Both the position numbers and the translations under genes were made by a program. A DNA stretch of 64,000 nt from Phylloscopus collybita (lineage: Eukaryota > Chordata > Aves > Passeriformes > Phylloscopidae), in contig JAJNNQ010000018.1 of assembly GCA_027886175.1 (NCBI GenBank), positions 20,627,001-20,691,000 of the forward strand, given 5' to 3'. Numbering within the stretch: position 1 is the first letter of the stretch; each line of letters starts with the position of its first letter. Below the pieces are notes generated by a model. That model was not told where the DNA came from and made no database searches. It saw nothing but the letters and a program-made list of their open reading frames with translations. Of this stretch, positions 1 to 64,000 are shown piece by piece.

Positions 1-343
1 TTCAAACAATTCACATTGCACAGTACAGTCTGATGGAGGACATCACACACTTCTGCCCTTGGCCTCATAGTGACTGTTCAGCATCCTCATTTCTGCAGTT
101 ATTTTATATTCATGAGAATGCTATTTCTCAAACTACCTGCATAATGTCTTGTCTCTTCAATAGAGTAAAAAAAGAATCCTCAGGAGACAAGGGAGATACT
201 ATTAAAATGAATCCTACAGATCATCTCCTTCTCTATTACTTTTGCTCCCTTTCCAAACTAGATGGGGATGGATTTGAATTCTCTTTGAGGAGCGCTGAGG
301 AGGAGATTACATAGACCATGCCCACCACTTCTGCCAAAGCAAC
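1..343. other. Noncoding DNA
   Basis: No gene or recognisable repeat is seen. A short open frame (33-314, plus strand) has no family resemblance and ends just before the LTR, so I treat it as chance. Confidence 0.5.
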
Positions 344-1113
344 TGTGTGACTTGGGTTGTGGAGCCAGGGGTGTGTATTCTATTTCACTTGTTAAAAGCA
401 GTTGGGGAGATGTTTTTCTTTATCTCTTGTAACTCTGGGGGGAGAGGGGCGGATGCCTTCTGATAATGGGCCAACTGTTAAAACCAGGTGGGGCAGTGTT
501 TCTTATCTCTTTCATTGCCTGGGGAATATTTTCTGCTAATGGACCATTAAGACACCCCTAAAAGCACACATCCCCAAAATAGACTATCCTCATTCCATCA
601 TCCTATTGTGAGATGCTCCACCCAGTGGGGGAAGCCAACCATTCCTACCTGGATAAAACTGAGACACAGGAACACCAGGTATCTAGCTTCACCTGATTCC
701 TGGAGAAAGACAGGACTCCTTCTCACCCACTGGACCCCTTCTCACCACCACTGGACACTTGTTCTACAGGATCATCTCTACTCCACCAGAATCACATCTG
801 CCACTCCAGAAGGACTCACTTTTGGACTGCTTCCAGCACCCTGACCAACAGGGTGTCAGCTTGTAGCTCTGACTCTGTCAGGATTTTCCAAAATTGTTGT
901 TTGTTTGCTGGTTTGGTTGGGTGGTTTTGTCTTTCTACTACATTTATATTGTTAGTATTCCTAGTAAAGAACTGTTATTTCTATTCCCAAATCTTTGCCT
1001 GAAAGCCCTTAATTGTAAAATTATAATTTGGCAGGTGTGAGGGGTTTACATTCCCCATTCTAAGGGAAACTCCAGCTTTCCCTGGCAGATACCTGTCTTT
1101 CCAAACCAAGACA
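344..1113 (+). mobile_element. Solo LTR of an avian ERVL-type endogenous retrovirus
   Basis: The block begins TGTGTGACTTGGG and ends AACCAAGACA, giving the TG...CA ends of an LTR. Its last 100 bases (GGGGTTTACATTCCCCATTC, then the segment with CCTGTCTTTCCAAACC) match my memory of the 3' end of a common bird ERVL LTR. A CTTCTCACCC-type pyrimidine-rich direct repeat lies at about 717-760. No gag, pol or env lies on either side, so it is a solo LTR left by recombination. The family name is from memory and the first bases are the less certain edge. Confidence 0.65.
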
Positions 1114-3993
1114 GTGACTTTAACTGGCTTTGAGTCTTAAATTTTAACACATTGTATCAGGCTCAGAGTCCCTGTTCTTATTGCATGATGAAGTGTCATG
1201 CTCAACTTTTACCACTAAGCATATCTCTTGCTGGGTGGTGGGATCAGGCAATAAAAAGCACAAACTTCATTCTTCACCCCCCTTCTCCTATAAGGATTTC
1301 TGTTCTTCTGTATGGGCATGAGTCCACATGTATATGGATGACTGCAGAGCAGATGCAAGTGCACACCAGTGAAAGCAGTGTTAAAAGTAACCTATGGCTT
1401 TGGGCCAGGGATTCATCTTGCCACATCTTGTCTATGTCCTCAGCATTCGGCAGAGCTGTGACTTCTCTTTGCTCAGTGCCTGTTTCTATGCCATGAAGCA
1501 TGCACCACTGCCCTGCTTGGCATCCACTTTGGAATTAAGAGGATAATTAACAGGGAAAATGATGAAGACAGAGTTTGTTTAGACATATCAACAATAGAAT
1601 CTGGGATACCAAGTAGCTTTTAGCTAAATTGTTCTTTGCCTGTCTCCTTTAGTACCTTTGAATGTCTACACTGGGCACCTTCATTTTCATACTTTGGCAG
1701 TTGCTCAGGAATCTTAGTAATTTTCAAATACTAAATATTATTATTAAATAGTAAGTCCCATCTATACCGAGATTACACTTCTCATTATAGTTCTTAAGAA
1801 GACCTGAGTGTTTGTAAACTTTAGGAATCAGACATCTAGAGCTGTTGGATCAACCTCTTTCATCAGCCCAACCACAACAGATTTTTCTCCAACATTTCCA
1901 GGTACTTAAAACACTCCAGAAAGCCTTGTGAGCAACAGATGATTTTGAGTAAAGAATAATGCCATATGTATGGGCCTACTGAAGTACTGCCAGATATTTC
2001 TTACAGTCAGGTTTGTGAAAATCCTCCCCATTTTTCCAATCCAGAAAACTGTAAATGTCATGACACAAAGGGATTACTGAAACCTATAAAGATTGAAAAA
2101 TTGATTATCTCTGCCAGTTCTCACACAAGACTCTATTAATGCAGGTTAATGTGGTGATAAGCCATTTGTTAACAGCAGTAATTGGCCAATTGTGAGAAAA
2201 TATGCTGTATTTAATGAATAATGTCAGAAAGACAGAGTGCACAGAAACCTGCTGGCATTGCTATTCATATTTTTGCTGTCTGTGGTAGTGAATATTTGTA
2301 AATGGTTGCTTCTAATGGCAATTTGCTCTCAGAGCCCATTACGCCATGAAACAGCAGAACTGCACTCTGTGAGAAACTACATAAAAACAGGAGTTCAAAG
2401 TAAACTCAGAAGTTCGCTATAGCAACCTGTTGCTCCCCAATGGCTAAAACTTCATATATGATCTCCCCTGCCAAGAAGATTCACTGGTCTAACAGAAGAG
2501 CTAGGTTTTCCAAACTGGTCAGCAATTCCTCTGTATTAAGCAAGACTGGAAACAAGTCCTTTGGGGCTCTGCACTCTCTTTTCTCAAGTCTTTGAAACTG
2601 CTAAAACATAATGTGGAGAGGAATTGGGAAGAGACAAGTATTTCTGTTAAAAACTCCCCAATAATTTTCCTATCTCCAAAAGATAAAATTTCCTGTCAAG
2701 CTTGTCCCCAAAACCTAACAAAATGTGCTTCAAAAGATTTTCATTACTTTTATTGTCCCTCCCCTTCTCACATTTTTCCTGCAATTGAATGCAACATACT
2801 AAATAGCCTTCAGACTTCTTTCATTGCTTTCTTATCACTTTTCTCTACTCCTATCTGACAGTACAGCTTTTTGGAGGTAGAAGTCTTGAAATGGCATTGA
2901 GAAAGAAAAAAGCATAAACAAAACACAAACCCTCCAGTGGTTTGCTTCCACTATAAAAAAGCAAGGACAATAGAGAGAAAGATAAAAAAATGTTATGCTA
3001 ATAATTCACCATCTCTAGTTTTAAAAACTATATGGAACTTTTAAGTTTTAGGAAACTTTTGCAAATACACTTTAAAAACTGGTGTCTAGTTCTATTTCTA
3101 TTACAAAGACAGTAGTGGCTCTAGAAACAGTCAAAACCAAGAGCTATGAAAGCGTGTCAGTACGTAGCACTCAAGCAGTAGCCAATCTAGCTAAAGACTC
3201 TCAGCTTGTCAACTCTGCAATGTTTATATGAGAACAAATTAATCTTTTCAGATATTCCTAATGAAACAGGATTATCGCAACTCCCGTCATTACAGCAGGA
3301 ATTAAATACTTTATGTCAAAGTATGAAATGTCATCATTCCATACTTTTACTGAAATTCGGTAATAAAAATCAACTTTAGCTTCCATTTACCTTCTTTCTT
3401 TGCAACAATTCTGGAAACAAAATTCACGTTTCATGGGATTCATTGGATTCCAGTAAAGAATTGAGGATTTCTTTAAGAGTACACTTATCAAGGAATGTGC
3501 AATGGTATACAGTGGAAATATGGCTCCAAATTAAGACAGTTTAATCCAAGTAAAAAACTATTCAGCATAATTACACCCTAAATTAAACAAACCCATGTTC
3601 CCCAGTTTAACTCTAAAAAGTACCAGTTTTAAAATACTTGATTCTGGAGGCATTCTAATAAATCTCAGTATTTCCCAAGGAATAATGAATGGCTTGTAAT
3701 TTAATTTTTATTGAGCTATTACCAAGTCCTATTCTAATTAAATCAAGACATCGATACCAATTCCTCTAAATCAAGATCTGGAAATATAAATATTATATTA
3801 AAATAAGTAAAAAAAATACCATTGTGTTGCCCTGAAAAAAGACAAGCCATTAACACAGAGCAAGAACTAAGGAATTTAGAACTAGAGAGAACTTCTGTAT
3901 GCCTGTCTGTCTCATGTAGATTTGTTCAGTATTTTATAATGCCTGCTGTATTTTGCATGTATTTCACACCAACAAATGTCCTCTTCATGTACG
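1114..3993. other. AT-rich noncoding DNA
   Basis: No exon-like frame, RNA gene or repeat family is recognised here. Open frames are all under 120 codons and look random. Confidence 0.5.
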
Positions 3994-4290
3994 TGTTACG
4001 GGTTGACAGCTAAGGTGCCTTCTTTGACCAAAGGGCTTGTGAAAGAACCTTTTCCCTGGGGATGAGATGAAATAAAAAGTGCAGAGAGATGAGAGAGGAT
4101 CACCAGACAAAAGAGCTGCCTCCAAGGGCCCCTCTCCCCATGCTGACCAACCTTGCTCCTGCTGCACCAGGAGTCAGAGACAAAACTCCAACTGACTGCA
4201 CTGAGAAAGGGACAGACAGAGCAGAATCTTAGGGGTGTGAATGTCACATTTTAGGTGTGGACATGGCAAAGTTTAATGGATGGATCACAT
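3994..4290 (+). mobile_element. Possible LTR fragment
   Basis: The segment opens TGTTACGGGTTGACAGC, a start reminiscent of bird ERV LTRs (TG end followed by GGGTTGAC). It is richer in G+C than its flanks and contains an AATAAA at about 4070. I do not see a matching CA end or a target-site duplication, so the orientation, the 3' boundary and even the class are tentative. Confidence 0.3.
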
Positions 4291-5179
4291 CAAAAAACAA
4301 ACATGGAGGGAAAGACTGGTGAATCTTCCTCTGTCTTCTCTGCAAGTTATTGATATGGATTTTTTCCTTTATTAGAATAATCTATAGGGATATCAATCAA
4401 GCTTGAAATCCACTCAATTATTTGTATGGAGAGAATCCTGGAATATTTTACAAGTTAAGGCACAAAGTTGGGAAAAGCAAGAAAAAGGTGGTTTTGTCAT
4501 ATTTTGGATATCAATTAATGCCAGAAGATTCCCAGCAATAGCTCTGGTATTTGCTCATCCACCTCTTAACAGATAATTTGAGCATGCTAATTGGATAACG
4601 AACGTGAAGGGCAAAAAGTCTGAAGAAATCATCCAAGCTCACATGAGAAGCTGCAGGGATAGCAGTAAGTAAATCCCACTATAATAACACTAGTTCTTTA
4701 GAGTTTCAGAAATACCTGCCTCTCAGGAACAGTTTTGCTTCCATGTTTATTAGGGTGTGCCAGTGAGACAAAAATACTGAATCTGAATATCTGGTCAGAT
4801 ATACTAAGATTCAGAATCCCAGTGGGGGATGATGCAGTGTATTCAAGTAACAGGAGATGCTAAAACATTCTGTCTTGAAATTAGACTACAAACAAAATAA
4901 TGAACAAAAAAGAAAATACACTAAGACTATTTGAAGAAATATTTTCCTCTGACTAGTGGCCATTCTTGGTATATAAAGAGCCAAAACCAATGGTGTCAAT
5001 GCATGAACATGAAAGCTAACTGCAGCAAGAGAGAGTCCCTGCTCACTGTTCAAAGTGTAAATACTCTGTAATTGCTCTGTAAAGACAAAGTGTGCCACAT
5101 GCATGTTTAATATTACGGTAAAAGTGGAATGCCCTTCTTCAGAAATATCTGGTGGATTGAGCCTGTTTTTACCTTTTAG

Positions 5180-5211
5180 ATATATATATATATTGAGATA
5201 TATATATATAT
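5180..5211. repeat. AT dinucleotide microsatellite, interrupted
   Basis: Two (AT)n runs separated by a short TGAG interruption. It produces the IYIYLNIYIYL stretch in an otherwise meaningless minus-strand frame. Confidence 0.9.
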
Positions 5212-5917
5212 TTGGCTTTGGATTTTGGAAGTAAGTTCCAAGAGCTTCAGCAATATTCTGTGTTTGAACTCTATTTTGCTTTGGTCTGAATACCAGCACA
5301 TTTCTTGGCATTAATTCTGCCTGCTTATTCTACGTACATTTGTTCATTCAGTTGGCTTAGTATGTTACAAGGTTGCTGAAAGCTGAGGCTTTTTTATTTA
5401 GTATTATTAGCTTTTTTATTTCTAAAGTCTCACTTAGCAAAACTTTCACCCTTATATTAAAATGCACAGAGCAATATCCACCAATTAATGCAGACTGTAG
5501 TAGTGAGCATGCAGACACCATGAAATAGGTCTAATGAAGGAAATGTATTTTTCTAGTGCTGAACTTCCTATGACATTTTGTCTTCTAAAAGAAGAAAAAT
5601 GTTTCTGGCCCTTTCCAAAGTCATGTCCTCTGGTAAATTACAGGATGAACATGCAGCATATTCACACACATGCACAAGCTCATTGAAAAGTAGTCAGCTT
5701 TAAAGAAAAAAAGTCACCTTTGTGTCCAAACACCAGGTATTCCCTCAAGAAATAAGAGCGAACCCAAGATGCCAGTAAAATCAAAAGCAGGTATCAGAGC
5801 AACAGCTGTTCACAAAAGGCAGTCCCATGACCCTGCTTTCCTGTACCTGTGACTGCACAGCTTCACCAGTACATAAGATACCTCCCGCAGCAGCTGCAGA
5901 GTAAGGATCCAAAGTCA

Positions 5918-6023
5918 CCACCAAACCCCCCCCCCCACCACCACCAAAAAAAAAAAAAAAAAAAAAAAAAAACACCAACCAAAAAAAACAGCACCAAAAA
6001 AAACCACACACCACCACCACCCA
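5918..6023. repeat. C/A-only low-complexity tract with a 27-base poly(A)
   Basis: One strand over about 100 bases is made almost only of A and C. It runs through an 11-base C run (5926-5936), CCA triplets, an A run (5946-5972) and further CCA/CAC triplets. The flanks are ordinary. It is a compound microsatellite, perhaps grown from a retroposon tail, though no retroposon body is visible beside it. Confidence 0.9.
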
Positions 6024-9000
6024 AATATGCTGGTTAGCATGGCTCTGTAGATGTTTACATCTACTTTTCTCCTGGCTTGTCCCCTCACTCTGAGTGCTGC
6101 ATCTGAAATAAATCTGTCTGTGGTGCAGTGGGGAGTCCAAAGCATTACGCAGGAGAAGAGAGTGCACTTTCCCAAGGGACACCAAGCAGAAGGCATTCAC
6201 TCATTCACAGTTCTCTTCCTTTCCCATGACCCTGTACAGGTTGCTGAGGTAGCCAGGCAACAGAGCCCAGAACCATTTGTTAGACAGTGTCAAAGATAAG
6301 GAAGAAGAGAGGCCATGGGAACTATGCAGCAAATGTAAAACTCACACCGAGTGTATGACACTGGCTAAGCTAGACCTAAGAAGTGTGGGAAAAGGCCAGC
6401 TGAAAGGTATTCTAACCCCTAAAGACACAGGAAAGGTGTAAGGGAATGTACTGCAGACAATTCATCCCAAAAGCATTGTTGTGGGGAAAAAAAAGAAGTC
6501 ATTAAAAGCATTTTAAAACATTTTAAAGGGCATTTAGGAAGAAATTTGAACATTTTTAATAGTTCTCATAAAAAGGGAATAAAAATCAAGTGGTCAGCCT
6601 TCTTTTAAATTATGAGGAAGGAACTGTAACCATGGGTGGTATTGTTCAAGTTTCTCCAACACTGCAGAACACTCAGGTATGGAACACATACTAGGGTTAC
6701 AGCTTTTGGTCCCCTCTGAATGTAGAGTTTATGTTGACTGTTGTGAAGTGTGTGGGCTTGAGGCAGGTTTGCTCCCTAGACTTTTATAGACTAAATGTCT
6801 CTTACAGATTTGTGTGAGAACTGGATGAATTCATTGACCCTGGTGATACATTCCTATTCTATGAATCTATTTCTTCCTGCAGGGTTGATGAAGATCAAAT
6901 TCTGCACTTAGAATGATTGCATAGAGGATAACTGCATAAAAGGTAGAACAAGATTTATCATGTCTGGCCATCACATTAAACATGCTTCTGCTATTTTACC
7001 TACATACCATGAGCATAACTTCTTTTGTATTTCTAATTATTCTAAGTTTCATAATAAAGGTCAGGGTTAATACAAAGCAGGCATGCAATACATCCTGAGG
7101 TTTCTTTGGGTGGGTTTAGAGGTGGTTTTTAATGTCAGAATGCTCTACTTATCATACTTCAGCATCTCATAAATAATTGTGTGCACTGCATTGTAAACCC
7201 TAAATGAAAATTCAGCTATTATAAAGAACCTACAAAAACCCTCATGTTTGGAAAACCAACCCATCCATACACACTTCTTTCCTCATAAAAATCTCTAAGA
7301 CATTTTCTAATCTGTTTTAAAACAATTTCAAACTTTATTCAGAAAACAAATGGTTTGTACATTACACAATATAACAGAAATAGCCACCCAGAGAAACCTC
7401 TTTTGCCCCTAGACTGAGTTTCTCAAATGCTTGCCAGCAGGTTAAAAAACATTTCTTATAAAGTCAATTACAAGTAGGGCCACAAATAATCATTTCAGTC
7501 CAGTCTCCAATAACACAAACTTTTTTTTGCCAGGACAATAGTGCTTAAAACAAATATTCCTGTGTGCTCCCTCTACTTTGCACCTTCACTCCTGCAAAAT
7601 TTCACTTGCAATAGTCTCCATGTGTTTAGCTCTTACCGAAAAAAAAGAAAAAGGATATGCATTTCCATGAAGGACCTATCAGTCAGATTATTCTTCCTGC
7701 TTCTCCTCAGTAATTCTTACTGTTACCATCCTTTGAGATGGCACCTGGACAATTACCCAATTCCCTGAGAGGTGCTTCTATTTAATTTCAGCAGGAAACA
7801 TGCACAGAATAAATTCCAGGTCTTCACATGGGCAAACACTGGAGCTGCCCCAACCCATGTTTCTCCCCAGCTCTGCTCTGTGGCAGCTGCCAGCCTCTGC
7901 TCCCCATGAGGCTCCACACCCAGGCACCACCTGCTGAGGTCAGCCACTGCATCAGGTCCTTCTGCTTCTTCCTTTCCACCAAGTAAATTCAAGTTCCAAA
8001 CAGATGGATATATATAGTACAAGAAAGCAAACTACTCTAAAGCAATCTGAGGATAGCAACCCATTAACATGACCATCCCTTTTGAACATGCCATTCATGG
8101 TTTCCCTGCTCCAGAACAGCACAAGTTCTATTTAATAGCCACATTTAACCTTTATAAGCCAAGCTTATGCCATTGTGTCAGCTTGCTAAACAAAGGAAGA
8201 GCAATTTTGTAGCCGGAGAAACTGAACACTGAAAAACAATACAATCCATCACAGAGCAAGATCCTGTTGGAAAGACTGGATTCTTCTTTGTTTTTTCACT
8301 CTCCCCTCCTGCACTGCTACATGTAACAGAGAACAAGAAAACTACCATGAGTATAAGAAGAGGGAAAGTTTAATCTTACTTCAGCCATATCTCTAGAACG
8401 TGGGAAATTGGAAAGTTGTATTTTAGGCAGAGTGGGAACCTGCATCTGAGAAAATCAACTTCATGTATCAGGCATCATAAATCAAAATGCTCCCATACAA
8501 AGAATTTTTCTATTCAAACTCACTGATTTATTGTTATAAAGCTAGACATAATTAATATAATTAATTCACCTTTTAGTTGTGCTGATAAGTCCAGAAAGAC
8601 TAAACTTGGATTGAAAAGTGGAAGAAAACAATTTTTTTAAGTTATATTTTTCTACCTGTTGTGAGTTTTGGATACCTCCTACTTTGCACAATTCTTGAGA
8701 CAGATTCACAGATTCAAAAGACAACTTTCCATGAATGCCTAAGTGAAGGAGAGCCTGTGATAATCCACCTCACTGCATCCCCTTTCCACACAGGATAGAT
8801 ATTAAAATTATTTAGCTCTTTGCCACGCTGTAAGGTCATGGGGACCCTTTCCTTTGAAAAATTCATTCAGTAAGCACTCCTGCTCCTAAAGTTGCTCTTC
8901 TAGCCTCCTGCTTACAAAATCAAAAATCTATATGAATAGCAATGATCTAAAAGCATTTTCTTCATTACTGGTTAAACATTCATGCTTCATACAATTCTAG

Positions 9001-11237
9001 CATTTATTACATTATGTGTAAATGCTTTGTAATGTAGAGACAGGTAGGTCTGTCTTATCAAGCTGGCACTGAGTGACACTTATCAAGGTGACACTATCAA
9101 GGGTACTTGCAGTATTTAACAATATTATCCTGCTGAAAGCCTTTGTGGGGCCTGATTCATGGAACAGAGGAGCAAACTGAATTATATGGAGAGATCCTCA
9201 AATGTGTCAGATAAGGAATACCAGTGCAGGAGACCCCTCCTTCATGGTACAGCTGCCAAACCTCGCACCAAGTCAAATCAGAGCCGTACGTACCTCAGAG
9301 GGCTACAGCCTAAATTATCAGAGGACTCATTACAGTCCATGGAAGGGATAACTTTAGTGCAGACCACTACTTCTGACAGGTATCACTACCACGAGCACCA
9401 TAATTTTCCCCCAGAGACAGAGGAGATACTGTTTTTAAAACCAACAGAATATAGCTGAATTTGCTAAGCCACACACTAGATTTTTAGTGGTAAGAGCAGA
9501 TTTTTAGACATGACATATGAAAGAGGCATTTATGATCACTCATTAAAGAAAAAATGTAGCACCTCAGGAATACATGTGAATATATTCTCCAGCTCACCCA
9601 CAACCATCAGTTCCATTCTATTGAAGAATAAAGACCTTCAAAAGCCGTTAGTAAACAACTAATTTCTTTGATCTGTTATTTTGATTCTGGAACAAAGAGT
9701 TTCTGAGCAGCATAAAAAATTAGTTCACCCATAATGCAGTATGTCAGACATACTGTTGTCTTGAATGGTTTTTTTTATCTTCCAGCTCTGTATAAGATAT
9801 GCAGTACCATCCACTTTTTTTCTGAGCAATCACATATGGACCCTGATCTCTCTGCACAGTACAGAACTGGCAGTGAGAAACTGCAAGTTCCAAGGAATTA
9901 ATGCAATAAGCCTCACATTCTACTTTTTTATTATTTTTAGTCTCAGCTAAGTCTATTATATGTTCTTAAATAGAAACCAATATCTTTTATTTAATTTTAA
10001 TTTTTATTTGAACTCAGTCCAAACCCCTTCTATTTTCTCCAAAATGCTGCTATGTTAGTAGGCATAATACTTCATCTGTACATTAGAACTAACATGTAGT
10101 GCTCTATATATTGAACCCATAAAGCACCCAGCTGACAAGTACTGACATTAAATATCAGCAGACCTGCAGGAGACACGAGTGCCTGAACTCTAGTGACAAT
10201 GATTTCTAATAGCAGAAACCTTCTTAGCATCATGCCTCATTACTTTAATACTTTGTGTGAAGTATTATATCCATTATAGGTAGAGGATGACATCTTTCAT
10301 TAACAGCTCTAAGACAAAAAGCACTTAACTTCTCATTACTCTGAAGAGAGTCATATTCCAGCACTAAACTTAAGAGCCACTTACAAAGCATTCAGCACCT
10401 CGTGCTTTCATGTAGACACTTGCATTGAATTTAGTCCTCTCTTCTGCTTACAGCAAAGATGATGCATTAGACACTTTCACTATTGTAAACTGTCATGGAA
10501 AAAGAGTTATTAATATACTGGAGTATTTATGGGGTATTTTGTCTCCTCTCCTTACTACCCATTACTTTATCCCATACTTGTTCCTTGAGTTGACTTAGGG
10601 AATTTATAAAGACTTTAATTGAAGTGCTTGAGGTTTTTTGCATGAAAGAGATCCTTCTATTCCAGACAGAAAAATTTCAAGAAAACACATAAATATTTCT
10701 TAAAAGAAATGAAAAATCAAACTTTTGGAGAGCTTGTTTTGATTGTGCTTACTTTATGCCAAGCTTTATGCTAAAGCAGATGATCAAACAAAAATTCATG
10801 GGGTTTTGTGTTGCAGGGCAGCTATTCTAAAACTGGAGACAGTTTAGAAAAAGGTAAACCCTTAAAGAAAAATGTAAAAAAAAAATAGAACAAACTTATT
10901 TTACTGCACTTATTGGCAAGAAGAAAAGAACTGGCAGATAAGAAGCATGAAAATTCCTTTTCTCCCCTACAGAACATTATGCTTTAAAATACATGCACAC
11001 CAGTTGTTTCATTTTCTAATCTTGTTCTATTTTCTGACAACATCCTGAAGATTTGATTCCTGTACCCTTTACTTGCTTTGTGAGGTGTTTTACTTTGTGA
11101 TTACTTCCAATCAAATTCAGAGAAACTGTTTTAAAAGTGATTGCTAGCCTGATTATGGATGACAAAACTCAGTCTGTATCTTGCCAAGGTCATCAGAGAG
11201 GAAAAATGTGATTTGGCAAATGCCTCTTTTTTCTCCC

Positions 11238-11262
11238 TTTTTTTTTTTTTTTTTTTTTTTTT
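11238..11262. repeat. Poly(T) tract, 25 bases
   Basis: An uninterrupted T run. It could be the tail of an antisense retroposon, but no element is recognised next to it. Confidence 0.9.
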
Positions 11263-13837
11263 AACCTCTAAGAACAGAATCAATAAGGGAAAGAAAGCAA
11301 AATATCTGGTTCCCAGTGCAAGCTCAAACAGTCCAGATAACAGACCTGCATTCTGAATGCAGCTGTCCTCAGGCAGTTGTACATGCCCAGAACCTTCAGA
11401 GCATCTCTTTCCCTGCCCCACTGCATTACGTGGCTATGGGTTGGTAAAGGGTTTGGACCACACCTTTCACACGCAGACTCTTACTGAAACTGTCAAGAGT
11501 TGTGAATCTAACCTGTTGAACTCAATGCAGTACAGCCATTTTTTTTACTAACTTGTTCATTGCACCAAATTCTACCCTTGTATCAACATCCAAACTACCT
11601 TAACAGCTGAGGCAACTGAAAGCCATTTCAACAGGCTCTTCAGCTTTTGTTCACATAATATGAAAAAGTTTCAATAAAAGAGAAAACTGAAATTTACAGT
11701 CCTAATAAAAGTTTATTTCCTTATCAGCAGCAATAGCTACTATATTTTCAGCTGTCCAGTAAGTTACAGACTTCCTTACTCATTAACTCAAGAAATAGAC
11801 CAACTCCTTTGAGCTCAGGCATTGTAAATCATAAACTATAGAGCTTTTCATCACTTTTAAGCTATGTAACCTGAATTCTCTCTTCAGTTAAAGCAGCTTC
11901 CTCATTACCTGTCTGACATTTTTTTCACCTCAGTTCTTATCTTCTTTATTCCATTCCCATCAATTCAGACAGCATTCTGTTTTCTAAACTACCTCCTACA
12001 TTTTTAGACACCATATTCACTGTGCAGGTATGCTCTGATCACAAAGGCTGAAAACATGATGTATACCAGTATTATCAAAATACTTTGCATTTATTGAAGT
12101 CTCCTTTTCTAGCTAAACATAACCTGAAATGGGAAATATGGCATTCTAGTAATTCAGTGCTCTAGACAGAAAAAAAAAAAGCCTTGAAAGACCGTAAAAA
12201 CTGCAGGGCAGGGGAAGGAAAAACAGGAGCACTGCCTTGGGGTTGAGGGGAGAACAACTGAACTGGATTTACTCTATTGGATGTATTGTTCTTCCAGAAA
12301 CTGTACATGAATGATTGAAAAATGCCAGACGGAATATAATAGCACAAGTTACAAACAGCAAAGCTTGATTAATTGATAAAGAATTTTTTTCTTAATATTG
12401 TATCTATTTAAATTTCTTCATAAACATTAAAGAAAATGGAGATAGCAATAAGGTGTCAGGTAAAATAAGAATTGGCTAACAAGCAATAGGAAAGAGCTCT
12501 TGAGTATAATATTCAGTTCCCCTCACCAGCATGTTGAAGCAATGTGAAAGCTCCCCATTTTACTCCATTGCTATCTATCTACTTTTATCACCCTGCCAAA
12601 GTCAAAGAATCACTCCATTTTTTTAGAAATTACAGCTATTGATTTCTCTTTTTTTCCTGTTCTTGTAGGAGAAATATGCCTTATGAAGGGTGTCTCTGGT
12701 TGGTTTGGGCTTTGTTATTTTTGAAAGAAAACTTCTCATTCTTCCCTCCCATTTCTTCCTCTCTGTATTCCAAAGAGACCAGAACTAAAACCAAGAAGAA
12801 AGAGACACTGACAGGCCTAGTATTTCTAAGGTCAACCACCATAGTAAAGAACACCCTTGGTGGTTTCCTTACTCTGCTTGAAAAAGGGCACAGACAAAGC
12901 TCACATGCTCTTTGCAGAGACAGTGCACACAACTGAATCCCCACAGCCACATCAGACAAAATTTATTTGTACAGCAGGAATCACATCATCAGCCTAAGGA
13001 AAAAGGGATTATTTGGGAATTAAATAAACCTAAACCTCTGGATCACAACAAAAAATGAGACTACCCTGTAGTTCCAATTTCACCACCCAAATACAGCTAT
13101 TACATACTCTTTAATTACTAATGACATCTCCTGGTCCCATGGAAGAAGCTGTTCAACTGGCTTACGGATCATCTAAGGAACATACCATTTACAAATATTG
13201 ATTCACTCTCTCTGCTTAGTGGAAGCATCCACAGACAAAGAAAGGTTGGCTGCTGCACATAATCGGAATTCATTTTGGTGGGATTTCTCTTTTCTACTTT
13301 CCTAGTTTGATTAATATATCCTGATTTCAAACTATTTTTAACAAGTCATTTTTATTCATTCAAAGGAAAAATGCTTTTTCAAGAATGTCACTTATCTAAA
13401 TTATCCATCATTTTATAGTTTCCTGAAAAGCCTCAAGAGACTCTACCATAGAAATAAAATCTACAGCTGAATTAACTTAGACTGTTTTACAGGTGCCTAC
13501 TATTATGGCAGTGCACCAAAATCTCGCAGATCATTGAAGGCTGTGGTCCTTAGCACTAACTTTAGTTTTTGTATAATTTTCCATTGTACATGAGAATACT
13601 GGGACTAGAACTTAACTTTTGTTGAATCTACATAAAGCTGAAAAGATTCTAATACTATCAGTGAAATTATTTTGCTTTTACAAGGGTAGAATTGAAATAA
13701 AAACAATCTTAGCAAGGATAAGAAAACCCTTTTCATTTTAAAAATGGGATAAATTGGCGAATTTGAAAACACATAGATGGCCAGTCAAGTGTTTGTGTTT
13801 TTACTGAATTGCTCTGAACATGAAATAGCAAGAACAT

Positions 13838-14407
13838 CTAATTTCTCAAATTCAGGCTCTCCTGAGAGTGCAAAACCACCACTATCAGCCGAGATTTCTT
13901 GCTTGGCTGATGGTTACCAATCTTGACACTTGCTGGTACTCTGTGTTGTGAATAATTCAGGTATGCTGAGTTGTTCAGTGACAAACTATGGAGGGTAAAA
14001 TGAGATCTGACATTGCTGCTTACCTGTTTTTGCTTCATGGCAGAATTAATAAGCAAGATCTCTCTGTTAAGCCTTGGGATTACTGAGAAGAGATCCGAAT
14101 CAAAATGCCCCATAAATACTCCCAAGTGTTTGCTCCACTCCAGCTGAAAGGAAGAAAGCCAAGAGGCTCTTTGCCCAACATTGCTCAGGAATGTAAAGTA
14201 ATTGTCCAATTGCTGTAAATAAAATATTTGACTGAATTGCAAACACTGCTGTTTGCTTCTAAGCCTCAGAATTAGAAAGAAATAAATTTCTTCTTTGGAA
14301 AAGAAGGAACTGAAGATCACAGCCACTCTGCTAGGTCCAGATATGCCACTGCAGAAGGGAACAGTTACCATGCTCTGCTCCACCTTAGTATTAAGAGTCA
14401 AAAACAT
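13838..14407 (-). other. Unassigned 189-codon open frame
   Basis: This is the longest ATG-to-stop frame in the window. A TAG stands immediately before the ATG, so the frame cannot begin earlier. The predicted protein has no signal peptide, clear membrane segment or motif that I recognise. Leucine, serine, phenylalanine and glutamine are common, which is what AT-rich noncoding DNA tends to give. No TATA box, splice pattern or nearby polyadenylation signal convincingly frames it. I do not claim it is a gene; it is recorded because its length is hard to get by chance in such sequence. Confidence 0.15.
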
Positions 14408-15698
14408 CTACAGATATATCAGCTGAGCCCTTCAACACTTCTTAATTTGTTCACACAAAATCACTTATGTCATTTTGGGCCTGGTTTAAGTTGACATGCA
14501 TGGATTTAGCTGACCTGCATATCCTGGATTAGAGAGCACTTTCAGCACCTACTCTAAAGGAAGTTGATAGGGTACTTGATAAACTGAAGTTAAGCTCCAA
14601 AATGGATCATGTCTCCTTAGGCTAAGAGCATTTGAAGAGAAGGAATCTTGATTTACAATTCATGTGGCTGTGGGGAATCAGTTGTCTGCAACCAGTGCTG
14701 CATCCTGTCCACACCCTACACTGGGCTCTTTTTTCAGTAAGGTTAAGAAGGCCCCTGAGTGCATTCTTTACAGTGTTACGTGACCTTAAAAGCATCAGCA
14801 GAAAAACTAGAGCAATGGAGCACAAATGAGTCAGTACCTTCTTCCACATACATAGCTGGATCTAGAAAATTATGTATATGAAGGGCCAAGAAGGCCAAGA
14901 ACCTGTAGTCTAACCTAAGAGCATGCAGCCAGGCCATTGTTGGAGGTTTTTTGGGGCAGTTACAAGTCTCAGGACTTTTGTAATACAAAGGGTTTTTGCA
15001 AAGAAAAGATTGGCATGAACTGAACCCCAGTCAAAGTAAGTCTGTACAGCTATTGACTGATAACACTGATAATCATGCGGAGGAGTCTGGCCTTGTGTGC
15101 CTCCAGCATTAAGGGTTTTTCTTTATCTCAGTAATATTTATGTTGACTTTACATTTTTAAGGAGTGGAATTTAGGGACTAGAGGCATCAAAACACACTTA
15201 AATAAAAAAAAAATGCAAATCCCTGTAGTGCCTTGAGTTTTGGCAACACAAAACAATTGTTTCATCCCTTTATTTGCATAACAAAGACACCAAATCCCTC
15301 TTTTCTCTAAACCCATAGGGAGGGTTTCTAATGCACTTGAGGCACAGTAGATTCATCCAGTCAGATGGAGAAGCAGAGGGCATTTATACTGCTAAGCTTT
15401 CTATAGCACAAGAGTGTGGTAGTAAGCACTTATTTTCTTTAAATCAAAAATGAAAAGGGTATGCTAGTAAAAAGCCTAAGCTTTACAAAATCAAAATGCA
15501 GTTCTATAAACCTTAAAGTGCACCTGTGACTATCAAGCATGAGTAATAGCTCACTGCTAAAGACCACTAAAACTTTCCCTGAAGGGCATCAATTTATCTG
15601 CATCAAAAATTTTCTCTACAGCATTAGAAACTCAGTATAACTCATGTACAAGACTCAGAAATCTTAAGCAAAAACAAGTGTCAGCCATTAATTTGACA

Positions 15699-15737
15699 AT
15701 TTTCATTTTACTGCCACAGAGGCAGTAAAATGAAAAT
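15699..15737. repeat. Perfect inverted repeat, 17-bp arms, 5-bp loop
   Basis: The left arm ATTTTCATTTTACTGCC (15699-15715) and the right arm GGCAGTAAAATGAAAAT (15721-15737) are exact reverse complements around ACAGA. RNA from either strand would fold into a tight hairpin. It is shorter than a typical microRNA precursor and no flanking pairing is obvious. It could also be the residue of a palindromic duplication. Confidence 0.9.
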
Positions 15738-16389
15738 GGAGTGACACACACACACAAAAATCCAGCATAAAGAATGAAAAATAAATGAGATTTATAACCT
15801 GTGTTCAGTTTCACTGATCTGCCTTTTCATAGTTGTACATTTGCAGCTTGTTGTATTTAGGGGCACCATGTAGTGTCTAAAAACATGAGTGTAACAGTTA
15901 CTGGACCAACTTCGTCTCTTGATATGAAAAACATTTTGGTTAGGTTAAGAGTACTTTCAGTAACAATAAAAGTTGTCTTTATGTAGTATTTGCAATTTTT
16001 TTTTTATTTTTCCCTTAAATTTTTATTTCTTTGTTTATTTTTATGATAAGGAGATGCTGCTGTTGTTAGCACTTTTTAACACTTGCAGTCTTTGTAGGGA
16101 CACCAATGAGTAGGCTGAGTTTATCCTATGTGTTTGCTCCCATATACCATATGCTGTACACTCTCTTGTAAGCATTTAGTACCTAGGAGCTCTCAACCTC
16201 ACAGAAAATAACCTGCTGCTGAAGAAACACTTCTGTGTGCAAGATGACATTCTCTCATTTTTATCTTTATGAACCCTGGATTGGACAAAGATGTTTTTAG
16301 TCTCAGCAGAGTCTATGGCAAATTAAGCTGGTTTACCACATACATTAAACTTTATGAGTTATTAGAATTACTAGATCATTGTGGAGGGA

Positions 16390-16972
16390 GGTTCTCATGG
16401 TTTATCCACAGCCAGCAGCCAAGTCCCAAGCAGCTGCTCACTCGTTCCCTCACTAGAGTTACTGGGGACAGAATCAGAAGGGTAAAAGCTGAAGAACTCA
16501 TGGGTTGAGATAAAAACAGTTTAATGTGAAAACCAAATGCCGGGTCCACAAGCAAAACAAAACAAGGAACTAATGTCCTGCTTCCCATGGCAGGCAGGTG
16601 TTCAGCCATCTCCAGGAGAGCAGGGCCCCATCACATGTAACAATGACTTGGGAAGACAAACACCATCACTCCAAACATCCCTCCCCTCCTCCTGCTTCCC
16701 CCACTTTCGATACTGAGCATGATGTCACATGGTCTGGGGTGTCCCTTTGGGCACTTGGGGTCACCTGTCCTGGCTGTGCCTCCTCCCAGCCTCCCCTGCA
16801 CCCCAACTTCCTCATCAGAATGGCAGTATGGAAAGCAGAAAAGGCCTTGGCTCTGTGTAAGCCCTGTCCAGTAGTAATAAAACCATCTCTCTATTATCAA
16901 CCCCATGTTTGGAATAATACAAAACATAGACCCATACTGTGAAGACAATTCTACCCCAGCCAAAACCAGCAG
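16390..16972 (-). mobile_element. Solo LTR of an avian endogenous retrovirus, antisense
   Basis: Read on the minus strand it opens TGCTGGTTTTGGCTGGGG, the 5' end of a very common bird LTR family. It ends in the region complementary to GGTTTATCCACAGCCAGCAG. Internal landmarks on the plus strand are TTGAGATAAAAACAGTTTAA, CCATCTCCAGGAGAGCAGGG and GAAGCAGAAAAGGCC-like sequence, all of which I recognise from that family. No internal retroviral coding sequence is adjacent. A truncated relative in the same orientation lies at 56755-57010. The overlapping open frames on both strands are products of this element, not genes. Confidence 0.8.
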
Positions 16973-18864
16973 AGGGTAGAACCTTTTTGAAAAATTTTGG
17001 CAAAAAAAGCAAGCACAGCTGTATCCTTTTTTTTTTTCTCACACATACAAACATGGTACATATTTATTTATTACTATATATTCCAAAGATAAAAAACTCC
17101 AGGAAACGCCATTTATTGTCATGCTGATGTCTAAAGCTGAAAGCTTGAAGCAAATGGTTAGGTTTAACAAATATCAAGGGAGTACTACCTATGGATCAGC
17201 AGTTCTGAGCTGGGCAATAGGGCTGACACTTCGCACACCTTGTGCCTGCTGAAGGTTCTCATTCTTTGCTTTTCTGAATTTTCTATGCATATTTCAAATA
17301 GATTAAAAAAAACCCCAACCATTAGTAGAGAAGATTAGATGAAAAATTTGTCCAATTCCCCCCTTAACTCTTGATGTGATACAATGTTAATTTTTCATGC
17401 CCAGGAAGAAGCCAGCAGTCTGTCACACAGAGGAAACATTTTTTCAGGTTGAAGAAATGAATTTGAGTCATTCTTAGCAGTAAATATTTTATACCAAATA
17501 ATATTTGCAGAAAAGCCCTATACCAAAGACTCAGCCAAGTGCATTTTGAATTTTCCATGTTAAAACTGTTTCCTGATCTATTTTTATTCTGACACACTAA
17601 AACTACTGACCTGAAAGTCAACTTGTTGGGGTTTTTTGGTTGTTTGTTTTTTTTTTTTTTTCCCTCTCTCAGTTCTGACCTGTTTTGTGCTCCTGGTATA
17701 CTCATAAATGAGTAGATCAAGGAGGAGGGATCAAGTATCATTCCTGCAGCTGCAGGAGTACTGAGCTGAGAAGAAAATCCTTTCAAGACCATTCTTGACC
17801 CAGATTCATCCCCAGCTCTGTCATCTTCTCACAACCTAGATTTGAGGAAGAACTGTTATTGTGATGGTAAGAAATGACTCTCAGAGGCTTATTTTGAGCA
17901 AACCTTCAAGCAACCTTTATAATGCAACAATGAAATATGAAATATTTACATCTTTAAAATAAATTACAGTTTCCTGCTTCCTGCCATGAGTCAGATTGCA
18001 CACCAGAAATAAGTCAACACTTTGTAAAGGCAAAGTCAGACAGGTTCTGCAAAAGGTAGAGGAAAGTGCTACCTATAATCAGGCCAGAAGGTCATTCCAC
18101 TTGCCTGCCAGTGAAAGCTCTGTTAAAGCTCATATATAACAAATTGCCTAAAGTCCTTTTATTTTTCATGGGACTGCATGCAAAGTACATAAGATTTATG
18201 TATAATTACATTTATATTTAGCAATATGGTGCATTCTTAAAGTGCTTCTCTGCTGTTGTTTCAAACCCACTGAATGTTAGCCTGGAGATACAGCTAGATT
18301 CCTTAGCACATGTCATGCTAACATCCCACAGTGCTGTTGCTTCAGTTATGAAAATGATCAAATTAGTATAATAAATGAAATAATATTCTGTATTCGAGGG
18401 CACATGACAGTAAATACAAAGGAAACTGAACTCCAATCTCTCTCCATTTTATTTTGTTGCCTTTGACTACTAAATTAGTCTAAAGACATCATGAAAACTG
18501 ACATGGTTCCTTGAAATGTATCTGAATTGTTCTGACTTGTGACTCTCAGAAATAGCATTAGCACATGTTCCCTTCATAAGTTCACAGCTTATGATAATAT
18601 GAAAAATAAAATCATAAGACCATATGAGAGTTACTGAAAAAATGAAGCAAAAGGAGAAATATCAGTTTCCCATTGGTAGAAAATAAATAATGAAGTAAAA
18701 AAGACAAATATGTAAAAGCCACTGCCTACATACTTCTGATATACCACCTGCTCTGACAGTAACTTTTAGATGTCTCCATATCCTATAGGATCCTACAGTC
18801 TCTGAGGTAACTTTTCCTCTTTCTTGGGACTACACACTCCCTGAGAATTTTCTGTACAGCACTG
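16973..18864. other. AT-rich noncoding DNA
   Basis: No gene or repeat family is recognised. A minus-strand frame of 142 codons (17364-17792) runs through a poly(T) tract, which gives it a lysine run, and looks accidental. Confidence 0.5.
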
Positions 18865-19003
18865 CATGCATGCTCATATTAGAACATGAAGTTAAAAATG
18901 CCAAGGTCACAGGTTCAATCCCCACATGGGTCATTCGCTTAGCACTTGAACTCGATGATCCTTGTGGGTCCCTCCCACCTTGGAATATTCTGTAATTCTG
19001 TGG
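18865..19003 (+). mobile_element. TguSINE1-like: tRNA-derived SINE (TguSINE1-like), diverged copy
   Basis: The B-box-like AGGTTCAATCC follows AATGCCAAGGTCAC, as in a tRNA-Ile body. The 3' part, GATGATCCTTGTGGGTCCC, is CR1-like and is followed by a TTCTGTAATTCTGTG tail. The tRNA 5' half is recognisable but degraded (TTAGAACATGAAGTTAAAAA where the other copy has TTAGAGCATAGCGCTAACAA). It was presumably mobilised by a CR1 reverse transcriptase through the shared tail. It aligns over its whole length with the copy at 40005-40140. Confidence 0.75.
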
Positions 19004-19168
19004 AAATGGTGTTTGCACTATTAATGTTGTCTACATAAAGAGCAAAACAGTCCTCAGAGGCTTAGGCAACCTTATTTTAAATAGAGAAAACTCTACAAAA
19101 GGATGAAGAATATACAACAGGATAATTTTGGAGTATTTTCTATTGTATTAAGACATTGCATTTTCTAT

Positions 19169-19585
19169 CACAGAATCACAGAATTACCACAGTTGCAAGG
19201 AACCTTAAACATCACCTAGGTGCAGTTCTCTGCTGTGGGCAGGGACAGCTTTCACTAGACCAGGTTGCTCAGAGCCCCATTTAATACAGCCTTGAACACT
19301 TCCAGGGATGGGACATCTATATCTTCTTTGGAAAAGCCTGTTCCAGTGCCTCACCATCCTCACAGTAAAGAATTTATTCCTAATATCTAATCTAAAGCCA
19401 CTCTCAGTTTGAAACCATTCCACCTTGCTCTATCACTACATGCTCTTATAAACAGCACCTTCCCATCTTTCATGTAGGCAACCTTCAGGTACTGGAAGAT
19501 TTCAATTATGTCACCAGAAACCTTCTTTTACAGGCTAACAATTCCAATTCTCTTAGCCTTTCACGTGGTATTTTTTCCCTGTAAC
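19169..19585 (-). mobile_element. CR1 LINE 3' fragment, antisense
   Basis: The plus strand reads CACAGAATCACAGAATTACC, then GGAACCTTAAACATCACC and TTTCACTAGACCAGGTTGCT. This is the reverse complement of the CR1 3' end with its ATTCTGTG-type repeats. The part further right corresponds to the end of ORF2 and the start of the 3' UTR (for example CCAGTGCCTCACCATCCTCA). It is 5'-truncated as usual for CR1 and its reading frame is broken, so it is a fossil. Confidence 0.85.
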
Positions 19586-20589
19586 ATTTCCCATCTCCCA
19601 GACTTCAACTGAAGTTGCAAGGAAAAAAATCTTTCATAATGCAAAAACTTCACAGAAAACTCAGCTGAACAAAAAAAAAAAAAATCAAAACAAATTGGAC
19701 TTTGGATATTTATCCTGATTTGAACTTGCTTAAAATCATTTGGTATTTTCTCAATCCAAAGATTTCCTTAGAGTACAAACAGGGAACAAGAGCTATTTTC
19801 TTTTACATGCTCTTTAATACCTGGCTTCTGTATTTCATACATGAAAATGTTTGCAAATCTCAAGTACTCATAAATTTGTAATTTAAAGGTGTATAGCAAG
19901 TAAATAAAGGACATCTGACGGTAGGATCCTGAGTAATCACAGCATCTCCTATTTGCTTGAAGAAGATCCTTCTTGGATATCTCTATTTGCTTGAATACAA
20001 CCATGTCAGCAAGAACAATGTGAAACTCCAGTTCTTTGAGGTGTTCCTACATCACACAAAAAGTTCACATGCTGATGTGTTCTGAGAGGCTCATCACACA
20101 GGTTGCATTGGCAGAATGATAGCAGAAGCCCTTGACTCCATCCAAGTTTTCCAGGCAGAGCTGTGGGACATAACACTTTCCCTGCAGACTGATGGGTATG
20201 ACTGTTAGGTCAACTTCCTAAGTTTTACATCTAGGTAATTTTCACAGATAGACTACTTTTCTACCTTCTCCATCCATGTTAGCCCTTTCATAATCTCTTT
20301 CAATACTGATTATCTGTAGTTGTCACTTAAAGTGTGAGTAGAACAGAAAACTAGCCAAGTTGGCAGCTTGTAAATCCTTGCATGTATAGCAGCTTCAATG
20401 GCCTTTACATTATTTATCTCACTTACATATACTAATGATCTCAAAAACACTATTCAACCTGACCAATGAACAAAACATAACGCTCTCTTTAGCGGTGTAT
20501 AACAGCAAATAGTAACTGGGTGCAATACCTTAAAGAGAAGTGGCTAACAGGCTACCTTCTTAGAGGGTAGAAATGAGCTGAGACACGCT
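19586..20589. other. Noncoding DNA
   Basis: AT-rich, with an A-run near 19670. No gene or repeat family is recognised between the CR1 and the next LTR. Confidence 0.5.
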
Positions 20590-21115
20590 TCTTGTTTATC
20601 ACAGCATGAAAAGGGCCCTGGTTTATTCCTCTTTACAGCTCAGCCATCCTGACTCCAACCAGTCACTGGCTCTGGCTGCAACAAGCTCCTACTGTAGGTT
20701 TCCTTTGCAGCCTCTGACTGCTGGTTATTTCCTGCTAAACTATGACTGCAAGTATTAGCTTGAAGACTCTGACTGCAGGCTTTTACCCAGGTAGACTGTG
20801 ACTGCAGGTTCCAACAACAGGCTCTAACTGCAGACCCAAATTGACCTCACAACAGTGATTCTCTCTCCTCAGGATCCTTCTTCTTCATGATCCTCTCATC
20901 CCAGCTCCCTCAAGATCCCTCCTCCTTCATGCTTCTTCCCTCACCAGCTAACCCCCTTCCCTTTTATCACACTTACCTTTATTGGCTATAGCTGTGACTC
21001 ATCAGGGACAAGGCTGAATTGGGTAATTAACACAGCTGTTACTTATCAGGGGCAAGGTCACCTGTATTCCCTTCTCCTACAAGGACACAGGGAGATTTTA
21101 CTGCACCAACCTACA
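20590..21115 (-). mobile_element. Solo avian ERV LTR (ERVK-like), antisense
   Basis: Read on the minus strand it begins TGTAGGTTGGTGCAGTAAAA, has a TATA-like GTGATAAAAGGG in its middle, and an AATAAACCAGGGCCC polyadenylation region near its end. This is the U3-R-U5 order expected of an LTR. Between them lies a patch of imperfect repeats of CTGACTGCAGG type. No coding sequence is attached. Assignment to ERVK rather than another class is from general resemblance only. Confidence 0.65.
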
Positions 21116-21819
21116 GCAGTAACATTCAGCTGAACCGCAGTGTTCTCCTCCTCCCATGGCTTCACTTGGCAACATTTAGAGGTGAGGCTAAAGTTGTATC
21201 TCCAGCTCTACAGTGTCCAACCAGCACAGCTGTAGTCTTGGTTCTCTGCCCTTCCTGACAAAGCATAAGTCCTTACTAAAAAAAACAGAGATTCAAGCTG
21301 TTAAGTGCAGCCTGGCAGCAACTGATTCTACTACAAATTTTGGCTCTCCTTACCTCTCACAACATCACTCTCCAGGGCACACCATAGCCAATGGGAAGTG
21401 GCAGAAGTTAAAGCTCAGTAAGTGTTAGAATCTTAATTGCTCAGGCTAGTACAGTTGATGTCATATCCAACACAGGCAAAACAGACTCACGTCCTTTGGC
21501 CAGCACCTGTTCTGCGTAGTGTCTTGAACTGGCTCCAAGAATGGTTTTATGCTCCAAGACTAAACCCTTGACACAGAGAATATCCAATTTCCTAGAAATG
21601 CTGATATTTAGCTGTACTGTATCTGCAGCCTGGTACTAGTGACATCCAAGAAGGCAGATGACCTTTCTACTTATAATTGTCTTCAAATAAAATTAAAAGC
21701 TCAGATAGCTACAAATTGGCTTAAATTTTTAGAAGTTACTTTCAAGCTTGGTTGACAACTCCAGCTGGAGACTAAGCACTTCCATCCACTGGTTAAGTAA
21801 AATATAGCCAGTTGCAATG

Positions 21820-21883
21820 CTGTCTCTCCAGTGAGATGAGACAAAATGATTCTGTCCCTCCAGTGAGATGGGACCAATTCTGT
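21820..21883. repeat. Two-copy imperfect tandem repeat
   Basis: CTGTCTCTCCAGTGAGATGA is followed about 31 bases later by CTGTCCCTCCAGTGAGATGG, and each is followed by GACNNA...ATTCTGT. The copies differ by a few substitutions and a small gap. It may belong to an unrecognised old repeat. Confidence 0.7.
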
Positions 21884-21953
21884 AGATGACAGAGGAGTTC
21901 ATAACATTTAGTTTATTCTGTCTTATCTCTCAGTTGACAGTCGGCCAGGGCAG

Positions 21954-21986
21954 GCAGGAGAAATCACCAACAGTGATTTCTCCTGC
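21954..21986. repeat. Perfect inverted repeat, 14-bp arms, 5-bp loop
   Basis: The left arm GCAGGAGAAATCAC and the right arm GTGATTTCTCCTGC are exact reverse complements around CAACA. A wobble pair and one further pair extend the stem. No gene context is visible. Confidence 0.9.
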
Positions 21987-24900
21987 TTTCTAGTAGCTCA
22001 AAAATTGAACAATACGCACTAGTGACCTGGGCCATTTGAACTAGAATTCTATGTTGTACAAAGAGTCTCCACAGCTGCAAGCAGTTCCTTGTACTACTCA
22101 GAGCTAAAAATCAATCTATCCTGCACATAAACTTGAAAGTTTACCTGAATTGTACATTGTCCTGGTTATTCTTCACATGTTGACAACAAAACCAGATGAA
22201 TGAAAACTTTTATAGACAGAGAGTCAAAGCGCAGTACACAGGTAGAAGTATGGAATTACCTTAATCATCTATAGAAGTATCCTCTCACTAACAAATACTC
22301 TGACCTTTGCAAAAAACCAAAACAAAACCAAACCAAAAGCATGGGCCTATTACAGACATAAAATAACCACTTAGAACTCCTCTTGTCAAGTAGCTTATAT
22401 GAGAAATTGCTTTGGCTCCTCAGCAAATCAGATGTGTGAGAAGATATCAATTCGGAAAGATACTGGCCAGCCCCACTGTTCTCATAAATATTTTGCCATT
22501 GCTTCATTCACCATCCTGTACTTCACAGGAAGTGATTGAAAACAAAAACACAACTTCAAAAAAAATACCTCCCCCTCTGAAAGCTATTCCAAGGTCAGAT
22601 CAGGTATAACTTAAGCCTTACCCTGAAAACATAGAATTCCAGTACAAGAAGATGCCAAAGATGTTTTACCTCAGAGTCGCTTGCCATGATGCTGCAACAA
22701 GAAAGAATACTTAATAAAATACGTGCTTTATAGACAATTTGTTCTGGCCTGGCTAAATAAGAGGTGTGTTATTTAGAGCAGTGACAATTACACCTCTTCA
22801 GTAATTACCCTCTGTTGTTTTTAAAACTTTTCAACGATTAATTACTGGTGTGCTCTCCAGAGAGAAGTGCATAATCCTCTTGCTGTGCTGCAAAATGCCC
22901 CAGGAGCACCATATTGCTGAACATCCTGCAGGCACCAACTGAGACAGCTGCCAAGTGTTCTTGGGGCTCAGGGCACTCCAACAATACAACTGCCTGTCTA
23001 GCAGTAGTTGGATTCAATGCCAAAAGGATTTCTTTACATTCACTCCTGTTGAAACAGCTTCCACAATGTATTTCACCTTCCAAAGCAAGAATCCCCAGAA
23101 AAATCAACTGCCATTAAAAAAAAAAAAACAAACATGTACACATTAAGAGAAAGCTTTCTCTGGCACAATGGAGAGCTACTCTCTTAATATAAAAGTGCAA
23201 TATCAGATAAGGATTTGGCCCATCCAGTTTGAATTCTATAATATATGCATTCTTTAAAATTAAATACTTGAACTGTCATCTCCATCTAACTGCCTCATTA
23301 CTGTTCATTCATTTCCTGTCAGCACCACAAAAATACTTAGGAGAAGGATTTTCCATAAGGAGAGAGCTCACAACGGAAAGAGGAGGTTTCTATATGGAAA
23401 AAGGAGAGCATATAGGCAGCAGAGAGATGAGTGCAGGGGAAGCGGATCAGTGGGCCACTCAGGACTGAGGTACAGGATCAAACAGCAGAAAAATAAACCA
23501 TACCTGGGGAAATGAGGCTTGGGAGGTGGTAAGACTGCAGGTAGCTATTTAAGTAGTTTAAGTTAAAGGGGTCATTATGTACCAGGAAAGACAAATTTCA
23601 TGTTCCCTGTGTCCTCTGAGTTGTAAAAAAGGTCCCTAACAAGCCAATTCTCAACAGTGTAAGGAGACTATACTAATGCATACCCTCTAACCCAGTATTA
23701 TCACATCTAGAGATCTCCTCTGTGCCACTTGCAGAAGAAAGCCTCACAGGCAGTATTTTGTCATTGAAAGCAGCACTGAAAACTACCCACTTGGCATTCA
23801 ATGAATAGGTCCTTATTTTCCTGCCTTTCTTATGCTACAGGCTTGGAGACAGTCTGATCATCAGAATTTCAGAGCAGCTTCTGCATGAAAAAAAGGCAGC
23901 CTAAAGCCATAACACCTGCCTAGCTGCACTAGTAGTCACAGTAATCCCTTATAGTACCCCCCACCATGCGGGAAGGAAGACCAGTGCTGTCCCCCTTCTC
24001 TTTTCAGAAGAGAACAGTTGGCAACAGTGTCAGCTGGAGAGTGAGAGGACTTCACAGTTTAATGCTGAGCTCCTGCTGAACCCCAGCTGACCTCTCTTGC
24101 TGCTCTCTGTTCAGAGGAGAGCTGAGGCGAGAGAACCTGACAACGACAAACCAAATGGGAACCATTCATGCTAACCAACCCTGGTCCTATGCCTTCTAGT
24201 ACAAGGGCATTTATCTCTGTCCTTTGTTTTACAAGGGCAGTACATTAATGTATTTTTAATAAAGAAAAAATAGCTTATAGCCACATCTCTACTGCACAGT
24301 GAAGTGCAGTCTTTTCTGATACTAAGCAGTCTTGCAATAGCTTTGCCTTATACCCAGCCCGGAGAAATGCCATCCATCCATCCATCACTGAATTAAACTC
24401 AGTATAGCACGTGAATAATTGTAGACCTTTAAACCACCAGTCAGCTGCAAAATTTGATCTTCTTGTGTGGATGTGTACAAAATTTATGTATATATGCAAA
24501 TCAAGTGATCACAAGAACAGATGTCAAAATAAACAGTGGAAATACAATTGATCACAGAACTATAGCAGCTCTTTGTTTCTCTCTTCCTAAGTGCTGACTA
24601 CAAGAGTAACTATTAAATTTCAACCATCACTGTATCTTGATTTGGTAATAGCACTTTTCTGCATTGTGCGAGTTTAAAAAATGGAGTAATAACTCAATTA
24701 TGTCTGATTATGAGACTAATATGATTGATTTTCTGACTAACAAGGATACTAGAGGGAATTCTCTTGGTCCAGAGAAATCAGTGTCTAATGACACAGTCAT
24801 GTATTGGCAGAAGCACCATAAAGGTGTTTCACATAAAAGCCTATAGTCTAGCCAGCTTCAAAAATCCAAACTCAAATCCAAATATATCAAGTTGATAGCA

Positions 24901-27464
24901 ACTTTTCCAGTACCACACAATAACACATGTTCATTACATATTGCTATTGTACAATGTTTTCATACATAGCTTGTTTCTGTCTCAACTGCCAAAAATCTAA
25001 TTGTAGTAAGTGACTACCATATATCTAGCATGAATAGTACCCTGTTTTCCTTGGGCTGGATTTTTCAAAATAATGACTGCAAATCAGAGTCTCATGCTTA
25101 CCACTTACTCTCAAATTGTCAATATGTGCCTGTATAAGCAGAGACTTCCAAGGGGTTTCATGGTGCAATAGATATGCCAAATTCCTCTTCAGCATGTCTA
25201 TATAGGGAGGGTTCTTGGGAAACATCTACTCAAATAGTCAGGAAAAAAAGAGATAGAAGGTGATGGAACATCTCAAACATAAACCACTGCACTTTATTTA
25301 TAAGCATTTTCACTGTAGCATTTTGGCCTATATTATTCTCCACCTTAAGTGCCCATTTAAATTGCATTTTAAGCTTTTCCCAGAATTGTGTGTAGAAACA
25401 TTGTGTCTCTCACATGGTTCTTCCCCCTTTTCCAAAAATTATCTTTTCCCCACATTAACACAAAGAACTCACTTTCTGTTAATTGCTCAGTAAAAGAGAG
25501 TACCTTGGGGCTTTATTAAGTAAGATTTCTGAGAGACTGAACCATGTGTGACCTAAATTGGCTACATAAGTGCTTTCTGGAGGGCATAGAGCAGTATTCA
25601 CAAACATAATCGTCTTTCACCTTGATGTTAATTATATGCTTTGCCATTCAAAGTAAGTTATGGCCATGAGCTAAAGCATTTGTAAAATAAACATGTCAGG
25701 AAAGCAAGATACAGGAGAATTAATTAAAATAGTAAATTCATCACTATTAAAAACGCCTTTTCTTTTTACTTTCAATCTCTAGTGTGGCCTAAACTGTGGC
25801 CAGAAAACAACCACTGGTTGCTAAAAGGAAGGTAGCAAATTTTCACCTCTCTAGGTTGCTTTGTTTAAAAATAAAAATATAATGCACAGATCTTTTCCTT
25901 GTAATATGAAAATAAATGAGCCTTCCTGGTTAACAACAATTTGACGAGCTGGAAGTGCTTCAGAGTCTCATAAAATAACATTTCCCCTAGAAAAATGAAT
26001 GTTTTACACTACCTATCATTTTCACATTTCATTTTCTGTTTGAGGTTTTTTTCTTCCCTTTTTTAAATCAAGGATATTTATACAAAAACAGATTCTTTAT
26101 TTCTGAACTGTGCTCTACTCCACCAAACTCCATATGAGCCATTTTTGAGAGTGAGTTTTGTGGTGGGTTTTGTTGCATGCTGTTTAAGGGAGGACCATAA
26201 GAACAAAAATCACCATGATCCAGAAAGCAAAGTCTCCGATCAAACAGAATGGCAACAAGAATTTACTGATTGCCAACAGCAATTAGTGATGAGTTTAGAA
26301 AAGCATATTCCAGACCTGGCCAACTTTAAAGCACTGGCTCAGCTGAGACAGAAGTACTAGATTTTACAAATAGATTTTTGAGGCATTTAAGAAAGATCAT
26401 AAAGAAGATGCTTGAAAAAAAAATTTGGATGTTCTTTGCTTTAAATTGTCATCTGCCAGACTGTTAGCAGGATACAGTACAGCTGAGGATACAGAACAGA
26501 GATAAAGGTTTTTCCCTATAATTTCAAGCTTGAAACCACGCTGCTCACTTCCTACTTCCTACTAGATAGCCCACCTTAGTCCCTCAGAAGACCCACAGGG
26601 GCACTGCCTCTGAATTCAGGCTGTGCTCTCTTCTACATTGTCTCCTACATCAAACTCCAAAATTCAGTGTAAAGAATTCCATTTCTCATTTGACTGAAGT
26701 CTCCATTTTCACTCTCTTCTCCATCCACCTTTTTTTTTTTGCCTGATACCTAAATGCTAAGTCCTCAATGTTCCTCTGTAAGCCCACAAAAGCCAAACCA
26801 AAATATAAAAACAAATGTCTGTAGCTTCAGAAAAATATATAACAGATATACAGAAGATGAATCCACTGAAAGGTTTAGTACCTGGGACAATATTTTAGGG
26901 AAGTTTATTCTGTTTGTCTTTATGCTTTCTTTCTAAACCAGTGCTGATGAATTGTGTTAAATCAGACTGTTGACACAAATAATCCTTTGATCTGAGCTAG
27001 CATGGCTGTTCTTATGTCTGCACAGTACCTCCATTCTCTGTTCACTCTTTTATGTTTCTTTATAGAAGCTAAGACTAAGCTTCTTTCAAAACAATTTTGT
27101 TGATATCTGACATACTTTATAAACTAGGTAATATTTCATAAGCCTGTAACATCACCCATTTGAGTCATACTGGATATTAGTTACAAGTATAATACATTAA
27201 ATTAATACTAGAAGTATCATTGTGAAGCCCTTTCTTTAAGATTACAATAATAAAGTTTAGATAAAGAGTTTCTCACCTCCTTCAGGATATTAACTGCAGA
27301 CCAAAAGGAATGATGAGGGCATGGACTAAACACACAGTAGAATAAAAAAAAATCAGGGAAAAATTTTAAGCCTCTTATACATCATCATTTTCACTGATCA
27401 AGTTTATTTTTTTTTTTTCCTTTATAGGCTACAGTTTAAGTCTCAACTCAAACCTCTAGAAAGT

Positions 27465-27985
27465 ACTGGAATGCCCCTGTACTGGGCACTGGTGAGACTG
27501 GGACCACTCACAACAAGAACATGGAGGCTCTTGAGTGTGCCCAAAACAGAGCAACAAAGCTTGTGAAGGGTCTGGAGCACAAGTCTGATGATGCACAGCT
27601 GAGGGAGCTGGGGTTGTTTAGCTTGGAGAAAAGGAGGCTCAGGGGTGACCTTATCACTCTCTACAACTGACTGAAAGGAGGCTGTAATCAGGTGGGGGCT
27701 GGCCTCTTCTCCCAGGAAACGAATGTTCAGATGGGAGGAAATGGCCTAAAGTTGTGCCAGGTAAGATTTAGACTGGATATTAGGAAAAATTTCTTCACCG
27801 AAAGGCTGGTCAGGCATTGAAATAAGCTGTCCAGGGAAGTGGTGGATTCACCATCCTTGGAAGTATTAAAAAGGTGTGTGCATGTGGCACTTGGGGACGA
27901 ATTAGTGATCAAGACAGTGGTGCTGAGTTAACAGTTGGACTCAGTGATCATGGAGGTCTTTTCCAACCTTAATAATCCTATAAAA
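27465..27985 (+). mobile_element. CR1 LINE fragment, sense
   Basis: The segment carries the C-terminal end of CR1 ORF2 and the 3' UTR. Landmarks are GGAGCTGGGGTTGTTTAGC, TTGGAGAAAAGGAGGCTCAG, GGATATTAGGAAAAATTTCT and the terminal GTCTTTTCCAACCTTAATAA. Frameshifts and stops interrupt the frame. The minus-strand frame at 27727-27912 is an antisense reading of this element. Confidence 0.9.
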
Positions 27986-30624
27986 GACATTCTCAGTTTT
28001 CATTTCAAATCCTCATCTAAAATCCTCTGCAAAATGCTCAGAGATTTCAGTGCTTTTCTCTTCTTTGTAGCACTTCAAGTGATGCATACTGCCTGAAACC
28101 ACACTTAGTACTACACTCTCTTAATGTTCATGAACATTTTGAAGTATTTTGAAAGAAGATGCAAAATTCTCCACTACAGGTTATTTGAAAAATTATAGGC
28201 CACTCTTATTTCTCTTCTAATTTCACTGATTTCTATGTCCTTTCTTAGAAAAAAAAGTGTCAACACCATTACCCAGCTGATCATTTTGTTGGCACTTTGG
28301 ATAAATATCCTATGCCCCATTATTAATAATCTTTCTGAAATGCATCCTTTTTGCCAGTACTATGTTCCCCCCTATTTTCAAATTTTTAAATAACAACTTA
28401 TTGTTGGAATCTTATGTGCTGCAGTTGATTCTGATGGATTATGATGTTCAGGCTGCACCACTGTACTTTAAGACATCACTGATTGATCTGGAAGTCAGCC
28501 TTTGCCAGGTGTTGCCATAAAAACTGCTAGCTCATAGTACACGAGAAACATTTCAGAGATGATGCCAAGCCAGTCTCCTAGTGTGATATTTTAATTATAT
28601 AAATCAACAACCACCAAGAATAATGATTCAAGGTATCAGGTTCCTACAACAGTGATGCAATTTATTAATCCACTCACTGTTACTTGCAAAATAAGCAAAG
28701 TTGAGCTGAGATAAATAAGCTTTAAAATGTCATAATGAGGAATAGTATCTGAAAGAGCTAAATTGTTCATAGTAGAACCGAGACAGAATGGACAGTATTA
28801 AGTCACAGGCAGACAGACCTTCACCTCATTTGGCAGAGTTGCAGGATCATTAACAGGATATAACATTCTTAAGGTTTTCTAAGAGATACGTTACTTATTT
28901 TGAAATACTTCTGAAGTATTCTTTACTTAGAAAGTATTTTACAGAAATTACTCTGTGCATGTCATGAAGCATTAGTGCAACAAATACATCCTAACCAACC
29001 TGTAACTGGAAAAAAAAAAAAAGGAAGAAAGAAATAAATTACTTGGAAAAGGCTTAAATATCTACACGAGAGAGACAAGGATGGTTTGTGCAACTGAAGA
29101 TGAGAGAGATATTAGTAATTTCTCAGTATTTATTAGTATTAGCTGTAGTAAATTATTTAAAACATTTCTGGTTAGCTTCACCTCACAAAAGTTACAGATC
29201 CAGCAAACTATTTCAGTAGTCATTCTTAAGAGCAACTTTATTCCAAAGAATAAGAAATCATAAACAAATCAATACTTTCACTACAGTTGTCTGAAGTACA
29301 GATAAAAGCCCTGTAATTACATCTTGATATGAATATAGACATCTGGATATGAATATAATCACATCTAGATAGAATAACATTTAGATGAATGTAAGTACTA
29401 TGTAAAATATTACATGGAAGGTAGCAATAGAAACTAATCCTACACTGATAAAGGAACACCCTTTAAATTCAATCCTTTGCTCTCTTCAAGTTTAAGTCTC
29501 CAAAAAGATTGTCTAGGTCACAACATTCATTAAATATACCAGTCCTATTCATTATCAATCATAAAGCAGTGTTTTATTTCAGGTATTTACTGGTACATCT
29601 AATATACTTCAAAAATTATTATATGTCTTTTTACATTTTGATCCCATTAAATTGAGTGGGAGCCTTTCTATACCCTGCCTTAGTCCTGAATGGGATTCAG
29701 AGATTCTCCAATGAAAGAATTCAAGTAAAATCAATACAAATAATTAAAGGGTTTATGCAGCAAATATATGAAATATATAAAAGTTAAATGAGCTAACGTT
29801 AGGCTCAGGTTTAGTATTCTGACTTTGGCAAAAGGAGAGCTATCTTCAAGACTGAAGAACCAGATTTCTCTCTGTTCTTTTTCCCAGCTGATAGAATTTA
29901 CAGCTCTGTGAGAAAAGTTTAGTTCCCACAGGTCACTTGGCCCCTGTTCCCCTGCTCAGAACACTAGTTGGCCTGTAAATTAAAACAACATTTTCTATAA
30001 CAGAGTATATGCCCCACTAAGACTACATTGACACTAGATGGTACAATCACCTTGGGGAAAATTAGCAAAGGTTACCAGAACAATCACATACTTGTTGATA
30101 TCACTTACTGCTCTTGGAGCAAAAGCCTTTTGTACCACTAACTGAACTAAAACTTTCATTCTCATTGAAACATAAAAGAAACTATACTGATCATTTACAG
30201 TAATACAAGCATGTTTCTAATGTTACAAGATATTGTTTAAAAAAATACAAACCAATGACCTCTTTCACATAAACCATGAAAAAGCACATTAGATTCTTTC
30301 ACTTGCAGCTATTTTTTAACTGATTGGGACTGAGATCAGTTTCCAAGCATTAAGAAACTGCCATCTCTGACCACCAAACCAGAAATGTTTTCTGGTTAGC
30401 ACTTCTATTCTTACTCTATTTGAAAGAAGATAAATTTATATACACTTCCTGAAAACATCATACCCCAATTCTTAAGAAAGAAAACTGAAAAAAAAATCAG
30501 TAAGCATACCAAGAATTAGCTGATTGTTCAACAACATTGTGAAATAAAAAGGATAAGGTAAGAAATAAAATAAATAAATGTTCCTAATAAAATAACTCTT
30601 TGCATCACCCTTTGGATGATTCAT
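27986..30624. other. AT-rich noncoding DNA
   Basis: No gene, RNA gene or repeat family is recognised. Short A-runs occur, for example near 29010. Confidence 0.5.
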
Positions 30625-31340
30625 ACAGTTTTTGTGATTGCCCAGCCCTCTAATCTGTTGAGGTCTCCCTGCAGGGCCTCCCTGACTTCAAGGGAGTCTA
30701 CAGCTCTTCCCAGTTTTATATCATCTGCAAACTTGCTTAGTATCCCTTCAATCTTGAGTCCAAAACATTTATGAAAGTGTTGAAAAAGGACCAAGGATGG
30801 AGCCCTGTGGAACCCCATTAGTGACAGGTCACCAGTCTGATATCACCCCATTCACTGTAACCCTTTGTGCACAACCTATGATCCAGCTGCTCACACATCA
30901 CATGATGTGTTTGTTTATCTAGCTGTGTGCTGGATATTTTATCCAGAAGGATCCTGTGAGAGACAGTATCAAAAGCTTTACTGAAATTCAAAATTATAGC
31001 ATCAGGTAGCTTCCACAGATCAGCTAGGTGGGTTCCCATAAAAGGAAAATGAAAGTTCTGATAAGCAGACTTTACCCTTTACGAAACCATGCTGGTTGTG
31101 ACTGATAACTCTGTTGTCCTTCAGATGTTTTTCAGTAACTCCCAGGATAATCTTCTCCCTAAGTTTACCAGGCACTGAAGCCAGACTAACAAACCTGTAG
31201 TGTCCAGGGTCATCCTTCTAGACCTTTTTGAAAACTGTGACAATGTTAGTCAACTTCCAGTCAACTGGGACCTCTCCAGATTCCCAAGATCCTTCAAATA
31301 CAATCAAGAGAGATCTCAATCTCATAAATACCCATAAGAG
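30625..31340 (-). pseudogene. CR1 LINE reverse-transcriptase remnant
   Basis: Translating the minus strand in pieces gives FSKAFDTVSHRILLDK, then NGVPQGSILGP, then FADDIKLGRAVDSLE. These are successive blocks of a non-LTR reverse transcriptase, including the catalytic FADD box. Upstream pieces (31060-31320) read like the N-terminal part of the same domain, including a HNQHGF-type block. The order is correct but the frame is broken by stops and shifts, and neither the endonuclease nor the 3' UTR is present. This is an internal CR1 fragment that cannot encode an enzyme. The A+T drift suggests an old insertion. Confidence 0.9.
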
Positions 31341-32046
31341 CTAATTCACAGCATTTTCATTGTCAGTCATCACCTACAGCTGAGAAAAACTAAAATAGAA
31401 TCAAAAGAAATGAAATTATTTTACCACATAGACAGGGAGCTGGTGGCAGATCTTGGAATGCAGCAGCCTGGTTTGCTCTTGAACCATGAAGCCAAACTCA
31501 TACATAACACTATAGGCACTATAGTTGGAGTGTTTTACAGTAGTACCACTAGAATTTTGTGCTGCTCATGTCTAAGATAAGAAGAAATAATAAAAAACAC
31601 CAGGCTGAAAAGCAGACTTCATTCAATTCTCAGAGGGTTTTCCTCAAGTGCAAATTCCAAATATCCTAAACAGTTTTCAGAAGCTCCCTTGAGGTCTTCC
31701 ACAGTATATTTCTCCCATAAATGATAATACACTTGAACCGAAGCAGTGTTTCTGTCAACACTTATAAGCATTGCTAGCAGTTCATTATAAGCCATCATGC
31801 TATGAAGTCTGAAGCACACCAAGATATTTCATTTTCAAGTAGCAATGTCTACTAGGAAACAAGTGCAAGTGACCAGTTTGTACTTATTTATTCAGCATCA
31901 TTTAAGGACTGTTAAAGACTTTTAAACTTCTTCTACCAAGACATTAGCACCAGCTTCTTCTTTGAATAAAATTATATAAAATTATAAAATTGGCAGAAGA
32001 ATAAATTGCCAGTACATGGCTGTAGTATAAATGCCAGTGCAGCACT
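31341..32046. other. Noncoding DNA upstream of the duplicated gene pair
   Basis: AT-rich and without a recognised feature. It ends where similarity to the second duplicated unit begins. Confidence 0.5.
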
Positions 32047-32413
32047 GGATAACATCTTTAAGAGTATATGTGAGAAACAGTCCTGCAGAGGCCAGGGCAA
32101 GAGAGAAGAAAGAGAGGAGGTGCTCTGCAGACACTGAGGAAAACAATGGTTTAGCAGACTCTCACCCTCCATTTTGTACCATTGGCAAGCAGATGTGCCC
32201 CTGCTCCCCTTAGGCATCCACAAGGGAGGCAGGTAATGCTTTAACCCCAGCCAGAAAGAAAGTGCAACACAGAGGCTCACTCTCCCCACCAGCTTGCAGG
32301 GGGAGCAAATTGGAGGAATAGAGATTGGAAAACTTGCAGCTCAAGATAAAAAAGCCAATTTACTAGAGAAATTACACGCCAGACATGCAAGCAAAGCTAA
32401 CAGCACCATCATC

Positions 32414-32569
32414 ATGCAGCCATTGTGACACCACTGGTGAGGTTGGCTCTGTAAAGCGCCTGCATCACAAAGGGCTGCAGCCCGGCCCCCCTATAAAAGC
32501 AGGGCAGCCGCTCTCAGACAGCACTCAGTCAGCACCACCATGGCTGGCTACAATCGGCGGCGCAGAGGG
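32414..32569 (+). promoter_or_regulatory. Core promoter and leader, identical in both gene copies
   Basis: These 156 bases are identical to 34034-34189. They contain CATTGTGACACCACTGG, a GC-rich stretch, TATAAAAG at 32492-32499, the leader, and the first ten codons. The TATA box lies about 48 bases before the ATG, so transcription would start roughly 20 bases before it. TGACA is a half-site for CREB/CREM-type factors and CATTGTG resembles a SOX site. Both suggestions are inference, chosen because such factors drive haploid spermatid genes. Confidence 0.7.
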
Positions 32570-32794
32570 TACAGGAGCAGGAGCCGGAGCCGGCGGCGCC
32601 TGCGGAAGACCCGGCGCAGCGGCCGCTCTCGCCGCCGCAGCACGCGGCCACGACGGCATCTCGCCTCACGTGCTGCCCCAGCCGTCAAGCGCCGGCCCCC
32701 CAGGAGGCTCAGCCTTCAGGAAGAAGACCTGCCAGATGACGAGCTGGATGACCTGGGAGACTTTGATGAGCCAGTAGATGACTTTGAGTTGTAG
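32540..32794 (+). CDS. Protamine-like sperm nuclear basic protein with acidic tail, copy 1
   Basis: An intronless 84-residue protein, seen complete. Residues 1-59 hold 25 Arg, 2 Lys and many Ser, with no Cys or Trp. Residues 60-84 hold 14 Asp/Glu and no basic residue. The start MAGYNRRRR and the SR/RS-rich body resemble the avian protamine galline (known to be intronless, cysteine-free and present as two copies), which suggests replacement of histones in spermatid chromatin. Galline, as I recall it, is about 60 residues and lacks an acidic end. RRLS at residues 55-58, at the basic-acidic junction, fits the R-R-x-S consensus of basophilic kinases. The ATG is in good context (CACCATGG) and follows a TATA box. 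A paralogue lies about 1.6 kb downstream on the same strand. Alternatives are a transition protein or another arginine-rich nuclear protein. The open frame is very secure; the family call is inference. Confidence 0.8.
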   Translation: MAGYNRRRRGYRSRSRSRRRLRKTRRSGRSRRRSTRPRRHLASRAAPAVKRRPPRRLSLQEEDLPDDELDDLGDFDEPVDDFEL

Positions 32795-32842
32795 AGCCAG
32801 AGCCCCTGAGAAGACCGGCCACCACACAGCCCTGGCTGCAAC

Positions 32843-32848
32843 AATAAA
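32843..32848 (+). terminator. Polyadenylation signal AATAAA of copy 1
   Basis: AATAAA stands 48 bases after the stop codon and is followed about 40 bases later by a GT-rich stretch (GGTGTACTGTGCACTTGTAG), the arrangement expected for cleavage and polyadenylation. The same signal occurs at the same place in copy 2. Confidence 0.8.
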
Positions 32849-32982
32849 GCATAGCAAGTTTGCATGATGAGAGAGCGTATCTCTGGTGTACTGTGCACTT
32901 GTAGTAGATTGCTCAGTGTCCACCCATGTCCCAGGGGTGTGGGTGGCCCACACGTCAGTGTGTCCATGTCCATGCCCAAGAG

Positions 32983-33657
32983 CAGGATGTGTGTGTCCAG
33001 GCACGATGTTCCTGTGTGTGACCTGTATATCTGAGGATGCTCATGCGTGGCATGTGCATATCTAGGGTTGTCTTTGGGATGAGGTGTGATTGATTGTGTC
33101 TGCAGCCCAGGGCCTGTGGGGAGTGCACGTGACCAAAGACAGACAACATCTGCTCCTGCCACTGGTCCCTTGGGCTCCTTTTTTGGGTCCTTCTTATTGC
33201 CAGGCCCCTAGAGGCTAAGCAGAGCCCACAGAAGAACCCTCAGTGCCTCATGCCCTCTCCCGTGGCACTGCTGGGATTTTAAGGGTAAAGGCCACACAAA
33301 GCAGTGCAAGTTGCTCTGCCCATCTATCTCCTGACTCTCACCCTGGCCAATCCTCCACTCCTGGAAGGCCTGTCACATTGCCCTTCACAGATCTCCCTGT
33401 AGAGAGCCCCCTGACCCTGCAACACGCTTCTCAGTGCTGCTGTGCTTTCCCCCACCTTCCCCTGGTTCTCTCTGCCTGTCTTTGGCTTGGGTTACTGAGG
33501 GCTTCAGAGCAAGGAGACAGTGTGGAATCTGGGAGAAGATGCCATCAGTTGCCCCATGTCAGCCAGCGTAGTGCCAGCCATGTCCAAGAAGGACTCACCA
33601 CTGGCCAAGGCCGAGCCCAGTCTCAAAGGTTGGGAATTCATTATCCCATTATCTCAG
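32983..33657. other. Unique spacer between the duplicated units
   Basis: GC-richer than the surrounding desert and starting with TGTG-rich sequence. It is not part of the alignable duplication. It probably represents flanking sequence from the original locus or material lost from the outer edges of the pair. No gene is supported; the plus-strand frame at 33243-33680 has no motif. Confidence 0.5.
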
Positions 33658-34033
33658 GGATAATGTCTTTGGGAATATAGAGGCCAGGGCAGGGGATAAG
33701 AAAGAGAGGAGGTGCTCCAGACAATGCAGCAGGAGTTCCTCTGCAGACACTAGGGAAGACCATGATTTGCAGGCTCTTACTGTGCAGCCCATTTTGTGCC
33801 ATTGGTGAGCATTGGTGTGCCCCTGCAGCTCTAGGACATCAATGATGGAACTGAGTCGTGCTTTAACCCCAGCCAGAAAGAAAGTGCAACACAGGGGCTC
33901 ACTCTCCCCACCAGCTTGCAGGGGGAGAGAATTGGAGGAGTAAAGATTGGAAAACCTGTGGCTCAAGATAAAAGCCAGTTTACTAGAGAAATTAAACACC
34001 AGGCATGCAAGCAAAGCTAACAGCATCATCATG

Positions 34034-34189
34034 ATGCAGCCATTGTGACACCACTGGTGAGGTTGGCTCTGTAAAGCGCCTGCATCACAAAGGGCTGCAG
34101 CCCGGCCCCCCTATAAAAGCAGGGCAGCCGCTCTCAGACAGCACTCAGTCAGCACCACCATGGCTGGCTACAATCGGCGGCGCAGAGGG
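34034..34189 (+). promoter_or_regulatory. Core promoter and leader of copy 2
   Basis: Base-for-base identical to 32414-32569, with TATAAAAG at 34112-34119. Both copies should therefore be transcribed in the same cells unless more distant elements differ. Confidence 0.7.
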
Positions 34190-34414
34190 CACGGGAGCCA
34201 GAGCCGGGGCCGGCACCCCCTGCGGAAGACCCGGCGCAGCGGCCGCTCTCGCCGCCGCAGCGGGCGGCCAAGGCGCCATCTCGCCTCACAAGGCCCCCCG
34301 GTCGTCAAGCGCCGGCCCCCCAGGAGGCTCAGCCTTCGCGAAGAAGAGGAGCCGGAGGACGAGCTGGGTGACCTGGGAGAGATCACTGAGCCAGTAGACA
34401 ACTTTCAGTTGTAG
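34160..34414 (+). CDS. Protamine-like sperm nuclear basic protein with acidic tail, copy 2
   Basis: An intronless frame of the same 84-residue length as copy 1, with no gaps between them and 63 of 84 residues identical. Identity is complete over residues 1-10 and 21-34 and high over 49-59. Differences cluster at 11-20, 44-48 and in the tail. This copy is less basic (21 Arg, 2 Lys) because Arg is replaced by Gly, Gln, His or Pro at 12, 14, 19, 20 and 44. Its tail has 11 acidic residues rather than 14 and uses Glu where copy 1 uses Asp. RRLS at 55-58 is kept. Conservation of frame, promoter and AATAAA argues that it is functional rather than a pseudogene. Proposed role: spermatid chromatin compaction, with copy 1, by inference from composition and resemblance to galline. 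Confidence 0.78.
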   Translation: MAGYNRRRRGHGSQSRGRHPLRKTRRSGRSRRRSGRPRRHLASQGPPVVKRRPPRRLSLREEEEPEDELGDLGEITEPVDNFQL

Positions 34415-34462
34415 AGCCAGAGCCCCTGAGAAGACCAGCCACCACACGGGCCTGGCTGCAAC

Positions 34463-34468
34463 AATAAA
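34463..34468 (+). terminator. Polyadenylation signal AATAAA of copy 2
   Basis: AATAAA stands 48 bases after the stop, as in copy 1, followed by GTGTGTATCTCTGGTATGCT as a GT-rich downstream region. Confidence 0.8.
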
Positions 34469-34602
34469 GATAGCAAGCTTGCATGATGAGAGTGTGTATC
34501 TCTGGTATGCTGTGCATTAGCAGTAGATCACTCGATGTCTGCCCAAGTCTTAGGGGTGTGGGTGCCCCACAGGTCAGTGTGTCCATGTCCATGCCCAACA
34601 GC

Positions 34603-37600
34603 TGTGAGTGGCACAATACGTGGTAGAGTTTGGGATCAGACTAACAGACCATGGACACATGCACACCTCTTCCTGGATGCCCCTGACTTTTATGTCAAGC
34701 CACAAGTTTTCTCAGTTTTAGTCTTCTGATTCTCTCCCCCAGCAAGCTATCCTCAAAATCCCAGCAGCACCATGGGAGTGGGCACAAAGCACCAAATGTT
34801 ATTCTCTGTGTGGGCTCTGTTAAGCCTCTTGGGACTTTGCAAAAACAGGCACCCAAAAATGGATCCCAGGGGACAAGAGAAAATAACAGAGACATCTGTG
34901 TGGGCTTGGTCACATGAACTGCCCAACAGGGAGAGACTACATGTATTGTTTATATTCATCTATTCATCCCTGAACACCTTCAGAACTTCTGGCTGAATAC
35001 CATCCAGGCCTAGGCATTCTTACGTATCTTTTATAAAATTTATGTATATTTTTACAATAATCTGTAAGGGTATTAGCATAATATAAATGTTCTCTCCCCT
35101 TAAATCTCAGAATGTCATTCTAGCAGTGGTATTCCACTTAAATATGCAGAAAGCAGTTTACTAATGAAACATTCCATAGGTTCTATAACTTATAAAAGTT
35201 TGCCTAGATTTAAAAGCAATTAGAAGGATTAATGGAAGAAAATTCTGTCAGAGGCCATGAAATATAAAGACTTCAGGCCCAGAAATACTTGGGAGTATCC
35301 TCTGAGGTAGTATCATTATAAGTTTGACCTGCTCTGTTGGCCACTGTTGGGCATTCTTTTGTAATTGTGTAATAGTATGAGAAGCACAGCACCAGACAAA
35401 GAGAAAGTTCCATCTTTTGCCTAATAAATGTCAGACACTCAGAAACACCCATAAGTAAGAGCCAATTCTCAGCCTACAAAAGAAACATTTATTTATTTAT
35501 TTCCTTTCTGTAGCAAAGAAAGATGTCCTTATCAGCCTGCTACATTAAATCACCTCTGGCCTGGCATGCACTTCAATAGATGCTGTTACCATGGTGCTGA
35601 TGGACAAGTATCCTCTGCATACAAACAATAGCTTTAATTTGAAGTTCGGTGTGCCTAAAAGACTCTCTGATGAGTCAGTAAGGTACAGAGACTGAACTTG
35701 GTATTTAGTTTTCTGAGGATCTTGAAGGTGTGATGTAAAGTGCACTACTGTATGTTGTGCTGCATAAGCAGAAGCACGTAAGGCTTCTGGATGAAAGCAT
35801 TCAGTGCAAAATACCCTTGCAGGCTCAAGAAAAGAAATATATATGAAGGATAGGAGGAGTGAACAATCCAACACCAAAGAAAATTGCTAGGAATAAAGAA
35901 AAGAGCTGTTTAGCATTTCAAAAGGTGTCTTTCTTCTTATGTGTGTTCACAGTATTCCAAATATGTCAACATATCCAGAAATCTTCAAGCTAGAGTAGTA
36001 GCTGGCTTGTTCCAAAGGAGATCACCCTGATGAATGGTAATATATAGAGCTGGTATGTCAGTGTGGGCTAATCTGAAGCTACAGGGGTGATCTGCCAATC
36101 CTAACAAAGATAAATACAGCTTCTGCTTCACAGTGTTTCACAGTGCCAGGTACTGGCCATTGGTTTCCCTAACGTGATGGATTTTATGGTCAGGTGTGGT
36201 GACATCTCATGACCTAAATAGCTTTCAGAGAACAGCTGGTTTGTTTTCAATGATGATGGATTATACTCCAGAACTCCCCATGAGAAACGATGTCTCATGC
36301 TTGCAAGTACTGTATGGATATGGGTAAGTCCCAGCCAGCTCCTGGACTTAGTAAACATCCTTGTGTTTTTATAGCAAGTTTCTGTCCATATTTTTCCCAT
36401 GCTTTTTAGCTCCCTCCTTTGTTTCTCAATCATCCTAGACAAATTGATAATCACATCCTCCTCAGTACATCCTTGCAGGGTTACATATGGAAATGTGAAG
36501 AAGACACTGAAGTCAGAAATACTGCTAAATGAAGGTACTACGTAACATCTGATTTCAGCTACAGATCATGAGTTTTAGCCATAGCAGCAACAGTGACTGC
36601 AAACCAAATTCTTACTTTCTTGTGGCATGTCACTACAGAGCTACACCAGTAATGCCTCTCCCTGTTGTGCACCAGTCAAACCTGCACAGGAAGTTCCACT
36701 GGTTATGTGCTCCTATACCTGCTAGAGGAAAATACTGTAAGCAGGAATGTTGGGCAGAAAGAGCACAAGAGGGAAGTTCTGAACATGATGGAGCCCACTC
36801 TGCACAAAACCAGACTGAATCCAGCAAATTTCTCTGGTTATGCAGTATATACACTAAAGCTAAACTTAGCCTTGTATGCTTTACCTACCAAACTAATGGG
36901 AAAATTTACTACCACAGAGTATTAATACTGCAGCAAAGAAAAGGGTCCATGTCTGAATTATCTGGAACAACAGTTCTCAAGCTACATATATATATAAAAA
37001 TTTAACTGAATTATGGACTTTAATAAGGATTAATATAGTAAGCTTTCTTGCACTACAGGCTAATGCACACCAGTAATTTCTGGTTTAAACAGAGAGTGTT
37101 GCTATTTTCGTTCATTTTCACTCTTTTCTTTAAAGCATTTCAGTATATTGCCTATCTCTTTGTGTTAAGAATGAGCAGTTTCAATTTAAGACTCTTCTCT
37201 CTCCGAATGCTTGAATGTTTTGGATATCAGGCAGCATGGTGGCAGCAGGGGAATGCAGGGAAGCACCCACAAGCAATGCCTAAGGGAGAAGACAAACACC
37301 ACCAACAGCAAGAAAATAAACAAAATTCCAGAATAGTCCTTCCATCTGTTTGCTATACTGTGAAAAAGTCCATTTTTAGTGTAATAGCCAAAGGGATTTT
37401 AAAAATGCTTCAGTACTGAAGGAACACATTTCCACTAAAGTTACTGTACTACAGGCAATTACCTCTTTCCTGTTTGAAGTAGATTCAATACTGCAGTTCT
37501 TCAGAAAGTGAGGGACTGTTTGTGGGCACCAGATGAATCCAGGTGAGCACTACATAAGCTTTTCATGTACCTATTTTTGGAATACCTGCCTGTGACCTGC

Positions 37601-37680
37601 AGTACCCAAGCTGCTCCAGTCCTTCCTCAGCCTCTCACATTAGTAACATCTCACATCTGCATCCAGATTGTTTTTGTATC
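34603..37680. other. Noncoding DNA downstream of the gene pair
   Basis: The sequence returns to AT-rich desert within about 400 bases. Two minus-strand frames (35545-35877 and 36128-36454, 110 and 108 codons) have ordinary-looking composition, but I recognise no family and frames of this length are expected by chance here. Confidence 0.5.
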
Positions 37681-37845
37681 ATAGAATCATAGAATCACCA
37701 TGGAATCCTAGAATCCTAGAACCACAGAATCATAGAATCATCATAGAATATTAGAATGGCCTGGGTTGGAAGGGACCTTATACATCACCTAGTTGCAACT
37801 CCCCTGCCCTGGACAGGGATACCTTTCACTAGACCAGTACTGAAT
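37681..37845 (-). mobile_element. CR1 LINE 3' end, antisense
   Basis: The plus strand begins with several copies of ATAGAATCAT-type units, then CTGGGTTGGAAGGGACC and CCTTTCACTAGACCAG. This is the reverse complement of a CR1 3' end. The terminal octamer-like repeat is expanded to about six degenerate copies (ATCATAGA, ATCACCATGGA, ATCCTAGA and so on). Only the terminal 3' UTR is kept. Confidence 0.85.
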
Positions 37846-40004
37846 ATCTATTGAACACAGCCCAGCTTGCGCCAGACCCTTCATGTCCATACCCACACTG
37901 ATTTCTGCAGATAAAAGATCCATGTTACCAGAGCCATTTCAAGCTCCTTTATAAACTAACTTGAAATAGAGCTGAAACCAAAGCCTACCATTGTGATACA
38001 GACATAACTGCAAAAGAAGTCACTGACAATAATTCTCAAGCAATGATTTTCCGTCTAGATATTATGGCTCCTAGTTCCTACTGTTTTGTTATTTGAAGTG
38101 TGGGTGTTTTACAGGACTGGAGTTAAAGGCACAAAATAATCTGCTTTCTGTTGGATTAGTAACTCTGCAGGCTGGAATTTTATCACTGGAATCAGAAACA
38201 CAGGGAATGCTGGAAGACAATTTTTAAGCTCAGTCACACACCAGCCAGTAATCATATATACAGTTCTCACTGGGAATATCCAAATTCAGCCACGGACACA
38301 CTTCAACCTCAGGCTAATCAACTGTACTCCAATCAACCCTGCAACTCTGCTGCAATGCAGAAAGTATCAGATCCATCAACACCAGAGGCATTTAACATGA
38401 CATAGAGACAAAACAAGCCCTAGCCCAAATCTTCCCCAAAGAGGCAGTTCCTGTGTCATAACTCCAACTAGCAATTTACATGTACTGCAGAATCAGACAC
38501 GCTCATTTCTTCTTAATTTGTTTAAACAAATACAGTCCTACCATCGAGTAAAGGTCTCACTGAGAGCTGATTATGATCACTTATTCTTGTTCAGGATAAC
38601 AACCAAAGCTTTTCTTGATATCTGCTCCCTCTGTAGACATCAAAACTGTGTTTAAAAAATTCCCAAATCAGGCCATGGGAGCATATATTTCACAGGAAAC
38701 AAATACGGTAAATCAAGCCAGTAAATTTATACTAAAGATGTAAAGATAAGTGGTTTGTTTACAGGATTTTTCACAACCTGACATTTAAAAACAGTTCCAG
38801 AAACTTTCAGGATTTTTTCCTTAAGGGATTGGGAGTATTTTACAGCCAAATTTCTCTTTACTAACTCATGAAAACTGCAAGGAAAAAAAACCACACCATT
38901 CACTTTTGTTACAAGCAGAACTCTCACTGCAGGATGTTTAATATATATTGGAATCCTGCTATATCATCCTCTGTGCATGAAGAATAAGGGCAATTTCAAA
39001 AGAGCTTCCTCCAACTTAACTAAAAAGAAAAAAAAAGGGGGGGCGGGGAAGGGGGAAATGAGAAAAGATATGTTTGTTGCATGCCTTTCTAAGAAAAAAA
39101 AAGAGATAAAAGCCAGTTTCCCAGTTGCCAGTGTGCAAGATATTATAGAAAATCCAATGTACCTGATGACAGAAGGGGAAGAAGACTAATCCTGCCTTAT
39201 TCAAAATGCATAGGTTATTTGAGCCTAAGAGAAATTTCCTCAAGCTATTTCCACTGCAACATCCATGAGATTCAGTAAGCAGTTCTTATTTTACTGATAA
39301 TCTTTGTCCCTGCCCAGAACTTGTGTATGGCTTTATTAATCTAAAAGACTCAGTAAGTGGTTGTCATGCTGTAGGGTTTCCTTAAACATACTGTATCACC
39401 AGAGCTTTCTAACATTCAGTCTCTCTGTTAACAGAATGGCAACTTCTGTCACTTTAACAAGGGACTTCTGGTGTACTTTATAAATTATGTTGCATTAAAA
39501 AAAGAAGGTGGCAGAAAGTTTGTAAGGATATTTGGAGAGTCTTCTAGTTTGCTGATGTTCACATTCCCCAAATGCAATACTCCTTATGATTTCTGGACCA
39601 CAGGCAGAGACAAAGGAAAATAGAGGATGAGCTGAAGAAAGCAAAAATCAGCTTCAGCAATGCAGGCAGATGTCTAATGGGAAATACGTCTTCCTGAAAG
39701 GGTAGTGGAAGTCTCATGGAAGTGAAAATCAAATTTACTCAAAGATAACATCAGGACTGAAATTTTTAGTAACATCAGTAATTCAGGCCCAATAAGGAGG
39801 AAGAATTATCTATGTCTATTTAATCTCAGCATAACTATGAGTTACTGATGTAACATGAACATTAAAGAGCCAAACATGATTCTGGGATGTTTCAGGTAAA
39901 TATTAAAAACAAACAGGCAAATAAAAATGTCACTAGGATCTCAAATATTATGAAGTTGCTATGTAGGTCCTCTGACTATTAACCCTGAGATTATTAACCC
40001 TGAG
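37846..40004. other. Noncoding DNA
   Basis: No gene or repeat family is recognised. Just before the SINE the sequence TATTAACCCTGAGAT occurs twice in tandem (about 39978-40005). Confidence 0.5.
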
Positions 40005-40140
40005 ATTAACCCAGCTGGTTAGAGCATAGCGCTAACAATGCCAAGGTTACAGGTTTAGTCCTTGTACAGGCCATTCACTTAGGAGTTGGGCTTGATGATC
40101 CTTGTGGGTCCCTTCCAACTCAGAATATTCTGTGATCTAT
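40005..40140 (+). mobile_element. TguSINE1-like: tRNA-derived SINE (TguSINE1-like), well-preserved copy
   Basis: The 5' part reads as a tRNA-Ile body: CCAGCTGGTTAGAGCATAGC contains the A-box region, AACAATGCCAAGG the anticodon-arm side, and AGGTTACAGGTTTAGTCC the T-arm/B-box side. The 3' part, TTGATGATCCTTGTGGGTCC then CTTCCAACTCAGAATATTCT, is a CR1-type tail ending TTCTGTGAT. It is not a functional tRNA gene, because the acceptor stem does not close and the B box is altered. Confidence 0.85.
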
Positions 40141-43100
40141 ACAGGAGGAAGGGTTTTCTCTGTTATTCCCACCTCAAAGAACAAGATCACAGAAGTAAAG
40201 GTTCAGGAAAGGGTAATAAAAATTTTCAAGAGATTTGAAAAGATCACAGAGAGAGAGAGACTGAAATGGCTTCAACTGTCTGCTTTAGAAAGGGGCTACA
40301 AAGGATGGACAAGATAAAAGTACATCAAATAAGGAACCATAGCAGTAGAGAGAGATGGGGAGTTTCTGTTTTCTGTTGCATAATACTGTAACAGGAAGAT
40401 GTGCAACAAAACAGTGGAAAGTGAAAAATGAAAACCAGCAACAGGAAATCATTCTTCATACATGTAGACACATGGCAGAATTTATTTTCATTGGAGGCTG
40501 AAGATGCCAAGAACTTAACAAGATGTTGAAGGAACTGGGTGTTTACAGGACATAATACCATATTCTGAAACCACTGAGTTGCATGCACTCATGAGAAGAC
40601 ATTTCTTCCTCACTAACATTCATGTTATCAACCCCTAAACCTGCCCAGACAAAAGAAAAACTGCAGGCAATCCTTGGGTGTTACTTTGTATTCGAGAGTC
40701 TGACATTGCAAGAGTCTGACAAGAGCAAACTTTTGTCCCAGCTAGCCTAATCAAAATAATCAGAAGATAGCTCTGAAACCAAACTTAACCAAGCTAAAAA
40801 TGAAATTAATCTACTTGCAAAATACAAACATGCTGTTTCACACGATTTTAAAATACAAAAGTAACAGTGAAAAAAATAAGAGAAACATTTGTTCCTACCC
40901 ACCCATATATGTGTTGTTTTTACCCAGCTGACAAGCAAGTCTGAACTCCTACTTACCCATGCAGCTGAGAGATTTCCTTTGGAGAGATCTTTTTTCTTTT
41001 TTCCTAAAATTACTGACCACCTCAGCACTGTTAACAACTATTAGAAATTATTCGCTTTCTGTGAGGTAAATGTGTACTTTTATGCCTGACCAAGAAATGT
41101 TCAAACCTGAAGATGAAGATTTTTCACATACTAACATTCACACTGTGACCCTTCACTTTGATATGTACTGAGGTCTTACAAAGTCTTGCTAACACACACC
41201 AGACTCCACTGCCATTCTGGGAACAACAGAAGTGTTTCTGAGTAGGTTGCTTGCTGAAGAATTGTATTAAATCCTGTACTCATTGTGGCAGGAAGACTGT
41301 GAGGATAGATGTGAATGACTAGATGGGAGGCTGACATGGTCCAAGGAGAGGAGGTCAGTTGCAGAGCCAGACTACCTGAGCCATGTTTACTGTCCATCTC
41401 AGAATCTGACCCCAGACATGTTTCTCTAAGATAGATGTCCCCATGGGAAGAGCTCCTGGTGCCTCTACTGCACCTTGCAACCTCTCCACCGCTCAGACAG
41501 GAGTTATCAGTACATGAGAGAGAATACCAGAATAAAAGAGTAAAAATAATCTCTTGCCTGCACAATTTCCTTCTCACTCAGACAAATATTTTCTGCTTTC
41601 CTACACAGAAAACACAGTGCATGCAAGATAGCTGCCTCAAGAGTGGATACTTAAGTGACAGGACAGACATTTGTCTGCTGTATCTGTGGGTAAAGGACAG
41701 ACCTCAACCCTGAAGTTTACTGGCACTTCTCTTTCTAGTATTTTCTGAACTTCCATTAATTTAATTTCTGAACTTCCTACACAAACAACCTCCCTCTATA
41801 TCCCTCCACTCCATTGCCTGTCAAACCTAGCAAACATGAGCATCTCAGGCACCAAATACTTCTGCCCACAGCATGACTTCTTCCATGCTTAAAACTTTAC
41901 TCCCAGCAAGAATAATAGAAAGGGAGCTTCTTGGGCTGTATCCATAAATTTTTATTAAGCATGTCCTTCAAAGCTGTGAGGCTACTCATTCCCCCATCTA
42001 GTGACAGCAATGCTCTGATCTGGGGAAGTGCTGAAAGGTTTGTGGAACAGAAGATGAGAGCCAACAACATGAACACAATCACCAAAACTTCAATCTCACC
42101 CAAGGCTATTATAGGATACATTGCTGGTTGCCAGGAGTCACACAGAAACATAACTGCTCTGCAGACTTCAATATACCTTGACAGAATCAGATTTTTGTGA
42201 GCTGCAGATTGCACTTTTTCTTCTCCCTCTTCCTAATGGCTTGTTTTAGGGTTTTTTTTCCTTCCCTTCCCAGTGTACTCCACACCCATTTAAGCAAATT
42301 TTCTCACTGTTTTGCAGGCAGGGAACACCGTACTAAGCATATTAGAGGCCTGGCACACTATGGACTGTTGGTAACATTTCAACAGAGTTGTGATGTACAC
42401 TGCAGGAACAGTTTCAGTATTTGATGAAGACGACTGAAAAGCCAGTAGCTAGAAATCAGTGTCAGTCTAAAGGGGAGGCATAAAAAGAACACATTACCTT
42501 TTATGTGCTTTCAACAGGGTAAAGTAATGTCCCCTGAGCCACTCAGGGACTCAAGATAGAAGAGAGAATGGACTGGACCTAGACCTTGATTTGATCTGTG
42601 ATTTCCATACCCTCAGAAGAACCCAAGAGGAGAAACAAGTGACTTGCTTATTTAAGTCAAAGGCAATATCCTTGCCTTTCAGGAATGTAGAGCACTCACT
42701 AGAACTGACCCAAACTGAGCTGTTCTGAATGGTCTCATGGCAGTGGTGACAGACCTAAAAAACCTCTAACTGACGTCTTGTAGGCAGAAATGCCCTGTGG
42801 ACAGCAGAAGACAGATTAGTGTCTTCCACCTGACCTGCTAAGCAGCAGTCACCTGAATCTAATCTTTGCATGGGTTATCCAAGTATGTCACAGATACAAA
42901 GAAAGTTCAGGTCCAGATGGATAATAAATTAAGGAACAGCACCACGAACCTGTTCAGACTCTTTTTAGCATCATCTTGGTTTCCCCTAATGGCACTGAAG
43001 AACAGCCCAGAGCTGGAACTAATGAAGCCGGCTAGGATTAATCTGGCATTATGCTAGCTCTAGGATTTGGAATGCACAGATGTCCTGATGCTTTTCTATG

Positions 43101-46100
43101 CACCAGCCAAAGGTCAGCTGCACTTCCTTGCTTTAACCTGACCTGACTCCACAAAGACATTTCAGCTACTCTCCACTCCCAGTCTCCAGGAACCATGTTT
43201 TGAGCCCAAGCTGTCATATACCAGCATCACTCTGTGTTGAGACTGATGAGCCATACTTGAAATCAGTGTACCAGGGAACATAAGGAAGAAATCCTCCAAC
43301 TCAGGATACACTAAACATGGTCCACAATTAACAGTGATTAGAGCAGTGGGTGCCAAGCCTTATTTATGGTGGGAAGCATTAAACTCCATAACACATACTA
43401 TTAGACATGCTATTCAGTTTTCTCTGTTTTCTTGGACAGCCCAATCATGGAGTACACTGAGTTCTGAAAAGCTTTAAAAGTATGTAGAAGTATACCAGAA
43501 GTGGCATCACATCTGTCGCTTCCAAGGTTATATCTGCTAAATGTCAATCGTTATTGTTCATCTCAAAGACTGCTGCTATAGTAAATTGAATAAGAAGCTA
43601 AATTCAAGAAATTTCAGTTCCCACTGACTTTCAATAGAGTCAAGGTAGGTGCCATTTCAAAATTTATAAAACTCCCTATGAAAGTTGCTTAATGCCATAT
43701 TTTAATATATATATAGGTCGTACTTAGAAAATAAAGAGATGGGAAGGTTGTGATCTGTGTACTGAAGTGAGAGATTTGTTTACCTGCAGGAACAGCTGTG
43801 TAAATTAGCTTTTCCCTAGTACCACCAGAAACCTGGAATATACCGCATGACTCATGAAAGTTGCATCCTTCTTTCTTCTTCAGATCCTCATCTATATTGC
43901 AAATTATATCTGGGAAGGAATATCTGTGCAGCAATATTTAAAAGAGAGTCCTCGATGACAAGATGAGATTCTGGCTCTACTACCAGTCATGACACAAGGT
44001 CTGACAAGATTACAATTGGATGTGACAGGCTTAACAGAGGATGTTTTTGGTTGTTTCAAAAACACATTCTATCTGGTAAGACTGTCAGACCAGGACTCTT
44101 ATCCAAAGCCAAACTTTGCCCAAACTAAGCAGCATTTGATTCAGAAATTTGCTCCTGTCCATTAGTACATTATGTAATTCAGAAAGCATTAATTAGAAGT
44201 GCTTGTGCAGGAGGGAACTGCTTCAAGGCCTGCTATAAAATGGTTGCATGTGCCTTGCCAATTACTGGTTTCTCAATGCCTTGTTTTGCTCCCCTGAAAA
44301 ATAGGGGTGGAACACTTTGAGACATTATGTTAGAAAAGTAAAAGAGTACAAACCAAATCTCCAGATGAAACAAAGCAAAAATATTCTCTCAGTTGTTATC
44401 ACTCTACTAAAATTGTGAATGAAAAAAAATTAGAACTGGAAGCACCACTAATATCTTGCATTCCACAGGATATCAAAGGAAATCAAAAGGTTCAGACCCT
44501 TGCAATTGTAATGAAACAGATGCTGAATACACAAATGTGAAAAACTGAGGTCTAGAACAGAGAAGTTATTTGCTTATGATGGTACTGTTGGCAGGACAGC
44601 TGACTGCCACTTCCTCTTTCACGTCCATGTGCCTCAGACTCTGAACTCTGTCGTATCACAAACACCATTGGATACTCAGACCTTCAATTCAAGACCTTTA
44701 ATTCTTTGCAAGCACTTCCGATAGGCCTGATTCCCTAAATACTCTGCTCAGCTACTTCTTCATTTTGTGCTGTTCATGTGCAATCATAAAGATGCAGTGT
44801 ACTCTTCAGCTGCTCAGGTTCTCAGAATTCAGTCACACTAAACTTCAAAGGTGTGAAATTTAAGCTGGGTCACAAGCTCCAGAGACAAGGAAATTTCTCA
44901 TTTCAATGGGACAAAACAGTGGATCTTACTGCCCACTCTTATGAGAACCTTCAGAATGACAGCTCCTCACATTTTTCATCTTTAATTATCCAACTTTCTG
45001 ATTGTGTTTATCTCATCTGATCTTTCTCCAGCATTTCTCTGGCACAAAGTGAGCCAGCTTCCTGCAGCTGAGATCTCTGCCAGCCTTAATCCTTCAGCTG
45101 TGTCCCAGTGAGAACTCAGACTCTTGGCCAGCTGGAACAAGCATTCCTTTCCCCCATCTCCTAACACCAAGCACAGATTGTGGCTGTAACCCTGACTGGT
45201 ATGTCAGAGTTAGAGAGTGAATGAGCAAGCATCAAAACATGTTTCAATAGAAAATGCTACTCATCCAATTTACTTAGTAAATACATTTATGACATCACAG
45301 TGGGCTGTGTTACCTTACCCTGCATTCCACCATAACAACCAGGGCAGAATTTAATTTCTTTACAGCCCTTTTATTACTGCTAATTCAACCACAGTGGTAT
45401 GGTGGTGAGCTGCATCTAGAACCTGGCCCATAACCCAGGCACTCAGCACAGCTCAGGGTCAAACAATTACTGTTTCACAATCTCAGCAAATTTATCCTTT
45501 TCTAGCAGCAAGTTAGTTAAATCTCAACCTCCCCACAAGGAATTGAGAATGAATGGTCTGTGTCCAGCATTCCTTGCCGGAGGGCAGATTCATTGTAGTC
45601 ACAGTTACTAGTTCCAAGATCTTGCAGAGAAAGAAGGCATTAATGAAAAGACACTGAACCTCATCTTAGGCTCCCAGCTGTTTTGTGATGTGGGTGATGA
45701 AACAGGCTTGTTAAAAATATCCCGTCAGAAATATAATCTAACCAAATATAGCTATAGTTCCTTTATGTGACTTTAAGAGAGCATACACAGAGAGGTGAGA
45801 CCTCTTGGCATACAAGCTCAAAGGCTGTGCTATGATATCCTTCCTTTAATAATGCCTTCTTGCAGCCATGTGCAAAAGAGAACTGTTGAAAAAAAAAAAA
45901 CAAAACAAGCAAACAAAACAAGCAAACAAAACCCCCCTATAAAATGTATTTTTGGCCCAGTAAGTATAAAATAAATATAACTGCAGTGACCATCAGGATT
46001 CTGATGAAGTTTTTCAGGTATAGTTTCATAAATTATACTATCTTCTTCCACAACAGAAATTTTCTTCACTGAGAACTTTAGTGAAGCCACTTTTTTTGAA

Positions 46101-47012
46101 GAATGCATTACCTGCTAAGCTGCTACAGCAACAGCACATAGCTAGTCAAAGCAGGAGGTGAAGGGAACTGCTCTATCCCTTTGAGCAAAAAAAGGGCTTT
46201 TTTAGTTTATGAGACAGAAGACTTGATATAAGTCAGAAGATTCCATGTACCAGCTTTAGACTTCTGAAATGTTTGAATTATAGACTCCTCTAACCTCTAG
46301 TAGGGATTTCAGCAACAGTTTGTTTCTAAGGACTTTGTATTCTTGCTCTCAAATGCAACATTACTGAGGCCACTGATGTGGGCAGTAAGCATTTGTCAGA
46401 TGTTTTGGTTGTGTTCCAGTTCTGTCTAAAACTTGGGACAGAATATGAGAAACTAAGAGTTACTTATATCTTTCATTTTTAATAGGCTTCTCTTATTCTC
46501 CATGGAAATATGCTGGTTAAGATAATGTCAGCTATAGTCTGCTTCAAGGTCTCCACTCCAATACAATGTCTCGCTGTATTCTATATGCACAGCAATAAGG
46601 ATGCTATGCAGCAAAATTACTGCTTCTTTCCCAAAGACAAATGTCGAGTTCCCTACTCCTAGCAGGATGCCATCTGCTTCTGCCCTCAATGTGTTCCTGC
46701 TAACCCTCAAAACACCTGCTTTGTGACACACAGAAAATGCAGAGCTGCCAAGCAGGAAGAAGTAGAAGTCAGGGAGCATGGAAAGTCTTCAGGCATCCCT
46801 CTTTATGGCATCACCATTCTTCCTGCTGGGCCCAATATTTGCATGGTCTCTCTTTCCACAGGGATGGGGTCAGATGCGTGACCAAACCAAGATGCAGGCA
46901 GCATAGCTGTTGTCATTTATTTCAGGGAATAGGCAGTACATATTCATTCCTGTCACACAGGACCACTTACAGAGAGCTTCCTGTGTTCCTCCATCTGTTT
47001 AGTTAATACCCC
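40141..47012. other. Noncoding DNA
   Basis: Almost 7 kb with no supported gene. Open frames up to 133 codons (41176-41577, minus) have no recognisable motif. An A-rich CAAA/CAAG tract at 45889-45940 is listed separately. Confidence 0.5.
45889..45940. repeat. A-rich simple repeat with AAACAAGCAAAC units
   Basis: A 12-base A run is followed by two copies of CAAAACAAGCAAA and ends in a C run. Confidence 0.85.
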
Positions 47013-47313
47013 TGTGTTGTATCCCTCTGGCATTGATCTCTCCCGTGAAACCCTACCTGCCCCTTGATTCTCACCTATGGCCTTCGGCCAGGTAAGCCCG
47101 CCCCCTACCCTGAGAGACATAAAACCCCCCATCCCTCCAAGTTCTCTCTCTTTGGCCTTGGGATCCCTTCTTGGAATAAACCTTGGAACATATCTCAGGG
47201 TAAGAGCCTCTTTCGGATTTACTTCCCTATCCTGAAGATCCCGTAACCCAAACCTCCCTAAATTCTGAGCTAGCAGCTGGCCTCGGGGGGCAGAGGGAAG
47301 GGGAACACTTCAT
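47013..47313 (+). mobile_element. Compact solo ERV LTR
   Basis: The order is TG start (TGTTGTATCCCTCTGG), a TATA-like ACATAAAACCCCCC near 47120, a CTCTCTCTTTGG initiator region, AATAAA in TTGGAATAAACCTTGG at about 47176, and a T-rich downstream stretch. This is the U3-R-U5 pattern of a gammaretrovirus-like LTR with a short U3. The right end is uncertain and no viral coding sequence is adjacent. The 60-codon frame inside it is not a gene. Confidence 0.6.
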
Positions 47314-50300
47314 CCCTGAGCCAGTGAAGGCCAAACACAGGCATGGCCAATATTAGGAGATAGAGTTTCCTTGCTTGGTAACCACCATGCTTTTACCACC
47401 ACTCAGTCTTGCCCCAAACAACCACCAGTTTATTCACACTTAATGCTGGCTCTGCTCAAGGATGTTTATATTCTACTTACAGCATTATGATCAAGCTGGA
47501 TTCCAGGTAAATCAGAGTAGGACTCGAAGAGACAAGTGAGAGCTTTTACATTTGAAATTTTTATGGTCAACCGAAAGGATATAAATTGTGTGAAAATCAA
47601 AGAAAAAATATCATATTATTAGTTTAATTAATAGTCTAACAAACTAATACAAAAATAAGAAAATACTTCTTCAATTCAAATGGTCCCATTCCTATTGTGG
47701 ATTATCACTAATGTAACAAACGGCTAAAATGAAGTACAATGTCAAGTTCTCATCCTTTTGGTGCAGTAAGTTGTTGACTGGAGGAATGATGCTGATGGTG
47801 AGTTTCTTCTTTGCAGGTCTTGTATCCATTCTATGAGTACTTTTGGGTGTTTATACTCCACTTTGTAAATAGGTTACACTTTTTCCTCTCCTAATGACTG
47901 TTAGCATTAGCCATGATTCCTTCTCTGTACAAGGTATGATACAATAAAATGGGGCATGTATTTCTGGGAGAGAACCAAACAAGTAAATAAGTGACATAAA
48001 AGTGAAGTAAAACCCAAGGTAAATCAGGTAATAATATAGCTAAAAAACAAGCTCAAAACAACAGAATAGGCAAAAGCCATCTTACCACTGAAAAGTTATG
48101 CTATTAGAGTGGCCTATTGGCCTATTGGGATAGGCCAGTCAGTAGTCATCTGATTTCAGAATTAGATACAGTTTAAGTAATTTTATACACACTACTAAAG
48201 TTAAGCTGCAAAGACCATATAAACCCAGACAAGACCTGACAAGTTTTACAGACTAGTATGGTTATTTATTATTAAAAAACTTGAAGTCTGTTATCAGCTC
48301 TAGAAAAACCAAATTTCTGGGAGACAGGACTATAGAGCTATGGACAGGAAACAGACAAAGCCAGGAAGGCACCATTTCAGAAAACCAGAAAAACACAAAT
48401 ATTAAGTCCTATTCCATCTAATCTGCATGGATCAGTCCAAAAGGACAAAGCAAAGACACAGAGACCAGACTGCAAATCAGATGGAACACAGGAAGGCCAG
48501 GATGAGGTTTCGACTAAAATCACAAATCTGAGTAGGAGCTGAAAAAACCACTTGGGAACCAAGGATTATCATGGAAAAGATGGAATTGAGTAGAGAAGTG
48601 CCTTACTTTGTTACAGCTCATATGGAGTTTTTGTGTAGATCCCCATTTCATGCCAGCATAGGACTGTTGGGTTTTGGGATTGAGCAGTTCAACACCTTCC
48701 CCTCTGCTTGACTGCAAATGCAGATGCTGTCTCTCCATGCATTCACTCCAAGTCAAGAAAACAAGAGCCAGACATTACAGTGGGTCTCCACTAAACAAGC
48801 AGGCTTTTGTCTGGTCTCTCAAGCATTCTTTGTTTCTGGATACTGTTGGAAGCACAAGTTTTCAATTTAAAAGACAAGGAAGGCACAGCAGTTAGCTGAG
48901 GACGTTTAGTCATAAATATAACCACATTATGTAACATGCCTCCTAACTGGAAGAAGCCATAAGGGCAGTATCTCTTACATATACAGGTCTCACAATACAT
49001 CTGGTGTGGCAGCTCAAGCACAGACGTCAAGAGAGAAAAAAATTCTACCTTACAGTTTATCAGGAGTAACTTTGATTTTTAATCCTTCCTTATACCTTTG
49101 TAAGAGCAGAAGTAAAGCCAGAAACCCCTCAAGCAAAGTGGGAAAGAACAATGCCTTTGAGCACCTTTTTCTCCTAACTGGCAGACATATCTATTAACCA
49201 ATCTCCTCTCACCACTAGGGAAGGGACACGGATCAAATCCTTCAAGGCAACATCAGATCTAGTTGTGCTCCTGACAGGTAAGAAACACCAAACTAAGATG
49301 GGCTGCTTGTCTCCACAAGACACCAGTATTGACAATGAGGAAAATATAATCCCAGCAACCATTAATTTTACTCCATCCTTTCAGCTCGTACTGACATGTA
49401 GAGACTTGACAGAAGAACATGATGCAAACACATAAAGTATCAGAGGAAAAACCTGCTGTAGATAAACTTTAACATAAAATGCCCATGCAGTTATTATCAG
49501 CAATTATTTCATACTCTTAGTAAAGATAGGAGAGATCCCTACATCTTGTTTTATGATAAATGACTGTGTGAATTGTAATCAGAACTATCTGTAGGCCTTG
49601 AGATCCATGAGAGGAAAAGGGGGAGGAAAATGGGGCTTCAGCGCTTTCTTGGTATTTTTTGTTTGCTTTGTATTTATATTTTTCAAGACAAGACAGCTCT
49701 ACTTGTTAGGCATAGGATGGCTTTGCCTCAAGGTTACAAGGTCTTCAAAAACCTAATAATGAAGCAGACAATGTGCAGAGAAGGACATGTCTGGAAAGCA
49801 GGAAAGCATTGTGAAATTCAGGCAAAACCACAGAAAAATTAATGCATCTGCTCCTTGGAATTTACTGATTTAGAAGGTGATTGAAAGAGAAAAGTATTTA
49901 TATTCAGAAAAGTATGCCCAATTCCTTGAAAGAGCAATTATTAGTCTTGAAGGTTAAAATAAAATATTCTCTACTTGCTTTAGTAGAGCTCTAATTATTT
50001 GAAGTGTGAGTTTAAAGAAGTCCGTACTACTCAAATGGGTAATTTTTGTTCATATTGTAGATACTTATCAATACAAATAGGTTCACAGTTCCCTTTCCTG
50101 ATCACTTTCACATGCAAAAAAAAAAAAAAAAAAAAAGTTTCTTGTCCTGATATTGCAAATTATGCAGGAAGATCTTTATTTAATGTGGGCTCAACGGTTT
50201 TCTAAAGCTTTATGCTTTTTCACTTCCCAAGACATTCACAACCAGTGATGGCCCAAAGAACAAGAATGAATCCCTGAATCCAAAGAAATTATTCAGTGCT

Positions 50301-51219
50301 GATGGGGCATTACTGTGTAAGAAGCTCAGAAATTCTCCATACAGAGAAGATAAACTTTACTCCTACTCAGATTTCAGAAAGAACTCTGGAATTGGTGTTA
50401 TAAGACAAGTTACAAAGTGCATATTTCCACCATCTACCTTTTTTGTGACAAATTTGATCACTTTAGCCCTATGTCATTTCCTTGTCTTATTAGGTAAGTA
50501 TAGTACTGTTTGTACCATATACACATACTCACAGCTCAAAATGCTCCTGTTTTAAAACTGCATTCCTTCCCCACTGCAGATGTGAGTGTATTAACTCACT
50601 CATGTGAGCAGAGTAGTAGTCAGGCTAAAGGGAAGTTAAAAAGAAGTACTCATCAAAATTTGCTGAAATGCAAAGAAATCTAAGCTGGCACTGCAGCCCT
50701 GACAGCCAGGAAGCCGCAGTGCCCTGTGCTGATGTGAAGCACTGCTGGCAGCAGGGACAGCAGCTCTGGCAGCACTCCTGTGCCAGGGATGCCTGCAGGT
50801 CTCTGGTGTATCTCTGGTGCCTGCTCAGGTGCACATTTGAATCCAGGCAGCCAGTCCTTGAAACTAAAGGCAAAGTCAAGAGACAAACTACTGAGTGCCT
50901 TTCTGCATATGGATATGAGGAGAAGGGCTATGGATATGGGCTTGTTTATTGCTCCACCAGTTAAGAAATACCTCTGGTAATACCCATATCCCAGAATTCC
51001 CAATCCCATTCCCCTCCCTAGCCAAAAAAAAGTTCGTATTCTCCACTGTTTAACCATCATCCTGATCACAAGATTTTCTCACTGTGGGTAGGATTTACTA
51101 CTATTTTAATACAGGCTGGAGGAAACAAGGTAAGTTTAGCAATAAGATTTTGCAAAATAAGATGTGGGCACTGCTTCCCTGATAAGTGCTGGGCATGTGT
51201 GATCAGCCACACTACTTGC
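47314..51219. other. Noncoding DNA
   Basis: No supported gene. A 21-base A run occurs at 50116-50136. A GC-richer patch at about 50680-50840 gives open frames on both strands (98 and 129 codons) but shows no known domain; it may be an unrecognised repeat. Confidence 0.5.
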
Positions 51220-51345
51220 TGGGAGAGGAGGCAGGCTGACAGGCTGGTGGGTTAATCAAGGATGGGCTGACAACACATGAAGCTCAACAAGAGCAAGTGC
51301 AGTGTCCTGCACCTCAGGAAGAACAACCCCATGCAAAAGTACCTA
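51220..51345 (+). mobile_element. CR1 LINE ORF2 fragment, sense
   Basis: GAAGCTCAACAAGAGCAAGT followed by GTCCTGCACCTCAGGAAGAA and CAACCCCATGCA matches the CR1 ORF2 stretch just downstream of the catalytic reverse-transcriptase blocks. It is a short isolated piece without a 3' end. Confidence 0.7.
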
Positions 51346-53226
51346 ATGGGGATGACTCAAATGAGGTTTTCCTGCTAGAAATAATCCAGCTTTTCAAATT
51401 ATGTGAGCATAAAGGGCTTCTCTGTTATTTATTTTTGTGAAGCAGTGCCCATACCTGCCATTCTGTAAGTAGTCAGGGAGGAGGAAAAAAATCTCCTTTT
51501 GTTGCTCAGGAAGTGGGATAATTTTCTTTATGATGAGTTTTTTAGTCTTTGGCACAACTCACCAGCACATATTTGTTAAGCTTCTTGGCATTCTGCTCAT
51601 GTCTCTGGCACTAACACCTGCTTAGAGCTTGTGGAAAGTGTTCTCCTATTCCTAAAATTTCATCCTCCTTCTTCTGTCCACCCTCAAATCTCAGCAGATC
51701 TCACAAAAACTGGCTGTGATACCCTTTCTCCTGCTGATACACAGTGAGCTCTTCATCTAATTTTTCCTCAGCAACACATATGCTAATTCTTCCTTGGCAT
51801 TGCTTATAATCAGATATTAACAGATCCTGTGAGAACCCAAGAGCCAATGATTTAAAACAGGCAAAGAGGGAGGACATAGGAAAGGTAACTTTTACAGTAG
51901 CTTGCCACATATCAATTTTGACCCAGTATCAACCTGTTTCCCTCTCCATTCCCTCTAGTGCCTGGAGCAAGGAGCGAGCTGCTGTTTTACAGGCAATTTT
52001 CTGCTTAAATAGCTTTAGGTGAGGAAATACAAAACCAAGGGGTCACCAACAGATGCCAGTGTAAGCCACAGGAAGATTCCCAGCCATACATTTTAGGACA
52101 CACTGCACATGCACACACTCAGTGCTCGTCCCTGCTTATGGCTGAAAAAGTGGAGCATCTTTAATTAATATAGGAAATGGATCCTCAATGAATCCTCCCT
52201 CCATTCTTTCCCACTCAGGTCCCTGCTGCCACCACCTAGAATATACTAAAGGCCAGAACTCAATCTGGCCCAGCTCAGGAAAGCAACTTTCAATATTTCT
52301 ATTATATTCTAAATATTTCAAGACAAAATATGTCAATATTAAAAGTCATTCAATTTCTGCTGACTCAATTCGGACCATTCAAGCTGCTGTTTTCATCTCT
52401 TCTTTCTAGGAATAAAGGCTTCCTGCAAAATAGTCAGCTAAGATCAGCTTTTGTATATATGATATAAAATCATGTACCTCACTGTCCTACAGTTGTATTG
52501 AGTCTACAGGACTAGCAGGGAAATCACTGAACTATTATTTCACTGTTTTACTACAAGAAAGATGATGTTCTAGGATCTTAGGGAGCTGCTGTTGAGACCT
52601 GATTCTATTTATGCCAAGATTTAAACTGGGGAAAATAACATCAAGAACTGTGAAAAGTATCAGCGAAGTATTTTGTTCTGATGATGTGCTACCATGATTT
52701 TCAACATTAGTAAGTGACAATACCAAACTGGATAGTAGGGTATAAACAATCTAACTGCCTGTTGAATAAAACTGGGCAATTTAATGATGTGTTTTCAACA
52801 GGAGACGCAGTTTAGGGTAGGAAGTTATCTCTTACAGCTTTGATAGTTGGCAACATTATTTGGTGTGCTGTATGTTTCCATGCAGGACTGTTTTATGTGG
52901 TTATGAACTAATAACTGCTCACAAACAGAGTAGAGCATTGACATTACATCACTAATTGCAGGTTTGCCTATATTTAAACTTGTCAGGAAAGTGGCAATGA
53001 AAAGTGTGGCCTTTTCCTTGTGGCTTTCAGGCACACAGGAGTTATTTCTGTTTTGGCAGACAGTGTTCATTTGCTAGGTTTTTCTAGGCCTTCTTAAAAT
53101 TATTCAGGAGCAAAACCGTTTGCCAATCACCTTGTAAAGAAGCGAGAGCTCCTTCTAAAAGACACTGGGAAAGGTTTCAATTCCCACCAAGCTGGGAATA
53201 TAGGACCCCCTATTAAACAACACAGC
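51346..53226. other. Noncoding DNA
   Basis: No gene or repeat family is recognised. Confidence 0.5.
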
Positions 53227-53432
53227 AGAAATCACAGTCACACAAGGGATTGGAAGGGACCTCTGCAGATCACCCAGTTCAACCTGCCAAGGTAGGGTCA
53301 CCTAGAACAGGTTATACAGGAACCGTTCCAGGTAGATTTTAAATGTCTCCAAACAGGGATACTCTACAACCTCCCTGATCAGCCTGTGCCAGTGCTCTCC
53401 CACCCTCAATATAAATAAACTCTTGTTCAAGT
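53227..53432 (-). mobile_element. CR1 LINE 3' fragment, antisense
   Basis: The plus strand reads GGATTGGAAGGGACCTCTGC, then AGATCACCCAGTTCAACC and GATCAGCCTGTGCCAGTGCT, the reverse complement of a CR1 3' UTR and ORF2 end. It is clearly diverged and 5'-truncated. Confidence 0.85.
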
Positions 53433-54909
53433 TGATGTGTTTGCCAGTTATCCCACGAGGGAAGATTTCCCTTTCATTTACATTATTTTTACTACTGTGG
53501 AAAATTGGGCCTTGAAGTGAAAGCTAAAAATTGGAGGCCTGTTTTTTAAAGGGAGAAAGAATACTCCGCCTACTCCATCACAAAGGCTAGTCAGCAGAGA
53601 TTAGAAAAAGAGGTCCCTTCCATGAAACAGGTCTCCAGATGCAGCTGGACCACAGCCATCATGAGGGGATCCCAGCACTGTCCTTCAGCTCTTGGACTTC
53701 ACTTAACAGGTGGCAAAAATTTAGCTGAAAGGAGGAGGTAGAAAGAGAGAATTCAGAGCTAAAGACAAATTGCCAGTGAAAATGCACTACTCAGATGTAT
53801 TGCTGCAGACTGGATTATTTCAAACTCTGAACAAGGCAGGACCAGGCTGCAGAAGCTATTGGCACAATCCCCAGCCTACAGACTGGCCATTGTGCCCCCC
53901 AGCACATAGCCCACGTAAGACTGCTGTGCATGTACACTGCTGTAGCTGTGTATAAATTACATGCTATTTATGTCACCTCTGAATTTGGCTTGTTGCTTTT
54001 TCCTTTTAATACAAGTTGGCTTCTACATATGGCAATTAAAACTAACCTGGCAAGTGGGAAAACACCTGTACAAACCTCTCATTATTCTGGCACTCCACAC
54101 TGATCATAACACATTTTAAGAATTCAGTATTGCCTGAGGTGGACAATTTTTGGGACGTTTTACAGCCAATGAACTTCCACCAGAGGAGCTGACACTTTCC
54201 CTGATCCCACAGCTTTAACATTACCAAATCCTGATTAGCTTTGTGGATTAATCAGGTTTCAGACCTAACAGCCAAGATGGATTTTACCTAAAGCTTTATT
54301 CACAGTTGACTAGGCAATACCTGTTATAATTTACAGGCGCTGGCAGATCTGCTTCAGATAGCTCCTTGGAAGTAATTATCTGTCTTGCTTCACGGATGCC
54401 ACGTGTAATATATTCTGAAACACTAAGTTACATAGAATTTATTGATGTCTTGTGTTCTTTTATTCAAACTCAAGACTGATCACATTCATCAAGAGGGCCA
54501 CAGGCCTGGAACTAGTTTCCACAGAACTGCAGTTTGTTTATCATGCAAAGGTAGCGACTTCACTCTGCTTTGCTGAGAAAACAAAGCAATTTTGATTTGG
54601 AATGTGTTTTGCTTGGGCAATCTGAGACTACTTAATCCTGAAACTACAAAATTCAGATCAACTCTTTGCCTGAGTTTTGAAGAGAAACGTAGCTTCACAA
54701 ATCCTGTTATCAAGGCAAATTCCTTATAATTCAAAATAATCTGTTCTATGTACAGGATGCAGTTATAAGGATTGAGAAATACAAAATTCTTCTACAACCC
54801 CTATTCTGCTCTCCTTGAGGTTAGCAATATTTTGGGCAGGCAGAAGGCTGCATGCTGACAGAAAGGAACAAGATACCACAAAAAGGGTTTACCTGTGTTG
54901 ACACCAAAA
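53433..54909. other. Noncoding DNA
   Basis: No gene or repeat family is recognised. Confidence 0.5.
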
Positions 54910-55048
54910 GGCTTACTATATGGAGATTTTCAAGGCCAGGCTGGATGGGCCTCTGGGTAACCTGGTCTAGAGGTAGGTCCTCTGCCTTCAAGGGGCTTCA
55001 AACCAGATGATCTTTAAGGTCACTTCCTACCCAATCCATACTATGAAA
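54910..55048 (+). mobile_element. CR1 LINE 3' end, sense
   Basis: TTTTCAAGGCCAGGCTGGAT, GGGTAACCTGGTCTAGAGG and CCAGATGATCTTTAAGGTCA followed by a CCAATCCATACTATGA tail is a typical CR1 3' UTR. It contains only the terminal 140 bases or so. Confidence 0.85.
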
Positions 55049-56754
55049 ACTTTGTGCTGCTTGCTCTTTTGAACCTTGAGAACACTTTCTACATGACCTT
55101 CCCAGACCAGTGATGATCTCCATATTGGGAATAAGGAGGGAAACAAGTGATTCTGTGAATATCAAGAAGGGAAAAACCTCTAGTCTCAGTAGTGTGATCC
55201 TAAGATACTCAGCTATTAATGAACTGAAGACATTCGAAATAGTCCCTGTTAGAGAAAAAAGGGAAGAGCAAAGGAAGAAAAATTGCAAGGCATGCTGTTT
55301 CACTTTTTAGTAGCCGAAATGATGCAAGAACCACATGCAAGGGTATTATTAACCTCAAAACAGTGAGAATAAAAATAATAATAAAAAGAAATGTATTCAT
55401 TATTTGTGGTTTGACAATTTCTTCTATCTGTTAGAATGAAATACCATGTGAAATTAGTAAAACTAGAAGTTCAAACATGATACCCCAGAAGAAATTTCGC
55501 AGTGCCAATGCCCCTAATAACCTTGGAGTGTTCAAGTATGCAGTTGAGCAAGGCTCGGCTATTTCAATAGCAGAAGGTATTCGAGTCCAATATTTTCAGT
55601 AATATCAACTACTGTCCTTTTGCTCTCCTATCTTGCCTACTTTCCTTTATTATTTTTTCTTATTATTTTTATCTCTTTTTTTTTAATAAGATTGGCCAAT
55701 TATGGCTTCCTGCGGAAAGACGGACATTTCAAAAGTTCTAATTCTAACGACAGGTTTCTCATCCGAGTAGTGCAGCAGATGACTTTGCAGCAGTTACATT
55801 AGATATCTGGAAACGAGATGAGAAATCAAAACCCCCAAATCTTTCATAATCTTTTTGCTCTCAATAGTCATTTCTTTTAAGAGACTCTGAATCCTCTTCT
55901 TAAATTCTCAAAGCAGCTGGTAATGGCTTTGGGTTTGACTTGGTCCAAAAATGTAAAGCAAATTCAATCAAGTTTTATGTAATGGAGACAATTAACAAAC
56001 CTCTGTAACCTACTCCAGTTTCACTGACATCTTTTAATCCAAATTCTGTTGTGGGAATTTTTAACAATATAATCTGTAAGGTCTGAATTCAGATCCATTT
56101 TTCCCCTTATTGCTCAGACCCAGTTTTTCAGTGGAGCCTGCTACAGAAATAAGAGTATCCACAAAAAAGCTCTAGAGCCTGATGCATTTTAGTCAGGTGT
56201 TTTTCAAAACCTATCTGTTTGAGAATACATACCTCATACTTAGGAATCTTTGGAAGGCATTAGTGAATGTCATCATACCTTCTCCCTTTGAACATTTGAA
56301 CATTTGCCTTTGTACCATCCTGTCCATATGGAACTTTTTCTTTATTTCATCAACTTCGATTGATCCTGTTTTGCAGGCAGGCCTATGTGAGAGTGAAGGG
56401 CAGCAGGAAAGGCTAGGCAAAATGAAGGAAAAAAGGCAGCATGATTACAGCTCCCAACAAATCCTGGACAAAAATCCTGAGAAGGATGCACTAGCATGCA
56501 ACCAAACACCCATCCTTCCTTGGCTCACTCAACTCTCCTGTGAGACAATAATTTAAAAAATTGAAGGAAAATAGCTTATAGATGAAGTTATTGACAATTT
56601 AATAAGAAGACCAAAAGCTGTGTAAGCAAAGCAAAAAAGAAGTTATTCACACCTTACTGTTGGCAAGCGGGCAGATGTTGAGCCACTTTCTGGGAAACAG
56701 TGCATCCCCACATTTAATAGTTGCTTGGAAAGAAAAATGCAACTTTTCCCTGAA
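55049..56754. other. AT-rich noncoding DNA
   Basis: No gene or repeat family is recognised. Confidence 0.5.
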
Positions 56755-57010
56755 CTTTTACTGTTGAGCACACCATACAGCATGGAATGTCCCTTTGGTT
56801 AATTCAGGTCACTGTCCCAGCTATGTCCCCACTCAATCTCTTGCCCACTAGACTATCCACAGGGAGAAACCTTGACACTGTGCAATCAACATGCAGCAGT
56901 AGTCAAAACACCAGTGTTATCAACACTGTTTTAGCCACAAAGCACAAGCTCCTTGGGAGCTGCTATGAAGTCAAGTGCATAACTTCATCCCAGCCAGGAC
57001 CAGTACAAAT
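56755..57010 (-). mobile_element. Truncated ERV LTR, antisense
   Basis: This is a shorter and more diverged relative of the LTR at 16390-16972. Shared landmarks are CATGGAATGTCCCTTTGG, GTCACTGTCCCAGCTATGTC, AGTGTTATCAACACTGTTTT and a right end of CCCAGCCAGGACCAGTAC. The part of the LTR corresponding to its 3' half is missing. Confidence 0.7.
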
Positions 57011-60000
57011 ATACACACCATGGCAGGGTATAAACCCAGTCTAGGGTACTCCACCCTAAAAGGAGTTTGGTTTTCTTGTTTTTAAGGAGGGTACCTCATG
57101 TATTTAACTCCACCTTTCTGTGGCTGTAGGATAACTAACAAAAAATGCAGGACAGAACTTTGGGATTGAGCACTTATCTGCTGAGCAAGTACTACAAAAA
57201 ATGGTTAGTATGATTTCATTAAATGAGAAGAAAGAAGTAAAAGCAGGGCAACCTCTCATTCTTGCAGATATTACTCTTAGGCTTTAACACTTCCACTTCT
57301 TAGGAATCCTCACTTTAATATCACTCCTCACTCAACCCACCTCCTTACAATCCCAAGAGCTCAGGCAAGTTAAGGTTGGTTTACCCATGCTCACACCATC
57401 TTTTTTCCTTTAATTTTCTGCCTTAGATGGAAATGCTCTCCATAAGTGGTTCTGCTGCCAGTCTTACGCCTGATTGCTTTAATTAAAATGCTAGAAGGGA
57501 TGATTTAAGAGTCTCATCATCAGGCTTGGCATAATTAGACTCCCAGACCCAGTGTCAAATGCTCCCAGGGCTGCCCCAACCTTTCATCCTTCTAAGGCAG
57601 CTGCTGTAGGCAGTACTATACAACATGCTTTGCACCAAGAACCATTTCTGAAAAAAAAGCTTTGGAAGAAAGGTTTTTTCTTCTTTCTTGAAACATTAAA
57701 AAATCCCCCTGGCACTTTTGCACAGAGTCCAGATTTCTGTTTATAACCACAGCCAAAGCAGCCCTAACATCTATGCCAGAAGTAGGGTTTTTTAGTAATG
57801 CCAAGCGTATGAAGTTGAAAATTGCCTGGTGATCCTCTGGAGCAGAACACGGTATGTAAATAGCCTCACTATTTATATCCTATATAGGGCCAGTTTCGAA
57901 CTAAAATGAGAAAATTAAATGGGGAAAAGAGGTCAGTGCACTCAGATATTCTCCAGCACTTGTCAGCATCAATTAAGCACAAAAGATCAAAGCATCAGAA
58001 ACAGAACAAGACTGTTTTCAAGGTGTCTCAGATCCTACTACGCTGAGTTGACAGCTGGCTATGTACCACAAAGGCTTGCCAGACAGAGCCAGAAGTGAGC
58101 CACTGTGGTTATCAATATGGGTCTAGTCTCTTGATTACTACCTTTCCTTTTCTCTTTCTTCTTGGAGATTAGGTTCTAGCTTTTCCTGAACTATGAGTGT
58201 TGTTTTACATGCTCTGCTTTCACAAATTAGAGAACCCTGGGGCATCATCTTAATTGTTAAAAATTCTAGCCTGATGTATAAAGGTAATATTACTACAAAT
58301 GAGCAGCTAAAATGTTCATTTCTGGAAGACCGAGTTAAGCAGGACGTACACATTACTAAAATCTCACAGCTGGGGCCTTGCAGGAAGAACTTATACAGAT
58401 GTATTCAGTTTAAACAGGGCACATAGTAGTTTAAGTAAGCAGTTACCATAAATGATGCATTTTCACCACTGCTGAGGTCCAAGTCCTCGAGCTTTTCTGC
58501 ACTCCCTGTTTCTATAAGTGTTGTTGTACTGCCATCTGGTGGGAAAAACTCATAGGAAGAAGGATAGTCATAAAGGTATATGAACAGAGGCACATCCGTG
58601 AGTGAGAGTAAGAGAATCCTGAATTCCCAATTCCAGTAGTTGTATTATAGGATCCAATTCCAAAGTAACATGCAGATACACGGATAACTGCCATATAGTT
58701 TCTATACAATAAAGAAACAGGACCAGGAGACTTGGGCTGAGTATCAGTAAGAGAAATGCCACAGGCACCACAGACAGTGACAAGACCACAAATCAGGCCA
58801 CAGGAATAGATACTGACATTGTAAGATGAATGGCCTGATGGCCCACATGAACAGAAGTATTTTCTAGGGGAAAGATAAATTTACATTCAGCAAATAAGTC
58901 ACGAACTGGGAACTATTATTAAAATTACTCAGAAGTGCACAGTGCTCAAAGGGCACATGTAACTTTATGGATGTATCTCTTCTTTGGGTTGGTCTAGTTT
59001 TACAGCCAAATGCACTTAACTAAAGGGCAAATTATGGCCTGTTTTAGTCAACTAAAGAAATTAGTGCCTCACCTTCTGCCACTGTCTTTAATCAACTTGG
59101 GAATGCAGTCCCCATTCTAACTTAGAACCTGTAAAAGGATTTATTTACCTCTTATTTCCTTGGTAAGGTTGTTTCAGTAGGGTCCAGAAAGGACCATCTA
59201 TCCCTCTTTAGAAGAGTCAAAGGTCAACTGGAAATGCTGCTAAGTTTTTTTCTCTGCAATGTCCAACCCTAATACAGACGGTGCAAACAGTTCTCTGTGT
59301 CTGGCTCTGAGGAGGAAAAAGGAGGGATATTCCTGGATAGACAAGTATGCCCTCTCATTTCAGTGAGAGCCAACTTTCAAAGATGACAAGAAAGTCTTTT
59401 GAGATTTTGAGGGGGTTTTAGGACAAAATATATTCCATCAGTTGCCTTTAGCCAATGAATTTCAGGCAGGGACTTGAGATAATGGCATGGAAATATGACT
59501 GATCTATCCATTAATACAGTATGTCACCACCAAATGGTATTATTTATGTTTTATGAGTCTAAATGTGTTTTGTATGTTGCTGAGTGTGCTTCCATTAACT
59601 CTCAGGCACAAAGGAGTATGTTTGCATTTGGCAGCAGATTGTAGACAGTGTGTGAAAGCAGAAACTGGAAGAAGTGCAGCTGAGAGCTGCCATTCTCAGT
59701 AACAGGCACTAACTCGATAGCAAATCCTTGCCTACACCCTAGGATGGCATGGTAGAATTTAAGAGGTCAATGTTTTCATAAATACAAATTTGCTATTGCA
59801 AAAGGGCATAATTCAGTTTACACACAGAGAGTTGCCAATAGTAATCAAAGCATTCTTCTTCTCTGGGTCACGTCCAAGTTGAGAACCAGGAATCTCTGGA
59901 TCTACTGCCATGATAATAACCAGACAAACATGGTTCTCTGGGTAGGTTACAGGCTGTGCTTGACCACAGATTTCAAAGAGCAAGGGACTGATTCACTCCA

Positions 60001-61589
60001 TCATCCTGTGACTACAAGAACACACAGAGTTACTGTGAGGTCTTATCCTGAATCACTTTTTATGATTCTAGGAAACTAACAAGTGACAGACCAGGGGATG
60101 TACATCTCCTTTGCTATTTGGAGGACAAAGGGATGGCCTTCTCAGGCTCAGTACTTAAGATAATACAAGGAAAACTATACAGAAAACCAAGGATATGCCA
60201 CAGATTTTGAATAACATCCTAGCTTTGACAGAGTACGAAGCACTTCAAATAGTAGGCCCCAATCTAATTTGGCTAATTTCTATTAAATCAGTCAGTGAAC
60301 TGATGTGCATAATCAGTATTTGTCCCTATTATTATTTGTTCCATAAATTGTATCAGTTGAGTCCAGGAGAATTCACTGTGAGTTTGGTTCTACGTTCCTC
60401 AGAGATGAAATTTATTATTTTTTTTTTTTCCCCAAAAATGTGATTCTGCAGTCGCTGAAATCCACAGACTCTCCCAGAAGGGCACCTTTTCATTTAACAG
60501 GAGAGATGGCTGACAGGCAAAAATTCACACTATAGTAGGTAAGGGAAATGCGGAATTTTCAGAAAATGGCAATTAACTCCTCAGGAATATCACACAGAGT
60601 ATCTGCTTAACCAGACAACAATGGATAACCTGAGAAAAAGGCCAGTAAGAAATACCCGAGTAAGAGGGAGGTGTAGAAACAGACCAGTGATGACAAGATA
60701 ACAGTGCTGTTATTGTTAGTATCTCTGTAGCTTGCCCGTGTCTTTACTTAGAAGCAGCTAAAATGCCTACATCTAGAACAGTGAAAAAGGTAACTGAGCA
60801 AATGTCACATCAACAGACACTTCAGGAAGAATCATAAAAGCACTGGAAGGAAAAATGGAAGCAGATGCACTACTGGAACAGAAAAGAACAAAATACAATG
60901 AAATTGTACTTCAGAAACTAGAGGGAGACAGACAAAAGAGTAAGTTTACTGAAGTCAAACATGTATCTCCTCCATTGGGAGATTGCTGGTCCCAAAAGAG
61001 GAAAAAACCAATCAGTAAATTTACGTTTCTTGATTATCGTATTTGCTCCATTATAGCTTCTGTTAAAAAAAAGTCCCTCATAGAAAGGAGGGTAAGCAGA
61101 TGAATTAACAGATAACTTTACCCTGCAGTTCCACTGGGGGTGTGATGGATGTTTAAGTATTATCCAGTCACAGTGCCAGAAAAACGCAAGGAAGAGTCTT
61201 GCCTCTTAACTGCAAATGCTTGGGAAGTTTGCAAAGGTCAGATACCATTACTTAATGGGAATGAAATCATGACAATGGAACAAACCCCAAAACAGCAGTG
61301 ATAGTCCATGGCTTGGGAATTTTATAGGTTTGGAAACAGAAACTGGGCAGACTCAAAATGCCAGGTGTTAACCAAGATCCAGACCTTGTATTACTATTCA
61401 GACTTGTACCAAATCAGCCCACTTCTGAATTTCTCAGCAAGGTTCTATGTTTAACAACTTAAATCCAATAAACATACATTTTGTGTTTAGAGAGCAGACA
61501 AACCAAAACCCAGATCTAGATCTAAACTACGGAGAAATAATCTTGGAAATATCACCTCTTCTTCCAAGAATTTCCAACTGAGTAGAATT
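57011..61589. other. Noncoding DNA
   Basis: No supported gene. Open frames are under 90 codons. Confidence 0.5.
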
Positions 61590-62315
61590 CACAGAACCAC
61601 AGAATCACAGAGTGGGTAAGGTTGGAGGACACCACAGTTGGGTCACCTGGTCCAACCTCACTGCTCAAGCAGGGTCATCCTACAGCTTGCAGGATGACCT
61701 TGCATAAGGTTACATTCAGACTATTCTAGAGGATATCCAGTGTGGGAAACTCTGCAGCCAAATCTGTTCCAGTGCTCAGTCACCTGCACAATAAAGCTCT
61801 TCCTTGTGTTCAGGTGGAACTTCCTGTGCATCAGTTTCTTCCTGTTGCCTCTTGTCCTATTGCTGGGCACCACTGAGCAGAGCCTGAATCCATCCTCTTG
61901 GCACCCTCCTGTCAGCTACTGACAGACATTGAAAAGGTCCCCTCTCAGTCATTTCTTCTCAAGGCTGAACAGGCTCAGCTCTCTCAGACTTTCTTCATGA
62001 GAGAGATGCTCCACTCCCTTAATCATCTTTATTGCCCTCCACTGGACCCGCTCCAGGAGGTCCAAGTCTCTCTTGTACTGAGGAGCCCAGAACTGGACAC
62101 AGTACTCCAGCTGTGGCCTCACCAGTGCTGAGTAGAGGGACAGGATCAGCTCCCTTGACCTGCTGGCAATGCTCTTCCAAATGCCTCTCAGGTCTTCCTG
62201 GCCCCCAGGGCACACTGCTGGCTCATGGACAACTTGTCCACCAGGACCCCCAATCTTTCTCTGCAGAGCTTCTTTCTAGCAGATCAGACCCCAGCCTGTA
62301 CCAGTAAATGAAAGC
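61590..62315 (-). pseudogene. CR1 LINE: ORF2 C-terminus and 3' UTR, antisense
   Basis: On the minus strand an 88-codon stretch (62215-61949) reads through the conserved end of CR1 ORF2, including [35 protein letters not shown] and [12 protein letters not shown]. It continues into the 3' UTR and ends at 61590 with the complement of CACAGAACCACAGAATCACA. The reading frame here is the best preserved of the CR1 copies in the window. The polymerase core and the endonuclease are absent, so it is a 5'-truncated dead copy. The plus-strand frames over it are antisense shadows. Confidence 0.92.
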
Positions 62316-63912
62316 TGCTTCCTTCTCTGCAGCAAAATGAACTAATACATGGACAAACCCTCAGGTTCTCTGGATTTAAGTGCCCCTGTCCCTAAGGTAG
62401 TTTCAGTCTCTGGTGTCTGTGATCCTTTGAGCAGGGCATCCCCTCTTAGACCTCTGGACAGACTTCATATTCTGAGATCCTTCAATCAGGGACCAAAGGT
62501 GATAGCAAGGTAAAGCCTTCTGTTCCTCACTTTTAATAAATGAATGTCTGCTAGTGATAAAAAGCACTGGAAAACTATCCATAATTCCACTGTGAAATTA
62601 ACTGGGCACTTACAATTGAGTTGAAACAATTTCCAGCTATTTTATGCTACTCATTTAACTTCAAATATTTCAACTTTAAGATTTGTTATAAAGAGAAGGT
62701 ACTAAAGGCAAAGAGTCGCTAAGTGGTTTCCTCCAGTCTTCCACCCACCAGATGGTTATTATCCTTAATAATGCATACAGAGCAGAAAGCACTTCTCTTC
62801 CCACCACTTGATACTGGATGCATCTTTTGGACATAATAAGCTGTTCCCTATCACAAACCTATCATGTTTGTACAAACCAGCTTCCTCCCTCATTGTCCTG
62901 GGCATCAGCAGTGCTTTTGAAATGGAACCAAATTAATTTTCAGGGAGCTTGCTGTAGTTGTATTTTATTCTTGCGTTGTCATGTCACAAATTCAGAACTA
63001 TTTTAGCAGTCTATTAAAAGCTTCTCTGCAGAAATTAAGTTACTTCAAATGAAAGGAAGGTATAACCAACAGGTACTGTATTTTATTCTTACTCCTTGTT
63101 ACACAGACCTCATTTGGCGATCACAGCCTTGCTGCACAAGGCAATCAGGACGAATAAGTAAGGATTCAAAGCAGCGCAACATTACAAGCAAGCTTCACAA
63201 TATAAAAAGCCTCATCAGTTAGTGTCAAACTACATTGTTATTGGCCAGTGCCTGCACAGCTCCATTCTCCTATCATAAGACTCTTGCAAAACAGCATCTA
63301 ATAGTGTGATTGTATCATGTCACAAGAACCTGCTTGGTGACTGTGCCACAAGACTACAACTGATGCTGTCACACAACACTGTGATATCTTAAAGGGACAC
63401 TCCTGAGTCATTGTTGCTTGATAACAGCACATTTCTGTCATAAATGCAAATTATCCCTGGGCTGCAGCACATGGGAGCATTAACATCTGATATGTATCCA
63501 GATACTGCAGCATATGGGGAGAAATGCCAAAAGCAAACAGGTTTTGTATCATCTGATTTTGGGTGCCTAAATTAGAAGGCTAATCACCTCATATCATCCA
63601 GGGACAGAAATACAAACATTCAAAATACAATTTATAGCTGCAGCTTAAGGAACATTGTCCTTAGCTGCCTCCTGAAAGAACACACTGCTACCACTAGGGA
63701 ACCTAGAGAAACTAGTCTAAGATAAATATCCACATTTAGATGTCCAGTGTTTGACACAGACTGGTTTGATTTAAATAATTGTTTGCAACATTATAATGCA
63801 TAGGGCACAAGAGGACCCACCAAATGCAAACACAAGTAGTGAGCAAACCCTTGTATCTATAAGTTAACATAAATCCACTTATATCAGTAGAGCCTCACTT
63901 GTTCCAAACCGT
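62316..63912. other. Noncoding DNA
   Basis: No gene or repeat family is recognised. Confidence 0.5.
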
Positions 63913-63960
63913 AAAAAAAAAAAACACAAACAAACAAACAAACAAACAAAAAACCACCAC
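63913..63960. repeat. Poly(A) and CAAA microsatellite
   Basis: A 12-base A run followed by about six CAAA units, then CCACCACCC. Similar A/C-only tracts occur at 5918-6023 and 45889-45940. Confidence 0.9.
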
Positions 63961-64000
63961 CCACAACCAAACTAACCAAAGTGAATGCTGCTGCATTCAC

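Follow-up and report, generated by a model that had tools for sequence, protein, structure and literature searches.

Galline, the protamine of chicken and quail, is a small, cysteine-free protein rich in Arg and Ser; it is encoded by intronless genes present in two copies and starts with M-A-x-Y-x-R. To our knowledge, galline carries no acidic tail, and its Arg content is above that of the two proteins described below. In mammals, the protamine cluster, to which PRM2 belongs, is located beside CLEC16A/SOCS1. For PRM3, we know of no Arg-rich body. The VCX/VCY proteins of the primate testis combine a basic N-terminal part with an acidic C-terminal part and belong to the male germ line.

Typical protamines were described to contain 60-80% Arg (PMC3073880). 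For mouse PRM2, a 2022 paper reports that an extension, cP2, is needed for the complete exchange of histones and transition proteins and is trimmed off later; when the extension was lost, the histone variant H2A.L.2 and transition proteins were left behind, and the mice were infertile (PMC9273070). The authors regarded their own result as a first step toward the role of the cleaved extension, and the word "acidic" is absent from the main text of their paper (PMC9273070). PRM3 was described as a short, cytoplasmic protein with a high Glu content that does not count among the true protamines; a paper cited there names the gene in its title as intronless, with expression in haploid germ cells (PMC4890041). 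The protein is acidic and affects motility. In APLF, an acidic domain with aromatic anchors can chaperone histones (PMC9328677). Fast evolution is not general in protamines; mammalian Prm1, for one, was described as largely conserved (PMC4724148).

This paper will focus on a locus of Phylloscopus collybita, located in a window of 64,000 nucleotides (C18:20627001-20691000; the assembly comprises 1.247 Gb in 517 contigs). Here, two small genes, probably of one exon each, were identified in tandem. As the best, though tentative, explanation, to which we give somewhat less than an even chance, the pair codes for a spermatid nuclear basic protein that changes fast and carries a built-in counter-charge in the form of an acidic C-terminal tail.

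Organization of the Two Genes

ORF A (32540..32794) and ORF B (34160..34414), both on the plus strand, code for 84 amino acids plus a stop codon each. Both products consist of a basic Arg/Ser-rich body and an acidic tail, and B is about 75% identical to A (64 of 84 residues by direct count, with no indel). A preliminary description, made from the DNA letters, had claimed a tandem pair of 84-codon frames, each with its own TATA box and AATAAA, and this organization was confirmed. The TATA box CTATAAAAG is present at 32491..32499 (+) for A and at 34111..34119 (+) for B, in both cases 49 bases before the ATG. The ATG lies in the context CACCATGG (32536 for A and 34156 for B, + strand), which was rated good. 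The AATAAA signals at 32843..32848 (A) and 34463..34468 (B), on the same strand, begin 49 bases past the last base of the respective stop codon. In frame A, a motif scan revealed no GTRAG and a single GTAGA. From the compact layout of promoter, ORF, and poly(A) signal, a one-exon structure of both genes is plausible. Replication-dependent histone genes carry a 3' stem-loop in place of a poly(A) signal; here, in contrast, AATAAA is present, and no Rfam match at the gathering score was obtained in the window.

Charge Division of the Two Proteins

The frame is intact in both copies, each of which has a promoter and a poly(A) signal, and the same two-part charge design is seen in both products. 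The body of A (residues 1-59) contains 25 Arg and 2 Lys with a net charge of +27, and that of B (residues 1-59) contains 20 Arg and 2 Lys with a net charge of +22; Asp and Glu are absent from all 59 positions of either body, and there is no Cys in A or B. The cysteine-free Arg/Ser-rich body of the preliminary description was thus found again in both copies. The tail of A (residues 60-84, encoded by 32717..32791, + strand) comprises 14 Asp/Glu, no Lys or Arg, and two Phe, giving a net charge of -14; the corresponding segment of B (residues 60-84, 34337..34411, + strand) comprises 11 Asp/Glu, one basic residue (R60), and one Phe, giving -10. The abrupt change that had been placed at residue 60 is located at residues 57-61, with R56 as the last Arg of the A body. 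For the whole proteins, net charges of +13 (A) and +12 (B) result.

The Arg share amounts to 25/84 (30%) in A and 21/84 (25%) in B, or 25/59 and 20/59 of the bodies, in contrast to the 60-80% given for typical protamines (PMC3073880). This Arg content is low for a protamine and counts against the plain label "protamine". The composition of the pair goes beyond chance. Within the window, Arg exceeds 18% in these two frames alone among 73 ATG frames of at least 60 amino acids. The charge split of the pair (41 and 34) is the largest of 295 such frames (at least 60 amino acids) in 264 kb around the locus, and the next one, 27, has the opposite sign and is located in a GC island.

The segments common to A and B are MAGYNRRRRG, LRKTRRSGRSRRRS, RPRRHLAS, and VKRRPPRRLSL. 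Arg/Ser repeats are found in residues 11-20 of A. A conserved R-R-L-S-L junction precedes the acidic tail (R-R-L-S-L-x-E-E), and at the C-terminus EPVD-x-F-x-L is shared. The Phe residues of the tail are partly kept, with F75 and F82 in A and F82 only in B. An AlphaFold model based on a two-row alignment gave a mean pLDDT of 64.3 and a pTM of 0.12, a low confidence which is consistent with disorder and is no proof of it.

Duplication and Divergence of the Copies

The two genes are part of a direct duplication with units of 0.87 kb that lie 1.6 kb apart. Unit A (32115..32983, +) is 86.8% identical to its partner, unit B (33731..34602, +). Within the units, a tract of 156 bases comprising the promoter, the 5' UTR, and codons 1-10 (32414..32569, +) is identical to 34034-34189, whereas the outer flanks of the copies differ by 16-25%. 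Compared with the rate in the flanks, 156 identical bases suggest recent gene conversion, constraint, or both. Inside this tract, at 32420 and 34040, the SOX-like motif CCATTGTGA is present. On the minus strand, an inverted relic was identified at 34683..34930, in which 34683-34748 matches 33913-33978 upstream of B (79%) and 34748-34930 matches 33113-33287 (72%); possibly, these are the remains of a third, inverted unit devoid of its ORF.

Along the units, A and B differ at 30 of 120 sites far upstream and 13 of 168 nearer sites, at 1 of 129 in promoter and 5' UTR, at none of 30 in codons 1-10, at 20 of 147 in codons 11-59, at 16 of 75 in the tail, at 4 of 70 in the 3' UTR, and at 19 of 121 in the 3' flank. 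The 252 aligned coding bases therefore carry 36 differences, with neither a stop codon nor an indel, while indels are present in the flanks. The coding divergence exceeds that of the promoter and both UTRs (36/252 versus 5/199, p = 9e-6), as does the tail that of the 3' UTR (16/75 versus 4/70, p = 0.008). Relative to the 3' UTR alone, neither the whole coding sequence (p = 0.06) nor codons 11-59 of the body (p = 0.11) showed a significant difference, and the coding sequence did not differ from the 3' flank (36/252 versus 19/121, p = 0.76). That the coding part diverges above promoter and UTRs fits a fast-changing protein; the low promoter divergence could also be explained by gene conversion.

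Between the copies, dN is 0.155 and dS 0.168, a near-neutral pattern with a dN/dS ratio of about 0.9 overall, 0.83 for the body, and 0.87 for the tail. There is no sign of purifying selection on residues and no excess of amino acid change either, and a ratio of about 0.9 is equally expected of unconstrained sequence. Among 20000 draws of simulated substitution starting from A, 43-49% retained an open frame, and 2.1-2.6% of the open draws jointly kept the body charge, the acid-free body, the tail charge, and the absence of Cys that are seen in B. An open frame together with the charge layout was thus kept in about 1% of the draws, while the features taken singly were kept in 16-62%. The limits were chosen after the data had been seen, and the reverse run from B to A, in which no draw was kept, is biased because A is the more extreme copy. 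Since the thresholds derive from the data, single features are often kept, and the reverse run is biased, the simulation gives moderate support to the conclusion that both copies retain an open frame with its charge layout.

Genomic Neighbourhood

The pair sits in a gene-poor stretch. At a Pfam threshold of 0.05, no family was found in positions 1-44.8 kb of the window on both strands, and at 0.01 none was found on both strands of L008-L012, the 50 kb to the left of the window. Gene finding by codon usage marked mostly GC islands, plus the two ORFs, and the pair itself lies in a CpG-rich patch. To the right of the pair, SEL1L on the plus strand is the closest gene that was recognized. Here, fn2 and Sel1 repeats and one RVT_1 were detected in plus-strand frames of L015-L019 by the Pfam scan, and, roughly 78 kb away from gene B, an exon at C18:20739070 gave a match to Protein sel-1 homolog 1 (8ket) with a whole-sequence E of 3.3e-22 and a best stretch of 31 residues. 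In a CpG island near C18:20716160, located 25 kb beyond the window and at a distance of 55-57 kb from A and B, a frame resembling a signal peptide is a candidate for the first exon of SEL1L. Besides the GC-rich island near 20716000, two others lie to the right of the window (C18:20704600-20705160 and C18:20759600-20760480). Three frames in the window, at 27440-27670 (+), 30818-31078 (-), and 61949-62275 (-), read by eye like fragments of CR1 LINE reverse transcriptase, as we presume; the first two remained without a Pfam match in the scan of 1-44.8 kb.

Exons of an FPL-family gene, which we take to be CLEC16A, are located at C49:2.56 Mb, on a different contig from the window on C18. The mammalian protamine locus was ruled out on this basis, so the pair is not located there, as far as one marker tells.

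Searches for Relatives

In a genome-wide protein search, in which nine candidates were scored, the two proteins were found at E <= 0.001 in at least two places, and tblastn over 264 kb returned the same two. At E <= 10, no Pfam family, transition proteins included, was obtained for A or B, except for an RSB_motif match of A only, which is not significant (E 0.25, 12.1 bits versus a cut-off of 27.1). The profile of protamine P1 (PF00260) matched neither A nor B and found nothing across this genome; the control genomes were silent too. Since a provisional galline sequence also gave no Pfam match at all, this profile may not cover birds. The PDB sequence search with A returned one match, ribosomal eL37, at E 5.4. 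In the protein database, no relative was found at E <= 1; the provisional galline sequence was likewise unmatched there, so the silence of this database is uninformative on birds. Searches of GTDB contigs and of viral contigs returned no relatives, as expected for a host gene. An Arg-rich viral core protein was also considered and was dropped in view of the host-type layout of promoter and poly(A) signal and the missing family match. Searches of this genome for a further protamine, which were weak for this purpose, gave none. The earlier statement that no such protein had been described holds among the matches listed from the open-licence PMC literature, in which an acidic-tailed avian protamine was not found.

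Galline and Other Explanations

The preliminary description had placed the pair in the lineage of galline. The comparisons were made with the provisional galline sequence. For A, the best local score was 82, whereas shuffled bodies averaged 79.2, and 695 of 2000 shuffles scored as well or better; for B, the score was 68 against 64.8, with 660 of 2000 shuffles. For both copies, the similarity thus does not go beyond composition, BLASTP of A against galline gave no match, and the proposed lineage was not supported. The start M-A-x-Y-x-R has a probability of 1.3e-3 given the composition of the body, for a motif picked after the fact, and its being common to the pair and galline is suggestive. The longer form with R at position 7 (chance 5.5e-4) had been claimed as well; of this motif, M-A-x-Y-x-R stood, while position 7 did not, as the provisional galline sequence has S there. 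A search of this genome with the galline protein found nothing and was rated uninformative, and the codon pattern M-A-R-Y-R-R-x-R was also not found, with a control that was zero as well. The absence of cysteine and the presence of two copies (at least two places genome-wide) agree with galline, while the acidic tail and the lower Arg content separate A and B from galline as it is known. That the pair is a galline orthologue which gained or kept an acidic tail is therefore improbable in our view: two intronless-looking, cysteine-free copies with the shared start point to it, but a similarity no better than that of shuffled bodies argues against it.

With the tail attached, the net charge is just +13 in A and +12 in B, and the Arg content lies far under that of typical protamines. 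Both would suit a transition-protein-like or linker-type spermatid protein, in which the body binds DNA weakly and transiently, the tail stays, and the protein leaves before or during the deposition of another protamine. We regard this explanation as unlikely, though the most serious of the alternatives, since the Pfam search at E <= 10 gave no match to transition proteins and the weak searches revealed no second protamine in this genome. About as improbable as the galline orthologue is a germ-cell protein outside chromatin, comparable to mammalian PRM3, or an RS-type RNA-binding protein. The Arg/Ser repeats of A would agree with the latter, but the RSB_motif match falls below significance. 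PRM3 is not known to have such an Arg-rich body, and the pair is not on the contig of the gene taken as CLEC16A. A precedent for the former is given by PRM3 itself, a Glu-rich product of the protamine cluster that is cytoplasmic (PMC4890041). Both proteins are short and Glu-rich like PRM3, although the locus differs, as far as CLEC16A marks that of PRM3. Very unlikely is a decaying or chance GC-rich frame that yields no protein, such as a pair of relics whose frames stay open owing to high GC and the scarcity of stop codons. Here, dN close to dS, a coding divergence equal to that of the 3' flank, the CpG-rich patch, and the lack of relatives in databases that cannot be taken to cover birds point to it; opposed to this are the TATA box, start context, poly(A) signal, and intact frame in both copies, the identical promoter tract of 156 bases, and the rarity with which frame and charge design were jointly kept in the simulated draws.

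Possible Role of the Acidic Tail

For the favoured explanation, a spermatid nuclear basic protein with its own counter-charge, expression in haploid male germ cells, entry into the nucleus, and binding of DNA by the Arg/Ser-rich body are presumed. Before deposition, the tail, which is probably disordered, would pair with the body and reduce the charge from +27 to +13 in A and from +22 to +12 in B; by this lowering of the net charge, aggregation of the protein could be avoided during synthesis and import. At the chromatin, DNA would outcompete the tail for the body; once released, the acidic tail, whose Phe lie among acidic residues, might hold displaced histones or transition proteins during the exchange. 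The junction R-R-L-S-L-x-E-E, which to our eye resembles PKA and CK2 sites, might act as a switch, by phosphorylation or by cleavage. Masking, uptake of displaced proteins, and the junction switch are all proposed steps, and against a mechanism based on the tail stands that B shares just one Phe, F82, with the two in the tail of A.

VCX/VCY, a descriptive parallel, differ in that they are known from primates only and have acidic repeats. The mechanism is reasonable because the PRM2 extension and the acidic domain of APLF provide precedents. PRM2 is likewise a protamine carrying an extension (PMC9273070); however, cP2 is N-terminal, and the tail described here is C-terminal. APLF, a descriptive parallel as well, has an acidic segment with aromatic residues (PMC9328677), but the tail here comprises 25 residues with one or two Phe.

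In its strongest form, the proposal would describe a self-chaperoned protamine, in which a DNA-condensing body and a histone-accepting tail are combined in one polypeptide: the aromatic-anchored acidic tail of each deposited molecule would remove and hold a displaced basic protein, phosphorylation or cleavage of the junction would be the switch, and the design would have arisen in a bird lineage, at a place in the genome that has no relation to the protamine cluster of mammals. For this full version, we consider the probability to be low.

The question touched by the pair is how very basic protamines stay soluble, become imported, and replace histones without clogging the spermatid nucleus. 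If the favoured explanation is true, a protamine-like protein with a counter-charged tail would open this question to tests on one short polypeptide, and it would suggest that birds solved the handling of protamines at another locus and by another route.
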